Shown: piece by piece, positions 1 to 64,000 of the stretch | Position numbering within the stretch: position 1 is the first letter of the stretch | How the letters are laid out: every line of letters starts with the position of its first letter | From: Microbacterium salitolerans | GTDB taxonomy: Bacteria > Actinomycetota > Actinomycetes > Actinomycetales > Microbacteriaceae | Assembly: GCF_019720895.1 (NCBI RefSeq) | Contig: NZ_JAHKSH010000006.1 | Coordinates: forward strand, 1-64,000 | Direction of reading: 5' to 3' | DNA: 64,000 nt | The notes under the pieces: model-generated | The model's database searches: none | What the model was told of the DNA's origin: nothing | The model's input: only the letters and a program-made list of their open reading frames with translations | Made by a program: the position numbers and the translations under genes

Positions 1-132
1 TACTCGTCAGAAGGTGAGCGGCGCGACGCGCTGCCGGGCTGGTTGCACTTCTACAATCATCACCGGCACCACTCCGCGATCGGTGGCCCGCCCTTCAGCA
101 GACTCAACAACCTGCCCGGACATCACAGCTAG
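1..132 (+). pseudogene. IS481-type transposase, C-terminal fragment (cut by window edge)
   Basis: Frame 1 is open from the first base and ends at a TAG at 130-132. It encodes 43 residues with WLHFYNHHRHHSAIGG followed by PFSRLNN, the typical C-terminal end of integrase-core (DDE) transposases of the IS481 group. The 5' part lies outside the window, so it is unknown whether the element is intact. It ends only 7 bp before the 3' end of the convergent SseB-like gene. Only the tail is visible, so the subgroup is a motif-based judgement. Confidence 0.75.
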
Positions 133-139
133 TCGGACG

Positions 140-1306
140 TCAGTCGCCCGCTTCCTCGGTCTGGCTCTCGGCCTCGTCGGCCAGCGCCAGTACCGGATCC
201 AGCTCGTCGCGCGTCAGCGTGATGAGGGGGCCGGCGGGGTCGATGAGCACGCCGCCGAGCTCGGGGTGATCGGTGAGGACCTTCGCGATCTTGGGGGCGC
301 CGAATGGCAAGGCGCGCTCGCTGCGGCCCTGCGCGACGACTTCGAGCGGGTGCGAGTACACCTGCAGCAGGCGCGTACCGTTGGCGAGGCGCGCCTCGGC
401 GATGCCCATCTTCTGCTCGTCCTTGGGCGACGGGCCGACAGCGACCCACAGCGGGGGCTGGTCGGCGAGAAGCGCCGCGACCTTCTTCTGCGTGTCGGTG
501 TCGCGCGGCTGAGCCATGAGGGTCTTGAGCCGCAGCGACGCGTCGGCCTGGTCGATCGCCCGCTCGAGCACCTCGCGCGGCAGCACGATGCGGTTGGGCG
601 CTGAGGCGTTGTCGACGATGATCCCGTCGAAGCCGTTGTCGACCATGTGCTTCAGGATCTGCGGAACGGGCTGCGCGACGGCCGAGGTCTGCGCGTTGCC
701 GTCGTTCTGGACCGCGTCGCGCAGCGCCTTGCCTGAGCTGAAGACGAGCATGTAGCTCTTGTCGCCGTTCTTCGCGACGCCGAACGAGAGCGTCGCCTTG
801 CCGTCGGCCTGCACCTGCTCGCGCACGTCGCCCGTGACGCGGAGGAAGAGGTGGCCCTGCAGCAGCTGTCGCGCGACGCCGAGCAGCTGCTGCGGTGTGG
901 GCTTCTCGGGGAGAGCGCGCAGGGCGTCGCGCACGAGCGTGTTGTCGCGCAGCCCCTTGACGGTCTCGAGCTCGGTCGGCGGAGCCGCGGGTGCGAGAGG
1001 AAGCTCGCGCGGCTGCGGCGGCTGATCGCCGGCGGGCGCGGCGGGCTTCGTGAAGGCGTGCGGCCCCGCGGTCGCGTCGGGGGCCTTCGCCGTTTCGTTC
1101 GTCGGGGCGTCGATCTCGGGGCCCGACGTCGCGCCGACGCCCTGGAACGACGAGAACGAGATGTTCACACCGGGCGAGTCCTCCGCGGGCTGCTCCGGTG
1201 CGGCTTCGGCGGGCGTCTCTGCGGCCGCCGACGACTCCTCGCTCGGCGGCGTGACCGCCTCATCGTTCGAACGGTCGGACTTCTTCTTCCGAGAGAACAG
1301 ACCCAT
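140..1306 (-). CDS. SseB-family protein with two SseB-like domains
   Basis: A 388-residue protein of unknown function. Residues 1-8 are basic (MGLFSRKK). Residues 15-115 are low-complexity and rich in Ala, Pro and Glu, probably disordered. Residues about 145-255 (GHLFLRVTGD onward) match the SseB N-terminal fold, and residues about 285-375 (LWVAVGPSPKDEQ, GVLIDPAGPLITL) look like the second SseB-type domain. No signal peptide or membrane segment is visible, so it is probably cytoplasmic. SseB was named from type III secretion chaperones, but actinobacterial members have no such system nearby and their role is unknown. It is transcribed away from pcrA's promoter side, 34 bp downstream of pcrA, and may be cotranscribed with it. 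Confidence 0.85.
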   Translation of the reverse strand: MGLFSRKKKSDRSNDEAVTPPSEESSAAAETPAEAAPEQPAEDSPGVNISFSSFQGVGATSGPEIDAPTNETAKAPDATAGPHAFTKPAAPAGDQPPQPRELPLAPAAPPTELETVKGLRDNTLVRDALRALPEKPTPQQLLGVARQLLQGHLFLRVTGDVREQVQADGKATLSFGVAKNGDKSYMLVFSSGKALRDAVQNDGNAQTSAVAQPVPQILKHMVDNGFDGIIVDNASAPNRIVLPREVLERAIDQADASLRLKTLMAQPRDTDTQKKVAALLADQPPLWVAVGPSPKDEQKMGIAEARLANGTRLLQVYSHPLEVVAQGRSERALPFGAPKIAKVLTDHPELGGVLIDPAGPLITLTRDELDPVLALADEAESQTEEAGD

Positions 1307-1340
1307 GCGCCCAGCCTACGGGTGCGCTGACATCCCTCCG

Positions 1341-3731
1341 TCAGAGTTTCGCGATCGGCGCAACCTTGATGAGCAGCTTCTTCGCGCCCGCCTGCTCGAA
1401 GCGCACGTGCGCGATGCGCTTGGCCCCGATTCCCGTGACGGCATCGACCGTTCCCTCGCCGAAGTCGTCATGCAGGATGCGGTCGCCCGCCGCGAGCTCG
1501 AGGTCGCCGTTGTCGCGCACCTTGCCCGTGACGCGGTTGGCGAAGCTGTCGAGCGACTTCGGCTTCAGACCGCCGCCCGACTCGAGCGGCGTGACGCCCC
1601 AGCGGCTCTCACGGGGACGCCGCGCGTTGAGCGCGCGCGACTGCGTGCCCCCACGCGAGTTGACGTCGCCCGGCGCCTGCCGCCACTCGATGAGATCGGC
1701 GGGGATCTCCTGCAGGAAGCGACTGGGCATCGCGACCGACACCTCGCCGAACTGCGCACGCGTCATGGCGAGCGAGAGATAGAGGCGCTGGCGAGCGCGC
1801 GTGATGCCGACGTAGAACAGGCGCCGCTCTTCCTGAGGGCCGCCCGGTTCGCCCGCGGAGATGCGGTGCGGGATGAGGTCCTCCTCGACACCCGTGAGGA
1901 ACACGGTGTCGAACTCGAGGCCCTTCGCCGTGTGCAGCGTCATGAGCGAGACCGTGCCGGACGCGTCGTCGAGGTCGTCGGTGTCGGCCACGAGCGCCAC
2001 CTCGGTGAGGAAGTCGACGATCGTGCCCTCGGGGTTGTTGCGCGCGAACTCGCGCGTGACCGCGACCAGCTCGTCGAGGTTCTCGACGCGCGCCTCGTCC
2101 TGCGGATCCTTCGACAGGCGCAGAGCGTCGAGGTAGCCCGACTTGTTCAGCAGCACCTGCAGCGCCTCGGTGACGGCCACGGGCGGCGCCTGTTCGCCCG
2201 AGGCCGGTGCGAGGATCTCGCTCGCCTCGCGCAGAACGCCGTCGAGGTGACCCAGCACCTTCTGCTGCTTCGGACCGAGGCCGATCTGCTCGGCGTGCGC
2301 GAGGGCGTCGCGGAACGTCATGTCGTTGTCGGCCGCGAACTGCGCGATGTGCGTCTCGGTGACGGCGCCGACGCCGCGCTTCGGTCGGTTGAGGATGCGC
2401 CGCACGGCCATCTCGTCGGCCGGGTTCGCCACGGAGACCAGGTACGCCAGCGCATCCTTGATCTCGGCGCGGTCGTAGAACTTCGTGCCGCCCATGATCT
2501 TGTACGGCACAGCCGAGCGGATCAGGATCTCCTCCAGCGCACGCGACTGCGAGTTCGTGCGGTAGAAGATCGCCATGTCGCCGTACGCGACGCCGTCGCG
2601 GCGCAGCACCTCGATCTCGTCGGCGATGAACTGCGCCTCGTCGTGCTGCGAGTAGCCCGTGAAGCCCGTGACGGCGGCGCCCGACCCCTGATCCGTCCAG
2701 AGCTTCTTGTCCTTGCGGTCGAAGTTGTTCCGGATCACCGCGTTCGCGGCGTCGAGGATGTTCTGCGTCGAGCGATAGTTCTGCTCGAGCATGACGACCC
2801 TCGCCCCGGCGAAGTCGCGCTCGAACTCCGTGATGTTGCGGATGTCCGCGCCGCGGAACGCGTAGATCGACTGGTCGGAGTCGCCGACGACCGTGAGAGA
2901 CGCGGGCTCATCCGCGCTGTCGGGCATCAGCGCGACCATGCCGCCGCCGACGTCCATCGTCTCGCCCTGCACGGGCCGCGTGAGCTCGTGGATGAGCTGG
3001 TACTGCGCGTGGTTCGTGTCCTGGTACTCGTCGACGAGGATGTGGCGGAAGCGGCGCCGGTAGACGTCGGCGACGTGAGGGAACGCGCGGAACAGGAAGA
3101 CCGTCTGCGCCAGCAGGTCGTCGAAGTCGAACGCGTTCGCCGACCGCAGGCGACGCGCGTAGTCCTGGAATATCTCGACGAAGATCCGCTCGGCCGGATC
3201 GCTCATGTTGGCCTGACGCGCGTAGGAGTCGGCGTCGTGCAGCTCGTTCTTGAGCTTCGAGATGCGGCTCTGCGTCGCCGCCGGCGTCAGTCCGTAGGAG
3301 TCGGCTTCGTGCTCTTTGATGAGGCGCTTCATGAGCGCGCGCACATCGCCGGAGTCATAGATCGTGAAGGCCTTCGTGAAGCCGAACTGCTCGGCCTCGC
3401 GCCGCAGGATGCGCACGCACGCCGAGTGGAACGTCGAGATCCACATGCCCTTCGCCTGCTCGCCGATGAGCTCGCCCACGCGCTCGCGCATCTCGCCCGC
3501 GGCCTTGTTCGTGAAGGTGATCGCGAGGATCTGACTGGGCCAGGCTTCCCGAGATCGCAGGAGCGAGGCGATGCGATGCGTGAGCACGCGCGTCTTGCCG
3601 GACCCGGCACCCGCGACGATGAGCAGTGCGGGGCCGCGGTACTCGACCGCCTCGCGCTGCTGGGGGTTGAGGCCGTCGAGGAGAGGATCGGCGGCGGAAG
3701 GGATGAGGGGCGCGTCAGGAGCATCAGGCAT
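1341..3731 (-). CDS. pcrA: ATP-dependent DNA helicase PcrA/UvrD (SF1A)
   Basis: A 796-residue 3'-5' DNA helicase for repair and removal of recombinases or stalled complexes. Walker A is GAGSGKT at residues 41-47, after the Q-motif LNPQQREAVE. LVDEYQDTN is Walker B, GDSDQSIYAFRGA is motif III, LEQNYRS is motif IV, and LMTLHTAKGLEFD and VGITRARQRLYLS are motifs V and VI. The C-terminal GDRILHDDFGEGTV block is the Tudor-like RNA-polymerase-binding domain typical of PcrA. All motifs look intact and the length is normal. The ATG start at 3731 gives an N-terminus of usual length. It could equally be named UvrD1. Confidence 0.96.
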   Translation of the reverse strand: MPDAPDAPLIPSAADPLLDGLNPQQREAVEYRGPALLIVAGAGSGKTRVLTHRIASLLRSREAWPSQILAITFTNKAAGEMRERVGELIGEQAKGMWISTFHSACVRILRREAEQFGFTKAFTIYDSGDVRALMKRLIKEHEADSYGLTPAATQSRISKLKNELHDADSYARQANMSDPAERIFVEIFQDYARRLRSANAFDFDDLLAQTVFLFRAFPHVADVYRRRFRHILVDEYQDTNHAQYQLIHELTRPVQGETMDVGGGMVALMPDSADEPASLTVVGDSDQSIYAFRGADIRNITEFERDFAGARVVMLEQNYRSTQNILDAANAVIRNNFDRKDKKLWTDQGSGAAVTGFTGYSQHDEAQFIADEIEVLRRDGVAYGDMAIFYRTNSQSRALEEILIRSAVPYKIMGGTKFYDRAEIKDALAYLVSVANPADEMAVRRILNRPKRGVGAVTETHIAQFAADNDMTFRDALAHAEQIGLGPKQQKVLGHLDGVLREASEILAPASGEQAPPVAVTEALQVLLNKSGYLDALRLSKDPQDEARVENLDELVAVTREFARNNPEGTIVDFLTEVALVADTDDLDDASGTVSLMTLHTAKGLEFDTVFLTGVEEDLIPHRISAGEPGGPQEERRLFYVGITRARQRLYLSLAMTRAQFGEVSVAMPSRFLQEIPADLIEWRQAPGDVNSRGGTQSRALNARRPRESRWGVTPLESGGGLKPKSLDSFANRVTGKVRDNGDLELAAGDRILHDDFGEGTVDAVTGIGAKRIAHVRFEQAGAKKLLIKVAPIAKL

Positions 3732-3985
3732 GGCCCGACCAGCCTAAGAGGTACCCCTGACAAAGGAGGAAGCCAGCCCGGGATGCCCTCCGTGCGGATC
3801 TCCGCGCACCGCCGGCCTCTGTCGATATTCGCGCGATCCCGAGGTCAGACGGGAATCGCAGCCGTCGCACCACGACATCCGATGCCCGAACTGCACGCGA
3901 TTCTCTGGACCATGGGGCATACTTCCCACGATCCGCACGCGTCGTGCGCGCAGATCCATACGTCGAAGAATCGAGAGGGGCCCAG

Positions 3986-4669
3986 ATGTCGACTCCCGCC
4001 GAAGACATCTCCACGCCGTCGAAGCGACTGGCCGACGTCGTCTACGAGCGCCTCTGCGACGCGATCGTCGACGGCACGTACACGCCGGGTCAGCGGATCC
4101 GCGACGCAGAGCTCGCCGAGACGCTCGGCGTCTCCCGCATGCCGGTCCGCGAGGCCCTGCAGCGCCTCGAACGCCAGGGCCTCATCGAGATGGTCGCGAG
4201 CCGCTTCACGCGCGTCACCCCCGTGACACCAGACATGCCGGCGCAGTCGCTCGAGTTCATCGGGTACCAGTTCGGCATCGCCCTGCGCCTCGCGGTGCCC
4301 CTGCTGGATGCCGACCAGCGCGCGCTGACCGCCGCCCTCGTCCGCGAGCTCGCCGTCGCCGTCACTCAGGATCCGCGCGGGGCCTACGCCGTCGGGCGCC
4401 GGCTCGGCGCCTCCCTCGCCGCGCAGAGCGGCAACCCGCTCTTCCAGACGATGCTCGACGATGCCTGGCTCGTCCTCACGCGCAACCTGCGTGGTCAGTT
4501 TCCGCTCATCAAGGATCCGGCCGAGATGCGCGATGAGTTCGCACATCTCGCCGACCTCATCGAGAGGGCCGACGCCGAGGGCGCCGAGGCGACCCTCCGG
4601 TCCGTGTTCCTGCTGGGCCGCGATCAGCCGGGACCGGGCGCGGCCGTGTCCGACCTCTGGGACGACTGA
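3986..4669 (+). CDS. GntR-family transcriptional regulator (FCD/VanR type)
   Basis: A 227-residue predicted DNA-binding repressor. Residues about 12-75 form the GntR winged helix (LADVVYERLCDAIVDGTYTPG, then LAETLGVSRMPVREALQRLE). The rest is helical, as in the FadR C-terminal ligand-binding (FCD) class. An upstream in-frame start exists at 3944, but the ATG at 3986 has GAGAGGGG 5 bp upstream and gives the standard N-terminus. No target gene is obvious: pcrA is divergent 254 bp away. The 3' end overlaps the convergent glycerophosphodiesterase gene by 46 bp. The ligand is unknown. Confidence 0.9.
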   Translation: MSTPAEDISTPSKRLADVVYERLCDAIVDGTYTPGQRIRDAELAETLGVSRMPVREALQRLERQGLIEMVASRFTRVTPVTPDMPAQSLEFIGYQFGIALRLAVPLLDADQRALTAALVRELAVAVTQDPRGAYAVGRRLGASLAAQSGNPLFQTMLDDAWLVLTRNLRGQFPLIKDPAEMRDEFAHLADLIERADAEGAEATLRSVFLLGRDQPGPGAAVSDLWDD

Positions 4670-5655
4670 CCGAAGAACTCCACGGCGAGGTCGGGATGGT
4701 CGGCGAAGACGCCGTCGACGCCGGCCTGCCGAAGGATCTGCCACTCGCCTCGCCAGTCCCCGCGCACGGCTTTCCTCCGCCCCTTCCGGAACTGCGGGGC
4801 GAGGAAGCCGTTCTCGGGCCGACACGTCCAGGTGAACAGCAGCAGGCCCAGGTCGCGCGCCGTCCGTGCAAACGGTGCCGGCCCGGTCGCGCGTCCCTGT
4901 GCATTCGGCGCGAGCAGCAGCGACTTGTGCACGCTGATCCCGTCCACCTCACCCGCGAGCGCCCCGAGATCGTGGAGCTGCGCGCGGTAGGTCGGGGCGT
5001 CGTCCGCGGATGCCAGGAGCAGATCGACCGCAGATCCGACCTGCTCGATGAGATACACGAACGTCGCACGGACTCCTCGCTCGCGCACCCGCGTCAGCGC
5101 GGTCTGCTCGAACGACTCGATCACGAGCTGCCGGGCGAGGTCGTCCGACTGCCAGCCCGCGTCCCGCACCTCCTCGGCGACGAGCGCCGCCAGGTCGATG
5201 CCGATCGAGGCGAAGTAGGCGGCATGCTTGATCTCGATCACCACGCCCGCTCTCCCGCGCCGCGCGATGCCGAGGACCTCGCGCAGCGAGAGCATCCGCT
5301 CGGAATCGTCGTAGGCCGTGTTCGCCCGACGGATCGCCGGGATCCGCTCCCGGCACCGCAGCGTCTGGAGCTCGGCCCACGTGAAGTCCTCCGTGAACCA
5401 GCCCTCGATCTCGTGGCCGAGGAACGCCTTCGTCGTCCGGCGGTCGGCGAACTCGGGGCGGTCGGCGACGTCCGTCGTGCCCGAGATCTCGTTCTCGTGG
5501 CGCACGACGAGCACGCCGTCGCGCGAACTGACGACGTCGGGCTCGACGGCGTCGGCGCCCTGCCAGATCGCGGTCTCGTAGGACGACCGCGTGTGCTCGG
5601 GCCGATAGCCGGGAGCGCCGCGGTGGCCGATGACGAGGGGCCGAGACGAGCTCAT
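4624..5655 (-). CDS. Glycerophosphodiester phosphodiesterase (GDPD family)
   Basis: A 343-residue TIM-barrel phosphodiesterase, expected to split glycerophosphodiesters into glycerol-3-phosphate and an alcohol. The GDPD signature is present: HRGAPG with His11 and Arg12, Glu20, Glu38 and Asp40 in AVEPDV, and His53 in VVRHE. These are the metal and catalytic residues of the family. No signal peptide is seen, so it is probably cytoplasmic, unlike secreted GlpQ. Its last 46 bases overlap the 3' end of the convergent GntR gene, a long overlap of two real coding regions. The final 15 residues (SQRSDTAAPGPG) may therefore be under dual constraint. Confidence 0.92.
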   Translation of the reverse strand: MSSSRPLVIGHRGAPGYRPEHTRSSYETAIWQGADAVEPDVVSSRDGVLVVRHENEISGTTDVADRPEFADRRTTKAFLGHEIEGWFTEDFTWAELQTLRCRERIPAIRRANTAYDDSERMLSLREVLGIARRGRAGVVIEIKHAAYFASIGIDLAALVAEEVRDAGWQSDDLARQLVIESFEQTALTRVRERGVRATFVYLIEQVGSAVDLLLASADDAPTYRAQLHDLGALAGEVDGISVHKSLLLAPNAQGRATGPAPFARTARDLGLLLFTWTCRPENGFLAPQFRKGRRKAVRGDWRGEWQILRQAGVDGVFADHPDLAVEFFGQSSQRSDTAAPGPG

Positions 5656-5779
5656 CGGACGAGCGTAGAACGGTGAGGTGAAATCCGCAGGATCTCAGCG
5701 CAGGCATAGCGTTTCGCGGATATCGTGGACATATCGCGCACACGCGCGGACACCAGGAACCAGGAGTGTGACCACAGCC

Positions 5780-6691
5780 ATGGCCAGCGCCGGATTCAGC
5801 AACCCCTACTTCACTCAGGACCGCGCCCCCGGACAGGGCGGCTATGCGACGCCGCTCACCCCGGGCCAGGCGACGGCATCTCCCCAGGCGGCGCAGGCGC
5901 CGCGCGTCGGCCAGCAGGCCGAGATGGAGGGCATGTACACCGCGCCCTCCGCCGGCACGCCGCAGACCGGCCGCATGACCTACGAGGACACGATCGTCAA
6001 GACGGTCATCATGTTCGCGATCATGCTCGCCGTCAGCGTCGCCGCGTGGTTCTTCACGCTCGGCGGCACGCTGTCGCCGTCGAATGTCGCGTCGGTCGCC
6101 CAGGTCACCCTCCTCCCCGCCATCATCGGCGCCGTCGGCACCCTCGTCATCAGCCTCATCGCGATGTTCAAGCGCGCGCTTCCCGTCGGACTCGCGCTCA
6201 CCTTCGCGGCCGTCGAGGGGCTCTTCGTCGGCGGGATCTCGGCGTACTTCGAGTTCGTGATGGAAGGAATCGTGATCCAGGCGGCGATCGCGTCGGTCGC
6301 CGTCATCGGCACGACCCTCGCGCTCTTCGCCAGCGGCAAGATCCGCGCCTCGGCCAAGATGACGAAGATCGTGATGATCGCGATGATCGGCTACGCCGTC
6401 TTCTCGCTCCTCAACGTCGGCCTCATGATGTTCGGCGTCCTGCCCGAGGGCATGGCCTTCGGCCTCCGCTCCGCGACGATCATGGGCATCCCGATCGGAC
6501 TCATCCTCGGCGTCGTCGTCGTGCTCATGGGCGCATACATGCTCGTCATGGACTTCGATGCCGTGCAGCGCGGCGTGCGCAACGGCGCCCCCGCGAAGCT
6601 CGCCTGGACGGCGGCCTACGGCATCATGGCGACCGTCGTGTTCATCTACATCGAGATCCTCCGCATGATCGCGATCCTGCGCAGCAACTGA
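5780..6691 (+). CDS. Bax inhibitor-1/YccA family membrane protein
   Basis: A 303-residue membrane protein. The first about 70 residues are soluble and rich in Pro, Gln and Ala. Seven hydrophobic segments follow, beginning with TVIMFAIMLAVSVAAWFF. The SxxxYGLMLVF-like blocks and the final TAAYGIMATVVFIYIEILRM fit the BI-1/YccA (TMBIM) family. Members act as pH-gated Ca2+ leak channels in some bacteria; the role here is unknown. ATG at 5780 gives the family N-terminus (MASAGFSNPYF). A GTG at 5768 is in frame and sits just after AGGAG, so a start 4 codons earlier is possible. A strong terminator follows at 6701. Confidence 0.92.
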   Translation: MASAGFSNPYFTQDRAPGQGGYATPLTPGQATASPQAAQAPRVGQQAEMEGMYTAPSAGTPQTGRMTYEDTIVKTVIMFAIMLAVSVAAWFFTLGGTLSPSNVASVAQVTLLPAIIGAVGTLVISLIAMFKRALPVGLALTFAAVEGLFVGGISAYFEFVMEGIVIQAAIASVAVIGTTLALFASGKIRASAKMTKIVMIAMIGYAVFSLLNVGLMMFGVLPEGMAFGLRSATIMGIPIGLILGVVVVLMGAYMLVMDFDAVQRGVRNGAPAKLAWTAAYGIMATVVFIYIEILRMIAILRSN

Positions 6692-6700
6692 CGCGCAGAC

Positions 6701-6748
6701 GACGCGAAGAGGCCCGTCCCGGTTTTCCGGGGCGGGCCTCTTCGCGTC
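6701..6748. terminator. Rho-independent-like hairpin after BI-1 gene
   Basis: A 22-bp stem with one G-U-type mismatch closes around a TTTT loop. The left arm starts GACGCGAAGAGGCCCG at 6701 and the right arm ends at 6748. It lies 9 bp after the BI-1 stop. No long T-tract follows, as is common in high-GC actinobacteria. It separates the BI-1 gene from the DUF4956 operon. Confidence 0.85.
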
Positions 6749-6838
6749 GCGCGAGAACTCAGGTCCGGCGCTTCACCTCGCCATAGAAGTCGCATAGCGG
6801 CGCTCGCTTCACTCGAAGTGAACGAAAGGTGAACACCC

Positions 6839-7429
6839 ATGCCGGATCTCACGATGCTCCTCATCGACCTCGCCGCGATCACGATCCTCACGATCGCCGT
6901 ATACTTCCACCGCCATCGCCGCCGCGACCTCGTCGTCGCGTTCTTCGGGGTGAACATCGGCGTCTTCGCCGTCGCCTACGTCCTCGGCGCATCGGACGTC
7001 GCCGTCGGCCTCGGCCTCGGGCTGTTCGGTGTGCTCTCCATCATCCGCCTGCGCTCGAGCGAGATCTCGCAGCGCGAGGTGGCCTACTATTTCGCCGCGC
7101 TCGCAATCGGACTCATCGCGGGTCTCACGCCGGCCTTCGACGTCGCGTCAACGGCCCTCATCGCCCTCCTCGTCGCGGCGCTCGCGATCGTGGACCACCC
7201 CGCCCTGTTCGCCGCGACCCGGCACCGCACGATGCAGCTCGACGAGGCCATCGTCGACGAAGACGAGCTGCGATCGACGATCGGCGACCGCGTGGGCGGC
7301 GAGGTGCGCTCGCTCCAGGTGCAGCACATCGACTTCGTCAACGACACGACGCTCGTCGACGTGCGCTATCGCGTCCTGCGCGGGCGCGCCGTCCGCACGA
7401 CCGCGCCCCGCGAAGAGGTGGCGGCATGA
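6839..7429 (+). CDS. DUF4956 membrane protein
   Basis: A 196-residue protein of unknown function. Four hydrophobic segments fill residues about 3-115 (LIDLAAITILTIAVYF, VVAFFGVNIGVFAVAYVL, GLGLGLFGVLSIIRLRS, YYFAALAIGLIAGL and following). The soluble C-terminal part is about 70 residues. The segment FGVLSIIRLRSSEISQREVAYYF is the hallmark of DUF4956. It is first in a three-gene operon: its stop overlaps the VTC gene start (ATGA at 7426). DUF4956 and VTC genes are often neighbours in bacteria, sometimes with CotH or Cthe_2159-type genes, suggesting a shared cell-surface function. Confidence 0.92.
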   Translation: MPDLTMLLIDLAAITILTIAVYFHRHRRRDLVVAFFGVNIGVFAVAYVLGASDVAVGLGLGLFGVLSIIRLRSSEISQREVAYYFAALAIGLIAGLTPAFDVASTALIALLVAALAIVDHPALFAATRHRTMQLDEAIVDEDELRSTIGDRVGGEVRSLQVQHIDFVNDTTLVDVRYRVLRGRAVRTTAPREEVAA

Positions 7430-8214
7430 CCGTCCGCGTCGACGACCTCACCCGACGGTTCTCGCCGATCTCGCTCGACGGCCTCGTCACCGAGGCCGAG
7501 CTCCTGACCCGGGTCGACCGCAAGTACCTGCTGCCGGCCGCGCGCCTCGCTCCCGTCATCGCGCAGCTCGACGACGCGACCCGCGTGCTCGAGATCGACG
7601 GCGAGCGCGGATCTCGGTACGGATCCATGTACTTCGACACCCCCGACCTCACGAGCTACCATCTGGCCGCACGGGGCCGGCGCCGCCGCTTCAAGCTGCG
7701 CTCGCGCCATTACGTCGACACGGATGCAGCGTTCCTCGAGATGAAGACCGCGGGCGCCCGCGGCACGACGGTGAAGGAACGCATCGCGCACCCGACGGAT
7801 GCCGTCGAATCGCTGACGGATGAGGGACGCGCGTATGCCGGCGAGGCAATCGCCGCCCTCGGCTTCGATGACGCGCTGGTCGACGCCCTGGCGCCGACAC
7901 TGCACACGGGCTACCGGCGCACGACCCTCCTGCTGCCCGAGGGGACGCGCTCGACCGTCGACACCGAGCTCGAGTGGGCAGATGCCTGGGGCGGACGCAT
8001 GACCCGCCCCGACCTGGTCATCGTCGAGACGAAGTCGTCGTCGCGACCGTCGACGGTCGACCGCCTGCTGTGGCGGGCGGGGATCCGCCCCGCGCGCATC
8101 AGCAAGTTCGCGACGGGGTTGGCCGCGCTGCGGCCCGGTCTGTCCTCCAACAGGTGGAGCCGCGTGCTCCGCACCCACTTCGCCGACGGCGCGCACATCG
8201 CGCGTGCCGCATGA
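7426..8214 (+). CDS. VTC-domain protein (polyphosphate polymerase-like)
   Basis: A 262-residue protein with the VTC/TTM (CYTH-like) tunnel fold. Typical basic and acidic positions are visible: RVDRKYLLP near residue 28, RRFKLRSRHY near 88, FLEMKT near 103, VKERI near 113, TELEWAD near 183 and VIVETKS near 200. In yeast Vtc4 this fold polymerises polyphosphate from ATP. Bacterial stand-alone VTC genes are less well understood. Start ATG 7426 overlaps the DUF4956 stop by 4 bases, and its own stop overlaps the upstream in-frame ATG of the next gene, so the three are translationally coupled. No signal peptide or membrane segment. Confidence 0.92.
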   Translation: MTVRVDDLTRRFSPISLDGLVTEAELLTRVDRKYLLPAARLAPVIAQLDDATRVLEIDGERGSRYGSMYFDTPDLTSYHLAARGRRRRFKLRSRHYVDTDAAFLEMKTAGARGTTVKERIAHPTDAVESLTDEGRAYAGEAIAALGFDDALVDALAPTLHTGYRRTTLLLPEGTRSTVDTELEWADAWGGRMTRPDLVIVETKSSSRPSTVDRLLWRAGIRPARISKFATGLAALRPGLSSNRWSRVLRTHFADGAHIARAA

Positions 8215-8237
8215 CACCCGAGAACAGGAACACGCAG

Positions 8238-9920
8238 ATGACCACGACCCCTCCCCGCCGCCCCCGCTCCCGCTCCCTCGGCCACGTCGCCGCCGGCCTC
8301 GGCCTGACCTTCTCGCTCGGCATCGCCGCGCTGACGGGCTGCTCGGCGATCGCCGAAGCGGCCTCGTCCGAGTCCACGTCGAGCACCGAGGCGGCGACCT
8401 CCACCGAGACGAAGCCCGAGAGCGTGGCCGCCGTGGTCGAGGCGAACGCCGACCAGACCGTCGTGAACGACGACGAATGGTCGGCCGCCGACGCGCAGGC
8501 CATCGCTCTGTCCGGTGAGGATGCCGCGACGGACGCCTCAGGCGTCAGGGCCGATGACGGATCCGTCACGATCACCGAGGCCGGCGTGTATCGCCTCTCG
8601 GGTGACTACGACGGATCCGTCGTCATCGACGCCGACGAGGAGGCGCAGGTCGTGCTCATCCTCGACGGCGTGACCATCGACGCCGACGGCGTGCCGGCGA
8701 TCCAGTCGGTGTCGGCCGACGACGTGGCGATCTTCCTCGAAAGCGATTCCACCAACGCCGTCTCCTCGACGGGGACGTACGACGAGGACGCCGAGGCGAA
8801 CGCCGCGATCTTCGCCGACAACGACCTCACGTTCTCGGGAGGCGGAGCGCTCACCGTCGACGGCGAGGCGAACGACGCCATCACCAGCAAGGACGATCTC
8901 GTCGTGCTGTCGGGCACGATCGACGTCACGGCGACCGATGACGGCCTGCGCGGCAAGGACTCGCTCACCGTGCGCGGCGCGGCGATCACGGTCGACGCCG
9001 GCGGCGACGGCCTCACCTCCGACCAGGACGACGACGAGACGCAGGGATGGGTGCTCATCGAGGGAGGATCCCTCGACATCACGGCCGGCAGCGATGGCCT
9101 CGACGGGTTCACGGACGTCGTGATCACCGACGGCGAGCTCGCGATCGCGTCGGAGGAGGGCATCGAGGCGGGCACCGTCGCGATCGGCGGCGGCACGATC
9201 GACATCGTCGCGTCGGACGACGGGATCAACGGATCGGCGGGGACCGCCGACTCCGCTGCGACGGACACGGCGACGACGGATACCGACGAGACGCCGTCCG
9301 AAGCGGATACGGCTGCCGGATCCTCCGCCGCCGCCCCGGCGGATCCGCCCTCGGGTGAGATGCCCGACGGCGGGTTCCCCGGCGGCGAGACACCCGCGGA
9401 CGGCGAGATGCCAGAGGGCGGCGGCATGCCCGGAGGAGGAGGGATGCAGGACACCGGCGAATGGGTGCTCATCGCCGGCGGCGACATCACGATCGACGCC
9501 GAGGGCGACGGGCTCGACTCGAACGGATCCCTCGAGATCACGGGCGGCACGACCATCGTCGACGGGCCGTCGAACGGCGGAAACGGCGCCCTCGACGCGA
9601 ACGGCGAGATCACGGTGTCGGGCGGCACGCTGCTCGCGCTCGACGCGGGCGGAATGAGCGAGACGCCGTCCGCAGACTCCGCGCAGGCGTGGGTGGCGGC
9701 AACCGCTTCGGGCGACGCCGATGCGACGATCGAGATCGTCGCCGACGACGGCACCGTGCTGTACTCCGGCAAGGCTGAGAAGGCCTTCGGCGCCGTCGTC
9801 TACTCGGGCGAGGACGTCGTCGCCGGCGAGACCTACACGGTCACGGTCGACGGCTCCGAGGCTGTCAGGGCGACGGCGGGCGAGGCCCTCGCAGGCGGTA
9901 TGGGTGGCCCGCAGGGCTGA
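8238..9920 (+). CDS. Lipoprotein with Cthe_2159-type carbohydrate-binding beta-helix domain
   Basis: A 560-residue secreted lipoprotein. The signal sequence ends in lipobox ALTGC with Cys35. The rest is built of repeating Asp/Gly-rich beta strands (ITVDAGGDGL, LDITAGSDGLDGF, IDIVASDDGING, ITIDAEGDGLDSNG), as in the Cthe_2159 carbohydrate-binding family, where aspartates coordinate calcium. An inserted Gly/Pro/Met-rich linker (PDGGFPGGE, EGGGMPGGGG) lies near residues 370-405. ATG 8238 is preferred over ATG 8211 because AGGAA lies 8 bp before it and the lipoprotein signal then has normal length. It is third in the DUF4956-VTC operon, so it may be the surface-exposed part of that system. Confidence 0.87.
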   Translation: MTTTPPRRPRSRSLGHVAAGLGLTFSLGIAALTGCSAIAEAASSESTSSTEAATSTETKPESVAAVVEANADQTVVNDDEWSAADAQAIALSGEDAATDASGVRADDGSVTITEAGVYRLSGDYDGSVVIDADEEAQVVLILDGVTIDADGVPAIQSVSADDVAIFLESDSTNAVSSTGTYDEDAEANAAIFADNDLTFSGGGALTVDGEANDAITSKDDLVVLSGTIDVTATDDGLRGKDSLTVRGAAITVDAGGDGLTSDQDDDETQGWVLIEGGSLDITAGSDGLDGFTDVVITDGELAIASEEGIEAGTVAIGGGTIDIVASDDGINGSAGTADSAATDTATTDTDETPSEADTAAGSSAAAPADPPSGEMPDGGFPGGETPADGEMPEGGGMPGGGGMQDTGEWVLIAGGDITIDAEGDGLDSNGSLEITGGTTIVDGPSNGGNGALDANGEITVSGGTLLALDAGGMSETPSADSAQAWVAATASGDADATIEIVADDGTVLYSGKAEKAFGAVVYSGEDVVAGETYTVTVDGSEAVRATAGEALAGGMGGPQG

Positions 9921-9935
9921 ATCCGGCCTCCACCG

Positions 9936-9975
9936 GTCCCCGTCGAGCTCGCGCATCGCGGACTCGACGGGGGAC
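9936..9975. terminator. Bidirectional hairpin between convergent genes
   Basis: GTCCCCGTCGAG at 9936-9947 pairs with CTCGACGGGGGAC at 9963-9975 with one bulged G and a 15-base loop. It lies between the 3' ends of the lipoprotein gene (+) and the S33 hydrolase gene (-), where a shared terminator is expected. Confidence 0.7.
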
Positions 9976-9990
9976 CTGTGGACATGTCGG

Positions 9991-11289
9991 TCAGCGGCGC
10001 GGGCCGCCCTCCTCGATCACACGCTCCATGAGGCGGCGCACGACCCGCGGATCCTGGCGGAGCCCGTCGTGCTCGTATTCGTTCGTGATCCAGAGGTGCA
10101 TGTTCGGCACCGCGTCGCGCGTGGCCTCGGCGAACTCGATCGGCACGAACATGTCGCCGTGGTACATCGCGGCCGCGACCGGGACCTCGTTGCGCGCCAG
10201 CTGCGCGCGGTCGTACAGCTCAGGGTGGTCCGTGCGCTCGTGCAGGGCCATCGTCGCGTCGCGGAACGGTCGCAGCGAAGCGATCTCGTCGAACTGCCAG
10301 GGGAAGAACATCTCGCCCGTGAACGGCATGGGCCGTCCGGCGGCGACCTCGACGGCCGCATCGAAGCCCCCGAGCTCGTGCCGCATGCGGTGCGCGGCCC
10401 AGCGGGTGGCGCCCGGTCCGTCAGCGTAGATCTCCTCCTGCAGCACGGCATAGAGCGGCCCGCCCCAGTACTGCGTGCGCTGGTCGACGCCGTCGAGGAA
10501 TGTGTCGCTGAGCCGACCCGAGGACAGGAATGCCTCGTCGAGCAGCCACAGCAGTCGCTCCATGCCGGGGCCCATGCCGAAGTCGATGCCGAGCGTCTGC
10601 AGGCGGCGCGCGGTGAGCTGGTCGCCGCTCGGCAGCAGCACCTCGTCGTTCTCGACGACGTCGACGATCGTCTGGAGCGTCTCCACGTGGTGCGGGTAGC
10701 GGCGGTAGAACTCCGCGGTCCTGCGCTGCACGCGCGGCAGCGTGTTCCGATAGATGTCGTTGAGCGACGGATCGATCGACGTGATGCCACCCGTCACATA
10801 GCTCGCCTCAAGCGCATCGGGGGCGAACGACAGGTAGCTCAGCGTCAGGAAGCCGCCGTAGCTCTGTCCCAGCGTCTGCCAGCGCACGCCGCCGAAGATC
10901 TCGCGGCGGATGTGCTCGGCATCGGCGATGATCTGCTCGGCGCGGAAGCAGCGCAGGAAGTCGGCGGCCTCACCGGCTGTCATCCCCGCGATCGTCGACC
11001 GCTCGATGGGCGTCGAGCGGCCTGTGCCGCGCTGGTCGAGAAGCAGCACACGGTGCGTGCTCAGGGCCTCGTGGATCCATCCGCCGCGTGGCTCCGGCCG
11101 CGGCCCCTTGCCGCCGGGGCCTCCCTGCAGGAAGACGAGGATCGGCGCGTCCGGGCCGGCCGGACCGATCACCTCGCGGGCGAAGACCTCGATGTGCCGG
11201 TCGGTGAGGGGATCCGCCCAGTCGAGCGGCGCTCGCACCGTGTGGTCCCGGAGGACGAGACCGCGCATGTTGTACTCGTGCGTCGTCAT
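9991..11289 (-). CDS. Alpha/beta hydrolase, S33 prolyl aminopeptidase-like
   Basis: A 432-residue alpha/beta hydrolase of the proline iminopeptidase (S33) group, which removes N-terminal residues, often proline, from peptides. FLQGGPGGKG near residue 54 is the oxyanion-hole HGGPG-type motif. LDQRGTGRS follows, and GQSYGG is the nucleophile elbow with the catalytic Ser. EYEHDGLRQ near the C-terminus carries the probable His. No signal peptide. A GTG at 11307 is in frame, but ATG 11289 has a GAGG Shine-Dalgarno 8 bp upstream, so I chose it. The substrate is not certain; amidase or ester hydrolase activity is possible. Confidence 0.9.
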   Translation of the reverse strand: MTTHEYNMRGLVLRDHTVRAPLDWADPLTDRHIEVFAREVIGPAGPDAPILVFLQGGPGGKGPRPEPRGGWIHEALSTHRVLLLDQRGTGRSTPIERSTIAGMTAGEAADFLRCFRAEQIIADAEHIRREIFGGVRWQTLGQSYGGFLTLSYLSFAPDALEASYVTGGITSIDPSLNDIYRNTLPRVQRRTAEFYRRYPHHVETLQTIVDVVENDEVLLPSGDQLTARRLQTLGIDFGMGPGMERLLWLLDEAFLSSGRLSDTFLDGVDQRTQYWGGPLYAVLQEEIYADGPGATRWAAHRMRHELGGFDAAVEVAAGRPMPFTGEMFFPWQFDEIASLRPFRDATMALHERTDHPELYDRAQLARNEVPVAAAMYHGDMFVPIEFAEATRDAVPNMHLWITNEYEHDGLRQDPRVVRRLMERVIEEGGPRR

Positions 11290-11323
11290 CCCTCCATCCT
11301 CGCTCACGCGGCCGAGGGGGACG

Positions 11324-12205
11324 TCAGTCCTTCGCGTCGAGGTGCGCCGGGACCTTCGTGGGCGACGCCGCGAACGTCCTGCCGTCGGGACGCGTCATCA
11401 CGACGCGCTTCGGAGCCGTGCGACCGTGCGTCGCGAAGATCATGAGCCCGACGAAGGTCAGGCCGCCGACCAGGTTGCCGAGGACGGTGGGGATCTCGTT
11501 CCAGACGAGGTAGTCGACGACGGTGAAGTCGGCGCCCAGCAGCAGGCCCGCCGGAAAGAGGAACATGTTGACGACCGAGTGCTCGAAGCCCATGTAGAAG
11601 AAGAGCATGATCGGCAGCCACATGCCGATGACCTTGCCGGGGACGGACGTCGACATCATCGCGGCGACGACACCGGTCGACACCATCCAGTTGCAGAGCA
11701 TCCCGCGGATGAAGAGCGTGAGCATGCCGCCCGCGCCGTGGTCCGCATAGCCGACGGTGCGCCCGTGGCCGATCTCCGCGATGGCTTCGCCGACGGCGCT
11801 CGGCTCGGTCATGAATCCGTACGTGAAGCAGATCGCCATGCACAGCGCGATCAGGAACGCGCCCGCGAAGTTGCCGAGGAACACGAGCCCCCAGTTGCGT
11901 CCGATGCCGCCGACCGTCACGCCGGGCCGCTTGTCGAACAGCGCGAGCGGCGTGAGCGTGAACACGCCGGTCAGCAGGTCGTAGCCGAGCAGGTACAGCA
12001 GCACGAAGCCCACAGGGAACAGCATCGCGCCCAAGAGCGGGCTGCCGGTCTGCGTCGACACGGTGACGGCGAACGCGGCGCCCAGCGTGAGCATCGCGCC
12101 GCCCATGAACGCCCGGATCAGCATGTCGCGCGTCGACATCAGGACCTTCGATTCGCCGGCATCGATCATGCTCGAGACGAGCTCGGCGGGCTTCACATAC
12201 GACAT
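11324..12205 (-). CDS. Formate/nitrite transporter (FNT) family channel
   Basis: A 293-residue membrane protein with six hydrophobic segments. FNT landmarks include the N-terminal KPAELVSSMIDAGESK helix, the MLFPVGFVLLYLLGYDLLTG segment, the LGNFAGAFL re-entrant region, the RGMLCNWMVSTGV loop and GFEHSVVNMFLFPAG with the central His. FNT proteins form pentameric channels for formate, nitrite or hydrosulfide. The ATG at 12205 has GGAG upstream (ctcctc on the plus strand). The gene is divergent from the clpP pair. No nitrate or formate enzymes lie nearby, so the physiological anion cannot be deduced. Confidence 0.93.
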   Translation of the reverse strand: MSYVKPAELVSSMIDAGESKVLMSTRDMLIRAFMGGAMLTLGAAFAVTVSTQTGSPLLGAMLFPVGFVLLYLLGYDLLTGVFTLTPLALFDKRPGVTVGGIGRNWGLVFLGNFAGAFLIALCMAICFTYGFMTEPSAVGEAIAEIGHGRTVGYADHGAGGMLTLFIRGMLCNWMVSTGVVAAMMSTSVPGKVIGMWLPIMLFFYMGFEHSVVNMFLFPAGLLLGADFTVVDYLVWNEIPTVLGNLVGGLTFVGLMIFATHGRTAPKRVVMTRPDGRTFAASPTKVPAHLDAKD

Positions 12206-12325
12206 GACGGCTCCTCGGGTGGTGTCCCCACAGGATGACCGCCGTCCATTTCGCGCGTCGTGCCGCCGTGTTACGGACCGAGTGCCGTTTCACTCACCCG
12301 CGACGGGGTGGGGCTGTGAGGGGTC

Positions 12326-12355
12326 TCTGCTCCGAGCAGATCTGCTGGCGGCGGA
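12326..12355 (+). promoter_or_regulatory. Two tandem PopR-box-like palindromes upstream of clpP pair
   Basis: Box 1 (12326-12340) is TCTGCT-CCG-AGCAGA, a perfect 6-3-6 palindrome. Box 2 (12341-12355) directly abuts it and reads TCTGCT-GGC-GGCGGA. Both match the layout of the PopR box recalled for Streptomyces (TCTGCC-3N-GGCAGA). They end 40 bp before the clpP ATG at 12396. A third copy, TCTGCT-CTG-GGCGGA, precedes the regulator gene at 13973-13987 on the minus strand. Binding is inferred. Confidence 0.7.
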
Positions 12356-12395
12356 TTCGCTCGGCTGCAGGCCCCGGCGCGCGCACGCTGAAGGC

Positions 12396-13016
12396 ATGAC
12401 AGATGATGCGAAGGTCCCCCAGTTCACGGCGGAGGTCCGCCGTGAACTCTTCCTGCGCCGCGTGCTCGTGCTCGACGGCGTCCTCGATGACGACAACGGA
12501 ATGCTCCTGACGACCCAGCTGCTCGCGCTCGCCGCCGAGGATGCGCAGAGCGACATCTCCCTCTGGATCCATTCGCCCGGTGGATCCGTGCCGTCGATGC
12601 TCGCGATCCGCGACGTCATGCGGCTCGTGCCCTGCGACGTCTCGACGCTCGCGATCGGCCTCGCCTGCAGCGCCGGGCAGTTCCTCCTCTCCGCGGGCGC
12701 GCCCGGCAAGCGTCGTGCCCTGCCGCACGCACGCGTCCTGCTGCACCAGGGATCCGCGGGGATCGGTGGGTCTGCGGCCGACGTCGAGCTGCAGGCCGAC
12801 GATCTGCGCGAGCTGCGCGACACCGTGCTCGGGCTCACGAGCGACGACACCGGGCAGCCCATCGGCCGGATCTTCGAGGATTCGCTGCACGACAACTGGT
12901 TCACGGCGCGCGAGGCGCTCGACTATGGATTCATCGACGGGATCGTGGAGCGATTTCACGAGGTGATGCCCGAGCGGCGCTCGCGGCTCGGACTCGGACC
13001 GGAGCAGGCGGCATGA
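12396..13016 (+). CDS. clpP: ClpP-family serine peptidase, active-site intact (accessory ClpP)
   Basis: A 206-residue ClpP-fold peptidase. Ser92 in GLACSAGQ and His117 in VLLHQGSAG occupy the catalytic Ser and His positions, and aspartates at 162 and 166 precede WFTAREALDYGFIDGI as in ClpP. Normally ClpP forms 14-mers fed by AAA+ unfoldases. The ATG at 12396 gives the usual length; AAGG lies just upstream. The stop overlaps the start of the second clpP-like gene by 4 bases, so the two subunits are coupled and probably coassemble. The divergence from housekeeping ClpP (for example GLACSAG instead of GQAASMG) marks it as an accessory paralogue. The likely regulators are the upstream palindromes and the PopR-like protein. 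Confidence 0.9.
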   Translation: MTDDAKVPQFTAEVRRELFLRRVLVLDGVLDDDNGMLLTTQLLALAAEDAQSDISLWIHSPGGSVPSMLAIRDVMRLVPCDVSTLAIGLACSAGQFLLSAGAPGKRRALPHARVLLHQGSAGIGGSAADVELQADDLRELRDTVLGLTSDDTGQPIGRIFEDSLHDNWFTAREALDYGFIDGIVERFHEVMPERRSRLGLGPEQAA

Positions 13017-13600
13017 GCACATACGCGATTCCGAACGTCATCTCGCGCGACGGCCGCGGTGAGCGGATCATGGATGTCTACTCGCACCTGCTGTCGGAGC
13101 GCGTCGTCTACCTCGGCACGCCCATCGACGCGGGCGTCGCCAACGCGCTGATCTCGCAGCTCCTGCATCTCGAGGCGACCGGCCGCGACACCGACGTGCA
13201 GCTCTACATCAACTGCGAGGGCGGCGATCCTGCCGCGATGCTCGGCGTCTACGACACCATGCAGTACGTCTCGTCCGACGTCGCGACGACGTGCGTGGGG
13301 CAGGCGATCGGCGTCGGCGCCGTGCTGCTCGCCGCCGGCGCCGAGGGAAAGCGCGGCGTGCTCCCCCACGCGCGCGTCGTGCTGAACCAGCCCTCGGGGC
13401 AGGGACGCGGCGCGATCCCCGATCTCATCGTGAACGCCGACGAGCTCGTGCGGGTGCGGGGAGAGATCGAGGGCGTGCTGGCGCGCCACACCGGCCAGGC
13501 CGTCGAGGCCCTGCGCCGCGACACCGACCGCGACCGCGTCTTCACGGCCGCCGCGGCCGTCGACTACGGCCTGGCGGACCGGATGCTCGACGCCCGCTGA
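13013..13600 (+). CDS. ClpP-like subunit lacking catalytic Ser and His (ClpR-like)
   Basis: A 195-residue ClpP-fold protein with LGTPIDAGVANALISQLLHLE, a YINCEGG strand and the RDTDRDRVFTAAAAVDYGLAD end. In the motif normally GQAASMGA it reads GQAIGVGA, so Gly100 replaces the nucleophilic Ser. In the motif normally HSRIMIHQP it reads HARVVLNQP, so Asn125 replaces the catalytic His. The acidic residues are retained. It is therefore predicted to be inactive but able to form heptamer rings, like ClpR in cyanobacteria and plastids. ATG 13013 overlaps the stop of the active ClpP gene. A structural or gating role in a mixed complex with that partner is inferred. Confidence 0.88.
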   Translation: MSTYAIPNVISRDGRGERIMDVYSHLLSERVVYLGTPIDAGVANALISQLLHLEATGRDTDVQLYINCEGGDPAAMLGVYDTMQYVSSDVATTCVGQAIGVGAVLLAAGAEGKRGVLPHARVVLNQPSGQGRGAIPDLIVNADELVRVRGEIEGVLARHTGQAVEALRRDTDRDRVFTAAAAVDYGLADRMLDAR

Positions 13601-13613
13601 GCGGGGCGGCGGC

Positions 13614-13931
13614 TCACGCGGCGAGCGCCAGTGCCACGCCTCCGTACGCCGGGGCGGCGGCCGTGCGCAGGTCGTCGGCGATGCCGCTCGTCAGATCGAG
13701 CAGCGTGCCGCCCAGCGCCCCGAGAACCGCGGCGACGATCTCGCTCGACGGCTCCTTGAGCCCGCGCTCGACCTCCGAGAGATACTGCACCGAGACGCCC
13801 GCGCGGCGCGCGACCTCGGCCAGCGTCTCGTCCCGCCCGTGTCGCATGCGTCGCAGTCGCTCGCCGACCAGGTGCCGCCACAGCGGGTCGGGCTCGTCGG
13901 TTCTCGAAGGGAGCGGGAGCAGGTCGGCCAT
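13614..13931 (-). CDS. XRE-type regulator, PopR/ClgR-like, with C-terminal LALAA tail
   Basis: A 105-residue regulator with one helix-turn-helix at residues about 22-82 (GERLRRMRHGRDETLAEVARRAG, then VSVQYLSEVERGLKEPSSE). The YLSEVERGxKEPSSE block is characteristic of ClgR/PopR activators of clp genes. The protein ends in VALALAA, which resembles the SsrA degron that targets proteins to Clp proteases. Family knowledge: Streptomyces PopR activates clpP3-clpP4 and is degraded by ClpP through its last two alanines. The gene is convergent with the clpP pair, 13 bp apart. ATG 13931 is preferred; a GTG three codons earlier is possible. Confidence 0.86.
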   Translation of the reverse strand: MADLLPLPSRTDEPDPLWRHLVGERLRRMRHGRDETLAEVARRAGVSVQYLSEVERGLKEPSSEIVAAVLGALGGTLLDLTSGIADDLRTAAAPAYGGVALALAA

Positions 13932-13961
13932 GGCACTCACGGTAGGCCGGGCCGGCTCGGC

Positions 13962-13998
13962 CCGCACCCCGTTCCGCCCAGAGCAGAACAGGGTGCGG
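13962..13998 (-). promoter_or_regulatory. PopR-box-like site inside a larger inverted repeat, upstream of the regulator
   Basis: On the minus strand TCTGCT-CTG-GGCGGA (13987-13973) has the same arms as box 2 in front of the clpP pair. It sits in the loop region of a 13-bp inverted repeat with one mismatch: CCGCACCCCGTTC at 13962-13974 and its partner at 13986-13998. It lies 42-56 bp upstream of the regulator ATG, consistent with autoregulation. The inference rests on motif similarity. Confidence 0.6.
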
Positions 13999-14068
13999 GA
14001 GAACCGGACGACTGATCGTCGGGATGGCCCCAGAGACGTTCCCTCGCGCCCCGACATAGCCTGGCGAG

Positions 14069-14251
14069 ATGACCACACCACTTGTCCGCTCCCGCGACGA
14101 CCGCATGATCGCGGGCGTCTGCCGCGCCGTCGCCCGCCGCTTCGACATCAGCACCACGCTCGTGCGTGTGCTCACGGTCGTCGGCGTGTTCTTCTTCGGC
14201 TGGGCCATCCCCGCCTACATCGCGGCGTGGATCATCATCCCGAGGGACTGA
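14069..14251 (+). CDS. PspC-domain small membrane protein
   Basis: A 60-residue protein that is almost wholly a PspC domain. RSRDDRMIAGVCRAVARRFDISTTLVRVLTV is followed by one hydrophobic segment VVGVFFFGWAIPAYIAAWIIIP. In proteobacteria PspC senses envelope stress and activates the phage shock response; stand-alone copies in actinobacteria are of unknown role. The ATG at 14069 gives the family N-terminus. It is divergent from the PopR-like regulator and lies 67 bp before the ArsR-type gene, with no other psp genes nearby. Confidence 0.9.
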   Translation: MTTPLVRSRDDRMIAGVCRAVARRFDISTTLVRVLTVVGVFFFGWAIPAYIAAWIIIPRD

Positions 14252-14273
14252 GTCCGCCCGCGTCGACATTTAT

Positions 14274-14287
14274 ACAAGAAGTCTTGT
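14274..14287 (+). promoter_or_regulatory. Palindromic operator candidate for the ArsR-type regulator
   Basis: ACAAGA-AG-TCTTGT is a perfect 6-2-6 inverted repeat in a locally AT-rich stretch, 31 bp upstream of the regulator start at 14319. Its position suits an autoregulatory operator controlling the regulator and the coupled exporter. Confidence 0.6.
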
Positions 14288-14318
14288 CGGTTTTTCGCGA
14301 CGCGCTTAGCGTCGTCGC

Positions 14319-14870
14319 ATGGTCACCACCGACACCCTGCGCGTCCTGTATCACCCCGCACGACGACGCATCGCCGATCACCTCATGGCACACGGCGCCG
14401 CCCGCGTCGGCGACATCGCATCCGCACTGGGCATGCCCGTCGGAAGCGTCAGCCACCACCTGCGGATGCTCGAGCGCGAGGAGCTCGTGGAGCGCGCTCC
14501 CGACCTCCAGACGGACGGTCGCACGAGCTGGTGGCGCTCGGCGAGACGCACGATCAGCTGGTCGGTCGACGACTTCGCGGGCGACGGCTCGCACGAGGCG
14601 CTCGCCCGCGACGCGGAGCGGGCGAACATCCAGTACCAGGTCGATCGGCTCGCCGAGTGGAAGCGGCACGCGCCCCGAGCGGCGGAGGCCTGGCGGCGAG
14701 CGGCGTTCAGTCTCGACGAGGTGACGGTCGCGACCCCCGCCGAACTCGCGGAACTGGGGGACGCCCTCGTCGCGACCGTCCGCGCGTGGTCCACCGCGAT
14801 CGACCGCGAGGACGACCAGAGGCGCGAGGCGGTCCGCGTGTTCATGCACGCCTTCCCGATGAGCGCATGA
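14319..14870 (+). CDS. ArsR-type winged-helix regulator
   Basis: A 183-residue regulator. The N-terminal DNA-binding domain at residues about 5-85 includes LYHPARRRIADHLMAHG, VGDIASALGMPVGSVSHHLRMLER and a wing around DGRTSWWRSA. The rest is helical and may mediate dimerisation or ligand binding. No metal-binding cysteines are present, so it is not a classic metal sensor. ATG 14319 follows a near-perfect palindrome. The stop overlaps the MFS exporter start (ATGA at 14867), so it very probably controls that exporter, acting as a drug- or metabolite-responsive repressor. The ligand is unknown. Confidence 0.9.
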   Translation: MVTTDTLRVLYHPARRRIADHLMAHGAARVGDIASALGMPVGSVSHHLRMLEREELVERAPDLQTDGRTSWWRSARRTISWSVDDFAGDGSHEALARDAERANIQYQVDRLAEWKRHAPRAAEAWRRAAFSLDEVTVATPAELAELGDALVATVRAWSTAIDREDDQRREAVRVFMHAFPMSA

Positions 14871-16069
14871 GCGCGATCGCCCCGCCGTTCCGCCGCGACC
14901 GCACAGTGCACGGCTGGATCGCCCTCAAGGCGGTGTCCGACGCCGGCGACGCCGCGTGGATCCTCGCCGTCGCCTGGTCCGCCGTCACCGCATCCTCCCC
15001 CGCTGTCGCCGGCCTCATCGTCACCGCAGGGACCATCCCCCGCGCGCTGACGCTGCTCGTCGGGGGCGTCCTCGCGGACCGCTTCGACGCACGTCGCATG
15101 ATGGTCGCGACGACGATCGCACGGCTCACCGTCCTGACCGCCGCCCTCGCAGCGCTCAGCACCGTCGGTGAGACGATCCCGATCCTGTTCGCCGTCGCCA
15201 TCGCGTTCGGCATCTGCGACGCGTTGTTCGAGCCGTCGAGCGCTTCGCTCACGCGGCAGCTGGTGCACGAGCGAGACTTCGGCGCGCTGGCCGGAATCAG
15301 CCAGACGGCATCGCGGATCGGCGCCATGCTGGGCGCCGCGGCCGGCGGCCTGCTCGTCGCCGGGGGCGGCCTCGTGGCGGCCGCCCTCGCGAACGCGATC
15401 TCGTACACGGGGGTCCTGCTCTACCTGCTGGTCCTGCTGCGGGTGCGCTTTCCGCGGACACCCGCACCGGCCGCGCCGCTCCTGCGGTCGATCGCCGAGG
15501 GCTTCGGCTACCTGCACCGTGACCGGCTGGCCCGGAGCCTCGTTCTGTCGCTGCTCGGTCTCAACCTCTGCGTCTCGCCGGCCCTGAGCATCGGGCTCGC
15601 CCTGCTCGTGCAGCACCTCGGCTCCGGGCCCGCGCTTCTCGGCGCGCTCGAGGCGACGTTCGGCATCGGCGCCATGACGGGAGCGCTCATCTTCATCCGC
15701 GTCCGACCGCCCCGCCCTGCCCTCGCCGGCTTCCTGCTCCTCGTCCTGCAGGGTGCGGCGGTCGCGTCCCTCGCTCTCGGTCACGCCGGCACCGCGTTCG
15801 CGTCGTGCGCGATCATCGGGATCACCGCGGGCGGCGCGTCGACGATCCTCGCCGGGCTGTTCCTGCGTGAGATCGCTCCGGACCGCATCGGCCGCGTCGT
15901 CTCGATCCAGCGCCTCGGAGACGACGGCCTGATGCCCGCGGCGACGGCCGCCTTCGGCGGGCTCGCCGCTCTCTCGCTCCCCGCGGCCTTCCTCGCCTTC
16001 GGCGGCGTCATGGCCGCCTACATGTCCGCCACAGCCCTGCGGTGGCGACATCGCGGCGCACCGCGCTGA
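14867..16069 (+). CDS. MFS transporter, probable exporter
   Basis: A 400-residue membrane protein with about 12 hydrophobic segments. GGVLADRFDARRMMVATT between segments 2 and 3 is the MFS motif A. SRIGAMLGAAAGGLLVAGGG resembles motif C of antiporters, and SRIGAMLG-like repeats and RIGRVVSIQRLGDDG fit the MFS_3/enterobactin-exporter-like group. Its start overlaps the ArsR-type regulator stop by 4 bases, so both are in one transcript. The usual role would be proton-driven efflux of a small molecule; the substrate cannot be read from the sequence. Confidence 0.9.
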   Translation: MSAIAPPFRRDRTVHGWIALKAVSDAGDAAWILAVAWSAVTASSPAVAGLIVTAGTIPRALTLLVGGVLADRFDARRMMVATTIARLTVLTAALAALSTVGETIPILFAVAIAFGICDALFEPSSASLTRQLVHERDFGALAGISQTASRIGAMLGAAAGGLLVAGGGLVAAALANAISYTGVLLYLLVLLRVRFPRTPAPAAPLLRSIAEGFGYLHRDRLARSLVLSLLGLNLCVSPALSIGLALLVQHLGSGPALLGALEATFGIGAMTGALIFIRVRPPRPALAGFLLLVLQGAAVASLALGHAGTAFASCAIIGITAGGASTILAGLFLREIAPDRIGRVVSIQRLGDDGLMPAATAAFGGLAALSLPAAFLAFGGVMAAYMSATALRWRHRGAPR

Positions 16070-16075
16070 CGACAG

Positions 16076-16105
16076 CGCCCCACACCGCTCATGCGAGGTG
16101 GGGCG
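16076..16105. terminator. Hairpin after MFS gene
   Basis: CGCCCCAC at 16076-16083 pairs with GTGGGGCG at 16098-16105 across a 14-base loop, 7 bp after the MFS stop. It is a modest stem between convergent genes. Confidence 0.55.
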
Positions 16106-16127
16106 AGATCGTCAGCGGTGAGGGGTG

Positions 16128-16218
16128 AGCGACTCCGTCACTCCCACTCGCCCGCTGACGCGGCCAAGTGCCACACTGTGCCGTCTGCGAGTGGAAGCGA
16201 CTCCGTCACTCCCACTCG
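16128..16218. repeat. 23-bp perfect direct repeat at the 3' end of guaA
   Basis: The same 23 bp occur at 16128-16150 and 16196-16218; the shared core reads GACTCCGTCACTCCCACTCG. The second copy covers the last guaA codons (EWE and stop) plus 10 bp beyond. The first copy is a duplicate 68 bp away. The 3' end of guaA is a known integration site for genomic islands, so this may be an attachment-site scar. Confidence 0.75.
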
Positions 16219-17783
16219 ATGGTCGCCGGCGGCTTGCTCGTCACGTCGAGGGTGACGCGGTTGATCTCGGAGACCTCGTTGGTGATGCGGTTCGAGATCT
16301 TCGCGAGCACGTCATAGGGCAGCCGCGTCCAGTCGGCCGTCATCGCGTCCTCGCTCGAGACAGGGCGCAGCACGACGGGGTGACCGTACGTGCGGCCGTC
16401 GCCCTGCACGCCCACGCTGCGGACATCGGCGAGCAGCACGACGGGGCACTGCCAGATCTCGCCGTCGAGACCGGCGGCCGTGAGCTCCTCGCGCGCGATC
16501 GCGTCGGCCTCGCGCAGCGTCTCGAGCCGGTCGTGCGTGACCTCGCCGATGATGCGGATCCCGAGGCCCGGCCCGGGGAACGGCTGGCGGCCGACGATCG
16601 CCTCGGGCAGACCCAGCTCGCGCCCGATCTGCCGCACCTCGTCCTTGAAGAGGGTGCGCAGCGGCTCGATCAGGTCGAAGTCGAGGTCGTCAGGGAGACC
16701 GCCGACGTTGTGGTGGCTCTTGATATTCGCCGTGCCGGATCCGCCGCCCGATTCGACGACGTCCGGGTACAGCGTTCCCTGTACGAGGAACTTGATCGGC
16801 TCGCCAGAGGCCTTCGCCTCGTCGACGAGCTCGCGCTGGACCTGCTCGAACGCGCGGATGAACTCGCGCCCGATGATCTTGCGCTTGGTCTCGGGATCCG
16901 TGACGCCCGCGAGGTGACTGAGGAACGTCTCCTCCGCGTCGACCGTGATGAGGCGCACGCCCGTCGACGCGACGTAGTCCTGCTCGACCTGCTCGCGCTC
17001 GCCCTTGCGGAGGAGGCCGTGATCGACGAACACGGCGGTGAGCTGGTCGCCGATCGCCCGGTGCACGAGGGCCGTCGAGACGGCCGAGTCGACGCCGCCG
17101 GAGAGCGCGGAGATGACGCGGGCGGATCCGACCTGCTCCCGGATGCGCGCGACCTGCTCGTCGATGACGGATCCGCTCGTCCAGTCGCCGGCGAGGCCCG
17201 CGGCGCGGTGCAGGAAGTTCTCGATGACCTTCTGGCCGTGGTCGGAGTGCTTGACCTCGGGGTGCCACTGCACGCCGTAGAAGCACGCCTCGGCGTTGCC
17301 GAACGCCGCGACGGGCGTCGACGCGGTGGAGGCGAGCACGTCGTAGCCCGCCGGAGCCTTCGCGACGGAGTCGCCGTGGCTCATCCACACGTTCTGCGCG
17401 GCGGGCGTGCCCTCGAGGAGCACGCTCGCGTTCGCCTTGACCGTCGCGTCGGTCGCGCCGTACTCGCGCTGTCCGGTGTGCGCGACCTCGCCGCCGAGCG
17501 CCTGCGCCATGACCTGAAAGCCGTAGCAGATGCCGAGCGTCGGGATGCCGAGCTCGAACACCTCTGCGTCGAACTGCGGCGCGCCCTCGGCGTACACGGA
17601 GGACGGGCCGCCGGAGAGGATGATCGCGACGGGGTTCTTCTCGCGCACCTCCGCGGCCGTGATCGTGTGCGGCACGAGCTCGCTGAACACGCGGGCCTCG
17701 CGCACGCGGCGCGCGATCAGCTGGGCGTACTGGGCGCCGAAGTCGACGACCAGAACCGGTCGCTGGGCGGTGTCACTGCTCAA
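16206..17783 (-). CDS. guaA: GMP synthase (glutamine-hydrolysing)
   Basis: A 525-residue cytoplasmic enzyme converting XMP, ATP and glutamine to GMP. The class I glutaminase domain spans residues 1-200, with nucleophile Cys86 in GICYGFQ and the GVQWHPEV His/Glu motif. The ATP pyrophosphatase domain carries the P-loop [11 protein letters not shown]. The C-terminal dimerisation domain has [24 protein letters not shown] and ends in the conserved TIEWE. Length is normal. The start overlaps the stop of the upstream DUF3817 gene by 11 bp. guaB and guaB3 lie upstream on the same strand, separated by DUF3817 and SURF1 genes, so the whole set may be one purine-linked transcript. Confidence 0.97.
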
Positions 17784-18333
17784 GAGCGGCCTCCTGGGTG
17801 GGATCGGTCGGTGCTGATGCCTGCTTCGCGGCGCGCTTCTCGGCCGCGCGCTCCTCGCGCTCGGCCAGGTAGGCCCTCACCTCGCGGGCGACGATGCCCT
17901 CCATGATGAACGACAGGAACGGCACGACGCCGCCGCCCGCCAGCATGAGGAAGCGGCCGAGGCCCCAGCGCATGAGGCTCCAGAGCCAGAAGCACGCGGC
18001 GAGGTAGGCCACGTAGAGCCAGCCGTGCGCGATGAGGATGCCGAGCGACAGGTTGATCCCGCCGGAGCTCTCGCCCGTCGACACGATCTCGCACCCGCCG
18101 GCGCCCATCGCGAACTGCGAGTACCAGAGGCAGTCGCCTGCGGGGATCACGGGCGCGAACCAGAGGAAGCCACCCGATCCGCCGGCGAAGAGCTCGACGT
18201 GAAGGGGCGAGTACTTCAGCACCATCTCGGCGACGAGCAGCAGCAGGCCAACGCCCGTGATGATGCTCGTGATCTGGTAGAAGCGGAGGGCTGCGCGGAT
18301 CCGGGGGAACGTCGAGATCCGTGGCTGAGGCAT
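17773..18333 (-). CDS. DUF3817 membrane protein
   Basis: A 186-residue membrane protein of unknown function. The N-terminal [25 protein letters not shown] and the later [25 protein letters not shown] and [20 protein letters not shown] are the DUF3817 signature. Between them lies an extracytoplasmic loop of about 45 residues with three cysteines (GDC, GGC region). The C-terminal about 35 residues are charged and rich in Ala, Glu and Lys. Genes of this family are often next to guaA in actinobacteria. The 3' end overlaps guaA by 11 bp. Confidence 0.88.
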
Positions 18334-18391
18334 GGTGACAATTCTATGCCCGCGAAACTGGGCGATCCGTCACGGCCCCGGTCCGCTCCAC

Positions 18392-19222
18392 TCAGTCGAT
18401 CTCGTCGGGATCGACGCCGGCGAGCTCCTCGAGCTCGCGCTCCCAGGCGTCCTTCGCGAGGCGATACCAGAGATAGAACGAGAAGGCCGCGAAGACCGCC
18501 CACTCGAGCGCATAGAAGAGGTTCAGCCAGTTGACGCTGCTGTCCTCGGCCGGCGCGGGCGAGGAGATCGTCTCGAGGCCCGTGTCGTCGATCTGCCCCG
18601 TCGGATCCGACGACGCGAGGAAGACGCGGTAGACGTCGCCCTCGACGTCCGCCCACTGAGCGAGCATCGCCGCGGGCGACATGCGCGTGATCTCGAACGG
18701 GTCGTCGCCCGTCGCGGGACGGGGACCCTCGTCGGGGATCACCCGGCCCGTGAGCGCGACCGTGTCGCCGGTCACCGCGTCGCCGAGCGCGCGGGCCGCC
18801 TGATCGGCCTGCTCGCGGTCGGGCGTCCAGCCGATCGCGACTGCGAGCGACGATCCGGCCTCCGTCACGAACCGCCCGGTGACCCAGAAGCCGTCGTCGC
18901 CGTCATTGATGCGATCGGTCACGACGAGGAAGTCGTTCGGACTCCACGTGCCCGCGACGTCGACCTGCTGCCCCACGAGCGGCCCGGGCAGGTAGTCCGC
19001 GGGCGACACCACTTCGTCGATCGGCAGGACCTGCTCGGTGGCTCCCTCGGGCAGCGGGTCCGTGTCGATGGCGCGCACGAGCTGCCACTGGAGCAGCCAC
19101 GCGAAGATCGCCGCGACCGCCAGACACAGCACCAGCATGCCGATCCACCGCGGACGCAGCATGACCTCGCGGAGCGTCGGAGGGAACTCCTGAGGGTCGA
19201 GCTCTGCGATGTCGTGCGTCAT
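18392..19222 (-). CDS. SURF1-family cytochrome oxidase assembly protein
   Basis: A 276-residue protein with the SURF1 plan. The first membrane segment is near residues 26-45 (WIGMLVLCLAVAAIFAWLLQWQL) and the second near residues 236-258 (NLFYALEWAVFAAFSFYLWYRLA). A large extracytoplasmic domain of about 190 residues lies between them. SURF1 helps insert haem a into cytochrome c oxidase. Conserved elements include GVVDVAGTW-like (QVDVAGTWSPN) and GFWVTGRF. Start ATG 19222 overlaps the stop of GuaB3 by 4 bases (19219-19222), so it is coupled to the purine genes despite its different role. Confidence 0.9.
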   Translation of the reverse strand: MTHDIAELDPQEFPPTLREVMLRPRWIGMLVLCLAVAAIFAWLLQWQLVRAIDTDPLPEGATEQVLPIDEVVSPADYLPGPLVGQQVDVAGTWSPNDFLVVTDRINDGDDGFWVTGRFVTEAGSSLAVAIGWTPDREQADQAARALGDAVTGDTVALTGRVIPDEGPRPATGDDPFEITRMSPAAMLAQWADVEGDVYRVFLASSDPTGQIDDTGLETISSPAPAEDSSVNWLNLFYALEWAVFAAFSFYLWYRLAKDAWERELEELAGVDPDEID

Positions 19223-20331
19223 TCGTAGGGAGTGACGACGACGTCGACGCGCTGGAACTCCTTGATGTCGGAGTAACCCGTGGTCGCCATCGACTTACGC
19301 AGCGCGCCCACGAGGTTGGTCGTGCCGTCCGCGACCTGTGCGGGGCCGTACAGCACCTCCTCCATCGTGGCGACCTGCTCGACGGCCACGCGGCGGCCGC
19401 GCGGAAGCGACGGGTGGTGCGCCTCGGCACCCCAGTGGTAGCCGAGCCCCGGCGCATCGGTCGCGCGGGCGAGGGCCACGCCGAGCATGACGGCGTCGGC
19501 GCCCATCGCGATGGCCTTGACGATGTCGCCCGACGTGCCGATGCTGCCATCGGCGATGACGTGCACGTAGCGGCCACCCGACTCATCCATGTAGTCGCGG
19601 CGCGCACCCGCGACGTCGGCCACGGCCGTCGCCATCGGAGTGTGGATGCCGAGCGATGCGCGCGTCGTCGACGCGGCTCCGCCGCCGAAGCCGACGAGCA
19701 CTCCCGCCGCGCCCGTGCGCATCAGGTGCAGCGCGGCGCGGTAGGTGCCCGCGCCGCCGACGATGACGGGCACGTCGAGGTCGTAGATGAACTGCTTGAG
19801 GTTGAGCGGCTCGGCGGCGCTCGACACGTGCTCGGCCGACACGGTCGTGCCGCGGATCACGAACAGGTCGACGCCGGCCTTCACGACCGTCTCGTAGTGC
19901 TCCTGCGTAAGCTGCGGAGACAGGGCTCCCGCGACCACGACGCCCGCCTCGCGGATCTCCGCGATGCGCTGCGTGATGAGCTCCGGCCGGATCGGCTGCG
20001 CGTAGAGCGCCTGCATGCGGCGCGTGGCCGAGACGGCGGGAAGCGACGCGATCTCGGCGAGCAGGGGCTCGGGATCCTCGTAGCGGGTCCACAGCCCTTC
20101 GAGGTCGAGCACGCCGAGCGCGCCCATCCGGCCGAGGGCGATCGCAGTCTTCGGGCTCACGACCGAGTCCATCGGCGCGCCGATGATCGGCGTGTCGAAC
20201 GTGAAGGCGTCGATCGACCACGTGGTCGAGACGTCAGACGAGTTGCGTGTGCGCCGCGACGGCACGACCGCGATGTCGTCGAACGTGTACGCGCGTCTGG
20301 CTCGCTTGCCGCGGCCGAGTTCGATCTCCAT
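19219..20331 (-). CDS. GuaB3-type IMP dehydrogenase-related protein
   Basis: A 370-residue TIM-barrel protein of the actinobacterial GuaB3 group. It has the IMPDH core (DDIAVVPSRRTRNSSDVSTTW, PIIGAPMDSVVSP, RYVHVIADGSIGTSGDIVKAIAMGADAVMLG) but no CBS domains. The loop that in active IMPDH is GPGSxCTTR reads GGGAASTTR, so the catalytic Cys is missing. Whether GuaB3 proteins catalyse a purine reaction or regulate is unsettled. ATG 20331 gives the family start (MEIELGRG); a GTG two codons earlier is possible. It lies 19 bp downstream of guaB and is coupled to SURF1. Confidence 0.92.
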   Translation of the reverse strand: MEIELGRGKRARRAYTFDDIAVVPSRRTRNSSDVSTTWSIDAFTFDTPIIGAPMDSVVSPKTAIALGRMGALGVLDLEGLWTRYEDPEPLLAEIASLPAVSATRRMQALYAQPIRPELITQRIAEIREAGVVVAGALSPQLTQEHYETVVKAGVDLFVIRGTTVSAEHVSSAAEPLNLKQFIYDLDVPVIVGGAGTYRAALHLMRTGAAGVLVGFGGGAASTTRASLGIHTPMATAVADVAGARRDYMDESGGRYVHVIADGSIGTSGDIVKAIAMGADAVMLGVALARATDAPGLGYHWGAEAHHPSLPRGRRVAVEQVATMEEVLYGPAQVADGTTNLVGALRKSMATTGYSDIKEFQRVDVVVTPYE

Positions 20332-20350
20332 ACTCACCAGGACAGCCTAC

Positions 20351-22021
<1,671 letters not shown>

Positions 22022-22102
22022 TCAGTTCACATTAAGCTCCTACTTTCGATACCCAACTCCGACGCCACCCGATCGTCGGAGACGGCGTCGACCGGAGGAT
22101 TC

Positions 22103-23434
22103 ATGAATCACGCCACCGCCCCACGCGGGCGGGCGAGGATCAGCGCGACGCTCGCGCTCCTCGCCGCGTTCCTTGTCACGCTCCTCGGCTTCTCGCTGGC
22201 ACCGCAGCCCGCGTCCGCAGCCGACGGAGACCCCTACACGCTCTCGGGCAATGTGCACCACGAGGGCGAACCGCTCGAAGGGATCGAGCTGGCGATCGAC
22301 GGCCCAGGGGGTGAGCAGCAGGTCGTCACCGACGACGAGGGCAGGTGGCAGGTCAAGGTCCCAGAGCGCAACGTGACCTACATCGTCACCCTCGACGAGG
22401 ACACCCTCCCCGACGGCATCACCGTCATCGACGAGTCCGGCGAGAACGACACCCCGCACATCGTCGAGGCCGAGATGGGCGCGGGCGGGCGACTGGCCGT
22501 CAACTTCTTCATCGGCGAAGGAGAGCGCAACACCGTCGGCTTCGTCGATCAGCTCGTCGACCGCGTCTTCAAGGGCATCAACTTCGGCCTCATGCTCGCG
22601 CTGGCGGCCGTCGGCATCTCGCTCGTGTACGGCACGACGAAGCTGTCGAACTTCGCACATGCCGAGATGGTGACGTTCGGAGCCGTCGTCGCGTACGGCC
22701 TGTCGAGCACCGCAACGCTCGGCCTGCCGCTCTGGATCGCGCTGATCCTGACGGTCGCGCTCTCGGCGCTGATGGGACTGTCCCTCGACGCCATGCTGTG
22801 GCGGCCCCTGCGCCGACGCGGCGCCGGCATCGTGCAGCTGATGATCGTCTCGATCGGCCTCTCACTCGCGATGCGCTTCATCTTCCAGTTCTTCATCGGC
22901 GGCGGCACGCTCCAGCTCCCGCCTCTCGCCGACACCGCGAAGATCCCGCTGTTCGGCGCCGTCGCCATCAGCCCGATGGAGATGATGTCGATGGCGATCT
23001 CGCTCGTCGTGCTCGTCGCCTTCGCGGCCTGGCTGACGTACAGCCGGGTCGGGAAGGCGACGCGAGCGATCAGCGACAACGCGTCCCTCGCGAGCGCGAC
23101 CGGAATCGACGTCGATCGCGTCGTCCGCATCGTGTGGATCCTGTCGGGAGCCCTGGCCGGGCTTGCCGGCATCCTCTACGCGTACTACCGCCCGGGGATC
23201 CGCTTCGACATGGGGATGCACATCCTGCTGCTCGTGTTCGCGGCGGTCACGCTCGGCGGTCTCGGCACGGCGTACGGCGCCCTGGTCGGAGCCCTGATCG
23301 TCGGCGTCCTCGTCGAGGTCTCGAGCCTGTGGATCCCCGCAGACCTCCGATACGTCGGCGCGCTCTTCGTTCTCATCATCGTCCTCCTCGTCCGACCGCA
23401 GGGGCTGCTCGGTCGACGAGAGCGGATCGGTTAG
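22103..23434 (+). CDS. livH: Branched-chain amino-acid ABC permease LivH with N-terminal extracytoplasmic domain
   Basis: A 443-residue protein. Residues 1-39 are a signal peptide (hydrophobic ISATLALLAAFLVTLLGFSLA, cleavage after PASA). Residues about 44-135 form a soluble beta-rich domain like carboxypeptidase-regulatory/SpaA folds (YTLSGNVHHEGEPLEGIEL, VTDDEGRWQVKVP). Residues about 150-440 are the normal LivH permease (GINFGLMLALAAVGISLVYG, LSNFAHAEMVTFGA, the EAA-like TGIDVDRVVRIVWILSGALAG, and VRPQGLLGRR). Plain LivH is about 290-310 residues, so about 140 extra residues sit outside the membrane. It is first in the livHMGF operon. Confidence 0.93.
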   Translation: MNHATAPRGRARISATLALLAAFLVTLLGFSLAPQPASAADGDPYTLSGNVHHEGEPLEGIELAIDGPGGEQQVVTDDEGRWQVKVPERNVTYIVTLDEDTLPDGITVIDESGENDTPHIVEAEMGAGGRLAVNFFIGEGERNTVGFVDQLVDRVFKGINFGLMLALAAVGISLVYGTTKLSNFAHAEMVTFGAVVAYGLSSTATLGLPLWIALILTVALSALMGLSLDAMLWRPLRRRGAGIVQLMIVSIGLSLAMRFIFQFFIGGGTLQLPPLADTAKIPLFGAVAISPMEMMSMAISLVVLVAFAAWLTYSRVGKATRAISDNASLASATGIDVDRVVRIVWILSGALAGLAGILYAYYRPGIRFDMGMHILLLVFAAVTLGGLGTAYGALVGALIVGVLVEVSSLWIPADLRYVGALFVLIIVLLVRPQGLLGRRERIG

Positions 23435-23443
23435 GAGCCGGAC

Positions 23444-24427
23444 ATGGACTGGAATCTCATCATCGAGCAGTCGCTGTCGTCGCTGCTCTCGCCCGCCACG
23501 ATGGCGTTCGCGCTCGCCGCCCTGGGCCTCGCGCTCCACTTCGGATTCACCGGCCTGCTCAACATGGGCGTCGCCGGATTCATGGCGCTCGGCGCATACG
23601 GATACGCGATCAGCGTGCTCACGTTCGGGTTCCCCTGGTGGGCCGGTGTGCTGATCGGCATGATCGCCGCGGCGCTGTTCGCCCTCATCCTCGGGATCCC
23701 GACGCTTCGACTCCGCGGGGACTACCTCGCGATCGCCACGATCGCGGCCGCCGAGGTCGTGCGCCTGTTCTTCCTGACGACGGCGTTCGACGCGGTGACC
23801 GGATCCGCCGACGGCCTCAGCGGCTACCACGGGTCGTTCCGCGAGATGAACCCGATCCCGCCCGGAACGTACGGCTTCGGCCCGTTCACATACAACGCGA
23901 ACGGCTGGTGGGTGCGGATCGCCGGCATCATCCTCGTCGCGATCGCCGTGCTCGTGATCTGGCTGCTCACACGCAGCCCGTGGGGTCGCGTGCTGAAGGG
24001 CATCCGCGAGGACGAGGACGCCGTGCGCGCGCTCGGCAAGAACGTCTTCGCCTACAAGATGCAGGCGCTCGTCGTCGGCGGCGTCATCGCCTCTCTCGGC
24101 GGCGTCATCTGGGCTCTGCCGAGCGCGGTCAACCCGAACACGTACATGACGTCGACGACGTTCTTCGTCTGGACGGCGCTGCTCCTCGGCGGCGCGGCCA
24201 CCGTGTTCGGCCCGCTCCTTGGAGCCGTCCTGTTCTGGTTCGTTCGCACGCTGCTCGGAGTCCTCCTCCCGCAGATGGTCGAAGCGGGCTACCTCCCCTT
24301 CATGAGCTCCATCCAGGCGGCGACGTTCCGAGACATCCTCATCGGCGTCGCGCTCATGCTGCTCGTGATCTTCATGCCGCAGGGACTCCTCGGCAACAAG
24401 AAGGAGCTGACCTTTGTCAAGCAATGA
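23444..24427 (+). CDS. livM: Branched-chain amino-acid ABC permease LivM
   Basis: A 327-residue inner-membrane permease with about 9-10 hydrophobic segments, pairing with LivH to move leucine, isoleucine, valine or related amides. Landmarks are HFGFTGLLNMGVAGFMALGAYGYA near residue 33, PTLRLRGDYLAIATIAAAEVVR, and the cytoplasmic GRVLKGIREDEDAVRALGKNVFAYK loop that contacts the ATPases. The end MPQGLLGNKKEL is typical. It starts 9 bp after livH. Its 3' end overlaps the TTG start of livG by 14 bp. Confidence 0.94.
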   Translation: MDWNLIIEQSLSSLLSPATMAFALAALGLALHFGFTGLLNMGVAGFMALGAYGYAISVLTFGFPWWAGVLIGMIAAALFALILGIPTLRLRGDYLAIATIAAAEVVRLFFLTTAFDAVTGSADGLSGYHGSFREMNPIPPGTYGFGPFTYNANGWWVRIAGIILVAIAVLVIWLLTRSPWGRVLKGIREDEDAVRALGKNVFAYKMQALVVGGVIASLGGVIWALPSAVNPNTYMTSTTFFVWTALLLGGAATVFGPLLGAVLFWFVRTLLGVLLPQMVEAGYLPFMSSIQAATFRDILIGVALMLLVIFMPQGLLGNKKELTFVKQ

Positions 24428-25391
24428 CGCACCTCAGACCAGCCCGGTCGCGCGTCCGAAGACGACGGGGCTGCACATCGGCGATGCCGCGGCCGGCGTG
24501 GCCAAGAAGGATCCGATCATCGTCGCCGACGGCGTCACCCGCCATTTCGGCGGCATGACCGCCGTCGACGTCGCGCATCTCGAGGTCCCCCGCGGCGCGA
24601 TCACGGCGCTCATCGGCCCCAACGGAGCGGGCAAGACGACGCTGTTCAACCTGCTCACGGGCTTCGATCAGCCGAACACGGGCACGTGGTCGTTCGAGGG
24701 CCGGTCGCTCGCGAACGTCCCCGCGCACCGCGTCGCCCGCCGCGGTCTCGTGCGCACCTTCCAGCTCACGAAGGCGCTGGGCCTCATGACCGTCATGGAC
24801 AACATGAAGCTCGGTCAGACGGGCCAGCGCGGCGAGAGATTCTGGTCGAGCCTGATCCCTGCGCTCTGGAAGGAGCAGGACCAGGCGATCGAGGAGCGAG
24901 CGCTCGAGCTGCTCGAGCGCTTCAAGCTCGACACCAAGAAGGACGACTTCGCGGCGTCCCTCTCCGGCGGTCAGCGCAAGCTCCTCGAGATGGCTCGCGC
25001 GCTCATGACGGTTCCGACCCTCGTGATGCTCGACGAGCCGATGGCCGGTGTGAACCCCGCCCTCACCGAGAGCCTGCTCGAGCACATCCTCGACCTCAAG
25101 GACGAGGGCATGACCGTGCTGTTCGTCGAGCACGACATGCACATGGTCCAGCACATCGCCGACTGGGTCGTCGTCATGGCCGAGGGCCGAATCGTCGCCG
25201 AAGGGCCCCCGGCGGATGTCATGAAGGACAAGGCCGTCATCGACGCCTACCTCGGCGCCCACCAGGACGTCGACCTCGGCGTCGTCACCGGGCGCATCCA
25301 GGTCGTCAGGACCGAGGACGCGCCGACGCTCAGCGCGGAGGACATCACCGCGGCAGGTCAGGCGGAAGCCGAAGAGGAGGACCCCCGATGA
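24414..25391 (+). CDS. livG: Branched-chain amino-acid ABC ATPase LivG
   Basis: A 325-residue ABC ATPase. Walker A is GPNGAGKTT near residue 66, the signature is LSGGQRKLLEMARALM, Walker B is LVMLDEPMAGVNP and the switch is FVEHDMHMV. The LivG-type RTFQLTKALGLMTVMDN insert is present. About 35 extra residues precede the ABC domain, and about 40 acidic residues follow the usual C-terminus, more than in standard LivG (about 255). The TTG start at 24414 is supported by AAGGAG at 24401-24406, 7 bp upstream. It overlaps livM and is coupled to livF (ATGA at 25388). Confidence 0.94.
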   Translation: MSSNDAPQTSPVARPKTTGLHIGDAAAGVAKKDPIIVADGVTRHFGGMTAVDVAHLEVPRGAITALIGPNGAGKTTLFNLLTGFDQPNTGTWSFEGRSLANVPAHRVARRGLVRTFQLTKALGLMTVMDNMKLGQTGQRGERFWSSLIPALWKEQDQAIEERALELLERFKLDTKKDDFAASLSGGQRKLLEMARALMTVPTLVMLDEPMAGVNPALTESLLEHILDLKDEGMTVLFVEHDMHMVQHIADWVVVMAEGRIVAEGPPADVMKDKAVIDAYLGAHQDVDLGVVTGRIQVVRTEDAPTLSAEDITAAGQAEAEEEDPR

Positions 25392-26167
25392 GCACGACAG
25401 AGGACCGCACGCTCGTCGTGAACGTCGACAGTGTCACGGCCGGGTACCTGCCGGGGGTGAACATCCTCACCGAATGCAACCTCACGGCGTACCAGGGCGA
25501 GCTCATCGGCATCATCGGCCCGAACGGCGCCGGCAAGTCGACCCTGCTCAAGTCGATCTTCGGTCTCGTGCACGTGCGCGACGGCTCGATCACGCTCGAG
25601 GGCGAGGACATCACCAACCTGAAGGCGAACCAGCTCGTCGCCCGAGGAGTCGGCTTCATCCCGCAGTCCAACAACGTGTTCCCCTCGCTCACGATCGAGG
25701 AGAACCTGCAGATGGGCGTCTTCCAGAAGCCGTCGCTGTTCGACGAGCGCGTGGCATTCGTCACCGAGATCTTCCCCGATCTCAAGAAGCGCCTGAAGCA
25801 GCGCGCAGGCGGGCTCTCGGGCGGTGAGCGCCAGATGGTCGCCATGAGCCGCGCGCTCATGATGGACCCGAAGGTGCTGCTTCTCGACGAGCCCTCCGCG
25901 GGCCTCTCCCCCGTCCGCCAGGACGAGGCGTTCATCCGCGTGAGCGAGATCAACAAGGCGGGGGTGACCTGCATCATGGTCGAGCAGAACGCGCGGCGCT
26001 GCCTGCAGATCTGCGATCGCGGCTACGTCCTCGATCAGGGCCACGACGCCTATACGGGCTCGGGCCGCGAGCTGATGCACGATCCGAAGGTCATGCAGCT
26101 GTATCTCGGGACACTCGGATCCGAGCAGAACGCCGAGACGGGCACGCACAAGCACGTCGCCGACTGA
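25388..26167 (+). CDS. livF: Branched-chain amino-acid ABC ATPase LivF
   Basis: A 259-residue ABC ATPase, partner of LivG. Walker A is GPNGAGKST near residue 46, followed by the LivF-type GVGFIPQSNNVFPSLTIEENL. The signature is LSGGERQMVAMSRALM, Walker B is VLLLDEPSAGLSP, and IMVEQNARRCLQICDRGYVLDQG is the LivF end. The final about 20 residues (SEQNAETGTHKHVAD) are an extension. It is last of the operon and is followed by a hairpin at 26177-26221. The cognate binding protein is not here but probably at 35473. Confidence 0.95.
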   Translation: MSTTEDRTLVVNVDSVTAGYLPGVNILTECNLTAYQGELIGIIGPNGAGKSTLLKSIFGLVHVRDGSITLEGEDITNLKANQLVARGVGFIPQSNNVFPSLTIEENLQMGVFQKPSLFDERVAFVTEIFPDLKKRLKQRAGGLSGGERQMVAMSRALMMDPKVLLLDEPSAGLSPVRQDEAFIRVSEINKAGVTCIMVEQNARRCLQICDRGYVLDQGHDAYTGSGRELMHDPKVMQLYLGTLGSEQNAETGTHKHVAD

Positions 26168-26176
26168 CGCGCGCCG

Positions 26177-26221
26177 GAAGGCGGATGCGCTGATCCGACT
26201 CGGATCGGCGCACCCGCCTTC
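26177..26221. terminator. Hairpin between convergent livF and tctA
   Basis: GAAGGCGG (26177-26184) pairs with CCGCCTTC (26214-26221), and TGCGC pairs with GCGCA inside it, with an upper ATCC/GGAT stem and small mismatches. It lies 10 bp after the livF stop and just before the tctA stop on the other strand, as expected for a shared terminator. Confidence 0.75.
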
Positions 26222-26235
26222 TCGCGGTCCCGCGG

Positions 26236-27732
26236 TCAGCGCCGCTTTGCGCGGATCCGCCCGCGGACCGTGAAGAACAGCACGATGACGAGGACGCCGT
26301 AGAGCGTCAGCGAGATCGGGCTCTGCACGAGCACCGAGAAGTCGCCGTCGGCGCTCATCGCGGCGTCGCGGAGCCCGGTCTCGGCGACCGGGCCGAGCAC
26401 CATGCCGATGATCAGCGGAGCGACCGGGAAGTCGGCCGCGCGCATGAGGAAGCCCGCGATGCCGACGCCGAGGAGCATCAGCAGGTCGAACGTCGACCCC
26501 GACGTCGCGTAGATGCCCAGGGCGCACAGCATCGCGATGCCGGCGTAGAGATAGGGTCGCGGCACGAGCAGCAGCTTCGCCCACACCATCGCGAACGGCA
26601 GGTTGATCACGAGGAGCACGATCATCGCGATGAAGAAGCTCGCGAGAAGCGCCCACACGAGATCGGGTGCGCGCTCGAACAGGAGCGGTCCCGGCTGCAG
26701 GCCATACTGGCGGAACGCGGCGAGCATGATCGCGGCCGTCGCCGAGATCGGAAGCCCGAGCGCGAGGAGCGCCCCCATGGCCATGCCCGTCGTCGAGTTG
26801 CCTGCGGCCTCGGGCGCGGCGAGCCCGCGGATCGCGCCGTGGCCGAACTGCGGGCTCCGCCGCCGCGCGTCGAGGCGCTTCTCGAGCCCATAGGCAAGGA
26901 AGGTCGGGATCTCGGCACCGCCCGCGGGGACGATTCCGAACGGCAGGCCGATCGCCGTCCCGCGCGCCCATGCCGGCGCCGCCTCCCTGACATCCTTCCA
27001 CTTCAGCCACGAACGCCCCGTCGGCCGGATGAGCTCCGACCCCGCTCGGTGCCGCTCGAGGCAGCCGACGTAGATGACCTCGCCGAGCGCGAGGACGCCG
27101 ACGGTGACGGTGACGAGCGAGACGCCGTCGAAGAGCTGCGGGGATCCCGCGGTGAAGCGCGGAGCGCCCGAGACGCCGTCGATGCCGATAACGGCGATGC
27201 CGAGACCGAGGAAGAGCGACGAGAGCCCCTTGACCGGGCTGTCGGTCACGACCGACGACGTCGCGACGAACGCGAACACCGCGAGGGCGAAGAACTCCGC
27301 CGGTCCGAACTGCGTCGAGAACTCGGCGAGCGCGGGCGCGAGGAAGACGACGAGGATCGATGCGACGAACCCGCCGATGAAGGCGCCGATCGCGGCGGTC
27401 GCGAGAGCCTGTGACGCCCTCCCCCGCTTTGCCATCCGGTGCCCCTCGAACGTCGAGGCGATGGCGGACGCCTGCCCCGGGGTGTTCATGAGGATCCCCA
27501 TGGTCGAGTCGCCGAAGAGCCCGCCGAAGTAGACGCCGGCGAACATGATGAACGCCGCCGTCGGCTCGAGCGAGAACGTGACGGGCAGGAGGAGCGCGAC
27601 CGCCATGGAGGAGCCGAGGCCGGGCATGACGCCGACGGCCGTTCCGATGAGGCATCCGAAGATCACCCAGACGAGGTTCTGCCAGGTGAGGGCTCCGGTG
27701 AAGCCGTCGGCGAGAAGCTGCAGCGATTCCAT
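26236..27732 (-). CDS. tctA: Tripartite tricarboxylate transporter large permease TctA
   Basis: A 498-residue membrane protein with about 11-12 hydrophobic segments. The TctA signature is clear: GVMPGLGSSMAVALLLPVTF near residue 34, GVYFGGLFGDSTMGILMNTPG near residue 66, and the internal repeat RGLAAPEAAGNSTTGMAMGALLALGLP. TctA is the substrate-translocating subunit, coupling uptake of citrate or other carboxylates to an ion gradient. It is last in tctCBA, starting 1 bp after the TctB stop. It is convergent with livF. Confidence 0.95.
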   Translation of the reverse strand: MESLQLLADGFTGALTWQNLVWVIFGCLIGTAVGVMPGLGSSMAVALLLPVTFSLEPTAAFIMFAGVYFGGLFGDSTMGILMNTPGQASAIASTFEGHRMAKRGRASQALATAAIGAFIGGFVASILVVFLAPALAEFSTQFGPAEFFALAVFAFVATSSVVTDSPVKGLSSLFLGLGIAVIGIDGVSGAPRFTAGSPQLFDGVSLVTVTVGVLALGEVIYVGCLERHRAGSELIRPTGRSWLKWKDVREAAPAWARGTAIGLPFGIVPAGGAEIPTFLAYGLEKRLDARRRSPQFGHGAIRGLAAPEAAGNSTTGMAMGALLALGLPISATAAIMLAAFRQYGLQPGPLLFERAPDLVWALLASFFIAMIVLLVINLPFAMVWAKLLLVPRPYLYAGIAMLCALGIYATSGSTFDLLMLLGVGIAGFLMRAADFPVAPLIIGMVLGPVAETGLRDAAMSADGDFSVLVQSPISLTLYGVLVIVLFFTVRGRIRAKRR

Positions 27733-27733
27733 G

Positions 27734-28333
27734 TCAGAAACCCCCTCCGAGGATCCCGGACGGCAGCGACAGTCCGAGCGCCATGTCGAACGCGATGTAC
27801 GTCGCCGAGCTCATGGCGAACCCGACGATGAGCGAGAAGAGCGGACGGGGCGAACCGAAGCCGCGCGCGACGCACCAGAACAGCAGGCCGGCGCCGACGA
27901 TCCACCCGAGGATCTGGAGCGACAGCGTGAACCCGAGGACGGATCCGACGATCCACGCGAACGAGCGCCAGTCCATGCCGACGCGGCGCGTGACGAGCGT
28001 CGACGTGCCGTCGGTCGGCGCGTCATCGTCCGGGGAATCCGAGGCGGGTGCCGGCGCGCGCCAGCCGCGGACCGCGCTCACGACGAGCATCGCCGCGAAG
28101 GCGTAGAGGCCCGTCATGATGATCGCCGGGAAGAACCGCGGCCCGGGGAACGCCGTGCCCGGCGGGATCTGCATCGTGGCGATGCCGACGGCGAGATATG
28201 TCGCGAAGGCGACCAGCAGCACGGGCATGAGCAGCGCGACCGCGAGCGCCGAGCCCCGTCCCGACCGCGAGCCGAACTCGAGCCGTTCGCCGACGACCGC
28301 CGACACGGCCGTGGGGTTGTTCGATCCGCTCAC
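27734..28333 (-). CDS. tctB: Tripartite tricarboxylate transporter small subunit TctB
   Basis: A 199-residue protein with four hydrophobic segments: LAVALLMPVLLVAFATYLAVG, FFPAIIMTGLYAFAAMLVVSA, RSFAWIVGSVLGFTLSLQILGWIVGAGLLFWCVA and PLFSLIVGFAMSSATYIAF. The GPRFFPAII motif is typical of TctB. The frame stays open upstream within tctC, but GTG 28333 overlaps the tctC stop (GTGA), the pattern of coupled genes, and gives normal length. A charged loop (about residues 80-105) separates the two membrane pairs. Confidence 0.9.
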   Translation of the reverse strand: MSGSNNPTAVSAVVGERLEFGSRSGRGSALAVALLMPVLLVAFATYLAVGIATMQIPPGTAFPGPRFFPAIIMTGLYAFAAMLVVSAVRGWRAPAPASDSPDDDAPTDGTSTLVTRRVGMDWRSFAWIVGSVLGFTLSLQILGWIVGAGLLFWCVARGFGSPRPLFSLIVGFAMSSATYIAFDMALGLSLPSGILGGGF

Positions 28334-29355
28334 AGGCCCATCTCCTCGTACAGCGCTTCGATACGGGTGGTCTCCTCGTCGAGGAACACGTCGAGCTCGT
28401 CTCCGGTGATGACCTGCTCCGTCCAGTGGTATCGATCGATGGCGCCCTGCCATTCGGCGGTCGAGGTGGTGTCGACGACGAGCTCTCGAAGCCCCTCGAC
28501 GTCCTCCTCGCGGAGGCCGGCGGGGGCGGCGAGCATGCGCCAGTTCGTCAGAGAGATGTCGTAGCCCTGTTCGGCCGCCGTCGGGATCTCGATGCCGTCG
28601 ACGGGGTCCTTCGCGACGAGTGCGAGCGGGCGCAGGCGCCCCGACTCGATCTGGTCGATGTTGTCGGGATATCCGCCCGCGGCCGCGGCCGCGGTCCCGT
28701 TGAGGAGGGCCTGGATCGCCTCGCCGCCGCCGTCCGACGAGATGTAGGTGGTGTCGACGGGATCGATCCCCGCGGCGAGCGCGAGGTCGGTCACGACCAG
28801 CTGATCGAAGGAGCCTCCTCCCGTCCAGGGGACCGCGCCCGGGTCCTCTCGCCACGCCTCGACGAGGTCGTCGAGCGTCTCGTACGGCGAGTCGGCGGGC
28901 ACGACGATGACGTCGTACTCCTCGACGACGACCGCCAGGGGCGTGACGTCGTCGAGCGTCGCCGCCGTGCCGTACTGGATGGTCGCGGCGAGCAGCCCCG
29001 TTCCGCCGACGAGCAGGTTGCCCGGTTCGCCGTCCAGCACCGACAGGTTGCCGAGCGCGATCGTGCCACCGGCGCCCGGCATGTTCACGACCTGCGTGTT
29101 GTTGACGAGCCGGTTGGTCTTCTGGGCCTGCTGCATCTCGCGGGCGACCGTGTCCCAGCCGCCGCCGGCCGCGGCCGGCGCGATGATCGTCATCGACGAC
29201 CGGATGTCGGTTCCCGCCGAGGCCGATCGGATCGACCCGTACCCGGCGACGACGATGAGGGACGCCGCGACCGTGCCGCCGACGAGGCGCATGACGAGGC
29301 GCCTCCTGCGAGAGCCGTCGGGACCGGCCGAGTGATTCGTGGACGCATCGGTCAC
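28330..29355 (-). CDS. tctC: Tripartite tricarboxylate transporter substrate-binding protein TctC
   Basis: A 341-residue extracytoplasmic solute receptor of the Bug/TctC family. Residues 1-48 are a signal or anchor (RRRRLVMRLVGGTVAASLIVVAGYG). The mature part starts SSMTIIAPAAAGGGWDTVAREMQ, the TctC carboxylate-binding loop. Later motifs are VNMPGAGGTIALGNL and the PYETLDDLVEAWREDPG block. The GTG at 29355 is supported by an AGGAG Shine-Dalgarno about 6 bp upstream. There is no lipobox Cys, so attachment may be by the uncleaved signal. It is first of tctCBA and divergent from the two-component system at 29496. Confidence 0.93.
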   Translation of the reverse strand: MTDASTNHSAGPDGSRRRRLVMRLVGGTVAASLIVVAGYGSIRSASAGTDIRSSMTIIAPAAAGGGWDTVAREMQQAQKTNRLVNNTQVVNMPGAGGTIALGNLSVLDGEPGNLLVGGTGLLAATIQYGTAATLDDVTPLAVVVEEYDVIVVPADSPYETLDDLVEAWREDPGAVPWTGGGSFDQLVVTDLALAAGIDPVDTTYISSDGGGEAIQALLNGTAAAAAGGYPDNIDQIESGRLRPLALVAKDPVDGIEIPTAAEQGYDISLTNWRMLAAPAGLREEDVEGLRELVVDTTSTAEWQGAIDRYHWTEQVITGDELDVFLDEETTRIEALYEEMGL

Positions 29356-29495
29356 GTGATCTCCTTCCTGTGCGACTCCGTCATCGACACAGTGGGGATC
29401 AGCCTCTCGGCGCCGCGAGATCGCGACAAGCCGCGGCGGGATTGTGCTCTATGATGCTCAGTCTGGCCGGAGACGCCCATCAGGAGGAGCATCGC

Positions 29496-30767
29496 GTGCA
29501 CGCATGGTCCAGGCCGGAGACCCGACGGGCCCTCCTCCTGCTGATGCCGAGCCTCATCGTGCTCCTCAGCGTCGTCGCGACCACGATCGTCGCCGCGTCG
29601 GTCCAGATCGAGAGCATCCGCGAGTCGACCACGGCGCGGGTGCGCGATGTCGCGACGAGCCTGGCCCACCTCGACTCCGTGCATGACGCGCTCGAGCAGG
29701 CGAACGCCGATCCCGCAAGCAAGGTGGCAGAACGCGCGACCGTCGCCGACCCCGCGTTCGACAGTCTCCAGTCGCTCGCGACGCTCATCGAGCGCGCGTC
29801 CGACGTCGCGTACGTCGTCGTCGCAGGTCTCGACGAAACGCGGCTCACGCATCCGCAGCCGTCGGAGCGGGGGCAGCGCGTGCAGACGGACACCTCGCCG
29901 CTGCGCACCGGCGAGGTGTACGTCGGAACCGACACCGGGCCCGTCGGACCGACGCTGCGGATCAAGGTGCCCGTCTTCGACGACGACGGCGAGGTCATCG
30001 GCATGGTGGCCGTCGGCGTGCTCGAGGAGCGCCTCGCGGCTCGATACGAGGAGGCGCTGCGCGAGCTCCTGCCCTGGGAGATCGGCGCGCTCGTCGTCGG
30101 GATGCTCGCGAGCTCACTCATCTCCGTCGCGCTGCTCCGCCGCTTCCGCCGCGCGGACGACGGCGCCCGCGAGCTCGACGCGACGCGGAGGGTCACGCTC
30201 GCCCTGCGCGAGCAGTCGCACGAGTTCGACACGAGGATCCACGTCATCCGCGGCCTCCTCGCGCACGGCGACACGGCCGACGCGCTCGACTACGTCGAGG
30301 AGATCGCGCCCCGGCGGGGCACGGGCGGCGCCGGCGAGACCGGCCTGCCACCGCTCCCGCGCGCGACGATCGACGCCCTGCGCGCCGAGCTCGGGGCGCA
30401 GGGAGCCGCGCTCGATGTGACAGGCGATGCGGCGGCCGACATCGACGGCGACGTCACGCTCGTGCTCGCAAATCTGTGCCGCAACGCCGCCGAGGCGGGC
30501 GCGACGCTCGTCCGCACGCACCTCGTGCAGGATGGCGACCGCCTGCGCGGGACGGTCGAGGACGACGGGCCGGGGATCGCCGAGGCCGATGTCGACCGCG
30601 TCGTCGCGCGAGGATTCTCGACGAAGACCGACAGGGCGGACACCGTGCGCGGCGTCGGGCTCGACATGGTGCGCCGCACCGTGGCCTCGCGAGGAGGGTC
30701 GCTCGAGGTCGGACGCTCGGAGCTGGGTGGCGCCCGGTTCCGCTTCGAGATGCAGGTGGCCCCGTGA
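29496..30767 (+). CDS. CitA/DcuS-type sensor histidine kinase
   Basis: A 423-residue membrane sensor. Membrane segments lie at residues about 12-35 and 194-215. The periplasmic domain between them (about 150 residues) is PAS/Cache-like (VAYVVVAGLDETRLTHP, RIKVPVFDDDGEVIGMVAVGVL). The kinase part has His242 in LREQSHEFDTRIHVIRG, then NLCRNAAEAG (N box), EDDGPGI (G1) and VRGVGLDMVRR (G2). There is no cytoplasmic PAS domain, unlike full CitA/DcuS. GTG 29496 is chosen because AGGAGGAG lies 6 bp before it; ATGs at 29451 and 29454 lack this. Coupled to the response regulator (GTGA) and divergent from tctCBA, it probably senses a carboxylate. Confidence 0.92.
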   Translation: MHAWSRPETRRALLLLMPSLIVLLSVVATTIVAASVQIESIRESTTARVRDVATSLAHLDSVHDALEQANADPASKVAERATVADPAFDSLQSLATLIERASDVAYVVVAGLDETRLTHPQPSERGQRVQTDTSPLRTGEVYVGTDTGPVGPTLRIKVPVFDDDGEVIGMVAVGVLEERLAARYEEALRELLPWEIGALVVGMLASSLISVALLRRFRRADDGARELDATRRVTLALREQSHEFDTRIHVIRGLLAHGDTADALDYVEEIAPRRGTGGAGETGLPPLPRATIDALRAELGAQGAALDVTGDAAADIDGDVTLVLANLCRNAAEAGATLVRTHLVQDGDRLRGTVEDDGPGIAEADVDRVVARGFSTKTDRADTVRGVGLDMVRRTVASRGGSLEVGRSELGGARFRFEMQVAP

Positions 30768-31501
30768 CCGCAGACGCCCTTCGCGTGCTCGTCGTCGACG
30801 ACGACCGGGGCGCGCGGCTCCTGCACGGCCGCTACGTCGACGAGGCGCCGGGGTTCGCCCTCGTCGGCCGCGTCGGCACGGGGCTCGCGGCGATCGAGTT
30901 CGCCGCGCACCACGACGTCGACCTAGTGCTGCTCGACATGCGCCTCCCCGACATCAGCGGCGTCGAGGTGCTGAACCGGCTGCGCACGCACGGGCTCGCG
31001 CACACCGACGTGCTCGTCATCAGCTCCTCGCAGGACCAGGTGACGGTCCGGCAGGCGCTCGCGGGCCGCGTGATCGGGTATCTCGTGAAGCCCTTCACAC
31101 AGGAGCGCCTGCACGACCGTCTCGCCGCCTACCGCGCAGATCGGGCGGCCCGGAATGACGAGCGCGAACGCGACCGGCCGCTCGCCCAGGGCGAGATCGA
31201 CCGCCTGCTCGCACCGGCTCGCGCGGGCGGCGACGTCGCGCCACGCACGCCGGCCCCCGCGAGCGAGCTCCCCCGCGGGATCTCCGAGGTGACCCTGCGT
31301 CGGGTGCTCGCGGAGCTGGATCCGATCGAGCCGCTCACTGCCGCGGAGCTCGCGGCGCGGAGCGAGATCTCCCGCGCGACGGCCCGACGCTATCTCGACC
31401 ACCTCGTCGATGCCGGCCGCATCGACCGCGCGCACCGCTACGGCAGGCGGGGCCGCCCCGAGGTGCTCTACCGCCTCGCGCCCGGCACCGCGGAGGCGTA
31501 G
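30764..31501 (+). CDS. CitB/DctR-type response regulator
   Basis: A 245-residue response regulator. The receiver domain has acidic VVDDD at residues 10-14, phosphoacceptor Asp58 in LLDMRLP, Ser/Thr in VLVISSSQ and Lys in GYLVKPF. A variable linker follows. The C-terminal DNA-binding domain (GISEVTLRRVLAELD, LTAAELAARSEISRATARRYLDHLVDAG) is a winged helix, as in CitB/DcuR. GTG 30764 overlaps the kinase stop. The expected target is the tctCBA promoter in the 29356-29495 gap. It ends 1 bp from the convergent methyltransferase gene. Confidence 0.93.
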   Translation: MTADALRVLVVDDDRGARLLHGRYVDEAPGFALVGRVGTGLAAIEFAAHHDVDLVLLDMRLPDISGVEVLNRLRTHGLAHTDVLVISSSQDQVTVRQALAGRVIGYLVKPFTQERLHDRLAAYRADRAARNDERERDRPLAQGEIDRLLAPARAGGDVAPRTPAPASELPRGISEVTLRRVLAELDPIEPLTAAELAARSEISRATARRYLDHLVDAGRIDRAHRYGRRGRPEVLYRLAPGTAEA

Positions 31502-31502
31502 C

Positions 31503-32708
31503 TCAGACAGCGCGCACGCGATCGGCGAGGATCGCCACGCGGCGCCCCTCGATCCGCGTGACGATGAGCGTCGCGGATCCGTCGCCCTGCAGCTTCAGCT
31601 TCTTGCGGAGCATCGCGGGATCGATGTCGACGCCGCGCTTCTTGATCTCGAGAGTGCCGATGCCCCGCTCTCGCAGAGCCTTTCCCAGCGCTTTGGGGTC
31701 CGTGGGAAGCGTTTCGCGCACACGGAACGTCTGCACGAACGGGCTCGTGAGCTCCGCGTCGCCCGTCAGATACGCGATGCCCTCGGCGACCGGCCCTGCC
31801 GCGAGCGCCCGCGCGACTTCGCCGACGAGGCGCGCGCGGATGACGGCACCTTCGGGTTCGTGCACGAACGATCCGAGCTCCCGCACCGGCTCGTCGTCGG
31901 CGTCGCCCGGAGCCGTGAGCTCGTGGACGCGGTCTCCTCGGATCACGAGGGCGGCGCGTCGCACACCTTCTCGCGCGAGCGAACCCGACCACAGCACGAG
32001 CTCGACGGTCGAGCCGTCCACGCCGATCCACTGCGCCTCGACATCGGCGGGGATGAGGTCGCGGTCGTGGGCGGGGCCGAGCTTGATGCCCGCGGGCAGG
32101 CGCCGCGCGAGGTCGAACGCCCAGTCGAGCGATGGCGAGTAGTCGTCGGCCGAGACGCGGCGCGTCTCGCTGTGCCCGGACGTGCGCCGCGCGGGGTCGA
32201 GCCAGACGGCGTCGACGCCCGTCAGATCGGCGCCCTCGGCACGTCCGTGGCGCACGTCGACGACCGCTCCGCCGGATCGGAACGGCGAGAGATTGTAGGC
32301 CGCGAGCGCCGCCGTGACCTCGTCGACGTCGACGGCCCGCACCCCGAGACCGAGAGACGCGAGGGCGAGGGAGTCCCCGCCGATGCCGCAGCCGAGGTCG
32401 GCGACGAGCCTCATCTCCGCGTGCGCGAAGCGGCCCGCGTGGTGCGCCGACACGGACATGCGGGTCGCCTGCTCGAGACCCGCCCGCGTGAAGAGCATGC
32501 GGTGCGAGAAGGATCCGAACTTCGTCTCGGCGCGCTGGCGCAGCCGCACCTGCCCGACGACGGCCGACACGCGGTCGGGGTCGTGCCCGTCGCGACGGAG
32601 TCTGGTCACCGCCCGCGCCACGTCGGCGGCCGTCGTGACCGGGTCGAGCGATTCGAGCAGCTCCATGGCCTCGGGCGTGAGCAGGGCGTCGAGCTCGGCG
32701 TGATCCAT
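31503..32708 (-). CDS. THUMP-like-domain SAM-dependent methyltransferase
   Basis: A 401-residue predicted class I methyltransferase. SAM-binding motif I is LVADLGCGIGGDSLALAS near residue 102, with acidic motif II AVDVDEVTAALAAYNL. The motif DAVWLDPARRT near residue 165 resembles the DPPY/DPAR catalytic loop of RNA or N6 methyltransferases. The C-terminal part with LGTLEIKKRGVDIDPAMLRKKL is the THUMP-like domain found at the end of such proteins. The target is unknown. The frame stays open far upstream across groES, but ATG 32708 gives the family N-terminus and starts next to the heat-shock promoter on the other strand. Confidence 0.88.
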   Translation of the reverse strand: MDHAELDALLTPEAMELLESLDPVTTAADVARAVTRLRRDGHDPDRVSAVVGQVRLRQRAETKFGSFSHRMLFTRAGLEQATRMSVSAHHAGRFAHAEMRLVADLGCGIGGDSLALASLGLGVRAVDVDEVTAALAAYNLSPFRSGGAVVDVRHGRAEGADLTGVDAVWLDPARRTSGHSETRRVSADDYSPSLDWAFDLARRLPAGIKLGPAHDRDLIPADVEAQWIGVDGSTVELVLWSGSLAREGVRRAALVIRGDRVHELTAPGDADDEPVRELGSFVHEPEGAVIRARLVGEVARALAAGPVAEGIAYLTGDAELTSPFVQTFRVRETLPTDPKALGKALRERGIGTLEIKKRGVDIDPAMLRKKLKLQGDGSATLIVTRIEGRRVAILADRVRAV

Positions 32709-32735
32709 GCGTCCAGCGTAGGCAGGAGAAATCCG

Positions 32736-32809
32736 TTGGCACTCACGTTGCACGAGTGCCAATCGCCGCCCTAGACTGACGATTAGCACTCTCGGGTTGA
32801 GAGTGCGAA
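32736..32809 (+). promoter_or_regulatory. groES promoter with two CIRCE (HrcA) elements
   Basis: CIRCE 1 is TTGGCACTC-N9-GAGTGCCAA at 32736-32762, perfectly symmetric. CIRCE 2 is TTAGCACTC-N9-GAGTGCGAA at 32783-32809, one mismatch from consensus. Between and over them lie TTGCAC (32748-32753) and TAGACT (32772-32777) with an 18-bp spacer, a good housekeeping promoter. CIRCE 1 covers the -35 and CIRCE 2 the start site, so HrcA repression should be tight. Confidence 0.9.
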
Positions 32810-32849
32810 CCTTACGTCTTCTGTCAGGACAGGAAAGCAGAGGTACACC

Positions 32850-33146
32850 GTGTCGGTTTCCATCAAGCCGCTCGAAGACCGCATCGTCATCAAGCAGGTC
32901 GAGGCTGAGCAGACCACGGCGAGCGGTCTCGTCATCCCCGACACCGCCAAGGAGAAGCCCCAGGAGGGCGAGGTCGTGGCGGTCGGGCCGGGTCGCATCG
33001 ACGACAACGGCAACCGCATCCCGCTCGACGTGACCGTCGGCGACGTCGTTCTGTACAGCAAGTACGGCGGAACCGAGGTCAAGTTCGGCGCAGACGAGTT
33101 CCTCGTGCTGTCGGCACGCGACGTCCTCGCGGTCGTCGAGCGCTGA
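32850..33146 (+). CDS. groES: Co-chaperonin GroES
   Basis: A 98-residue, heptameric lid of the GroEL chaperonin. The sequence is canonical: [12 protein letters not shown], the mobile loop [65 protein letters not shown]. The GTG start is preceded by an AGGTACACC-type site and AGGACAGGAAAG. HrcA control is indicated by two CIRCE elements upstream. No groEL follows: a perfect terminator and an mscS-type gene come next, so groEL must be elsewhere. Confidence 0.97.
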
Positions 33147-33161
33147 TCTGCGCAACTCCCT

Positions 33162-33194
33162 GAGAACCCCGGATGCATCGCATCCGGGGTTCTC
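33162..33194 (+). terminator. Perfect terminator hairpin after groES
   Basis: Two 15-bp perfect arms, GAGAACCCCGGATGC (33162-33176) and its complement (33180-33194), flank a 3-base loop. It lies 15 bp after the groES stop. The RNA ends ...GGTTCTCTG without a T-tract. Confidence 0.92.
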
Positions 33195-33227
33195 TGCGTC
33201 CGCACCTTGTTCCCTACCCTGGGAAGC

Positions 33228-34322
33228 ATGACCTCTGAGATCCAAGACGACGTCACCGAGATCGCCGAGACCGTGTCGACGCACATGTGGACCGCCTGGC
33301 TCGCGGTCGCCGTCGCGGCCGTGAGCGCGGTCGTCCTCGGGTTCGTCATCTCCTGGATCTTCCGGACGAGCATGACCCGCCTGGGGCGCCACCACCAGGT
33401 CTTCACAGAGCTCGCGGCGCGCTTCCCGAAGCCCGTGTTCTGGATCGTGACGACCGTCGGGTGGAAGGCGACGATCCCCCCGTTCTTCCCCGAGGACTTC
33501 GCGCACCTCCGCGGCGCGTTCGACTACGGCTTCACGCTCGCGATCATCGGGATCGTCGGCTGGATCATCGCGAAGATCCTGATGTTCCTCGTCGATGGGG
33601 CCATGCAGAAGCAGGACGAGTCGAACGCCGACGAGTTCACGGTGCGCCGCCGCCGCACGCAGATCAGGATGATCCGCCGCCTCGTGATCGCCCTGGTGGC
33701 CATCCTCACGGTCGCGGCGATGCTGCTCACCATCCCCGGCGCCCGCACGTTCGGGGCCTCGCTCCTCGCCTCCGCGGGTCTCGCCTCGATCGTCGCCGGT
33801 ATGGCCGCCCAGACCACGCTCGGCAATGTGATCGCCGGCATGCAGCTCGCCTTCTCCAACGCGCTGAAGGTCGGCGACACGGTCGAGGTCGACGACGAGT
33901 TCGGCACGGTCGAGGAGATCACTCTCACCTACGTCGTCGTGCAGATCTGGGACGACCGGCGCCACGTCCTGCCCTCGACGTACTTCACGACGACGCCCTA
34001 CACGAACTGGACGCGCAACCAGACCGCCGTCACCGGCACCGTCTTCGTGGAGGCCGACTACACGGTCGACGTCCCGGCCGTGCGCGCCGAACTCGAGCGC
34101 ATCCTCGACGCCGCCCCCGAGTGGGATCGCCGCAGCTGGGGCCTCATCGTCTCCGATGCGACGGGCGGCACAGTCCAGCTCCGCGCGACCATGACTGCGG
34201 CCAACGGAGACGACATCTGGGTGCTGCGCTGCGACGTCCGCGAGCAGCTCGTCGCCTTCCTCGGCACGCAGCGCCCGCAGGATCTCTCACGCACGCGCAT
34301 CGAGATGGGCGCCGACGACTGA
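33228..34322 (+). CDS. MscS-family mechanosensitive ion channel
   Basis: A 364-residue membrane protein. Hydrophobic segments lie near residues 18-44, 95-125 and 140-175, followed by the pore helix GASLLASAGLASIVAGMAAQTTLGNVIAGMQLAFSN-type region with the Gly/Ala packing of MscS TM3. The cytoplasmic beta domain (KVGDTVEVDDEFGTVEEITLTYVVVQIWDDRRHVLPS) follows. These channels release osmolytes on hypo-osmotic shock. ATG 33228 is preferred over 33207; GGGAAG lies just upstream. The C-terminal domain looks complete. Confidence 0.92.
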   Translation: MTSEIQDDVTEIAETVSTHMWTAWLAVAVAAVSAVVLGFVISWIFRTSMTRLGRHHQVFTELAARFPKPVFWIVTTVGWKATIPPFFPEDFAHLRGAFDYGFTLAIIGIVGWIIAKILMFLVDGAMQKQDESNADEFTVRRRRTQIRMIRRLVIALVAILTVAAMLLTIPGARTFGASLLASAGLASIVAGMAAQTTLGNVIAGMQLAFSNALKVGDTVEVDDEFGTVEEITLTYVVVQIWDDRRHVLPSTYFTTTPYTNWTRNQTAVTGTVFVEADYTVDVPAVRAELERILDAAPEWDRRSWGLIVSDATGGTVQLRATMTAANGDDIWVLRCDVREQLVAFLGTQRPQDLSRTRIEMGADD

Positions 34323-34390
34323 CAGGATTCCGCCCCTCCTCGGCGGTCGCCGCGCCCGATTCCCGCGCTCGGGAGGCCTAGTCTGAGTCG

Positions 34391-35347
34391 GTGACCACCG
34401 AGATCCCCGCACGCCCGATCCCCGCGCCGCACACCCGGCAGCAGATGTCGGGCGTCGCGTACGGGCTCGGCGCGTATGTGCTGTGGGGATTCCTCCCCCT
34501 GTACTTCGTCCTGCTCGCGCCGACGGGCGCCTGGGAGACGCTCTCGTGGCGCGTGCTCCTCTCGCTCGTCGTCTGCGCCATCCTCCTCACGGCCACCCGC
34601 GGGTGGCGCCGACTGCTCGTGGTCCTCCGGTCACCGCGCCTGGCGCTCTGGAGCGCCGTCGCGGGCGTCCTCATCTACATCAACTGGCAGGCGTTCCTTC
34701 TCGCCGCCCTGAACGATCGCGTGCTCGAGGCGAGCCTCGGCTACTTCATCAACCCCATCGCGACCGTCCTGCTCGCGGTGCTCGTTCTCGGCGAGCGCAT
34801 GCGCCCCCTGCAGTGGACGGCGGTCGGGATCGCGGCGCTCGCGGTCGTGGTGATCATCGTGTTCTACGGATCCGTGCCGTGGATCTCGCTGATCCTCGCC
34901 GCGTCGTTCGCGACGTACGGGCTCGTGAAGAAGCAGCACCTCGGCGCGCGCGTCGACGCCGTGAGCGGACTGACGCTCGAATCCGCCTGGCTCACCCCGA
35001 TCGCCGCGGTGCAGCTCGTCATCGTCGGCACGACGACGGGGATCACATTCGGTCAGCACGGCGCGACGCACGCGCTGCTCCTCGGACTCGCGGGTCTCGT
35101 GACGGCGGTTCCGCTGCTCCTGTTCGCATCGGCGTCGCGTCGCGTGTCGCTGACCACGGTCGGTCTGCTCCAGTTCGCCGCGCCGATTCTGCAGTTCATC
35201 ACGGGGGCGTTCCTGCTCGGCGAGGAGATGCCTCCCGAGCGGTGGATCGGCTTCGGGCTCATCTGGGTCGCGTGCGCCGTGCTCATGGTCGATGTCGCCG
35301 GGGCCGAGCGCACCCGACGCCGCGGGCGCCCTGCACGTAACACTTGA
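34391..35347 (+). CDS. rarD: RarD-type EamA family transporter
   Basis: A 318-residue membrane protein with ten hydrophobic segments in two EamA repeats. GVAYGLGAYVLWGFLPLYFVLL at residue 20, WQAFLLAALNDRVLEASLGYFINPI and FFPERWIGFGLIWVACAVLM-type end match the RarD (chloramphenicol-sensitive protein) branch of the DMT superfamily. The start is GTG 34391 (no better ATG in frame). The substrate is unknown; family members export drugs or metabolites. The stop lies 125 bp before the solute-binding protein gene. Confidence 0.9.
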   Translation: MTTEIPARPIPAPHTRQQMSGVAYGLGAYVLWGFLPLYFVLLAPTGAWETLSWRVLLSLVVCAILLTATRGWRRLLVVLRSPRLALWSAVAGVLIYINWQAFLLAALNDRVLEASLGYFINPIATVLLAVLVLGERMRPLQWTAVGIAALAVVVIIVFYGSVPWISLILAASFATYGLVKKQHLGARVDAVSGLTLESAWLTPIAAVQLVIVGTTTGITFGQHGATHALLLGLAGLVTAVPLLLFASASRRVSLTTVGLLQFAAPILQFITGAFLLGEEMPPERWIGFGLIWVACAVLMVDVAGAERTRRRGRPARNT

Positions 35348-35472
35348 CTAACAACATGGCAAATTACGGCGAGTCTGAAAACATGCTGGAAACACGCCCG
35401 GGATAACGTCGCGGGGACCGCGGTAGCACAGCTGACACACCCGACCCGCGGACCACATGAAAGGACGGAACC

Positions 35473-36777
35473 ATGATGGTTCGATCCCGCACGCTCCTCG
35501 GCGCCGCCGCCTTCACCGGCGTCGCCGCGCTCGCCCTCGCCGGATGCTCAAGCGACTCCGGATCAGACGACGCCGCGGACCCAGAAGAGACGACATCGGA
35601 GGAGACGGCGGCCCTCGAGCCCACGACCGAGTTCGGCGACGTCTCCCTCAAGGTCGGAACGGCGCTCCCCCAGACGGGCGACCTCGCGTTCCTCGGCCCG
35701 CCCGAGGAAGCCGGCGTGGCCTACGCACAGAAGCTGATCAACGACTACACCGGCGAGACGGGCCTCGACCTCGACGTCGTGTGGGGCGACTCCGGCGACC
35801 TCGTCAATCGCGCATTCGAGACCGAGATCCCTCGCCTTCTCGGCGAAGACGTCTCGGCCATCGTCGGCGCCGCATCGTCCGGCGTGTCCCTGCAGTTCCT
35901 CGATCAGGTCGTGGGCGCCGACGTCATCCAGTTCTCGCCGGCCAACACGTCCGACGCGTTCACCACCGCAGACGACAACGGTCTCTACTTCCGCACGGCG
36001 CCCAGCGACGTGCTGCAGGGCGAGGTCCTCGGCAACTTCATCGCCAGCGAGGGCCACCAGACGCTCGGCATGATCGTTCTCAACGACGCCTACGGCACCG
36101 GACTCGCGAAGTACGTCACCGAGTCCTTCGAGGCCGCGGGCGGCGAGGTCGTCGCGAACACGACGTTCAACCCGGGCGACACGACGTTCACGTCGCAGGT
36201 CTCCGAAGTGCTCGCAGAAGATCCCGACGCGATCGTCGTGCTGACCTTCGACCAGGCCAAGACGATCGTCCCGAACCTCGTCGACGAGGGCGTGACCGCC
36301 GACCAGATGTACTTCGTCGACGGCAACCTCGCCGACTACTCGGCCGACTTCCCCGAGGGCACCCTCGAGGGAGCCAAGGGCACGTACCCGGGCCCGACGC
36401 CCGAGCAGGTGCAGCAGTGGGTCGACGACCTCGAGGCGTTCGTGGAAGAGGACGGCCGCGACAAGCTCAAGGACTTCACGTACGGCCCCGAGTCCTACGA
36501 CGCGACGAACCTCATCGCCCTGGCCGCCCTGCGCGCCCAGTCGACCGAGGGCCCCGAGATCGCCAAGTACCTCCAGGAGGTCTCGGGCGGATCCGGCGAG
36601 GGCGAGAAGTGCGAGTCCTTCGCCGACTGCGCCGACATCATCCTCGGCGGCGGCATCGCCGACTACGACGGCGTCTCGAGCCCCGTCACCTTCGACGACG
36701 TCGGCGACCCGACCGAGGGATTCATCAACATCTACGAGTACGGCGCCGACAACACCTACGCACCGTACGAGGGCTGA
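35473..36777 (+). CDS. Branched-chain amino-acid ABC substrate-binding lipoprotein
   Basis: A 434-residue periplasmic-binding-type I lipoprotein. The lipobox LALAGC gives Cys25. An acidic Ser/Thr/Glu linker (residues 26-50) leads to VSLKVGTALPQTGDLAFLGPPEEAGVAYA, the LivJ-type N-lobe. AIVGAASSGVSLQFLDQV and TFNPGDTTFTSQVSEVLAEDPDAIVVLTF are ligand-cleft blocks. The start has AAGGA 7 bp upstream; ATG 35476 is an alternative. It is the likely receptor for livHMGF at 22103-26167, about 9 kb away. A perfect terminator follows at 36790. Confidence 0.93.
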   Translation: MMVRSRTLLGAAAFTGVAALALAGCSSDSGSDDAADPEETTSEETAALEPTTEFGDVSLKVGTALPQTGDLAFLGPPEEAGVAYAQKLINDYTGETGLDLDVVWGDSGDLVNRAFETEIPRLLGEDVSAIVGAASSGVSLQFLDQVVGADVIQFSPANTSDAFTTADDNGLYFRTAPSDVLQGEVLGNFIASEGHQTLGMIVLNDAYGTGLAKYVTESFEAAGGEVVANTTFNPGDTTFTSQVSEVLAEDPDAIVVLTFDQAKTIVPNLVDEGVTADQMYFVDGNLADYSADFPEGTLEGAKGTYPGPTPEQVQQWVDDLEAFVEEDGRDKLKDFTYGPESYDATNLIALAALRAQSTEGPEIAKYLQEVSGGSGEGEKCESFADCADIILGGGIADYDGVSSPVTFDDVGDPTEGFINIYEYGADNTYAPYEG

Positions 36778-36789
36778 GCCCTCACCCGT

Positions 36790-36825
36790 GAACGGGCCCC
36801 GATCCAGTCGGATCGGGGCCCGTTC
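36790..36825. terminator. Perfect 16-bp hairpin between convergent genes
   Basis: GAACGGGCCCCGATCC at 36790-36805 pairs perfectly with 36810-36825 around loop AGTC. It lies 12 bp after the binding-protein stop and 4 bp before the end of the minus-strand operon, so it probably ends transcription from both sides. Confidence 0.92.
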
Positions 36826-36829
36826 CGCG

Positions 36830-37278
36830 TCACGGGGTGAGAGCCTCCAGCATCGCGAAGCGCGGCAGGATCCACGTGAGCCAGTACGCGCTGAAGAGGA
36901 TCGAGACGGCGCCGAGCACGATGCTCGACCAGCACCAGCGGCGCCTCTCGCTCTTGCGGAAGAGCGCGATGACGCCGAGCACGAGACCGATGAAGCCGGG
37001 GGCGAAGCCCCACGGCCCGAACCACGACACGATGAGCCCGATGGCAGACAGCGTCACGGCGACGAGGCCGAGGTGCGTGATGTGGGGCCGCAGGTCGCGT
37101 CGGGTGAGCGGACGATGGGCGACCTCGGGGTCGATCCACCCGAACGTGTCAGAGGCGACCACCGACATCGGGCCGGACGCGGCCGCGTGCAGGAGCTTCT
37201 GCTCCTCGGTCGGCTGTCCTCCATGCGCGCGACCGCCGGCCTCCTCATCGGAGACCGCCGGGTTCTCACGCGTCGACG

Positions 37279-37282
<4 letters not shown>
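36830..37282 (-). CDS. DUF4190-like small membrane protein
   Basis: A 150-residue protein of unknown function. The first about 65 residues are soluble and charged ([21 protein letters not shown]). Three hydrophobic segments follow: [37 protein letters not shown] and [23 protein letters not shown]. The pattern [19 protein letters not shown] is DUF4190-like. ATG 37282 overlaps the tsaD stop by 4 bases, so it is the last gene of the glmS-tsaD operon. The longer upstream frame is a shadow of tsaD. Confidence 0.75.
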
Positions 37283-38354
<1,072 letters not shown>

Positions 38355-38358
<4 letters not shown>

Positions 38359-38852
38359 GCGCACGCTCCTGCGTCAGCGGGGTCCGGGGTCTGCGCGGCG
38401 CGCCACGCCGCGAGATCGAGACGCATGACGATCGCGTCGACGTCGTCGGGCTGGTAGTAGCGCGGGCGCCGCCCGAGCTCGGCGAAGCCCTCGGAGGCGT
38501 ACAGGGCGATCGCGACCGGGTTGTCCTCGCGCACCTCGAGGAACACCTCGCGCGCGCGTCGACCCGCCGCTTCATCGAGCAGCTCGCGCAGGAGCGCACG
38601 CCCCTGTCCGCGTCCGCGCGCCTCCTCCGAGAGGGCGATCGTCTGCACGTCGGCGTCCCGTCCGCCGGCGAGGTGCCGGAGACCCGCGTACCCCACGACG
38701 CGTCCGGTCTGCTCGAGGACGACGTAGCGGCCGTGCGCGCTCTCGAGCTCGGCGCGCATCATCTCGTCGCTCCACGCATCGGACGGGAACGACGCCCGCT
38801 CGATGCGCATGATCGCGTCGAGGTCGCGGGCGACGGCGCGACGGATGGTCAT
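38355..38852 (-). CDS. rimI: Ribosomal-protein-alanine N-acetyltransferase RimI
   Basis: A 165-residue GNAT acetyltransferase. The acetyl-CoA loop is [17 protein letters not shown] near residue 78, preceded by DVQTIALSE. The C-terminal [29 protein letters not shown] is typical of RimI. RimI acetylates the N-terminus of ribosomal protein S18 in E. coli. It is encoded between tsaB and tsaD with 4-base overlaps at both ends, a widespread actinobacterial order. About 15 residues ([15 protein letters not shown]) extend past the usual end. Confidence 0.94.
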
Positions 38853-39454
38853 GTGCTCACCCGCTTCCGCGGCGCGGGAAGCCGCACGTCCGGGGCCCGA
38901 AGGTACAGCGGCTCGCCGACATCGACGACGCGCTCTGCCGCAAGCTGCCGCGCGGCGACCCGGCCCAGCGATCCGGCCGAGATGCGGGCCTCCAGAGTCT
39001 CCCCCTCGCCCTGCGCGCGGAGGTCGGGACCGGTGACGCGCACAGGGAGCCCAGCGTCGTCGAGTCCGGCGTAGGTCGAGACGGCGTGCTCGCGGCGACG
39101 CGCGTCGGTGATGATCTCGACGGAGGCGCCGGGGGCGGCGCTCAGCCGCTCGAGGGCCGGCGCATCGTGGCTGACGACCGGGATCACCGGGATCCCGCGT
39201 CCGATCGCGAAGGCGCGCGCCGCCGCGATGCCGATGCGCAGCCCCGTGAACGGACCGGGGCCCATGCCCGCCGCGACATACGTGATGTCGCGCGGCGTCA
39301 GTGCGGACTGCTCCAGCGCGCGTTCGATGAGCGCGCCGATCACCTCGGCGTGCCCGCGCGTGCCCTCGCTGTCGGCCTGCGCCCGCACGTCTCCCGTCGC
39401 CGGGTCGACGACGGCGACGGACGAGGCGAGGGAGGTGTCCACACTGAGAATCAT
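38849..39454 (-). CDS. tsaB: tRNA threonylcarbamoyladenosine biosynthesis protein TsaB
   Basis: A 201-residue ASKHA-fold partner of TsaD needed for t6A37 formation. The sequence opens ILSVDTSLASSVAVVD, then HAEVIGALIERALEQS and the conserved AGMGPGPFTGLRIGIAAARAFAIGRGIPVIPV block. The second lobe is short, as usual for TsaB. The ATG at 39454 gives the family start. It lies 25 bp after tsaE and overlaps rimI by 4 bases. Confidence 0.95.
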   Translation of the reverse strand: MILSVDTSLASSVAVVDPATGDVRAQADSEGTRGHAEVIGALIERALEQSALTPRDITYVAAGMGPGPFTGLRIGIAAARAFAIGRGIPVIPVVSHDAPALERLSAAPGASVEIITDARRREHAVSTYAGLDDAGLPVRVTGPDLRAQGEGETLEARISAGSLGRVAARQLAAERVVDVGEPLYLRAPDVRLPAPRKRVST

Positions 39455-39479
39455 CGGTAACAGCGTATTCTCGCGGGAC

Positions 39480-39965
39480 TCAGGTATCCCTGAGCGTGCA
39501 TTTCGTTACGACAACGGTGCGAGGCGCGTCGAGATCCAGGTTCTCCGGATCTTCCTCGGCGTCGCCGGTCGGGCGAGCGATCTCGATGTCCCACCACTCG
39601 TCGGCGACGGATTCGATCGCGCCCCGACCCCACTCGACGATCGTGACGGATCCGTCCAGGTCGAGGTCGAGGTCCTCGAGCTCCGAGGCGTCGCCGAGAC
39701 GGTAGGCGTCGGCGTGCACGAGGGGGGCACCGCCGGTGAGGGACGGATGCGTGCGGGCGATCACGAACGTCGGGCTCTGCACGGGGCCGCGCACGCCGAG
39801 GCCCTCGGCGATGCCGCGCGTCAGGGTCGTCTTGCCCGCGCCGAGCGGACCCGTGAGGACGAGGACGTCGCCGGCGACGAGCTGCGCGCCGATGCGGCGC
39901 CCCAGAGCCTCCATCTCAGCCGATGTCGCGACGTCGCGCGTGCCCAGGATGTCGTCGGGGATCAT
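39480..39965 (-). CDS. tsaE: tRNA threonylcarbamoyladenosine biosynthesis ATPase TsaE
   Basis: A 161-residue P-loop ATPase of the t6A system. Walker A is GPLGAGKTTLTRG near residue 37, followed by GLGVRGPVQSPTFVI and a conserved HADAYRL. The end EWGRGAIESVADEWWDIEI is typical. ATG 39965 gives a normal N-terminus. A GTG at 40004 overlaps the alr stop (GTGA) and would add 13 residues; that coupling pattern makes it a real alternative. In the operon it sits between alr and tsaB. Confidence 0.93.
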   Translation of the reverse strand: MIPDDILGTRDVATSAEMEALGRRIGAQLVAGDVLVLTGPLGAGKTTLTRGIAEGLGVRGPVQSPTFVIARTHPSLTGGAPLVHADAYRLGDASELEDLDLDLDGSVTIVEWGRGAIESVADEWWDIEIARPTGDAEEDPENLDLDAPRTVVVTKCTLRDT

Positions 39966-40000
39966 GGATCCATTCTCTCGGCTGGTCGCCGTGCGCATGC

Positions 40001-41125
40001 TCACTCGACGACGGAGCGGCGGACGCGCGCGCCGATGCGCGTGACGATCTCATAGTTGATCGTGCCGGCGGCGTCCGCCCAGTCGGTGGCCGTCGGAGCT
40101 CCGCGCAGTGGGTCGCCGAAGAGCACGACCTGGTCGCCGACCGCGACGTCGACGTCGCCGACGTCGACGACGAACTGGTCCATGGCCACGCGGCCCGCGA
40201 CCTGGAAGCGGCGACCGCGGATCCGCAGGGGCCCCCTGTTCGACGCCTGGCGCGGCACGCCGTCGGCGTAGCCGAGCGGGACGAGCACGAACGTCGTGTC
40301 GCGTTCTGCGCGATGCTCATAGCCGTAGGAGGCGCCGTGGCCCGCGCGCACACGGCGCACGGCCACGACGGGCGCCCGGAGCGTCATCGCGGGGCGCAGG
40401 CCGAGAGCGGCCGACGAGCGATCCTCGAACGGCGAGAGCCCGTAGACGCCGACGCCCACGCGCACGCCGTCGAAGCGCGCCTCCGGCAGGTCGATCGTCG
40501 CGGCCGTCGCGGCGAGGTGCCGGACAGACGGATCCAGCCCCGCCGCCGCCGCCGCCGCGATCGCGTCCTCGAACAGACGCACCTGCGCGAGGTCGTCCTC
40601 GCGGCTCGTGCCGGAGACATGGCTGAAGAGCCCGTCGACCCGCACGCGCCCCTCTGCCTCGAGACGCGCGGCTTCCGCAAGCGCGACGTGCCAGTCGCTC
40701 TGCGCGATGCCGTTGCGCCCGAGCCCGGTCTCGAACTTGAGGTGGACGACGGCGGGCCGCTCCCCCGCCTGCGCCGCGATCCGCTGCAGCTCGGCGACGC
40801 TCGAGACGCCGAGCTCGACGTCGCGGGCCAGCGCCGGCGCGAAGTCGGCGTCGGGCGCGTGCAGCCACGCGAGGAGCGGATGATCGACACCCGCGTCACG
40901 GAGCGCCAGCGCCTCCGAGACGTCGGCGACGCCGAGTCGCGTCGCGCCTCCGGCGATCGCACCGCGCGCCGCCGTCAGCGCGCCGTGGCCGTAGCCGTCC
41001 GCCTTCACGACGGCGATGAACTCGCGCGTCTTCGCGACCGCACGCAGCTGGCGCACGTTGTGCTCGATCGCGCCGCGGTCGATGAGCGCCTCGCGCATCA
41101 CTCCCGTCGGGAAGGACCCGCTCAT
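40001..41125 (-). CDS. alr: Alanine racemase
   Basis: A 374-residue PLP enzyme producing D-alanine for peptidoglycan. The PLP lysine is Lys41 in AVVKADGYGHG. The second catalytic residue is the Tyr in HGASYGYEH. FSHVSGTSREDD, GVRVGVGVYGLSPF and the C-terminal VAMDQFVVDVGD belong to the fold type III barrel and beta domain. Start ATG 41125 overlaps the acpS stop by 4 bases. Grouping with glmS places two wall-precursor steps in the same operon. Confidence 0.96.
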   Translation of the reverse strand: MSGSFPTGVMREALIDRGAIEHNVRQLRAVAKTREFIAVVKADGYGHGALTAARGAIAGGATRLGVADVSEALALRDAGVDHPLLAWLHAPDADFAPALARDVELGVSSVAELQRIAAQAGERPAVVHLKFETGLGRNGIAQSDWHVALAEAARLEAEGRVRVDGLFSHVSGTSREDDLAQVRLFEDAIAAAAAAGLDPSVRHLAATAATIDLPEARFDGVRVGVGVYGLSPFEDRSSAALGLRPAMTLRAPVVAVRRVRAGHGASYGYEHRAERDTTFVLVPLGYADGVPRQASNRGPLRIRGRRFQVAGRVAMDQFVVDVGDVDVAVGDQVVLFGDPLRGAPTATDWADAAGTINYEIVTRIGARVRRSVVE

Positions 41126-41481
41126 CCGTCGTCCTCCAGGACCACATAGGCGAGCGCCAGCCCGCCATCGTGCGACAGCGAGAGGTGCGGGCGCGTGACG
41201 CCCCGGGCATCGAGCGTGCGGGCCGTCTCACCCGTCACGACATAGGCCGGCGCCTGCCGCTCGCCGAGGCGCGGCACCTCGATCTCCTGCCAGCGCACAC
41301 CGTCGGATCCGCCGAGCGCCTTGATGAGCGCCTCCTTCGCCGCGTAGCGCGCCGCGAGCGAACGCAGGGGAAGCGCGCGCTCGTGAGCCGTGAACAGGCG
41401 CTCCATGAGCTGCGGCGAGCGCGTGATCTGCCCCTCGAACCGCTCGACGTCGACCATGTCGACGCCGATGCCGACGATCAC
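41122..41481 (-). CDS. acpS: Holo-[acyl-carrier-protein] synthase
   Basis: A 119-residue phosphopantetheinyl transferase that activates ACP with CoA. Asp8 in IVGIGVDMVDVERF and Glu in YAAKEALIKALGG are the Mg2+/CoA ligands, and the C-terminus has PHLSLSHDGGLALAYVV. GTG 41481 is chosen since the family begins with IVGIG; the frame upstream is a glmS shadow. It starts 22 bp after glmS and overlaps alr by 4 bases. Confidence 0.95.
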   Translation of the reverse strand: MIVGIGVDMVDVERFEGQITRSPQLMERLFTAHERALPLRSLAARYAAKEALIKALGGSDGVRWQEIEVPRLGERQAPAYVVTGETARTLDARGVTRPHLSLSHDGGLALAYVVLEDDG

Positions 41482-41503
41482 GACGGATCCCCTGCGCGCG
41501 CCA

Positions 41504-43357
41504 TCACTCGACCGTGACGGACTTCGCGAGATTGCGCGGCTGGTCGACGTCGAGGCCCTTCGCCGTCGCGAGGCCCATCGCGAAGATGTGCAGGGGCACG
41601 ACCGCGAGGATCGGCTCGAACAGCGGGCTCGCGAGAGGGATACGCAGCACTTCGTCGGCCTTCGGGAGCACGGCGGAGTCGCCCTGCTCGGCGATCGCGA
41701 TGACGCGAGCGCCACGCGCGCGGATCTCCTCGATGCTCGAGATGACCTTCGCATGCATCGTCGCGGCCCCGCGCGGCGACGGCACGACGACGAACACCGG
41801 CTGGCCCGGCTCGATGAGCGCGATCGGGCCGTGCTTGAGCTCGCCCGCGGCGAAGCCCTCCGCGTGGATGTACGAGATCTCCTTGAGCTTCAGCGCGCCC
41901 TCGAGCGCGATCGGGAAGCCCACGTGGCGTCCGAGGAAGAGGACGGATCGCGTGTCGGCCATCCAGTGCGCGAGCTGCTCGACACGATCCTGCTCGTTCT
42001 CGAGGATCCACCGGATCTTCTCCGGCAGCGTCTCGAGCTCTTCGATGCTCTCGGCCGCGACATCCGCCGGCAGGGCTCCGCGGACGTGCCCCATGTGCAG
42101 CGCCAGCAGGTAGAGCGCCGTGATCTGCGCGACGAAGGCCTTCGTCGAGGCGACGGCGACCTCGGGGCCCGCGTGCGTGTAGACGATCGCGTCGGACTCG
42201 CGCGGGATCGTCGCCCCCTGCGTGTTGCAGATCGACAGGGTCTTCGCCCCGAGGCGCGCGGCCTCCTTAACGGCCATGAGCGTGTCCATCGTCTCGCCGG
42301 ACTGGCTGATCGAGACGACGAGCGTCGAGGATCCGACGATCGGGTCGCGGTAGCGGAACTCGTGCGCCAGCTCGACGTCGACCGGGACCCGAGCCCACCG
42401 CTCGATCGCGTACTTGCCGACGAGGCCCGAGTAGTAGGCCGTGCCGCACGCGAGGATGACGACGCGCTCGATGCCGGTGAAGAGGCTGTCGAGGCCCTCG
42501 AGCTCGGGGATCACGATCTGACCGTCGCGGATCCGCCCGCGCACGGTGTTGGCGACCGCCTCCGGCTCTTCGGAGACTTCCTTCGCCATGAAGCTCGACC
42601 AGCCGCCCTTGTCGGCGGCCGCGGCGTCCCACGACACCTCGAACGGCGTCGCCTCGGCCGGGTTGCCGTGGAAGTCGGTGATGGTGACGGAGTCGGGAGT
42701 GATCGAGACGATCTCGTCCTGGCCGACTGCGAGCGCCTGACGCGTGTGCTCGACGAAGGCGGCGACGTCGGATCCGAGGAAGTTCTCTCCCTTGCCCAGT
42801 CCGATCACGAGGGGCGAGTTGCGACGCGCGCCGACCACGAGCCCCGGGTGGTCCTCATGCATCGCGAGCAGCGTGAACGCGCCCTCCAGCCGGCCCACGA
42901 CCGCGCGGAACGCCGCCTCCAGGTCGCCGCCCGATGCCCGGTACTCGCGAGCGATGAGCGCCGCCGCGACCTCGGTGTCGGTCTCGCTGCGGAACGTCGC
43001 GCCGCCGGCTTCGAGCTCGGCGCGCAGCTCGGAGAAGTTCTCGATGATGCCGTTGTGGATGACGGCGAGACGATCGTCGTCGGCGAGATGCGGGTGCGCG
43101 TTCGCGTCCGTCGGCCCGCCGTGCGTCGCCCATCGCGTGTGGCCGATGCCGGTCGTGCCCGCCGCGAGCGGGCTGTCCTCCAGCGCTTCGCGCAGGCGCG
43201 CGAGCTTGCCGGACTTCTTGCGCATGCCGAGCGACCCGTCGCCGCCGATCACGGCGATCCCCGCGGAGTCGTACCCGCGGTACTCGAGTCGGGCGAGGCC
43301 CGCGATGAGGATGTCCTGGCTCTCCCGAGGACCGACGTATCCGACGATTCCGCACAT
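41504..43357 (-). CDS. glmS: Glutamine-fructose-6-phosphate aminotransferase
   Basis: A 617-residue enzyme forming glucosamine-6-phosphate, the first step to UDP-GlcNAc. Met1 is removed and Cys2 (CGIVGYVG) is the amidotransferase nucleophile. TRWATHGGPTDANAHPH and HNGIIENFSELR belong to the glutaminase domain. Two SIS domains follow (ACGTAYYSGLVGKYAIE, SISQSGETMDTLMAVKEA, GRHVGFPIALEGALKLKEISYIHAEGFAAGELKHGPIALI). It ends AKSVTVE. The frame is open upstream in the coaA region, but ATG 43357 is the only start that places Cys at position 2. It is first of the eight-gene operon. Confidence 0.97.
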   Translation of the reverse strand: MCGIVGYVGPRESQDILIAGLARLEYRGYDSAGIAVIGGDGSLGMRKKSGKLARLREALEDSPLAAGTTGIGHTRWATHGGPTDANAHPHLADDDRLAVIHNGIIENFSELRAELEAGGATFRSETDTEVAAALIAREYRASGGDLEAAFRAVVGRLEGAFTLLAMHEDHPGLVVGARRNSPLVIGLGKGENFLGSDVAAFVEHTRQALAVGQDEIVSITPDSVTITDFHGNPAEATPFEVSWDAAAADKGGWSSFMAKEVSEEPEAVANTVRGRIRDGQIVIPELEGLDSLFTGIERVVILACGTAYYSGLVGKYAIERWARVPVDVELAHEFRYRDPIVGSSTLVVSISQSGETMDTLMAVKEAARLGAKTLSICNTQGATIPRESDAIVYTHAGPEVAVASTKAFVAQITALYLLALHMGHVRGALPADVAAESIEELETLPEKIRWILENEQDRVEQLAHWMADTRSVLFLGRHVGFPIALEGALKLKEISYIHAEGFAAGELKHGPIALIEPGQPVFVVVPSPRGAATMHAKVISSIEEIRARGARVIAIAEQGDSAVLPKADEVLRIPLASPLFEPILAVVPLHIFAMGLATAKGLDVDQPRNLAKSVTVE

Positions 43358-43424
43358 GCGTTTCATCGTAGGCGCGCGGGCCTGACAAACTCGCCAGCGG
43401 CGCGGACCCGCCGCGCACCGGAGC

Positions 43425-44381
43425 TCAGATCTTGCGGAGGAGAACGCTCTCGACCGTGTGGTCGGCGCTCTTGCGCAGCACGAGCGTGCCGCGATGCTTC
43501 GTCGGCTCGACGTTCTCGGTGAGGTTGGGCAGGTTGATCTCGTTCCAGATACCGCGAGCGGTGTCGATCGCTTCGTCGTCGGACAGGTGCTGGAACACGT
43601 TGAAGTAGGACGCCGGGTTCGAGAACGCCCCCGCACGCAGCGCGAGGAAGCGGCTGATGAACCACTGCTCGATGTGGGCGGTGTCGGCATCGACGAAGAT
43701 CGAGAAGTCGAACAAATCGCTCACCGCGATGTCGTTGGGCGCAGGCGGCGGCTGCAGCACGTTGAGTCCCTCGACGATGAGGACGTCGGGCTGGCGCACG
43801 ACGACCGACGCGTCGGCCATGATGTCGTACTTCATGTGCGAGTAGAACGGCGCGCGCACCTCGGGCTCGCCCGACTTCACGCGCGTGACGAAGTCGACGA
43901 GGCCGCGGCGATCGTACGACTCGGGGAACCCCTTGCGGCTCATGATCCCTCGACGCTCGAGCTCGGCGTTCGGGTACAGGAACCCGTCGGTCGTCACGAG
44001 CTCGACGCGCGGGGTGTCGCTCCACCGCGCCATCAGCTCGCGGAGCAGACGCGCGACGGTCGACTTGCCCACCGCGACGGATCCGGCGACGCCGACGACG
44101 AACGGGATCCGCGGCTGATCCTCGCCGAGGAACTCGCCGACCTCGCCGCCGATCTGGCGCGTGCCGCGCGCCCATGCGCTGAGGAGGCGGCTGATGGGGA
44201 GGTACACGTCGCGCACCTCGTCGACATCGAGTCGATCGCCGATGCCTCGGATCTGCACGATCTCGCTCTCGGTGAGCGGCTGGTCCATGCCCTTGGCCAG
44301 ACGTGCCCACTCTGCACGGGGGATATCGCGGTACAGAGAGAGCTGCAGAGAGCTGCTGGCGGGCGTCATCCGCGCCATCAT
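43425..44381 (-). CDS. coaA: Type I pantothenate kinase
   Basis: A 318-residue kinase phosphorylating pantothenate, the first committed CoA step. The P-loop GVAGSVAVGKST is near residue 98. TTDGFLYPN, GFPESYDRRGLVDFV, PFYSHMKYDI and EGLNVLQPPP are the family motifs. The start is one of two tandem ATGs (44381, 44378); an ATG at 44369 is also possible. It is 67 bp upstream of glmS on the same strand, which fits with acpS (a CoA user) being in the following operon. It is divergent from the Ppx/GppA gene. Confidence 0.96.
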   Translation of the reverse strand: MMARMTPASSSLQLSLYRDIPRAEWARLAKGMDQPLTESEIVQIRGIGDRLDVDEVRDVYLPISRLLSAWARGTRQIGGEVGEFLGEDQPRIPFVVGVAGSVAVGKSTVARLLRELMARWSDTPRVELVTTDGFLYPNAELERRGIMSRKGFPESYDRRGLVDFVTRVKSGEPEVRAPFYSHMKYDIMADASVVVRQPDVLIVEGLNVLQPPPAPNDIAVSDLFDFSIFVDADTAHIEQWFISRFLALRAGAFSNPASYFNVFQHLSDDEAIDTARGIWNEINLPNLTENVEPTKHRGTLVLRKSADHTVESVLLRKI

Positions 44382-44449
44382 ACCGATCGCGCGGCGTGCA
44401 CCTCGATTCGGGGCGGGCAGGTCGGCCGGCGTGCCCTAGTGTGATGCGC

Positions 44450-45379
44450 ATGCGTCTCGGGGTCCTCGACATCGGATCGAACACCGTCCACCTGCTCGTC
44501 GCCAATGCGCAGCCGGGGGGCCGGCCGCTCGCCGCCACGAGCGAGAAGAGCACCCTGCGCCTCATGCGCTACCTCGATGACGACGGCGCCATCTCGAAAG
44601 ACGGCGTCAAAGCGCTCCTGAAGGCCGTGCGCAAGGCGAAGAAGGTGGCCGCGAAGGAGGGCGTCGTCGAGCTCCTCGCGACCGCGACGTCGGCCGTGCG
44701 CGAGGCGGTGAACGGACCGGAGGTGATCGCGCAGATCGAGGAGACGCTGGGCCAGAGCCTGCAGGTCCTCGGCGGATCCGACGAGGCGCGCTTCACGTTC
44801 CTCGCCGTGCGCCGCTGGTTCGGCTGGTCAGCCGGTCAGATCCTGCTGTTCGACATCGGCGGCGGATCCCTCGAGGTCGCCGGCGGCTCGGAGGAGCTCC
44901 CGCAGCTCGCCGAGTCGGTCCAGCTCGGCGCGGGGCGCATGACGATCGGCTATCTGCCCGACGACCCGCCCGGCGACGCGGACGTCGAGCGGCTCGCGTT
45001 CCACGCGGAGGAGGTGCTCGCCCCGCTGGCGGCCCGGTTCTCGCGTCTCCCCCGCCCCGACCACGTCGTCGGATCCTCGAAGACGATCCGATCGCTCGCC
45101 CGCCTCGCCGGGTACAAGCGCCCCGGCTGGTCGGGGATCGAGCGCTGGATGCTGCCGCGGGCGGCGCTCGGCGCGTGGATCCCGGTGCTCGCGCGGATCC
45201 CGGCGTCGGCGCGCCAGGAGCTGCCGGGCATCACCGCCGACCGCACGTTCCAGATCACCGCGGGCGCGGTCGTGCTGCACGAGGCGATGAAGGCGCTCGA
45301 CATCGAGGAGCTCGAGGTCAGCCCGTGGGCGCTCCGTGAGGGTGTGCTCCTGCGCTACATCGAGGACATGGGCTGGTAG
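44450..45379 (+). CDS. Ppx/GppA exopolyphosphatase family protein
   Basis: A 309-residue ASKHA-fold phosphatase. The first phosphate loop is VLDIGSNTVHLLV, followed by TATSAVREAVNG, the second phosphate loop FDIGGGSLEVAGG, and LGAGRMTIGYL. The family hydrolyses polyphosphate or pppGpp; the short form (about 310 residues, no C-terminal helical domain) is the actinobacterial Ppx1/Ppx2 type. ATG 44450 gives the common start MRLGVLDIGSN; ATG 44444 is two codons upstream. It is convergent with glmM 19 bp away. Confidence 0.93.
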   Translation: MRLGVLDIGSNTVHLLVANAQPGGRPLAATSEKSTLRLMRYLDDDGAISKDGVKALLKAVRKAKKVAAKEGVVELLATATSAVREAVNGPEVIAQIEETLGQSLQVLGGSDEARFTFLAVRRWFGWSAGQILLFDIGGGSLEVAGGSEELPQLAESVQLGAGRMTIGYLPDDPPGDADVERLAFHAEEVLAPLAARFSRLPRPDHVVGSSKTIRSLARLAGYKRPGWSGIERWMLPRAALGAWIPVLARIPASARQELPGITADRTFQITAGAVVLHEAMKALDIEELEVSPWALREGVLLRYIEDMGW

Positions 45380-45398
45380 CCAGCCCCGCCGGGCGCGC

Positions 45399-46760
45399 TC
45401 AGTCGAGCGAGAGGCGCTCGCGCACGACCTGAGCGAGACGCTCGGCCGCGGCCAGCGCCGTCTGTTCGTCAGCGGCCTCGACCATGACCCGCACGAGGAG
45501 CTCGGTGCCGGACGGGCGCAGCAGCACGCGTCCCGAATCGCCCAGCTCGGCCGCGACGGCGGCGACCTCGGCCTGCACGACCTCGTCGGCGGCGACGCGC
45601 GTCTTGTCGACGCCCGTCACGTTGATGAGCGTCTGCGGGTACACCCGCATGATCGAAGAGAGCTCGGCGAGGCTCTTCCCCGTGCGCGCCATCTCGCCGA
45701 CGATCTGCAGGCCCGCGAGCAGGCCGTCTCCCGTCGTGGCGTGATCGCGCAGAATGACGTGACCCGACTGCTCGCCTCCCAGCGAGAAGCCGTCGCGGTT
45801 CATGACCTCGAGGACGTAGCGGTCTCCGACCGACGTCTCGACGACGTGGATCCCGCGCTCCTCCATCGCGATCTTGAGACCGAGGTTGCTCATGACCGTC
45901 ACGACGAGCGTGTCTTCGGCGAGCAGCCCTCGTTCGTGGAGGGAGGCGGCGAGGATCGCCATGATCTGATCGCCGTCGAGGGCGTTGCCGTCGGCGTCGA
46001 CGGCGAGGCAGCGGTCGGCGTCGCCATCGTGGGCGATGCCGACGTCGGCACCGTGCTGGAGCACGGCCTGCTGCAGGACCTCGAGGTGCGTGGAGCCGAC
46101 GCCCTCGTTGATGTTGAGGCCGTCCGGGTCGGCGCCGATGACGGTCACCTGCGCGCCGGCATCGGCGAAGAGCTGAGGCGAGACGCCGGAGGCCGCGCCG
46201 TGCGCGCAGTCGATGACGACGTGGAGGCCATCGAGTCTCGCGGGCAGCGTGCCGAGCAGGTGCAGGAGGTAGCGATCCTCCGCGTCGGCGAAGCGCGCGA
46301 TGCGGCCGACGTCGCCGCCGGTCGGCAGCAGCTTCGGCTCCTCGAGGTACTTCTCGATGCGCTCCTCGACGACGTCGGGCAGCTTGATGCCGCCGTGCGC
46401 GAAGATCTTGATCCCGTTGTCCGGTGCGGGATTGTGCGACGCCGAGATCATGACGCCGAAATCGGCGTCGAAGTCGTTCACGAGGAACGCCAGAGCGGGC
46501 GTCGGGATCATTCCCGCGTCGTAGACGTCGACGCCGCTCGATGCGAGTCCCGCCGCGACCGCCGCTCCGAGGAAGTCCCCCGAGATGCGCGGATCGCGCG
46601 CGATGACCGCCTTCGCTCGGCGGCCCTCGGCGCGACGCGCCTCGGCGGAACGCCCCTGGCCCAGGACGACGGCAGTCGCCTGGGCCAGGGACAGAGCAAG
46701 GTCGGCGGTGAGGGTGCCGTTGGCGAGCCCTCGAACGCCATCCGTGCCGAAGAGAGGCAT
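45399..46760 (-). CDS. glmM: Phosphoglucosamine mutase
   Basis: A 453-residue enzyme interconverting glucosamine-6-P and glucosamine-1-P for UDP-GlcNAc. The phosphoserine is Ser108 in [14 protein letters not shown]. The Mg2+ loop is DGDADRCL, the sugar-binding loop GGEQSGHV and the phosphate-binding loop [11 protein letters not shown]. The start ATG 46760 is preceded by the rpsI stop 10 bp away, so it is cotranscribed with rplM and rpsI. This order, rplM-rpsI-glmM, is common in actinobacteria. glmS lies nearby on a separate operon. Confidence 0.97.
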
Positions 46761-46770
46761 CAGGCCTCGA

Positions 46771-47235
46771 TCAGCGCTTCGAGAACTGCGACGCCTTGCG
46801 GGCCTTCTTGAGACCGGCCTTCTTGCGCTCGATGACGCGAGCGTCGCGCGTGAGGAATCCGGCCTTCTTGAGGGCAGGACGGTTGTTCTCGCGGTCGATC
46901 TCGTTGAGCGAGCGAGCGATCGCGAGGCGGAGCGCGCCGGCCTGGCCCGAGGGGCCGCCACCGCTGATGCGCGCGATCACGTCGTACGCGCCCGAGAGGC
47001 TGAGCAGCGTGAACGGGTCGGTGATGAGCTGCTGGTGCAGCTTGTTCGGGAAGTACTCCTCGAGCGGACGGCCGTTGACCGTGAAGCTGCCCGAGCCGGG
47101 CACCAGGCGCGCACGCGCGATGGCCTGCTTGCGGCGGCCGACAGCGGCACCGGGCACGCTCACGACGGGACGCTCGGGGGCGACCTCGGTCTCGACCGCG
47201 GTCTCGGTGGTGTAGTTCTGAATGTCTTCAGTCAC
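46771..47235 (-). CDS. rpsI: Ribosomal protein S9
   Basis: A 154-residue 30S protein. The core is canonical: [56 protein letters not shown] and the C-terminal tail [18 protein letters not shown] that reaches the P-site tRNA. An actinobacterial N-terminal extension of about 30 acidic residues precedes it. GTG 47235 is supported by AAAAGGA about 9 bp upstream. It follows rplM by 26 bp. Confidence 0.97.
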
Positions 47236-47261
47236 GAGTTGGATCCTTTTCGCCGCGGCGC

Positions 47262-47708
47262 TTACTGGGCGACCTGGTCGAGGGTGTACGTCTGGGGCTG
47301 CTGAGCGGCGTGCGGGTGCTCGGCACCTGCGTACACCTTGAGCTTCGACAGCTGCTGGCGACCCAGCGAGTTCTTGGGGAGCATGCCGCGGATGGCCTTC
47401 TCGACGGCGCGAACCGGGTTGGTCTCGAGGAGCTCTTCGTAGTTGACCGACTTGAGGCCGCCCGGGAAGCCCGAGTGACGGTAGGCGCGCTTCTGCTGCG
47501 CCTTCTTGCCGGTGAGGGCGACCTTGCCGGCGTTGACGATGACGACGAAGTCGCCCATGTCGACGTGGGGAGCGAAGGTGGTCTTGTGCTTTCCGCGGAG
47601 AATGGCTGCGGCGTGCGAGGCGAGGCGTCCGAGAACGACGTCGGTGGCGTCGATCACGAGCCATTCGCGCTGAGCGTCACCGGCCTTCGGGGTGTAAGTG
47701 CGCGTCAC
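47262..47708 (-). CDS. rplM: Ribosomal protein L13
   Basis: A 148-residue 50S protein. Landmarks are [93 protein letters not shown] and [11 protein letters not shown] 47708 gives the usual N-terminus ([10 protein letters not shown]). It is first of rplM-rpsI-glmM; the 230 bp upstream to 47938 holds its promoter region and that of the divergent HAD gene. Confidence 0.97.
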
Positions 47709-47938
47709 GATAGTGCTGCTTTCTTGTCGAACGGAGGTGTTCGTGAATCCCACTCCGGGGCGGTTGTCAGACGATGCCTGGCCAACACAGCCGGTGGAGG
47801 GCTCACGTTCGCGGTGCACACACGTGCGCGCACCAAAGATCGAGGATACCCGATCGGGCGCGTCGGCGCGACCGGATCCGCCCCGTCAGCCTGGGAATCC
47901 GACACGAGTCGACTCGCCGGATCCGGCAGGATGGTCTT

Positions 47939-48709
47939 ATGACCGCCTCCTCCCCGCTCGTCGTCGCGTTCGATCTCGACGACACCCTCGCCCCGTCGAA
48001 ATCGCCCGTCGACCCGCGCGTCGCGCAGCAGCTGGTCGATCTCGCCCGCCGCGTCGAGGTCGCCGTGATCTCGGGAGGTCAGATCGCGCAGTTCCGTGCC
48101 CAGCTGGTCGACCGCCTGCCCGACGCACGCGACGCGCTCGCGCACGTTCACCTGCTGCCGACGTGTGGCACGCAGTACTACCGGCACGACGGCTCCGACT
48201 TCCGCGCGCTCTATTCGCGCGACCTCACGGACGACGAGAAGCAGCGGGCGCTCACGGCGATCGAGGAGGAGGCGCAGCGCCTCGGCTTCTGGGAGTCCGA
48301 GACCTGGGGCCCGATCCTCGAGGACCGCGGATCCCAGATCACCTTCTCCGCCCTCGGTCAGTCGGCTCCGGTCGACGCGAAGAAGGTATGGGACCCCGCG
48401 AACGAGAAGAAGTCGGTCCTGCGCGACGCCGTCGCCGCGCGCGTCCCCGACCTCGAGGTGCGCTCGGGCGGATCCACGTCGATCGACGTCACCCGCAAGG
48501 GCATCGACAAGGCCTACGGCATGAACCAGCTCGTCGACCAGACGGGCATCTCCCTCGACGACATGGTGTTCTACGGCGACCGCCTCGACGTCGGCGGCAA
48601 CGACCGCCCCGTTCTCGACATGGGCGTCGCGTGCGTCGCCGTGACGGGCTGGGAGGACACCGCCGAGAAGCTCGACGCGCTCATCCCGACGCTGCCGGTG
48701 CGCGGCTGA
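47939..48709 (+). CDS. HAD-IIB family phosphatase
   Basis: A 256-residue HAD-superfamily hydrolase. The nucleophile motif is VVAFDLDDTLAPS with Asp12 and Asp14. Motif II is VAVISGG, and motif IV is DDMVFYGDRLDVGGNDRP. The cap resembles the phosphomannomutase/sucrose-phosphatase (IIB) type: TCGTQYYRHDG, GSQITFSALGQSAP and SIDVTRKGIDKAYGMNQL. The IDVTRKGIDKAYG block is shared with eukaryotic-type phosphomannomutases, so mutase activity is possible, but simple sugar phosphatase activity is the safer call. It is divergent from rplM. Confidence 0.88.
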   Translation: MTASSPLVVAFDLDDTLAPSKSPVDPRVAQQLVDLARRVEVAVISGGQIAQFRAQLVDRLPDARDALAHVHLLPTCGTQYYRHDGSDFRALYSRDLTDDEKQRALTAIEEEAQRLGFWESETWGPILEDRGSQITFSALGQSAPVDAKKVWDPANEKKSVLRDAVAARVPDLEVRSGGSTSIDVTRKGIDKAYGMNQLVDQTGISLDDMVFYGDRLDVGGNDRPVLDMGVACVAVTGWEDTAEKLDALIPTLPVRG

Positions 48710-48711
48710 GC

Positions 48712-49392
48712 TCAGCGCGCGTCGCGGCGGTACTCGGCGTCGACGAGGATCGGCAGGTGGTCGCTGGATCCCTGCGGCAGGGTCGCGACGTCGCCGATCG
48801 ACAGGCCGCGCGAGGTCACGAAGTCGTAGTGGCCCTTGAAGAAGCGGTACCGCGTGTAGGTGCGTGAGCTGCTGAGGGTCATGTCGTAGCCGTGTTCGCG
48901 GATCCGGTCGCCGAGGCGCTCCTTGAACACGGGATAGTTGTAGTCGCCGACCATGAGCGTGGGCGTGCCGGGGCCGAGCTGCTCGAGCGCCTGCAGCGCC
49001 GCCTTGATCTGGGTGCGGCGCAGCGAATTGAGCGCCGTGAGCGGTGCCGCATGGAACGAGGCCATGGTGACCTCGCGCCCCGCGTCGATGTCGTGGAGCT
49101 GCACGCCGAGCAGGCGCTCATGCGCGGGCTTCAGCACGATGTCATGCAGCGACTTCTTGAGCCCGAGCGAGACGGAGTCGACGAACCGGTACGTGTTCTC
49201 GCGGTAGTACAGGGCGAGGCCCAGCCGGTTGCGATCGGTCGCCGCCGCGAGGCGCAGCCCCTCGACCCGCGTCGGAAGGTCCTCGACCTTCGCCTCCTGC
49301 AGGCAGACCACATTCGGCTCCCAGCGCTCGACGAGCGCGTGGAGCTCGGCGGCCGCGGCGTGCTTGCGCAGGTTGTAGGAGAGAATTCGCAT
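48712..49392 (-). CDS. Endonuclease/exonuclease/phosphatase family protein
   Basis: A 226-residue EEP-fold hydrolase. RILSYNLRKH with the catalytic Asn, VVCLQEAKVED with the metal Glu, ASFHAAPLTA, LMVGDYNYPVF (Asp and Asn) and SSDHLPILVDAEY (Asp-His) are the family motifs in order. Substrates of such small cytoplasmic EEP proteins range from DNA to phosphoesters; nothing here decides. ATG 49392 has AGGAG 4 bp upstream and is preferred over an upstream ATG. It is convergent with the HAD gene. Confidence 0.87.
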   Translation of the reverse strand: MRILSYNLRKHAAAAELHALVERWEPNVVCLQEAKVEDLPTRVEGLRLAAATDRNRLGLALYYRENTYRFVDSVSLGLKKSLHDIVLKPAHERLLGVQLHDIDAGREVTMASFHAAPLTALNSLRRTQIKAALQALEQLGPGTPTLMVGDYNYPVFKERLGDRIREHGYDMTLSSSRTYTRYRFFKGHYDFVTSRGLSIGDVATLPQGSSDHLPILVDAEYRRDAR

Positions 49393-49440
49393 CGTGCTCC
49401 TCACACTAGAGCCGTGCACTGGTGCCCCGATAGCGGGGTC

Positions 49441-50328
49441 CTATGCGGATCCTGTGACCTCGTTCGGGTCGCGCCGACTGCGCGTCTGCTCGGCGCGCGC
49501 GGCGAGCTGCTCGTCGGCCGGATAGCCCACCTCGGTGAGCGTGAGGCCGCGCGCGTCGAGCACGGCGAAGGCGCTTGTGCGGTCGAGCTCGTCGCGCAGG
49601 CGGGCGACGTCGGCGATCTCGAGCCGGCCCCCGCCGACCGCGACGCAGGCGCCGACGAGGGCGCGCACCATCGAGTGGCAGAACGCGTCGGCCTTGACGT
49701 TCGCGACGAGCACACCGCGATCATCGCGGCGCCACCCGAATTCGAGGAGCGTGCGGATCGTCGTCGCCTCCGGGCGCGGCTTGCAGTACGCCGCGAAGTC
49801 GTGCAGGCCGATGAGGCTGCGCGCGGCCTCGTCCATCGCCTCCGCGTCGAGCGTCGCGCGCACGGACGTCGTGTCGCGACGGCGCAGCGGGTCGTACCCG
49901 GCGACCTCGTCGGCGAGGCGATACGCGTACCGACGCCACGTCGCCGAGAACCGGGCGTCGAAGCCGGCCGGCGCCGTCGCCGTGCGCAGGACCGCGACGT
50001 CGGAGTACGGCCGCAGCACGCCCTGGACGCGCCGCGCGAGCTCGGTCGCGGGATCCGCGGGGGCTGGTCCGCCGCGCCGCGCCTGCGTCGCACGCTCCCA
50101 CTGCTCCTCGTCGAGGTCGAGATGGGCGACCTGTCCACTCGCGTGCACGCCCGCATCGGTACGCCCGGCGACGACGAGCCGCACGCCGCTGCGGATCACC
50201 CGCGCCAGCGCATCCTCGAGCGTGCCCTGCACCGTGCGCAGATCTCCCGGCTGCCTCGCCCATCCCTTGAAGCTGGATCCGTCGTACGCGATGTCGAGGC
50301 GGATCCGATGCGCGGGCTGGCCGGCCAT
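49441..50328 (-). CDS. truA: tRNA pseudouridine(38-40) synthase TruA
   Basis: A 295-residue synthase converting uridines 38-40 of the tRNA anticodon arm. The catalytic Asp is in VVAGRTDAGVHASGQVAH. RLDIAYDGSSFKGWARQPG opens the fold, with FDARFSATWRRYAYRL and FCHSMVRALVGACVAVGGG later. Compared with other bacteria there is an insert around WERATQARRGGPAPADPATE. ATG 50328 overlaps the mtnN stop by one base (TAATG). It is last of luxS-mtnN-truA. Confidence 0.95.
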   Translation of the reverse strand: MAGQPAHRIRLDIAYDGSSFKGWARQPGDLRTVQGTLEDALARVIRSGVRLVVAGRTDAGVHASGQVAHLDLDEEQWERATQARRGGPAPADPATELARRVQGVLRPYSDVAVLRTATAPAGFDARFSATWRRYAYRLADEVAGYDPLRRRDTTSVRATLDAEAMDEAARSLIGLHDFAAYCKPRPEATTIRTLLEFGWRRDDRGVLVANVKADAFCHSMVRALVGACVAVGGGRLEIADVARLRDELDRTSAFAVLDARGLTLTEVGYPADEQLAARAEQTRSRRDPNEVTGSA

Positions 50329-51026
50329 TATGAGGTGAGGCGCGCGAGGGCGTCGATGACGACGCGGGCCGAGCGCGCGGCGGCGTCGTCGACGTGCGTC
50401 TCGAACTGATCGGCCGTCGGCGCGCAGAGATCGCTCACGCCGCGGGCGACCGCGAAGCGCGCCCCGTGGTTGTGAGCCGTGTGCGCGACGGCGGCGGTCT
50501 CCATGTCGACCGTCAGCAGCGGCGGGAAGTCCTTGCGGAGGCGGCGGGCGAGGTCGGCGGTCACGAACTTGTCGCCCGCGCCCATTGCGCCGAGGCGCAC
50601 GGGCACACCCGGCACGTCGACGGCGGCGAGCGCCGTGCTCAGCTCGACGTCGGCGTCGAACGTCTCCGGCATCCCCGGCACCTGGCCGAGGGCATATCCG
50701 AACGCCCGCGCGTCGGCCTCGACGTTGACCGTCTGCGAGCCGACGACGACATCGCCCACGTTCACCTCGGCGGCGAGTCCCCCCGCGGATCCGGCGCTCA
50801 CGAGGACGACGCCCTCGGGTCCGTAGCGGAGGATCGCGGCGGCGGCCGCGGCCGCCGCGTTGACCATCCCGATGCCCGAGCGCACGAGCACCACCGTGGC
50901 GTCGCCGAGCACGATGCCTCGATGCACGGCGTTTCCGACCGGGATCGGGTCGCTGACCTCGCGGGCCGCATCGAGGAAGGGCTGCGCCTCTTCCTCCATC
51001 GCGACCTGGATGATGATCGCCGTCAC
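50328..51026 (-). CDS. mtnN: 5'-methylthioadenosine/S-adenosylhomocysteine nucleosidase
   Basis: A 232-residue nucleosidase releasing adenine from MTA and SAH. The general-acid and substrate motifs are visible: VAMEEEAQPFLDAA, VLVSAGSAGGLAAEVNVGDVVVGS, VDMETAAVAHTAHNHGARFAVARGVSDLC with the Glu and the catalytic Asp (SDL). It yields S-ribosylhomocysteine for LuxS, encoded immediately upstream. GTG 51026 starts 3 bp after the luxS stop. Confidence 0.94.
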   Translation of the reverse strand: MTAIIIQVAMEEEAQPFLDAAREVSDPIPVGNAVHRGIVLGDATVVLVRSGIGMVNAAAAAAAAILRYGPEGVVLVSAGSAGGLAAEVNVGDVVVGSQTVNVEADARAFGYALGQVPGMPETFDADVELSTALAAVDVPGVPVRLGAMGAGDKFVTADLARRLRKDFPPLLTVDMETAAVAHTAHNHGARFAVARGVSDLCAPTADQFETHVDDAAARSARVVIDALARLTS

Positions 51027-51029
51027 GCC

Positions 51030-51500
51030 TCAGCCCTCGACGGATCCGTCGGCGAACACCATCAGCCATTCGCCGCGCTTCGTGAGGAAGTCGCGGGCCG
51101 CCTGCTGCGCACCGTCGAGCGTGTGGTTGGCGCCCCAGCCGCACTGCGTCTCGTTGGCGGCGGGAACCTCCGTCGCATTCGCGACGTCGAGCAGGGTCTG
51201 CTGGACGAGATCGGCCACCTCGTCGACCGTGTGCTCGCCCTGCAGGATCAGGTAGAAGCCGGTCTGGCAGCCCATCGGCGAGAAGTCGACCACCCGGGAG
51301 GAATGATTGCGGCTCTTCTCGGCGAAGAGGTGCTCGAGCGAGTGGATCACCGGCATGTCCAGGTGATCGACGTTCGGCTGCGTGAAGCGCACGTCGTACT
51401 TGACGATGACGTCTCCGGCAGGCAGCTGCTTGCGGTCGGCGAGCCGCAGGTACGGCGCGGCCACCAGGGTGTGGTCGAGATTGAAGGATTCGACGTTCAT
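51030..51500 (-). CDS. luxS: S-ribosylhomocysteine lyase LuxS
   Basis: A 156-residue iron/zinc enzyme splitting S-ribosylhomocysteine to homocysteine and the AI-2 precursor DPD. Metal ligands are the two His in HSLEHLFAE and the Cys in [10 protein letters not shown]; the catalytic Cys is in [28 protein letters not shown] opens the protein, matching the family start when ATG 51500 is used. A GTG at 51518 is in frame but sits directly against GGAGG. It is followed by mtnN, giving a compact SAH detoxification/AI-2 unit. Confidence 0.94.
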
Positions 51501-51559
51501 GCGCGGCGAGTCGGTCACCCTCCCAGGCTACCGGCGACAGCCGACCCACCGCGCAAGGA

Positions 51560-52048
51560 TCACTCCGCGTCGCGGACCCGGCGCACGAAGTCGCGCATGC
51601 GGCGAGCCGTGCTGTCGATGCGGAAGTCGACGCTCGCGCGGAACTCCCCCGGAGCCAGCGGATGCGCGAGGCGCACGTTGCTGTGGCACGACAGATCGGC
51701 GCACATGTACGTGCCGATGCTCTCCCCGCGGCGGCCCGCCTCGCCGCCCTTGCGCGCGCTCATCATCGTCACCTGATTGCCGGGCTGCATCGTGCGGCAG
51801 ATGTTGCAGATGCCGTTGTGCGCACGCGCGGTCGACTGCGCCGCGCGCAGCACGAGCCCGGTCGCGACGCCGTCGAGCTCGACGACGACATAGCAGCGGC
51901 TGCGCGTCGACGCATCCCTCCAGCCGAGGAAATCGAGGGGGAACCAGTCGATCAGCATGTGGTCGAGCGGGATGTCGAGGAGCTCGAGATCGCGCTCCTC
52001 GGCGTTGACGAACGACGCGCGAATGGCCTCGGCGGTGAGCTCCTGCAT
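51560..52048 (-). CDS. FBP-domain zinc protein (translation-factor-like)
   Basis: A 162-residue protein matching the FBP (EF-G-binding/fibronectin-binding-like) C-terminal treble-clef family. The zinc site is formed by CNICRTM at residues about 81-87 and CADLSCHSN near residue 117. The N-terminal part has LLDIPLDHMLIDWFPLDFLGWRD. In mycobacteria and other groups similar proteins bind EF-G and counter fusidic acid, but equivalence is not established from sequence here. It is 42 bp from divergent yajQ. Confidence 0.85.
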   Translation of the reverse strand: MQELTAEAIRASFVNAEERDLELLDIPLDHMLIDWFPLDFLGWRDASTRSRCYVVVELDGVATGLVLRAAQSTARAHNGICNICRTMQPGNQVTMMSARKGGEAGRRGESIGTYMCADLSCHSNVRLAHPLAPGEFRASVDFRIDSTARRMRDFVRRVRDAE

Positions 52049-52090
52049 GATCCCGCCAGTTTAGAGGCGGAGACGACGTAGGATCTCGGC

Positions 52091-52579
52091 ATGGCCGACA
52101 GCAGTTTCGACATCGTCAGTGAGATCGACCGCCAGGAGGCGGACAACGCCCTCAACCAGGCACGCAAGGAGGTCAGTCAGCGCTACGACTTCCGCGGCAC
52201 CGACACCGACGTGTCGTGGTCGGGCGAGCAGATCCTCATCGTCGCGAACAGCAAGGATCACGCGACGGCGGCGCTCGACGTCCTCCAGTCGAAGATGATC
52301 AAGCGCGGGATCTCGCTCAAGAGCCTCGACAGCGGCGACCCGTTCGAAAGCGGCAAGCAGGTCAAGATCGTCACGACCCTGAAAGAGGGCATCGCCCAGG
52401 ACATGGCGAAGAAGATCGGCAAGATCATCCGCGACGAGGGCCCGAAGGGCGTGAAGAGCCAGATCCAGGGCGAGGAGATCCGCGTCAGCTCGAAGAGCCG
52501 CGACGACCTCCAGACCGTGATCGCGCTCCTCAAGGGCAAGGACCTCGACCTCGCGCTGCAGTTCCAGAACTACCGGTAG
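52091..52579 (+). CDS. YajQ-family nucleotide-binding protein; 3' end is the element's attB
   Basis: A 162-residue YajQ protein with the conserved start [34 protein letters not shown]-type block, [14 protein letters not shown] and the C-terminal [20 protein letters not shown]. YajQ proteins bind cyclic di-GMP or other nucleotides and may act as co-regulators. The final six codons and stop lie in the 21-bp repeat that forms attL of the integrated element, so the element supplies an identical 3' end and the gene stays intact. Confidence 0.95.
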
Positions 52580-52581
52580 CG
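52561..52581. repeat. attL core (21-bp direct repeat, left copy)
   Basis: The core contains GTTCCAGAACTACCGGTAG and is identical to 61794-61814. It covers the last codons and stop of yajQ plus 2 bp. Confidence 0.92.
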
Positions 52582-52602
52582 AACGCCCCCGACCTGGGGT
52601 TT

Positions 52603-53700
52603 TCATGTTCCAGTCCGCGCAGAGTCCGCAGAATCGAGGATCTCGCGCGCGAAGTCCGCGGTCGCGGCGCGCGTGCGGTCCTCGGCGGACGGCCAGAGGT
52701 GCGAGTACGTGTCGAGCGTGATCGACGGTTGCGAGTGGCCGAGCGCGCGCTGCACGGTCACGACGTCGCAGCCGGCGGCGATGAGGTTCGACGCGAACGT
52801 GTGTCGGAGCGCGTGCAGCGTGATCTCGTCGGGGAGCTTCGCGGCCGCGCGGATCCGTCGCCACTCTCCCCCGGCCGTGTTCCGGTTGAACATGCGGCCG
52901 AGCGGGTCGACGACGACGAGGTCGTCGCCCTGCCCGCCGTTCTCGGCGAGGTGCGCGGACAGGAGCCGGAGGAGCTCGTCGGGCACGTAGATGGTGCGTT
53001 CTTCGCCGTACTTCGGCGGCACGAGCTTCGCGGTCTTGAGCGTCGAGCCCTGCACCTGCTGTTCGACGCGGATCGTGCGCCGCAGGAAGTCGATATCGCG
53101 CACGCGGAGGCCGGCGGCCTCGCCAAGCCGGAGCCCTGCGAACGCGCAGAGCGCGACATACGGCCGGAAGCCGTCAGCGGCCGCGAGAGCGGCGCGCAGC
53201 TGCTCGGCATCGAGTAGGCGCATCGACGCCTCGGTGCGGCGCTGACGGGGCGCAGAGACCCCTGCGGCAGGGTTCGTGGGGATGCGCTTGTCGGCGACGG
53301 CCGCGCCGAGCGCCATCGACACGTAGTTGAGGCGGGTCTTGATCGTCGACGCCGCGAGGCCGCGCTTCCGCTCGGCCGCGACCCACGATTGCACGTCGCT
53401 CGCGCGAATCGCCTTGATCGGTCGATCGCCCCACGGCACCGACTTGCACGCCGTCTTCGCGGCCTCGTGCGTGCCATCGGTCCACATCTGGCGCCCGCGC
53501 CACATCTCGACCCACTTCGACCAGGTGATGCGGCCTGCGGCGGGATCCGCGTACTGCCCCGTGACGATCGCGGCCGTCTGCTCGTCGAGCCAGCGCTGCG
53601 CGTCGCGCTTCAGCGGGAAGTGGCGCGCGTGTTCCTTGCCCGCGGCGTCGCGGTAGCGGGCGCGCCACGAGCCATTAGGGCGCTGCCGGATGCTCGCCAT
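52603..53700 (-). CDS. Tyrosine-type integrase of the element
   Basis: A 365-residue site-specific recombinase. The N-terminal arm-binding domain (ASIRQRPNGSWRARYRDAAGKEH) and core-binding SAM-like domain (residues about 60-150) precede the catalytic domain. Catalytic residues are Arg in AGLRLGEAAGL, Lys in the LKTAKLVPPK beta hairpin, His-x-x-Arg in LHALRHTFAS, His in LGHSQ and the nucleophile Tyr in LDTYSHLW. All are present, so it should be active. It lies 21 bp from attL, reading toward the core. Its 5' end overlaps the repressor gene by 26 bp. The 3' codons contain one of the arm-type repeats. Confidence 0.95.
   Translation of the reverse strand: MASIRQRPNGSWRARYRDAAGKEHARHFPLKRDAQRWLDEQTAAIVTGQYADPAAGRITWSKWVEMWRGRQMWTDGTHEAAKTACKSVPWGDRPIKAIRASDVQSWVAAERKRGLAASTIKTRLNYVSMALGAAVADKRIPTNPAAGVSAPRQRRTEASMRLLDAEQLRAALAAADGFRPYVALCAFAGLRLGEAAGLRVRDIDFLRRTIRVEQQVQGSTLKTAKLVPPKYGEERTIYVPDELLRLLSAHLAENGGQGDDLVVVDPLGRMFNRNTAGGEWRRIRAAAKLPDEITLHALRHTFASNLIAAGCDVVTVQRALGHSQPSITLDTYSHLWPSAEDRTRAATADFAREILDSADSARTGT
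52613..52633. repeat. Arm-type integrase site, left copy
   Basis: The stretch GTCCGCGCAGAGTCCGCAGA and one more A holds two GTCCGC units. The same 21 bp with one mismatch occurs at 61670-61690, just inside attR. Paired copies on both sides of the core are expected for P and P' arms of a tyrosine-recombinase attP. Confidence 0.6.
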
Positions 53701-54238
53701 TGCCTGTCACCTCGTGCCACGTGGAATTGGCGCTCCAACGCTCGAGCCACGGCCCTGAGAGTCGTTGACTTGGTGTGTCGTCGGCGCCGGCGGATGCCGC
53801 CTCGGGTTCCTCTTGATGCACCTCATCGACAACATCTTTCGCGCCTGGCTCGATCCAGCTCTCACCAAGTCCGGCGGTGCGGTTCGTCTGGTCAGTCGGC
53901 GGAACTGCATCGAGAGCCAAGGCCAACTGAAGCCGCACGTCGTCGTAGACGCGTATCGCCTCCTTCAGTGCGTCGCTCGCCAGGCGCGCCTGGTGACCCC
54001 ACAGCATCGCGACAGACTCGGGCTCAACGGCTGTGAGCTTCCATGTGCCGGTTCCCAGAGCTCTCGCGATTGCTTCGGCCTCAGTGAGCCGTAGTGGGCG
54101 CTCGCCCTTCTCGACGCTCCACACCGTCGCTTGCGACCACTTGAAACCGATCTCACGCATCGCGTCCGCCAGGTCCTTCTGGCTCATCTCCCCACGCATG
54201 CGGGCGAGGTTCTGGCCGATCTGCTTGTCATCGAGCAT
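53675..54238 (-). CDS. XRE-family repressor of the element
   Basis: A 187-residue predicted repressor. Residues about 6-65 form a helix-turn-helix (IGQNLARMRGEMSQKDLADAMREIG, FKWSQATVWSVEKGERPLRLTEAEAIARALG). The rest is a low-complexity, acidic and Pro/Thr-rich region without a peptidase domain, so it is not LexA-cleavable in the lambda-CI manner. ATG 54238 is the first good start. It is divergent from the excisionase-like gene across a 119-bp control region with repeated CTAGT half-sites, and probably maintains quiescence. Induction might need a helper-encoded antirepressor; that is inference. Confidence 0.88.
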   Translation of the reverse strand: MLDDKQIGQNLARMRGEMSQKDLADAMREIGFKWSQATVWSVEKGERPLRLTEAEAIARALGTGTWKLTAVEPESVAMLWGHQARLASDALKEAIRVYDDVRLQLALALDAVPPTDQTNRTAGLGESWIEPGAKDVVDEVHQEEPEAASAGADDTPSQRLSGPWLERWSANSTWHEVTGNGEHPAAP

Positions 54239-54357
54239 GACCGTGACGATACAGCGGGTTCTAGTCAGAGCCAACACGATTCTTTTCTAGTTGCGTGCAA
54301 CCTACATTCATGGTCAACTAGCGTTCGTAGTCATAACCCACTAGGAAAGGCCAACAG
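54239..54357. promoter_or_regulatory. Divergent control region with CTAGT/ACTAG half-sites
   Basis: Four half-sites are seen: CTAGT at 54271 and 54287, ACTAG at 54317 and 54340. CTAGTTG (54287-54293) and CAACTAG (54315-54321) form a perfect inverted repeat with a 21-bp gap. The region is AT-richer than its surroundings and separates repressor and excisionase genes, so these are candidate repressor operators. Confidence 0.6.
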
Positions 54358-54564
54358 ATGTCGACCACAAGCCCCGCACAGCGCGATCGACTGCTGTTCA
54401 TCGACGAGGTCGCCGACCGACTCCGACGTTCGCCAGCGCAGATCCGGTGGATGGTCCACCAGGGCACCGCACCGAAGCACGCGAAGATCGGCGGCCGACT
54501 CGTGTTCCGCGAGTCTGAGGTCGAGGCGTACATCGACGAGGCGTTCGCCAGGGCTACCCGATGA
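54358..54564 (+). CDS. Excisionase-like MerR-type HTH protein
   Basis: A 68-residue protein dominated by an HTH_17/excisionase fold: LFIDEVADRLRRSPAQIRWMVHQG, then PKHAKIGGRLVFRESEVEAYIDEAF. Such proteins bend attachment-site DNA for excision or act as transcription activators. The ATG at 54358 has AGGAAAGG 7 bp upstream. It is first gene of the rightward operon and overlaps the next gene (ATGA). Its place next to the repressor fits an Xis/early regulator. Confidence 0.8.
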   Translation: MSTTSPAQRDRLLFIDEVADRLRRSPAQIRWMVHQGTAPKHAKIGGRLVFRESEVEAYIDEAFARATR

Positions 54565-55139
54565 GCGCGCGTCACCGCGTAGTCGCCGTCCGGCGCGGTC
54601 ATGACGAGGCCGGCCGCGACACGTACGCGGCGCGTTGCGAGACCTGCGGCGCGATCACGTTCGGCGGCTTCCCGACCCGGACTTCGGCGCGCGAAGCGCT
54701 CGCCGAGCACGAAGAAGCCCTCACCGCCGCGGCAACGGCAGATGAGGGCGAAGACCAGGACACCAACGCTCAAGAAGGGGAGCCGATCATGACCATGATC
54801 GCAGAGACCGAGGAAGACCGCGAGGCACGCTACGTCGCGGAGCATCCCGAGATCAGCGCGGCCGTGCCCAGCTGGGCCGATGAGCTCGAGGTCGATCTCG
54901 ACGACCCCGACGACGTCGCATTCATGGGCCGGCGCACGGTCGGCAGCATCGAGATCATCGCTTCCGGCGACCACACCCCGGAGGGCGCAGCGCTCGCGCC
55001 CGACGACGCATTCTCGCTGTGGCTCCCGGCGCACGAGCTCCACGAGAACACAGGGCGCGCTCTCGCCGCGCATGCCCGCCGCATCGCGGTCGACCTCATC
55101 ACCGCCGCGGCACTGCTCGACGAGAAGGCCGCAGCGTGA
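54561..55139 (+). CDS. Hypothetical protein of the element's early operon
   Basis: A 192-residue protein not recognised as a whole. The first about 55 residues hold RCETCGAITFGGFPTRTSAREALAEHE, a CxxC-containing knuckle seen in small actinophage proteins. An in-frame ATG at 54789 begins MTMIAETEEDREARYVAEHPE, and the region after it is acidic (LEVDLDDPDDVAFMG) and ends helical (GRALAAHARRIAVDLITAAALL). It may be two fused modules or contain an internal start. Overlaps of 4 bases at both ends show tight coupling. Confidence 0.65.
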   Translation: MSARHRVVAVRRGHDEAGRDTYAARCETCGAITFGGFPTRTSAREALAEHEEALTAAATADEGEDQDTNAQEGEPIMTMIAETEEDREARYVAEHPEISAAVPSWADELEVDLDDPDDVAFMGRRTVGSIEIIASGDHTPEGAALAPDDAFSLWLPAHELHENTGRALAAHARRIAVDLITAAALLDEKAAA

Positions 55140-55582
55140 GCGGCGGCGCGCGCCCGTGGCCGACGCTCCTCGACCGCGAGCAACACGGATGGCGGATCCA
55201 GGTCATCGCGCCGGAGGATCACCCCACGGCCGTCTACCTCGACCGTGTTGAGTACCCCGCGCCGGCGCTTGCCGAGATGTTCGGCACGCTCGTCCAGAAC
55301 TATGACCGCCGATTCGTGCGCTGCGTCCTGTTCCGAAACGCGACGCTCGAGCACGTCGCGTCGGGGATCCACTGGGTACAGCAGACCGCCGAGGGCGCAG
55401 CCGACGATCTCCCGATCTGGGAGCCGTACCCGCGACCGGACGGCACGCAAGCACGCAGAACACGGGCCGGGTATCGGATCGACGAACTCGCGGCATTCAA
55501 CGAGATCACGCGACACCTGAACATCGACACGACGCGCCACCTCGTGGCCGCCGGCGACGAGAAGCGGGAGGTCAGCGCATGA
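55136..55582 (+). CDS. Hypothetical protein of the element's early operon
   Basis: A 148-residue soluble protein with no motif I can name. It is mixed alpha/beta (GWRIQVIAPEDHPTAVYLDRVEYPAPALAEMFG, FVRCVLFRNATLEHVASGIHWVQQ). GTG 55136 overlaps the preceding stop by 4 bases and the frame continues in step with the operon, which supports it as a real gene. It comes directly before the replication initiator. Confidence 0.6.
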   Translation: MSGGARPWPTLLDREQHGWRIQVIAPEDHPTAVYLDRVEYPAPALAEMFGTLVQNYDRRFVRCVLFRNATLEHVASGIHWVQQTAEGAADDLPIWEPYPRPDGTQARRTRAGYRIDELAAFNEITRHLNIDTTRHLVAAGDEKREVSA

Positions 55583-55601
55583 CGACCGAGAGGGCATGGA
55601 C

Positions 55602-56339
55602 ATGATGGGCGCAGGACTCGCCAAGGCCGCTATCGCGGTCGCTGACGCGCTCGAGTTGCGTGAGCACGCCCCCGCACGCATCTACTTCGCGATGGCGCTG
55701 ACGGCGCTCGACAGAGACGCGCAGCCGACGTTCTACGGGGGTCGAGACGCACTCGTCGCGGCTCTGGCAGCGCGCCGTGACCGTGCCGGCTACGCCGCGG
55801 CCGAACGTGCCGTGCGCACTCTCGTCGGGCGCGGCCTGATCGATGTCGCGGCGAAAGGCGTGCCGGGGAGGCCGACACGGTACCGGATCCTCAATGGCCG
55901 GGGCGCGCCGCTGACTCCGAACACACCACGCTCAGCGTGGGGAGAATCCGAATCACCCCACGCTGAGCAGGGTGTGAATAACTCGGAACACCCCACGCTC
56001 AACGTGACAACACCCCACGCTGAGCGTGCCGAACACCCCACGCTCAACGTGGGGCAGAGGAATAGGGAGGAGAAGGAGGAGAGTCAGTCCTCTACAGAAC
56101 CTCACGACCGCGCGCGCGACGTCCGAAGATTCGACCGCTTCGACCTCACACGATTCAGGGCCGAGTCTCCCGACTTGCGCATGCTGAGCGACGAGACGCT
56201 GCGAAGGGTCGCGAACGAGACGCTCGGCCGAGCGCGCGGCGAGGTCCGAGACGAGACGGCCTACGTCCTCCGCGCGGCGAAGGATCCCGAGTGGATCTCG
56301 CACGCGATGAATCTCGAGTGGGATCGAGCCGTCGCATGA
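55602..56339 (+). CDS. Winged-helix replication initiator-like protein with internal iterons
   Basis: A 245-residue protein. Residues about 1-100 form a winged helix typical of plasmid and phage replication initiators: ELREHAPARIYFAMALTALDRDAQPTFYGGRDALVAAL, then AERAVRTLVGRGLIDVAAKGVPGRPTRYRIL. The middle (residues about 105-155) is encoded by five iteron-like DNA repeats and is probably a linker. The C-terminus (LRMLSDETLRRVANETLGRARGEVRDETAYVLRAAKDPEWI) is helical. GAGAGGG 7 bp before ATG 55602 favours it over 55596 or 55605. It probably binds its own coding sequence as origin. Confidence 0.75.
   Translation: MMGAGLAKAAIAVADALELREHAPARIYFAMALTALDRDAQPTFYGGRDALVAALAARRDRAGYAAAERAVRTLVGRGLIDVAAKGVPGRPTRYRILNGRGAPLTPNTPRSAWGESESPHAEQGVNNSEHPTLNVTTPHAERAEHPTLNVGQRNREEKEESQSSTEPHDRARDVRRFDRFDLTRFRAESPDLRMLSDETLRRVANETLGRARGEVRDETAYVLRAAKDPEWISHAMNLEWDRAVA
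55922..56054. repeat. Five iteron-like repeats inside the initiator gene
   Basis: The units match CACCCCACGCTCAACGTG with variants at 55922-55939, 55954-55968 (short), 55989-56006, 56011-56028 and 56034-56054. The first contains a perfect palindrome CCACGCT-C-AGCGTGG. Start-to-start spacing is 32, 35, 22 and 23 bp. Such iterons within an initiator gene mark candidate replication origins. Confidence 0.8.
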
Positions 56340-56587
56340 ACGCGTCGGAGGCATACGCCGACCTCGGCGGCGGGATCCCCCGCGAGGACACGACCGCGCG
56401 GGGAGTCCGTCGCGCGGACACCCTCACGCCGCCCCGCACGCCTCAGACGAGCGCACGCGGCCGTCTGGCGCACGTTCACCGCTTCGATGAACAGTCGGGC
56501 TGGTGCGACTGCGGAACGCGCGACACGGGCGAGCTCGCGGTCGGCTCGCCCGCATGGGCCGCAGCCGGACGGAAGGCCACACGATGA
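56336..56587 (+). CDS. Small hypothetical, actinophage-type (HRFDxxxGWCxCG motif)
   Basis: An 83-residue protein. The C-terminal part LAHVHRFDEQSGWCDCGTRDTGE is a pattern common in short actinobacteriophage proteins; the His and Cys-x-Cys may bind a metal. The N-terminal half is low complexity. ATG 56336 overlaps the initiator stop, and its own stop overlaps the WhiB start, so it is in the coupled operon. Function unknown. Confidence 0.7.
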   Translation: MNASEAYADLGGGIPREDTTARGVRRADTLTPPRTPQTSARGRLAHVHRFDEQSGWCDCGTRDTGELAVGSPAWAAAGRKATR

Positions 56588-56910
56588 GCGTTCTCCCGCC
56601 GGCGCGGATCCGGGATCGACTCGGCGAGGTGCACGCCGACCACGTCGAGTCGATCCCGCCCTCGCGCGCCGCGACCCGCGAACACCAGGCGCTGCAGCGC
56701 GTCCTCGACCAGCACGCCCCGGCGTGCCAGGGCGACGACCGGTTCACGGCCGACGCGCACACCCTCGCCCGTGGCGACGTCGCCGCGCTGCGCGCCATCT
56801 GCGGCACGTGCCCGGCGCTCGCCGAGTGCCGCGCCTATGCGGCCGCGTCGCGCCCCGCGGCGGGCGTGTGGGCCGGGACGTCGTACCCGAGGAAGGAAGC
56901 TCCCCAGTGA
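56584..56910 (+). CDS. WhiB-family iron-sulfur regulator
   Basis: A 108-residue WhiB-like protein. The four cluster cysteines are Cys48 (PACQGDDRF), Cys73 and Cys76 (ICGTCPA) and Cys82 (AECRAYA), in the CxnCx2Cx5C pattern. The GVWAG turn follows at 94-98 and a short basic tail ends the protein. WhiB proteins carry a 4Fe-4S cluster and bind the primary sigma factor. Phage-borne copies are known to alter host transcription. Here it sits in the element's operon with ATGA and GTGA overlaps. Confidence 0.9.
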   Translation: MSVLPPARIRDRLGEVHADHVESIPPSRAATREHQALQRVLDQHAPACQGDDRFTADAHTLARGDVAALRAICGTCPALAECRAYAAASRPAAGVWAGTSYPRKEAPQ

Positions 56911-57623
56911 CATCACGCGGATGCATTCGCGGCTGCGCCAGGCGCGGCGTGCACTTCGCCACCTGCCCCGCGTACGGCGCGGACGACCCCGACGGCACGT
57001 GCACCGGGTGCGCTCCCGTCGACGCCCGCGACGGCGCCCTCGTCTGCCACCGCTGCTACGGCAAACTGCGCCGCCGCCTCGAGACCGCGCCCGAGATCGC
57101 CGCGCACCTGCGACGCCTCGCCCGCACCGGCGGGAGCGCCAAGCGCTACGACCGCGAGTCCCACGGCCGCATGCCGCGCCGCATGGCGCCCGTCGACCCC
57201 GACGTGCTCGACGCGCTGCGCGACGTGCTCGACACGCTCAACGCGACCGCCACCGCCGATGCCACGCCCGACGAGGTGCACGAGATCGCGCTCGGCGCGG
57301 CCGGCGCGGTCCTCGCCGACTACGACGCCATCGTCAACGACGCCGGCGCGTTCGCGACCTGGTGGCAAGTCACGATGCCCACGCAGCTCCCCGACTGGCC
57401 GGAGTTCTGGACCATCGCCCGAGCGTTCGCGCGATGGCCGCTCGAGGACCGCAGCGGATGGGCCGCGCTCCCGTGCCCCGGCTGCGACCTGCGCATGCTC
57501 CGACGCATCCCGCCCGCCCGCGCTGGCGTGCCCGAGTGGTACGTGTGCAGCTCGTGCGAGTGGGAACGCAACGACACCGACGACGACGGACTGTGGGCGC
57601 TCGTGATCGCCGACGCCGCCTGA
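56907..57623 (+). CDS. Hypothetical protein with N- and C-terminal zinc-ribbon-like cysteines
   Basis: A 238-residue protein of unknown function. The N-terminus has seven cysteines (residues 6, 10, 20, 32, 35, 47, 50; for example CTGC and CHRCYGKL) and the C-terminus has PCPGCDLRM and CSSCEWE, each a likely zinc ribbon. The middle is helical with an Asp-rich LDALRDVLDTLNATATAD stretch. GTG 56907 overlaps the WhiB stop. Similar Cys-rich proteins occur in actinophages; nucleic-acid binding is plausible. Confidence 0.7.
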   Translation: MTSRGCIRGCARRGVHFATCPAYGADDPDGTCTGCAPVDARDGALVCHRCYGKLRRRLETAPEIAAHLRRLARTGGSAKRYDRESHGRMPRRMAPVDPDVLDALRDVLDTLNATATADATPDEVHEIALGAAGAVLADYDAIVNDAGAFATWWQVTMPTQLPDWPEFWTIARAFARWPLEDRSGWAALPCPGCDLRMLRRIPPARAGVPEWYVCSSCEWERNDTDDDGLWALVIADAA

Positions 57624-57638
57624 CAGGAAGGAACCGAC

Positions 57639-57893
57639 ATGACGACGACCGATGTGAAGAGCCTCACGGGGCAGCTCGTCCTCGCGATCGACGCGAAGGA
57701 CGAGCCGGAAGCGCGGCATGTCCTCGCGCACTTCGACGATGACCCGACGGCGACGTTCGCCCTGATCATGGCGCTCGTGGGCACGGCGACCGAGTGCATG
57801 AAGACCATCGCGGGCGAACGCTGGCGCGAGGCGCTGCAGCTCGCCCTGCTCGACGGATCCCTCGACGAGAAGACAACCGATGCCGCGGAGTGA
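57639..57893 (+). CDS. Hypothetical small helical protein
   Basis: An 84-residue acidic protein (LTGQLVLAIDAKDEPEARHVLAHFDDDPTATF-type start, LALLDGSLDEKTTDAAE end) without known motifs. AGGAAGG lies 8 bp before ATG 57639. The position in the operon and the clear ribosome binding site support it. Confidence 0.65.
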   Translation: MTTTDVKSLTGQLVLAIDAKDEPEARHVLAHFDDDPTATFALIMALVGTATECMKTIAGERWREALQLALLDGSLDEKTTDAAE

Positions 57894-58233
57894 CAACCCG
57901 TTCGACAAGCCCCTGCCCCCGCACCCGTTCGACTCGCGCACGACGTCGCCCGCGGAGCGCCTGCGCGGCCCGGACGGATTCCTCGCCGCCAGCGACGAGG
58001 TCGCCTATCTCGCCTCGACGCGAGTTTCGGCAGAACGCGACGACGGCCCGGTAGAATCGAGACAGCAAGTTGACGGCGCTGTAGTCGCCCCGCACGAACC
58101 GGCCAAGGTCTCGCACCGAGGAGCCCATGCGGACGGGGTCGGCAGGAATCAGTCGCAGAGTCAAGACCGAGGAGCCCGCCGGGGCCAAGGTCGAGGAACT
58201 CTTTCGGACACGAGCGAACACAGACGAGGGTGA
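57880..58233 (+). CDS. Doubtful hypothetical ORF
   Basis: A 117-residue frame starting 14 bp inside the previous gene. The first about 50 residues (RSDNPFDKPLPPHPFDSRTTSPAERLRG) look like a coding operon member. The remainder (from about residue 55) is Gln/Arg-rich and runs through a region with short repeats, so it may be read-through of a frame that is no longer selected or a truncated gene. Kept as a weak call. Confidence 0.35.
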   Translation: MPRSDNPFDKPLPPHPFDSRTTSPAERLRGPDGFLAASDEVAYLASTRVSAERDDGPVESRQQVDGAVVAPHEPAKVSHRGAHADGVGRNQSQSQDRGARRGQGRGTLSDTSEHRRG

Positions 58234-58359
58234 ACCCCTCTCCGGTCAGTGCGTCAGCGCACGCGGAGAGCACATAGCCCGACGACCTGTGATCCACCGC
58301 CATTGGCGCGCATCCGCCCATTCTCGGGCCGCGCCACAGATCCAGAAAGCAGAACCATC
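58040..58359 (+). other. Leader region of the capsid gene with short repeats
   Basis: The about 300 bp before the capsid start hold a possible -10 (TAGAAT, 58052-58057), the 12-bp repeat ACCGAGGAGCCC at 58115 and 58166, and GGCCAAGGTC at 58101 and 58183. No convincing gene fits beyond the doubtful frame ending at 58233. It may be a long 5' leader or a packaging or regulatory site. Confidence 0.4.
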
Positions 58360-59565
58360 ATGGAATCCAACGAGACCATGCATCGCGAACTGAAGGCAGC
58401 TCGCGCGATCGCCGAGAAGGCCGAGAGCGAAAACCGAGACCTCACGCCCGACGAAGTCGAGCAGGCCACAACCCACCTCAAGGCGTACGAATCGGCGAAG
58501 ACCAGCCTCACGGCGACGCCGGGACAGAACTTCATCCGCGAAGACAGCGAGACCGGCCGAGCTCTGAAGAGCATCGGCATCAACCCCTGGTCGAACCCGG
58601 ACGACGCAATGTCGCCGCGCGCCAAGGGCGCCAAGCGCACGAAGCGCTCGGCAATGTGGTCCAAGGGAGTCGCCGACCGCATCGACTCGATGTCGCAGAA
58701 GATCGTCGGCGACACGGTCGGCATGAAGGCGCTCGTCTCCGGATCGATCTCGGTCCCGAGCGCGCTCGACCAGGGGCAGCCCGTCACGATCGACACCGTG
58801 CAGACGACCGTGCTCGACCTCATCGCTCGCGGCGAGCCCGACGGCAACCGGCAGGGCAACGAGTTCCAGTACGTCCGCCAGACCGCACGCGACAGCCAGG
58901 CCGGCGCGGTCGCCGACCTCGACCCCAAGCCGACGTCGACGTACACGTTCGGCGAGGTCAAGGATCACTTCCGCGTCTACGCGAACAAGACCGAGGATCT
59001 GCCCTACCGCTACCTCTCGGATCACGCGACGCTGACCGACGTCATCCGCGAACAGCTCGCCGAGGACACGCTCCTCGCGATCGAGGAAGACGCGCTGTCG
59101 GGCGCCGGTACCGGCGAGGAGCTGACCGGCATCCTCAACACGTCCGGAATCCAGGCGCAGCCGTTCGACACCGACCGGCTCACGACGCTCAGCAACGCGA
59201 AGTACAAGCTCCTCGGCCAGGAACTCGCCTTCGACGGCTGGGTACTGAACCCGACCGACCTCCAGGCGCTCGAGCTGCTCCGCGAGGGCGGCACCACGGG
59301 TCCGTTCCTGTTCAAGTCCCGCGCCGAGATCGCCGCGTTCCTCGGCGCACCCATCGCCCTCTCGCAGGGGATCCCGGCCGGAACGGCGCTCGTCGGCAAC
59401 TTCGAACAGGGCGCCGACCTCATCCCGAAGGGCGACGACGAGCTCGTGGTCGACACGAAGAAGCGCACCGACAACAACACGTTCCTGCTGATGTACGAGG
59501 GCAGCTACGGCTTCCGCGTCAAGAAGCCCGTCAGCTTCGTCGAGGTCACTCTCACGGGAGCGTAA
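58360..59565 (+). CDS. HK97-type phage major capsid protein
   Basis: A 401-residue HK97-fold capsid protein. Residues about 1-50 (MHRELKAARAIAEKAESENRDLTPDEVEQATTHLKAYE-type) are a helical delta/scaffold domain with the common ENRDLTPDE motif. The shell domain follows (SGSISVPSALDQG, FQYVRQTARDSQAGAVADLDPKP, ATLTDVIREQLAEDTLLAIEEDALSGAG, DGWVLNPTDLQALELL and the end YEGSYGFRVKKPVSFVEVTL). ATG 58360 gives the domain in full. It is the only structural gene in the element. Protease and portal must come from elsewhere if capsids form. A 17-bp hairpin follows. Confidence 0.92.
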   Translation: MESNETMHRELKAARAIAEKAESENRDLTPDEVEQATTHLKAYESAKTSLTATPGQNFIREDSETGRALKSIGINPWSNPDDAMSPRAKGAKRTKRSAMWSKGVADRIDSMSQKIVGDTVGMKALVSGSISVPSALDQGQPVTIDTVQTTVLDLIARGEPDGNRQGNEFQYVRQTARDSQAGAVADLDPKPTSTYTFGEVKDHFRVYANKTEDLPYRYLSDHATLTDVIREQLAEDTLLAIEEDALSGAGTGEELTGILNTSGIQAQPFDTDRLTTLSNAKYKLLGQELAFDGWVLNPTDLQALELLREGGTTGPFLFKSRAEIAAFLGAPIALSQGIPAGTALVGNFEQGADLIPKGDDELVVDTKKRTDNNTFLLMYEGSYGFRVKKPVSFVEVTLTGA

Positions 59566-59632
59566 CCAGACCACCGTGCCTCTTCTTGAGCGGGGCACGG
59601 CGGGACGCGTGAATCAGGGAGCACGCGCCACA

Positions 59633-59680
59633 GAGGCGTCACCTGCGAGTCTTCTTCTCCTGGCTCGCAGGTGACGCCTC
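59633..59680. terminator. 17-bp perfect inverted repeat overlapping convergent gene end
   Basis: GAGGCGTCACCTGCGAG (59633-59649) pairs perfectly with 59664-59680 around a 14-base pyrimidine-rich loop. It lies 68 bp after the capsid stop, and the minus-strand gene ending at 59639 uses it as its last codons. It probably ends transcription both ways. Confidence 0.85.
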
Positions 59681-60136
59681 GCCCTCTGCGTGAGACATCC
59701 GGGTCAACTCGACGTCGATCTTCCTGAACACGCGCTTCGACCACTTCCTGCCGCGCGCCCATGAATCGAGTTCGTCGTAGACCGCGTCGGCGAGCCCGAA
59801 GTACTCCTCAGGCATTGGCTTCTGCTCGAGCTCATACCTCGCGCGCATCGAGTAGATCTTCGCCAGCACGTTCCGCAACCGGCGCTCAACCTTACGGAAC
59901 GAGCCACGGTGTACCACGTCCACCGCATACGGCACACGCGGAACATTGGGAGGACGATCCAATTTGCCGTCGAGACTCTCGATCACCTTCTCGTCGACGA
60001 TCTTCTCGACCCACTCGGCGCGCTCACCCAGACGAGCGCGGCGCTCGTTCCACGCTTGAAGCCCGATCGTGGCACCGAACGACAACAGACCACCAATGAC
60101 GGCGCCCACGAGAGCAGCGATGACTTCCTCCGACAT
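59639..60136 (-). CDS. Hypothetical single-span membrane protein
   Basis: A 165-residue protein. Residues about 5-27 (VIAALVGAVIGGLLSFGATIGLQAW) form a membrane anchor, followed by a basic and helical cytoplasmic domain (RARLGERAEWVEKIVDEKVIESL, RKVERRLRNVLAKIYSMRARYELEQ). There is no recognised motif. It faces the capsid gene and lies apart from the operon as an independent cargo gene. Superinfection exclusion by a membrane protein is conceivable but unsupported. Confidence 0.7.
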   Translation of the reverse strand: MSEEVIAALVGAVIGGLLSFGATIGLQAWNERRARLGERAEWVEKIVDEKVIESLDGKLDRPPNVPRVPYAVDVVHRGSFRKVERRLRNVLAKIYSMRARYELEQKPMPEEYFGLADAVYDELDSWARGRKWSKRVFRKIDVELTRMSHAEGEASPASQEKKTRR

Positions 60137-60520
60137 GCGGCAACCGTAGCCGGTGCAGCACCCGTCCTACGGGTAGGGGCGTTCGGATTGCTGGCGCCGT
60201 ACCCCAGAGCAGTGCGCCGGTAGTGATCTGTCCCCCTCCGGACACCAATGTCCCACCTTCGATGTCCCACCTGTCCCACGTCCTGTGGTCGGGGATCCGC
60301 ACCGTCGCGCGGATCCCCGACCACACGGCGTGACGCGACGCGTGACGAAGTGGGACAGGTGGGACAGAGTGGGGCAAGGCGAGGCAAGCAACTGCACGAC
60401 GTGCTTCATTGCCCGGTGGACAACACCTCGCTCAGCTCCTAGAGTGACAACCAGGGTTACACTTAATCTGCAAGCGCGATGTCTACTGTCGCTGCAATGT
60501 CTCACTAGAACGAGGAACTC
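60137..60520. repeat. Gene-free stretch with nested inverted repeats
   Basis: A 17-bp perfect inverted repeat (TGTGGTCGGGGATCCGC at 60284-60300, partner 60309-60325) is nested inside an outer 15-bp perfect one (TCCCACCTGTCCCAC at 60265-60279, partner 60350-60364). Further TGTCCCAC copies lie at 60250 and GTGGGACA copies near 60358-60368. No gene is seen in the 384 bp. It could be an origin, packaging signal or strong terminator. Confidence 0.8.
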
Positions 60521-60955
60521 ATGCCAACGCAAACGTTGTCGCGTGCTGACCAAGTGGTCATCCAACAGCAGGCCTCTGGAGTCGTGGAGGGCGTCCGAGA
60601 CCACCAGGGCGTCGATGTCGAGGTGGTCGTCGACGGGCACCGCATCCGCGCCGGCCACGATCTGTCCCAGTTCATCGTGAGCATAATCGATCAGCTCTCA
60701 GATGGGGCGACAATCGGAACGGTCTCACTCCCCAAGGAGTTGACGACCACCACGGCCGCGCAGCAGCTCGGAATCTCCCGTCCAACCCTCATGAAGCTTG
60801 TAAAGAGCGGCGAGCTCCCCTCGCACAGGGTCGGCACTCACACCCGCATCTTGACGAGCGACCTCTACGCATACCGCGACGCCAAGCTCACCGCCAGCCG
60901 ACAGGCGTTCGAAGAGTTGCAGCAACTCGAGATCGACCACGGCATCACCGACTGA
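60521..60955 (+). CDS. Excisionase-type HTH protein, putative antitoxin
   Basis: A 144-residue protein. The C-terminal half is an excisionase/HTH_17 fold: TTTTAAQQLGISRPTLMKLVKSGELPSHRVGTHTRILTSDL-type region (residues about 75-120). The N-terminal half (IQQQASGVVEGVRDHQGVDVEVVVDG) is a separate mixed domain. It is followed 7 bp later by a PIN-domain gene, the usual order of an antitoxin-toxin pair. The operon's promoter lies in the 60380-60520 gap. Antitoxin function is inferred from this pairing. Confidence 0.78.
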   Translation: MPTQTLSRADQVVIQQQASGVVEGVRDHQGVDVEVVVDGHRIRAGHDLSQFIVSIIDQLSDGATIGTVSLPKELTTTTAAQQLGISRPTLMKLVKSGELPSHRVGTHTRILTSDLYAYRDAKLTASRQAFEELQQLEIDHGITD

Positions 60956-60962
60956 GGCCGCT

Positions 60963-61598
60963 GTGACATTCCCAGTTGTGGTCGTCGACGCGAACGTCTT
61001 GTTCTCGCGCACGCTACGTTCGTGGTTCTTCAACCTTGCAACGCAGGGATCCCCACCATCGTTCTCACTGGTCTCAACGGAGGACATCAACGCCGAGGCA
61101 ATCGCCCGCATCAGGGATCGATACCCCGACCTCGATGGTGGGGTGATCACGAAGATCGCTAGGCAGCTGCGCGAGGTGTGCACGATTCAGGAGGACTTTG
61201 ATGGGAGCCTGCGGTTCCCGGGAGACGACGTAAACGACTCTCATGTGCACTCAGCAGCAGTCGAGGCTCGGGCTGGCTACCTGGTGACGGCAGACACCGG
61301 CTTCCACACGATCGAGGACGCCGACGCTCTCCCGTACGAGGTATACACCCCCGATGATTTCCTGATGCTCGCCAACGAACAGTCCCGAGAGCGAGTTCTG
61401 ATGGCGACCCGGGAGAATCTGAAGTTCTACCAGAAAGCCCTGAACAGTTCCGCTGACACGAAACCACTCGCCGACGCCCTGAAGGCTTCAGGCTGCCCAA
61501 AATTTGCCGAGGTCGTGACAGAGAACCTGATCCTCCTTAGTGGAGCCTCGAGGCGCGAAGCGCGAGACAAGATGCTGCAGATCGAGGGAGTGCGGTAG
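60963..61598 (+). CDS. PIN-domain ribonuclease, putative toxin
   Basis: A 211-residue protein with a PIN fold at residues about 5-120. Acidic residues are Asp9 in VVVDANVLFS, Glu40/Glu45, Asp92 in NDSHVHSAA and Asp111 in LVTADTGF, forming the metal-binding site. A helical C-terminal extension of about 80 residues follows (KFYQKALNSSADTKPLADALKASG). GTG 60963 starts 7 bp after the HTH gene. PIN toxins cleave tRNA or other RNA; in this pairing it may be an addiction or anti-phage module of the element. It is the last gene before attR. Confidence 0.85.
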   Translation: MTFPVVVVDANVLFSRTLRSWFFNLATQGSPPSFSLVSTEDINAEAIARIRDRYPDLDGGVITKIARQLREVCTIQEDFDGSLRFPGDDVNDSHVHSAAVEARAGYLVTADTGFHTIEDADALPYEVYTPDDFLMLANEQSRERVLMATRENLKFYQKALNSSADTKPLADALKASGCPKFAEVVTENLILLSGASRREARDKMLQIEGVR

Positions 61599-61669
61599 CC
61601 GACAGGAAACACCCCGGAGGGCGGCCGCAGGTGACCAGTGCTCCACCCCGCCTCCCGGGGCAGATACGG

Positions 61670-61690
61670 GTCCGCGCTGAGTCCGCAGAA
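61670..61690. repeat. Arm-type integrase site, right copy
   Basis: It matches 52613-52633 at 20 of 21 positions (GTCCGCGCTGAGTCCGCAGA and one more A). It lies 103 bp inside attR in the same orientation as the left copy. The 61599-61793 stretch around it holds no convincing gene. Confidence 0.6.
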
Positions 61691-61793
61691 GTGTCAACTC
61701 TGCCCATCGCCAGACGGGCACACCTGGAGGATTAATGCCCGATCAGACGGTAAACAACCACAAGTCGCAACAGCCCCCGGTTCTCGGGCATCT

Positions 61794-61814
61794 GTTCCAG
61801 AACTACCGGTAGCG
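61794..61814. repeat. attR core (21-bp direct repeat, right copy)
   Basis: Identical to 52561-52581. It carries an orphan copy of the last yajQ codons and stop, as expected from integration into that gene end. Confidence 0.92.
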
Positions 61815-61878
61815 CACGCGTTCATCCGCGTGGCGGCGTGACCGGCCGCTGGTGCGTGCGCGGCCGTGGTTCCAGGCC

Positions 61879-62079
61879 TCAGTCCTCCTCGACCTGGATC
61901 GTCGCGGATGGACACAGGTCTTCGGCCTCCCGGACGGCGTTCCATTCGGACTCGGGCGGGTTCTCATCGAGGACGCTGACGAACCCGCCGTCCTCGTCTC
62001 GGTTCGCGAAGACGCGCGGCGCAGTGCGCCCGCAGTTGCCGGACGCGATGCACGTCGTGGGATTGACGGTGACCTTCAT
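61879..62079 (-). CDS. Single-cluster [3Fe-4S]/[4Fe-4S] ferredoxin
   Basis: A 66-residue ferredoxin of the type that serves P450s and other oxygenases. Cluster ligands are Cys10, Cys16 (TCIASGNCGRTAPRVF) and Cys56 (DLCPSATI). The position that would hold the fourth Cys is not Cys, so a 3Fe-4S cluster is likely. AAGGAGA lies 5 bp before ATG 62079. It follows the desaturase gene by 23 bp on the same strand and probably supplies its electrons. Confidence 0.92.
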   Translation of the reverse strand: MKVTVNPTTCIASGNCGRTAPRVFANRDEDGGFVSVLDENPPESEWNAVREAEDLCPSATIQVEED

Positions 62080-62102
62080 GGGCTCTCCTTGCGTATCGTC
62101 GC

Positions 62103-63146
62103 TCAGCCGCGGTACAGCCGGACGAGGGGGCAGGTGTACGGATCGCGGTTCTTCAGCCCGACCTGGTTGAGGTAGGCGATGATCGTCCGGGACGCCTCGC
62201 CGAGCGTCGTCTCGGTGTAGGGGATCCCGTTCTCGGCGCAGTGCCTTCGCACCAGCTTCTGCAGGGCGGGGAGGTTCGGGCGCGGAGCCATGGGGAACAG
62301 GTGATGCTCGATCTGGTATTCGAGGCCTCCCATGAAGAAGTGCACCACCGGGCCCCCTCGGACGTTGCGGGACATGTGCACCTGTCGACGCAGGAAGTCG
62401 ATGTCGGCGTCGCGCGGGACGGTCGGCATCCCGATGTGGTTCGGCGAGAACGCACCACCCAGCAGGAAGCCGAAGATCGCAATCTGCACCAGAACGAACG
62501 AGATCGCCATCATGGGCGGGAGCACGAGGAACAGCAGCGCCACGTACCCGAGTATCCGAATGCCGACGAAGACGATCTCCGTCCAGCGATACTTCACGTT
62601 CTTGTCGGTGAGGATCGCCTTGACAGAGTCCACGTGCAGCGAGAAGCCCTCGAAGAACAGCAGCGGGATGAAGTAGTAGCCCTGATAGCGGCCGAGCCTG
62701 GCCACGAGACCAGTGCGTTTGTCGGTGCCCTCCGGCGTGAAGGAGAGGACGCCAGGCGCGGCGTCCGGGTCCTGTCCCTCCTTGTTGGGATTGGCGTGAT
62801 GGCGTCCGTGCTTGTCGATCCACCAGCCGTAGCTGAGACCCATGAACAGCCCGGCCAGGACGCGCGAGACCCATTCATTCCATCCCTGGGTGGCGAAGAT
62901 CTCCTGATGGGCGGCCTCGTGCGCGAGGAATCCCAACTGCGCCATCACGACGCCGAGAAGCGCGGCCAGGATCAGCTGGAACCACGTCTCGCCCAGCAGG
63001 ACGACACCGACCAGGATCGCGACCGCGGCCGTCGTCCAGAACAGCAGCATCGCCCAGTAGAACCCGTACCTGCGACGCATCAGCCCGGAGTCGTTGGCCT
63101 CCGCCGAGAGCTGACGAAATGTCTCCACGTAGCGTTCGCCGAGCAC
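62103..63146 (-). CDS. Membrane fatty-acid desaturase
   Basis: A 347-residue di-iron desaturase. Three His boxes are present: HEAAHQ, HGRHHANP and QIEHHLFP. Hydrophobic segments lie near residues 30-75 and 170-215. It matches acyl-CoA/acyl-lipid desaturases of actinobacteria (delta-9 or linoleoyl-type). GTG 63146 has GGAGG 5 bp upstream; the longer TTG start at 63158 would put that site inside the gene. It forms a unit with the ferredoxin and is probably induced for membrane fluidity. Confidence 0.93.
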   Translation of the reverse strand: MLGERYVETFRQLSAEANDSGLMRRRYGFYWAMLLFWTTAAVAILVGVVLLGETWFQLILAALLGVVMAQLGFLAHEAAHQEIFATQGWNEWVSRVLAGLFMGLSYGWWIDKHGRHHANPNKEGQDPDAAPGVLSFTPEGTDKRTGLVARLGRYQGYYFIPLLFFEGFSLHVDSVKAILTDKNVKYRWTEIVFVGIRILGYVALLFLVLPPMMAISFVLVQIAIFGFLLGGAFSPNHIGMPTVPRDADIDFLRRQVHMSRNVRGGPVVHFFMGGLEYQIEHHLFPMAPRPNLPALQKLVRRHCAENGIPYTETTLGEASRTIIAYLNQVGLKNRDPYTCPLVRLYRG

Positions 63147-63378
63147 CACCGCCTCCAATCGGATCTCGCCTACCCGGTTGCCGAGACCCTATGCGGCCGA
63201 CGTCCGGGAATCGAGGGGCTTGCCAGGCGTGTGCGTATTCGCTAAACCTCACCGGCCCGGGTGGGACTGCGCAGAGGGCGACGCTGGCGCAGAAGGCGAT
63301 GGTGAACGCGGCACGCGTTCGACGTGACGAACGACTCTTCTGATCGAGATCAGAAACGGTCGGTGCGACCGAGCTCCG

Positions 63379-63660
63379 TCACCGGAACAGCGTCGTCACC
63401 ACGAACATCGTCACGATCACGAAGAGCACGATCGCGCCGAGAGCAGCACCGATGATCGCTGGCCACACGCGCGCATCGCGGCGGGCCTCGTATCGGTGGA
63501 GAGCGATGATCCCGAGGATGACCGCGGCGAGCGCCGGCAGAGCGGCGAGGACGTCGCCGATCATCGGCACGACCAGGCACAGCACAGCGACGATCCCGAG
63601 GGCGAGCGCGTAGCGACCCACACCTTCGCGCGCCGTTGGGGCGTCCGGAACAGCGTGCAT
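63379..63660 (-). CDS. Small DUF4190-like membrane protein
   Basis: A 93-residue protein with three hydrophobic stretches: ALALGIVAVLCLVVPMIG, LAALPALAAVILGIIAL and IIGAALGAIVLFVIVTMFVVTTL. The spacing and the GIIALHRYEARRD turn resemble DUF4190. Function unknown. The 220 bp between it and the desaturase start hold a small palindrome (TTCTGATC-GA-GATCAGAA at 63338-63355). Confidence 0.7.
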   Translation of the reverse strand: MHAVPDAPTAREGVGRYALALGIVAVLCLVVPMIGDVLAALPALAAVILGIIALHRYEARRDARVWPAIIGAALGAIVLFVIVTMFVVTTLFR

Positions 63661-63779
63661 GATCTGATCATGCCCGATCGATCACAGGCTGCCTTGTCGA
63701 GGTCGACGTCGTCCGTCCGTGCCGACTGCCGGCCCCGCAGCCCGCCACGGTCGCGACACCGCTGACGTCGGCCAATGAT

Positions 63780-64000
63780 TCAGCTCGCCGTGCAGCTCGA
63801 GTACGCCATTCCGAGCAGGTCGTAGCCGATCGACCAGGCAAATTCGATCGCGTCGGACTCCCAGCCACCAGGGCCGAGCGCCGTCACCGTCGCCGTCCCG
63901 CGCCACGTGGACGACCAGCCCCCTCCGATCCCCCATGCGAGCGCGGTCGTATCGGCCGACACGACCGTCGGCGTGTTCGCCGCAATATACGAAGCACCGT
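63780..64000 (-). CDS. Hypothetical protein, C-terminal part (cut by window edge)
   Basis: The frame is open from the window end to TGA at 63780-63782, giving 73 residues without an upstream start in the window. It is rich in Gly, Ser, Thr and Trp (IGGGWSSTWRGTATVTALG, EFAWSIGYDLLGMAYSSC) and resembles exported proteins. No family is recognised. Base composition is normal for the region. Confidence 0.5.
   Translation of the reverse strand, partial: GASYIAANTPTVVSADTTALAWGIGGGWSSTWRGTATVTALGPGGWESDAIEFAWSIGYDLLGMAYSSCTAS

Follow-up and report, generated by a model that had tools for sequence, protein, structure and literature searches.

Described satellites with capsid genes

The nearest described elements to the island analysed here, compared by description, are the capsid-forming PICIs (cfPICIs) and the mycobacterial 'integrase + MCP' (major capsid protein) candidate PICIs, accounts of which are available in part in the open-access literature, as they are for the Streptomyces phage satellites MulchRoom and MiniFlayer. 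Among the matches listed in that literature there was no paper on an MCP-only group, on satellites with a protease-MCP fusion, or on islands combining an MCP with TerS (with or without a tape measure), the original papers on cfPICIs, VEIMEs and tycheposons falling outside this scope. As the available descriptions have it (PMC10690885; PMC11389934), cfPICIs are, like this island, small integrated satellites encoding their own MCP, but they combine it with a protease, a portal, connectors, both terminase subunits and HNH, whereas the island has the MCP only. With an MCP of its own, and no portal, protease or terminase subunits of its own, it thus falls outside the cfPICI gene set.

The mycobacterial candidates, including phiRv1/phiRv2-like elements, are defined by an integrase and an MCP in a report on their prevalence and capsid diversity (PMC10654092), which, in its available text, does not separate MCP-only elements and includes some that also carry terminase or scaffold genes. 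Having an integrase and an MCP in one element, the island belongs under this definition. The phiRv elements carry a separate protease gene. Classical PICIs/SaPIs and P4 share with the island an integrase, divergent regulators and a replication gene, but they lack an MCP and have scaffold-type proteins that remodel the helper capsid. Some SaPIs have TerS (PMC10690885, in the text available), as do some of the island's relatives. The PICI features present in the island are the att site, the integrase and the divergent repressor/AlpA-like regulators; the TerS that marks pac-type PICIs was not found, there being no PF23931 match in the host genome.

MulchRoom and MiniFlayer resemble the island in being actinobacterial and encoding their own MCP; their capsids are small (~43 nm by EM). 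Unlike the island they encode, in the description available, both terminase subunits, a portal and a scaffold (PMC10690885). The Streptomyces plasmid pWTY27 has an MCP of the same group as that of the island, with no portal, protease or TerL detected, but unlike the island it is a 14.3-kb conjugative plasmid with TraA/TraB; its authors, in the available part of their report, regarded the capsid-like gene as unexpected (PMC3583192).

Anatomy of the island and its capsid protein

The window, i.e., the whole stretch of Microbacterium salitolerans DNA that was analysed (64,000 nucleotides), contains an integrated element with the following features:

52561..61814, no strand: whole island, 9,233 bp between the left ends of the att repeats (21-bp direct repeat)
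52603..53700, minus strand: tyrosine integrase (PF00589, E=5.9e-25; 77% identity to the M. marinilacus island integrase, same site)
53675..54241, minus strand: Xre-type repressor-like regulator (PF13560, E=4.7e-7, over cut-off)
54358..54564, plus strand: AlpA/excisionase-like HTH protein, divergent from the Xre-type regulator (PF12728, E=5.9e-11; phrog_66, E=4.4e-9)
55596..56339, plus strand: probable replication initiator (phrog_678, O-like, E=0.025 only; position as in the replication genes of relatives)
56584..56910, plus strand: WhiB-like protein (PF02467, E=1.2e-8, over cut-off)
57639..57893, plus strand: small ORF10, 5' of the MCP gene (relatives in 5 loci)
57880..58233, plus strand: small ORF11, directly 5' of the MCP leader (related ORFs in 6 loci, in each case 5' of the MCP)
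58360..59565, plus strand: HK97-fold MCP, 401 aa (profiles, predicted structure, fold search)
60199..60376, no strand: conserved block, non-coding, in which TGTCCCAC/GTGGGACA repeats surround a long hairpin (blastn to L024; DNA fold z=-7.1)
60521..61598, plus strand: HTH gene and PIN-domain gene (PF12728, E=7.6e-12; PF13470, E=2.8e-5, and NF046100, E=4.1e-10, both below cut-off)

The copies of the 21-bp att repeat lie at 52561-52581, within the 3' end of yajQ, and at 61794-61814, with a spacing of 9,233 bp; in 30 resamples from an order-3 Markov model, no flanking repeat was longer than 17 bp. The integrase and Xre-type genes occupy the minus strand, and the AlpA-like gene, small ORFs, the O-like gene, the WhiB-like gene, further small ORFs, the MCP gene and the HTH/PIN genes run divergently from them. 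Among the island ORFs (Pfam on 15/15, PHROGs on 10/15) the MCP is the sole head, packaging or tail family. The HTH/PIN genes, judged by their sequences, probably constitute a toxin-antitoxin pair. A WhiB-related ORF occurs in 10 of the 42 loci first labelled lone, viz., with an MCP from an element without a detected portal or large terminase (one of the 42, G989b, proved complete, and two, G1154 and a second place in G1204, were set aside as uncertain). ORF11 and its equivalents display an LRD..GFL.A.DEVAWL motif in six loci. Palindromic repeats (CCCCACGCT..AGCGTGGGG; repeats D2 and I3) are found at 55917-56054 inside the possible replication gene; lambda O-type genes, with origins inside the gene, offer an analogy.

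The MCP leader (58070-58359) is long and conserved, recurring at 3750-4039 of L094 and at the same place in L055, L056 and L015, and several AAGRYCGAKGARC motifs follow one another in it; it opens with a possible -10 box. A structured leader RNA 5' of the MCP gene is not supported, the folds of two members being ordinary (z -1.24 and 0.14) and the covariation term of the consensus fold unfavourable (+1.68). The non-coding block on the other side of the MCP gene has counterparts in L024 (11471-11695), L056 (about 8740-8900) and L065 (about 8210-8450) with a CCGGYAGTGAT-type core, and our guess is that it is a candidate origin or packaging site. Clustered repeats of this type were found in 4/42 non-complete loci versus 0/8 complete ones (G000, G883, G772 and G602, all of them negative for TerS), four loci being too few to interpret. 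A packaging site shared with phages was rejected, the single phage match of 60180-60400 being weak (29 bp, E=0.7); the exact 25-base core had no match in IMG/VR, and with up to two mismatches it was found in one of 299 family genomes, which is the window's own.

The capsid ORF runs from an ATG at 58360 to the end of its stop codon at 59565 (401 aa) and gives the single PF05065 match among the 21 contigs (3.46 Mb) of the host genome. It was originally predicted to be an HK97 capsid gene, and both PF05065 (E=5e-18, 65.9 bits; cut-off 24.2) and TIGR01554 (E=1.8e-16, 60.3 bits; cut-off 27.5) bear this out over their curated cut-offs. In an AlphaFold2 model built on 15 sequences (mean pLDDT 70, pTM 0.56), helices at residues 2-23 and 30-51 (block pLDDT 78-87) and a low-confidence stretch (residues 53-146) precede the HK97 core; the predicted structure is thus an HK97 fold with an N-terminal delta-like helical hairpin, and the delta domain of the original prediction is supported at the level of structure prediction. 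Ranks 1-34 in a Foldseek search of the PDB with this model are all phage capsids, HK97 itself accounting for most of them (TM by target 0.70-0.80 for HK97 structures; 0.63-0.80 for these ranks overall).

The fold is shared with encapsulins, and the original prediction had also raised encapsulin-like shells, in which case the protein would form a compartment with a cellular or element role apart from DNA packaging. The NCBIfam profile encap_f3 does hit the MCP with 18.5 bits, and encapsulins enter the Foldseek ranking at rank 35; however, the cut-off of that profile is 180 bits, the only cargo-like match is ORF10, EncB-like at 13.1 bits against 90, all better-ranked structures are phage capsids, a delta-like hairpin is predicted, and the MCPs of relatives are paired with TerS, protease or tape-measure genes. 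With the structure comparison against encapsulins and phage capsids run, the profile scores and the fold ranking lead us to reject such shells, to which we attach hardly any likelihood.

The proposed absence of terminase, portal and protease was confirmed: the host genome has no match to the portal PF04860, the protease PF04586, TerL PF03354 or TerS PF23931; local portal, protease and TerL profiles, derived from complete prophages found here and one Streptomyces phage-plasmid, have no match in the window; and the 15 island ORFs contain no terminase family by Pfam. As PF03354 is insensitive here (4/37), the absence of TerL rests mainly on the local profiles. The window copy lacks a recognised TerS but may have a divergent one. 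No resident helper was found in the host genome by its portal, protease or TerL; four of the relatives' genomes (G772, G834, G861, G127) have a portal away from the MCP locus, as does G616 with a match below cut-off, and these are possible signs of resident helpers.

A group of related elements and their virion genes

Matches to the window MCP were recovered from 10 of 299 genomes of the family (E<=1e-10), 2 of 297 of the order (E<=1e-20) and 26 of 346 of the genus (E<=1e-10), the window's own genome being counted in each, and a 26-row MCP profile matched 9 of 326 genomes of the phylum (E<=1e-20). The same gene order was to be sought elsewhere in actinobacteria, and it is found in M. marinilacus, whose island occupies the same yajQ site with the shared order int-xre-alpA-whiB-ORF9-ORF10-MCP (77% identity in the integrase, 64% in the MCP). 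Complete prophages, with a portal and a protease beside the MCP, were recognized in 7 of 37 genomes or records (G836, G717, G880, G813, G822, G884, G035), and their MCPs are at most 37% identical to that of the window.

In a 65-row tree, a 100/98 branch has 29 lone MCPs on one side and no complete phage or prophage among them; six lone-labelled rows fall on the other side (G076, G582, G760, G989a, and G1130 and G961, the last two on short or edge contigs), and the lone label needs three changes. A 49-row tree likewise has one branch (91/86) parting 28 lone from 21 complete MCPs, a split recovered in 94% of 200 bootstrap trees and with none of 500 label shuffles as low. The trees were rooted at the midpoint, and, since sampling tracked similarity to the window MCP, the claim holds for the sampled rows. 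Partial MCPs (G607, G850, G882) and G113, where a protease adjoins the MCP on a 3.3-kb contig, were left out before the trees, and G1052, G929 and the second place of G1204 were not added to the later one. The 29 come from Microbacterium and other Microbacteriaceae, from a further family of the same order (G398) and another within the class (G1194, G1204), and from pWTY27, a Rhodococcus plasmid and two contigs in IMG/VR. For 25 of them, Pfam searches for a portal and for a separate protease next to the MCP were negative; for G1194, G1204 and the IMG/VR pair the absence of both comes from local profiles only.

This distribution bears on the possibility that relatives have the missing head and tail genes at the same place, making the window copy a deletion derivative: the complete prophages have the distant MCPs noted above, none lies among the 29, and the M. 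marinilacus island at the same site together with the 65-row tree disfavours this reading. We likewise consider it quite improbable that the island is a decayed prophage in which one structural gene was kept by chance. Its phage ancestry is clear, and the pN/pS of its MCP to the nearest relatives is only moderately low (0.63 to G883, the nearest, 0.56 to G692 and 0.69 to G772; 0.47-0.69 over wide pairs generally), but the same anatomy recurs at the yajQ site and in many genomes, the MCPs group apart from those of complete phages, element sizes cluster at 9 kb, and the MCP frame is open in 24/24 aligned rows from the window and the genomes of relatives. The wide pairs say little because they are diverged and GC-biased, and their pN/pS is weak evidence of constraint on the MCP; the close pairs G834a-b (0.13) and G582-G760 (0.03, outside the 29) indicate purifying selection in those lineages only.

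Several relatives encode further virion proteins. TerS adjoins the MCP in 9 of the 29, with PF23931 over cut-off in G060, G086, G766, G778, G861, both G834 islands and the Rhodococcus plasmid, and a PF05119 small terminase just upstream of the MCP in G398. PF23931 had no match in 14 control genomes, and a homologous gene lies directly 5' of TerL in the three complete prophages checked. Some relatives probably have a packaging specificity of their own, as judged from their TerS genes. In two of the 29, an S78 prohead protease and the MCP form one open frame with both domains over cut-off (G1204, 572 aa; L152, 564 aa). Loci with the fusion (L106 8645-10363, L152 3955-5649, and L153) have no detected portal or TerL. 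A Sipho_Gp37-type gene is present as well in L152, and G883 encodes an M23 peptidase. G060 combines MCP, TerS and a tape-measure gene (L017 8750-12742) within a 9.6-kb tRNA-bounded element; the 678-aa tape-measure protein (phrog_991, E=3.5e-82; PF10145 over cut-off) is homologous to those of complete prophages found here. A second integrase-like gene is present at L017 6343-7263, and in G834 a single genome holds a pair of related MCP+TerS islands at separate sites (L063, L064). Given these additional genes, the islands are not all strictly lone: the description of a lone capsid gene holds for the window copy and fails for several relatives with one or two more virion genes. The feature common to the group is an MCP without a detected portal or large terminase.

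The same genes bear on whether the island MCP might act without forming a shell by itself, mixing into the helper capsid and shrinking or poisoning it as a sizing or interference protein. Remodelling of capsids by satellite proteins is an established strategy in the available text of PMC10945586 and PMC12409344, and the window copy lacks both protease and TerS. However, the MCPs are full-length, with a predicted delta-like hairpin and HK97 core, and the fusion of a protease to the MCP in two relatives suggests maturation of their own shell. Moreover, with at most 37% identity to the prophage MCPs found here, mixed lattices look unlikely, and we regard this explanation as unlikely overall.

Element sizes and a proposed satellite with its own shell

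Direct repeats of 20 bp or more flank 13 of 26 scanned loci, and in 11 of these 13 they overlap a tRNA gene; the search covered spacings of 5-16 kb in loci of up to 19.5 kb. These 13, the window, G883 (included for its 16-bp repeat at yajQ) and, from IMG/VR, the circular contig L094 give 16 bounded elements with a mean of 9,031 bp (SD 501, range 7,964-9,656), the 12 of the 26 loci with no boundary found being outside this mean. For G834b the 27-bp repeat was used, a 20-bp repeat at 15.0 kb also being present, and the size of G1194 may be inflated by what reads in sequence as a transposase-like ORF. Integrases and replication genes vary among the bounded elements. L094 is 9,090 bp with an exact 127-bp terminal repeat, giving a circle of 8,963 bp, which may be cellular rather than packaged DNA. 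Its 6171-7996 region encodes an HTH-M78 (RmrA-like) protein together with a DUF4411 protein, which may act as a defence or toxin-antitoxin pair. The group also has members that are not 9 kb, namely pWTY27 (14.3 kb) and a Rhodococcus plasmid unit of ~6.8 kb; the 13.6-kb plasmid (L013, NZ_CP096036.1) appears to be a near-dimer of this unit, which carries integrase, TerS and MCP genes; of the two copies of the MCP gene, one is short. A published model, in its available text, has T=3 tailed capsids holding 8.1-17.1 kb (mean 11.8 kb), with 8.9 kb corresponding to T~2.49 (PMC7762592).

We consider it likely that the island is a phage satellite from a lineage that brings its own shell protein. The original prediction of a satellite building capsids with its own shell has comparative support in the MCP group, the ~9-kb sizes, the circle, and the TerS, protease and tape measure of relatives, and from these we infer the particle and the parts taken from a helper. 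Upon infection by a helper phage, the island would excise and replicate, and its MCP would assemble a small shell, probably T=3 or near to it as judged from element length, for which the helper would supply the portal, protease, large terminase, connectors and tail. Relatives with TerS, a fused protease or a tape measure would themselves provide more of the parts on which specificity or size depends. Of these satellites the window copy is the most reduced and, in the absence of a recognised TerS, would need that of the helper through a mimicked packaging signal.

More tentatively, and with doubt slightly outweighing confidence, we propose an old, dedicated lineage of capsid-substituting satellites spread over several actinobacterial families, which would re-encode only those virion parts that determine size or specificity, namely the shell always and, in some, TerS, a fused protease or a tape measure; their size of ~9 kb would then reflect T=3 or similarly small HK97 shells, an architecture reported missing in tailed phages. 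If this is true, the elements would bridge classical and capsid-forming PICIs in graded steps (MCP; MCP+TerS; protease-MCP; MCP+TerS+tape measure), and they would explain the stray genes for a 'phage major capsid protein' on small plasmids of actinobacteria, pWTY27 among them. With genomes of ~9 kb that encode an HK97 MCP, the question of the missing T=3 capsids of tailed phages becomes open to direct test, and one supplied shell protein would, if the proposal is true, suffice for a satellite to capture a phage.
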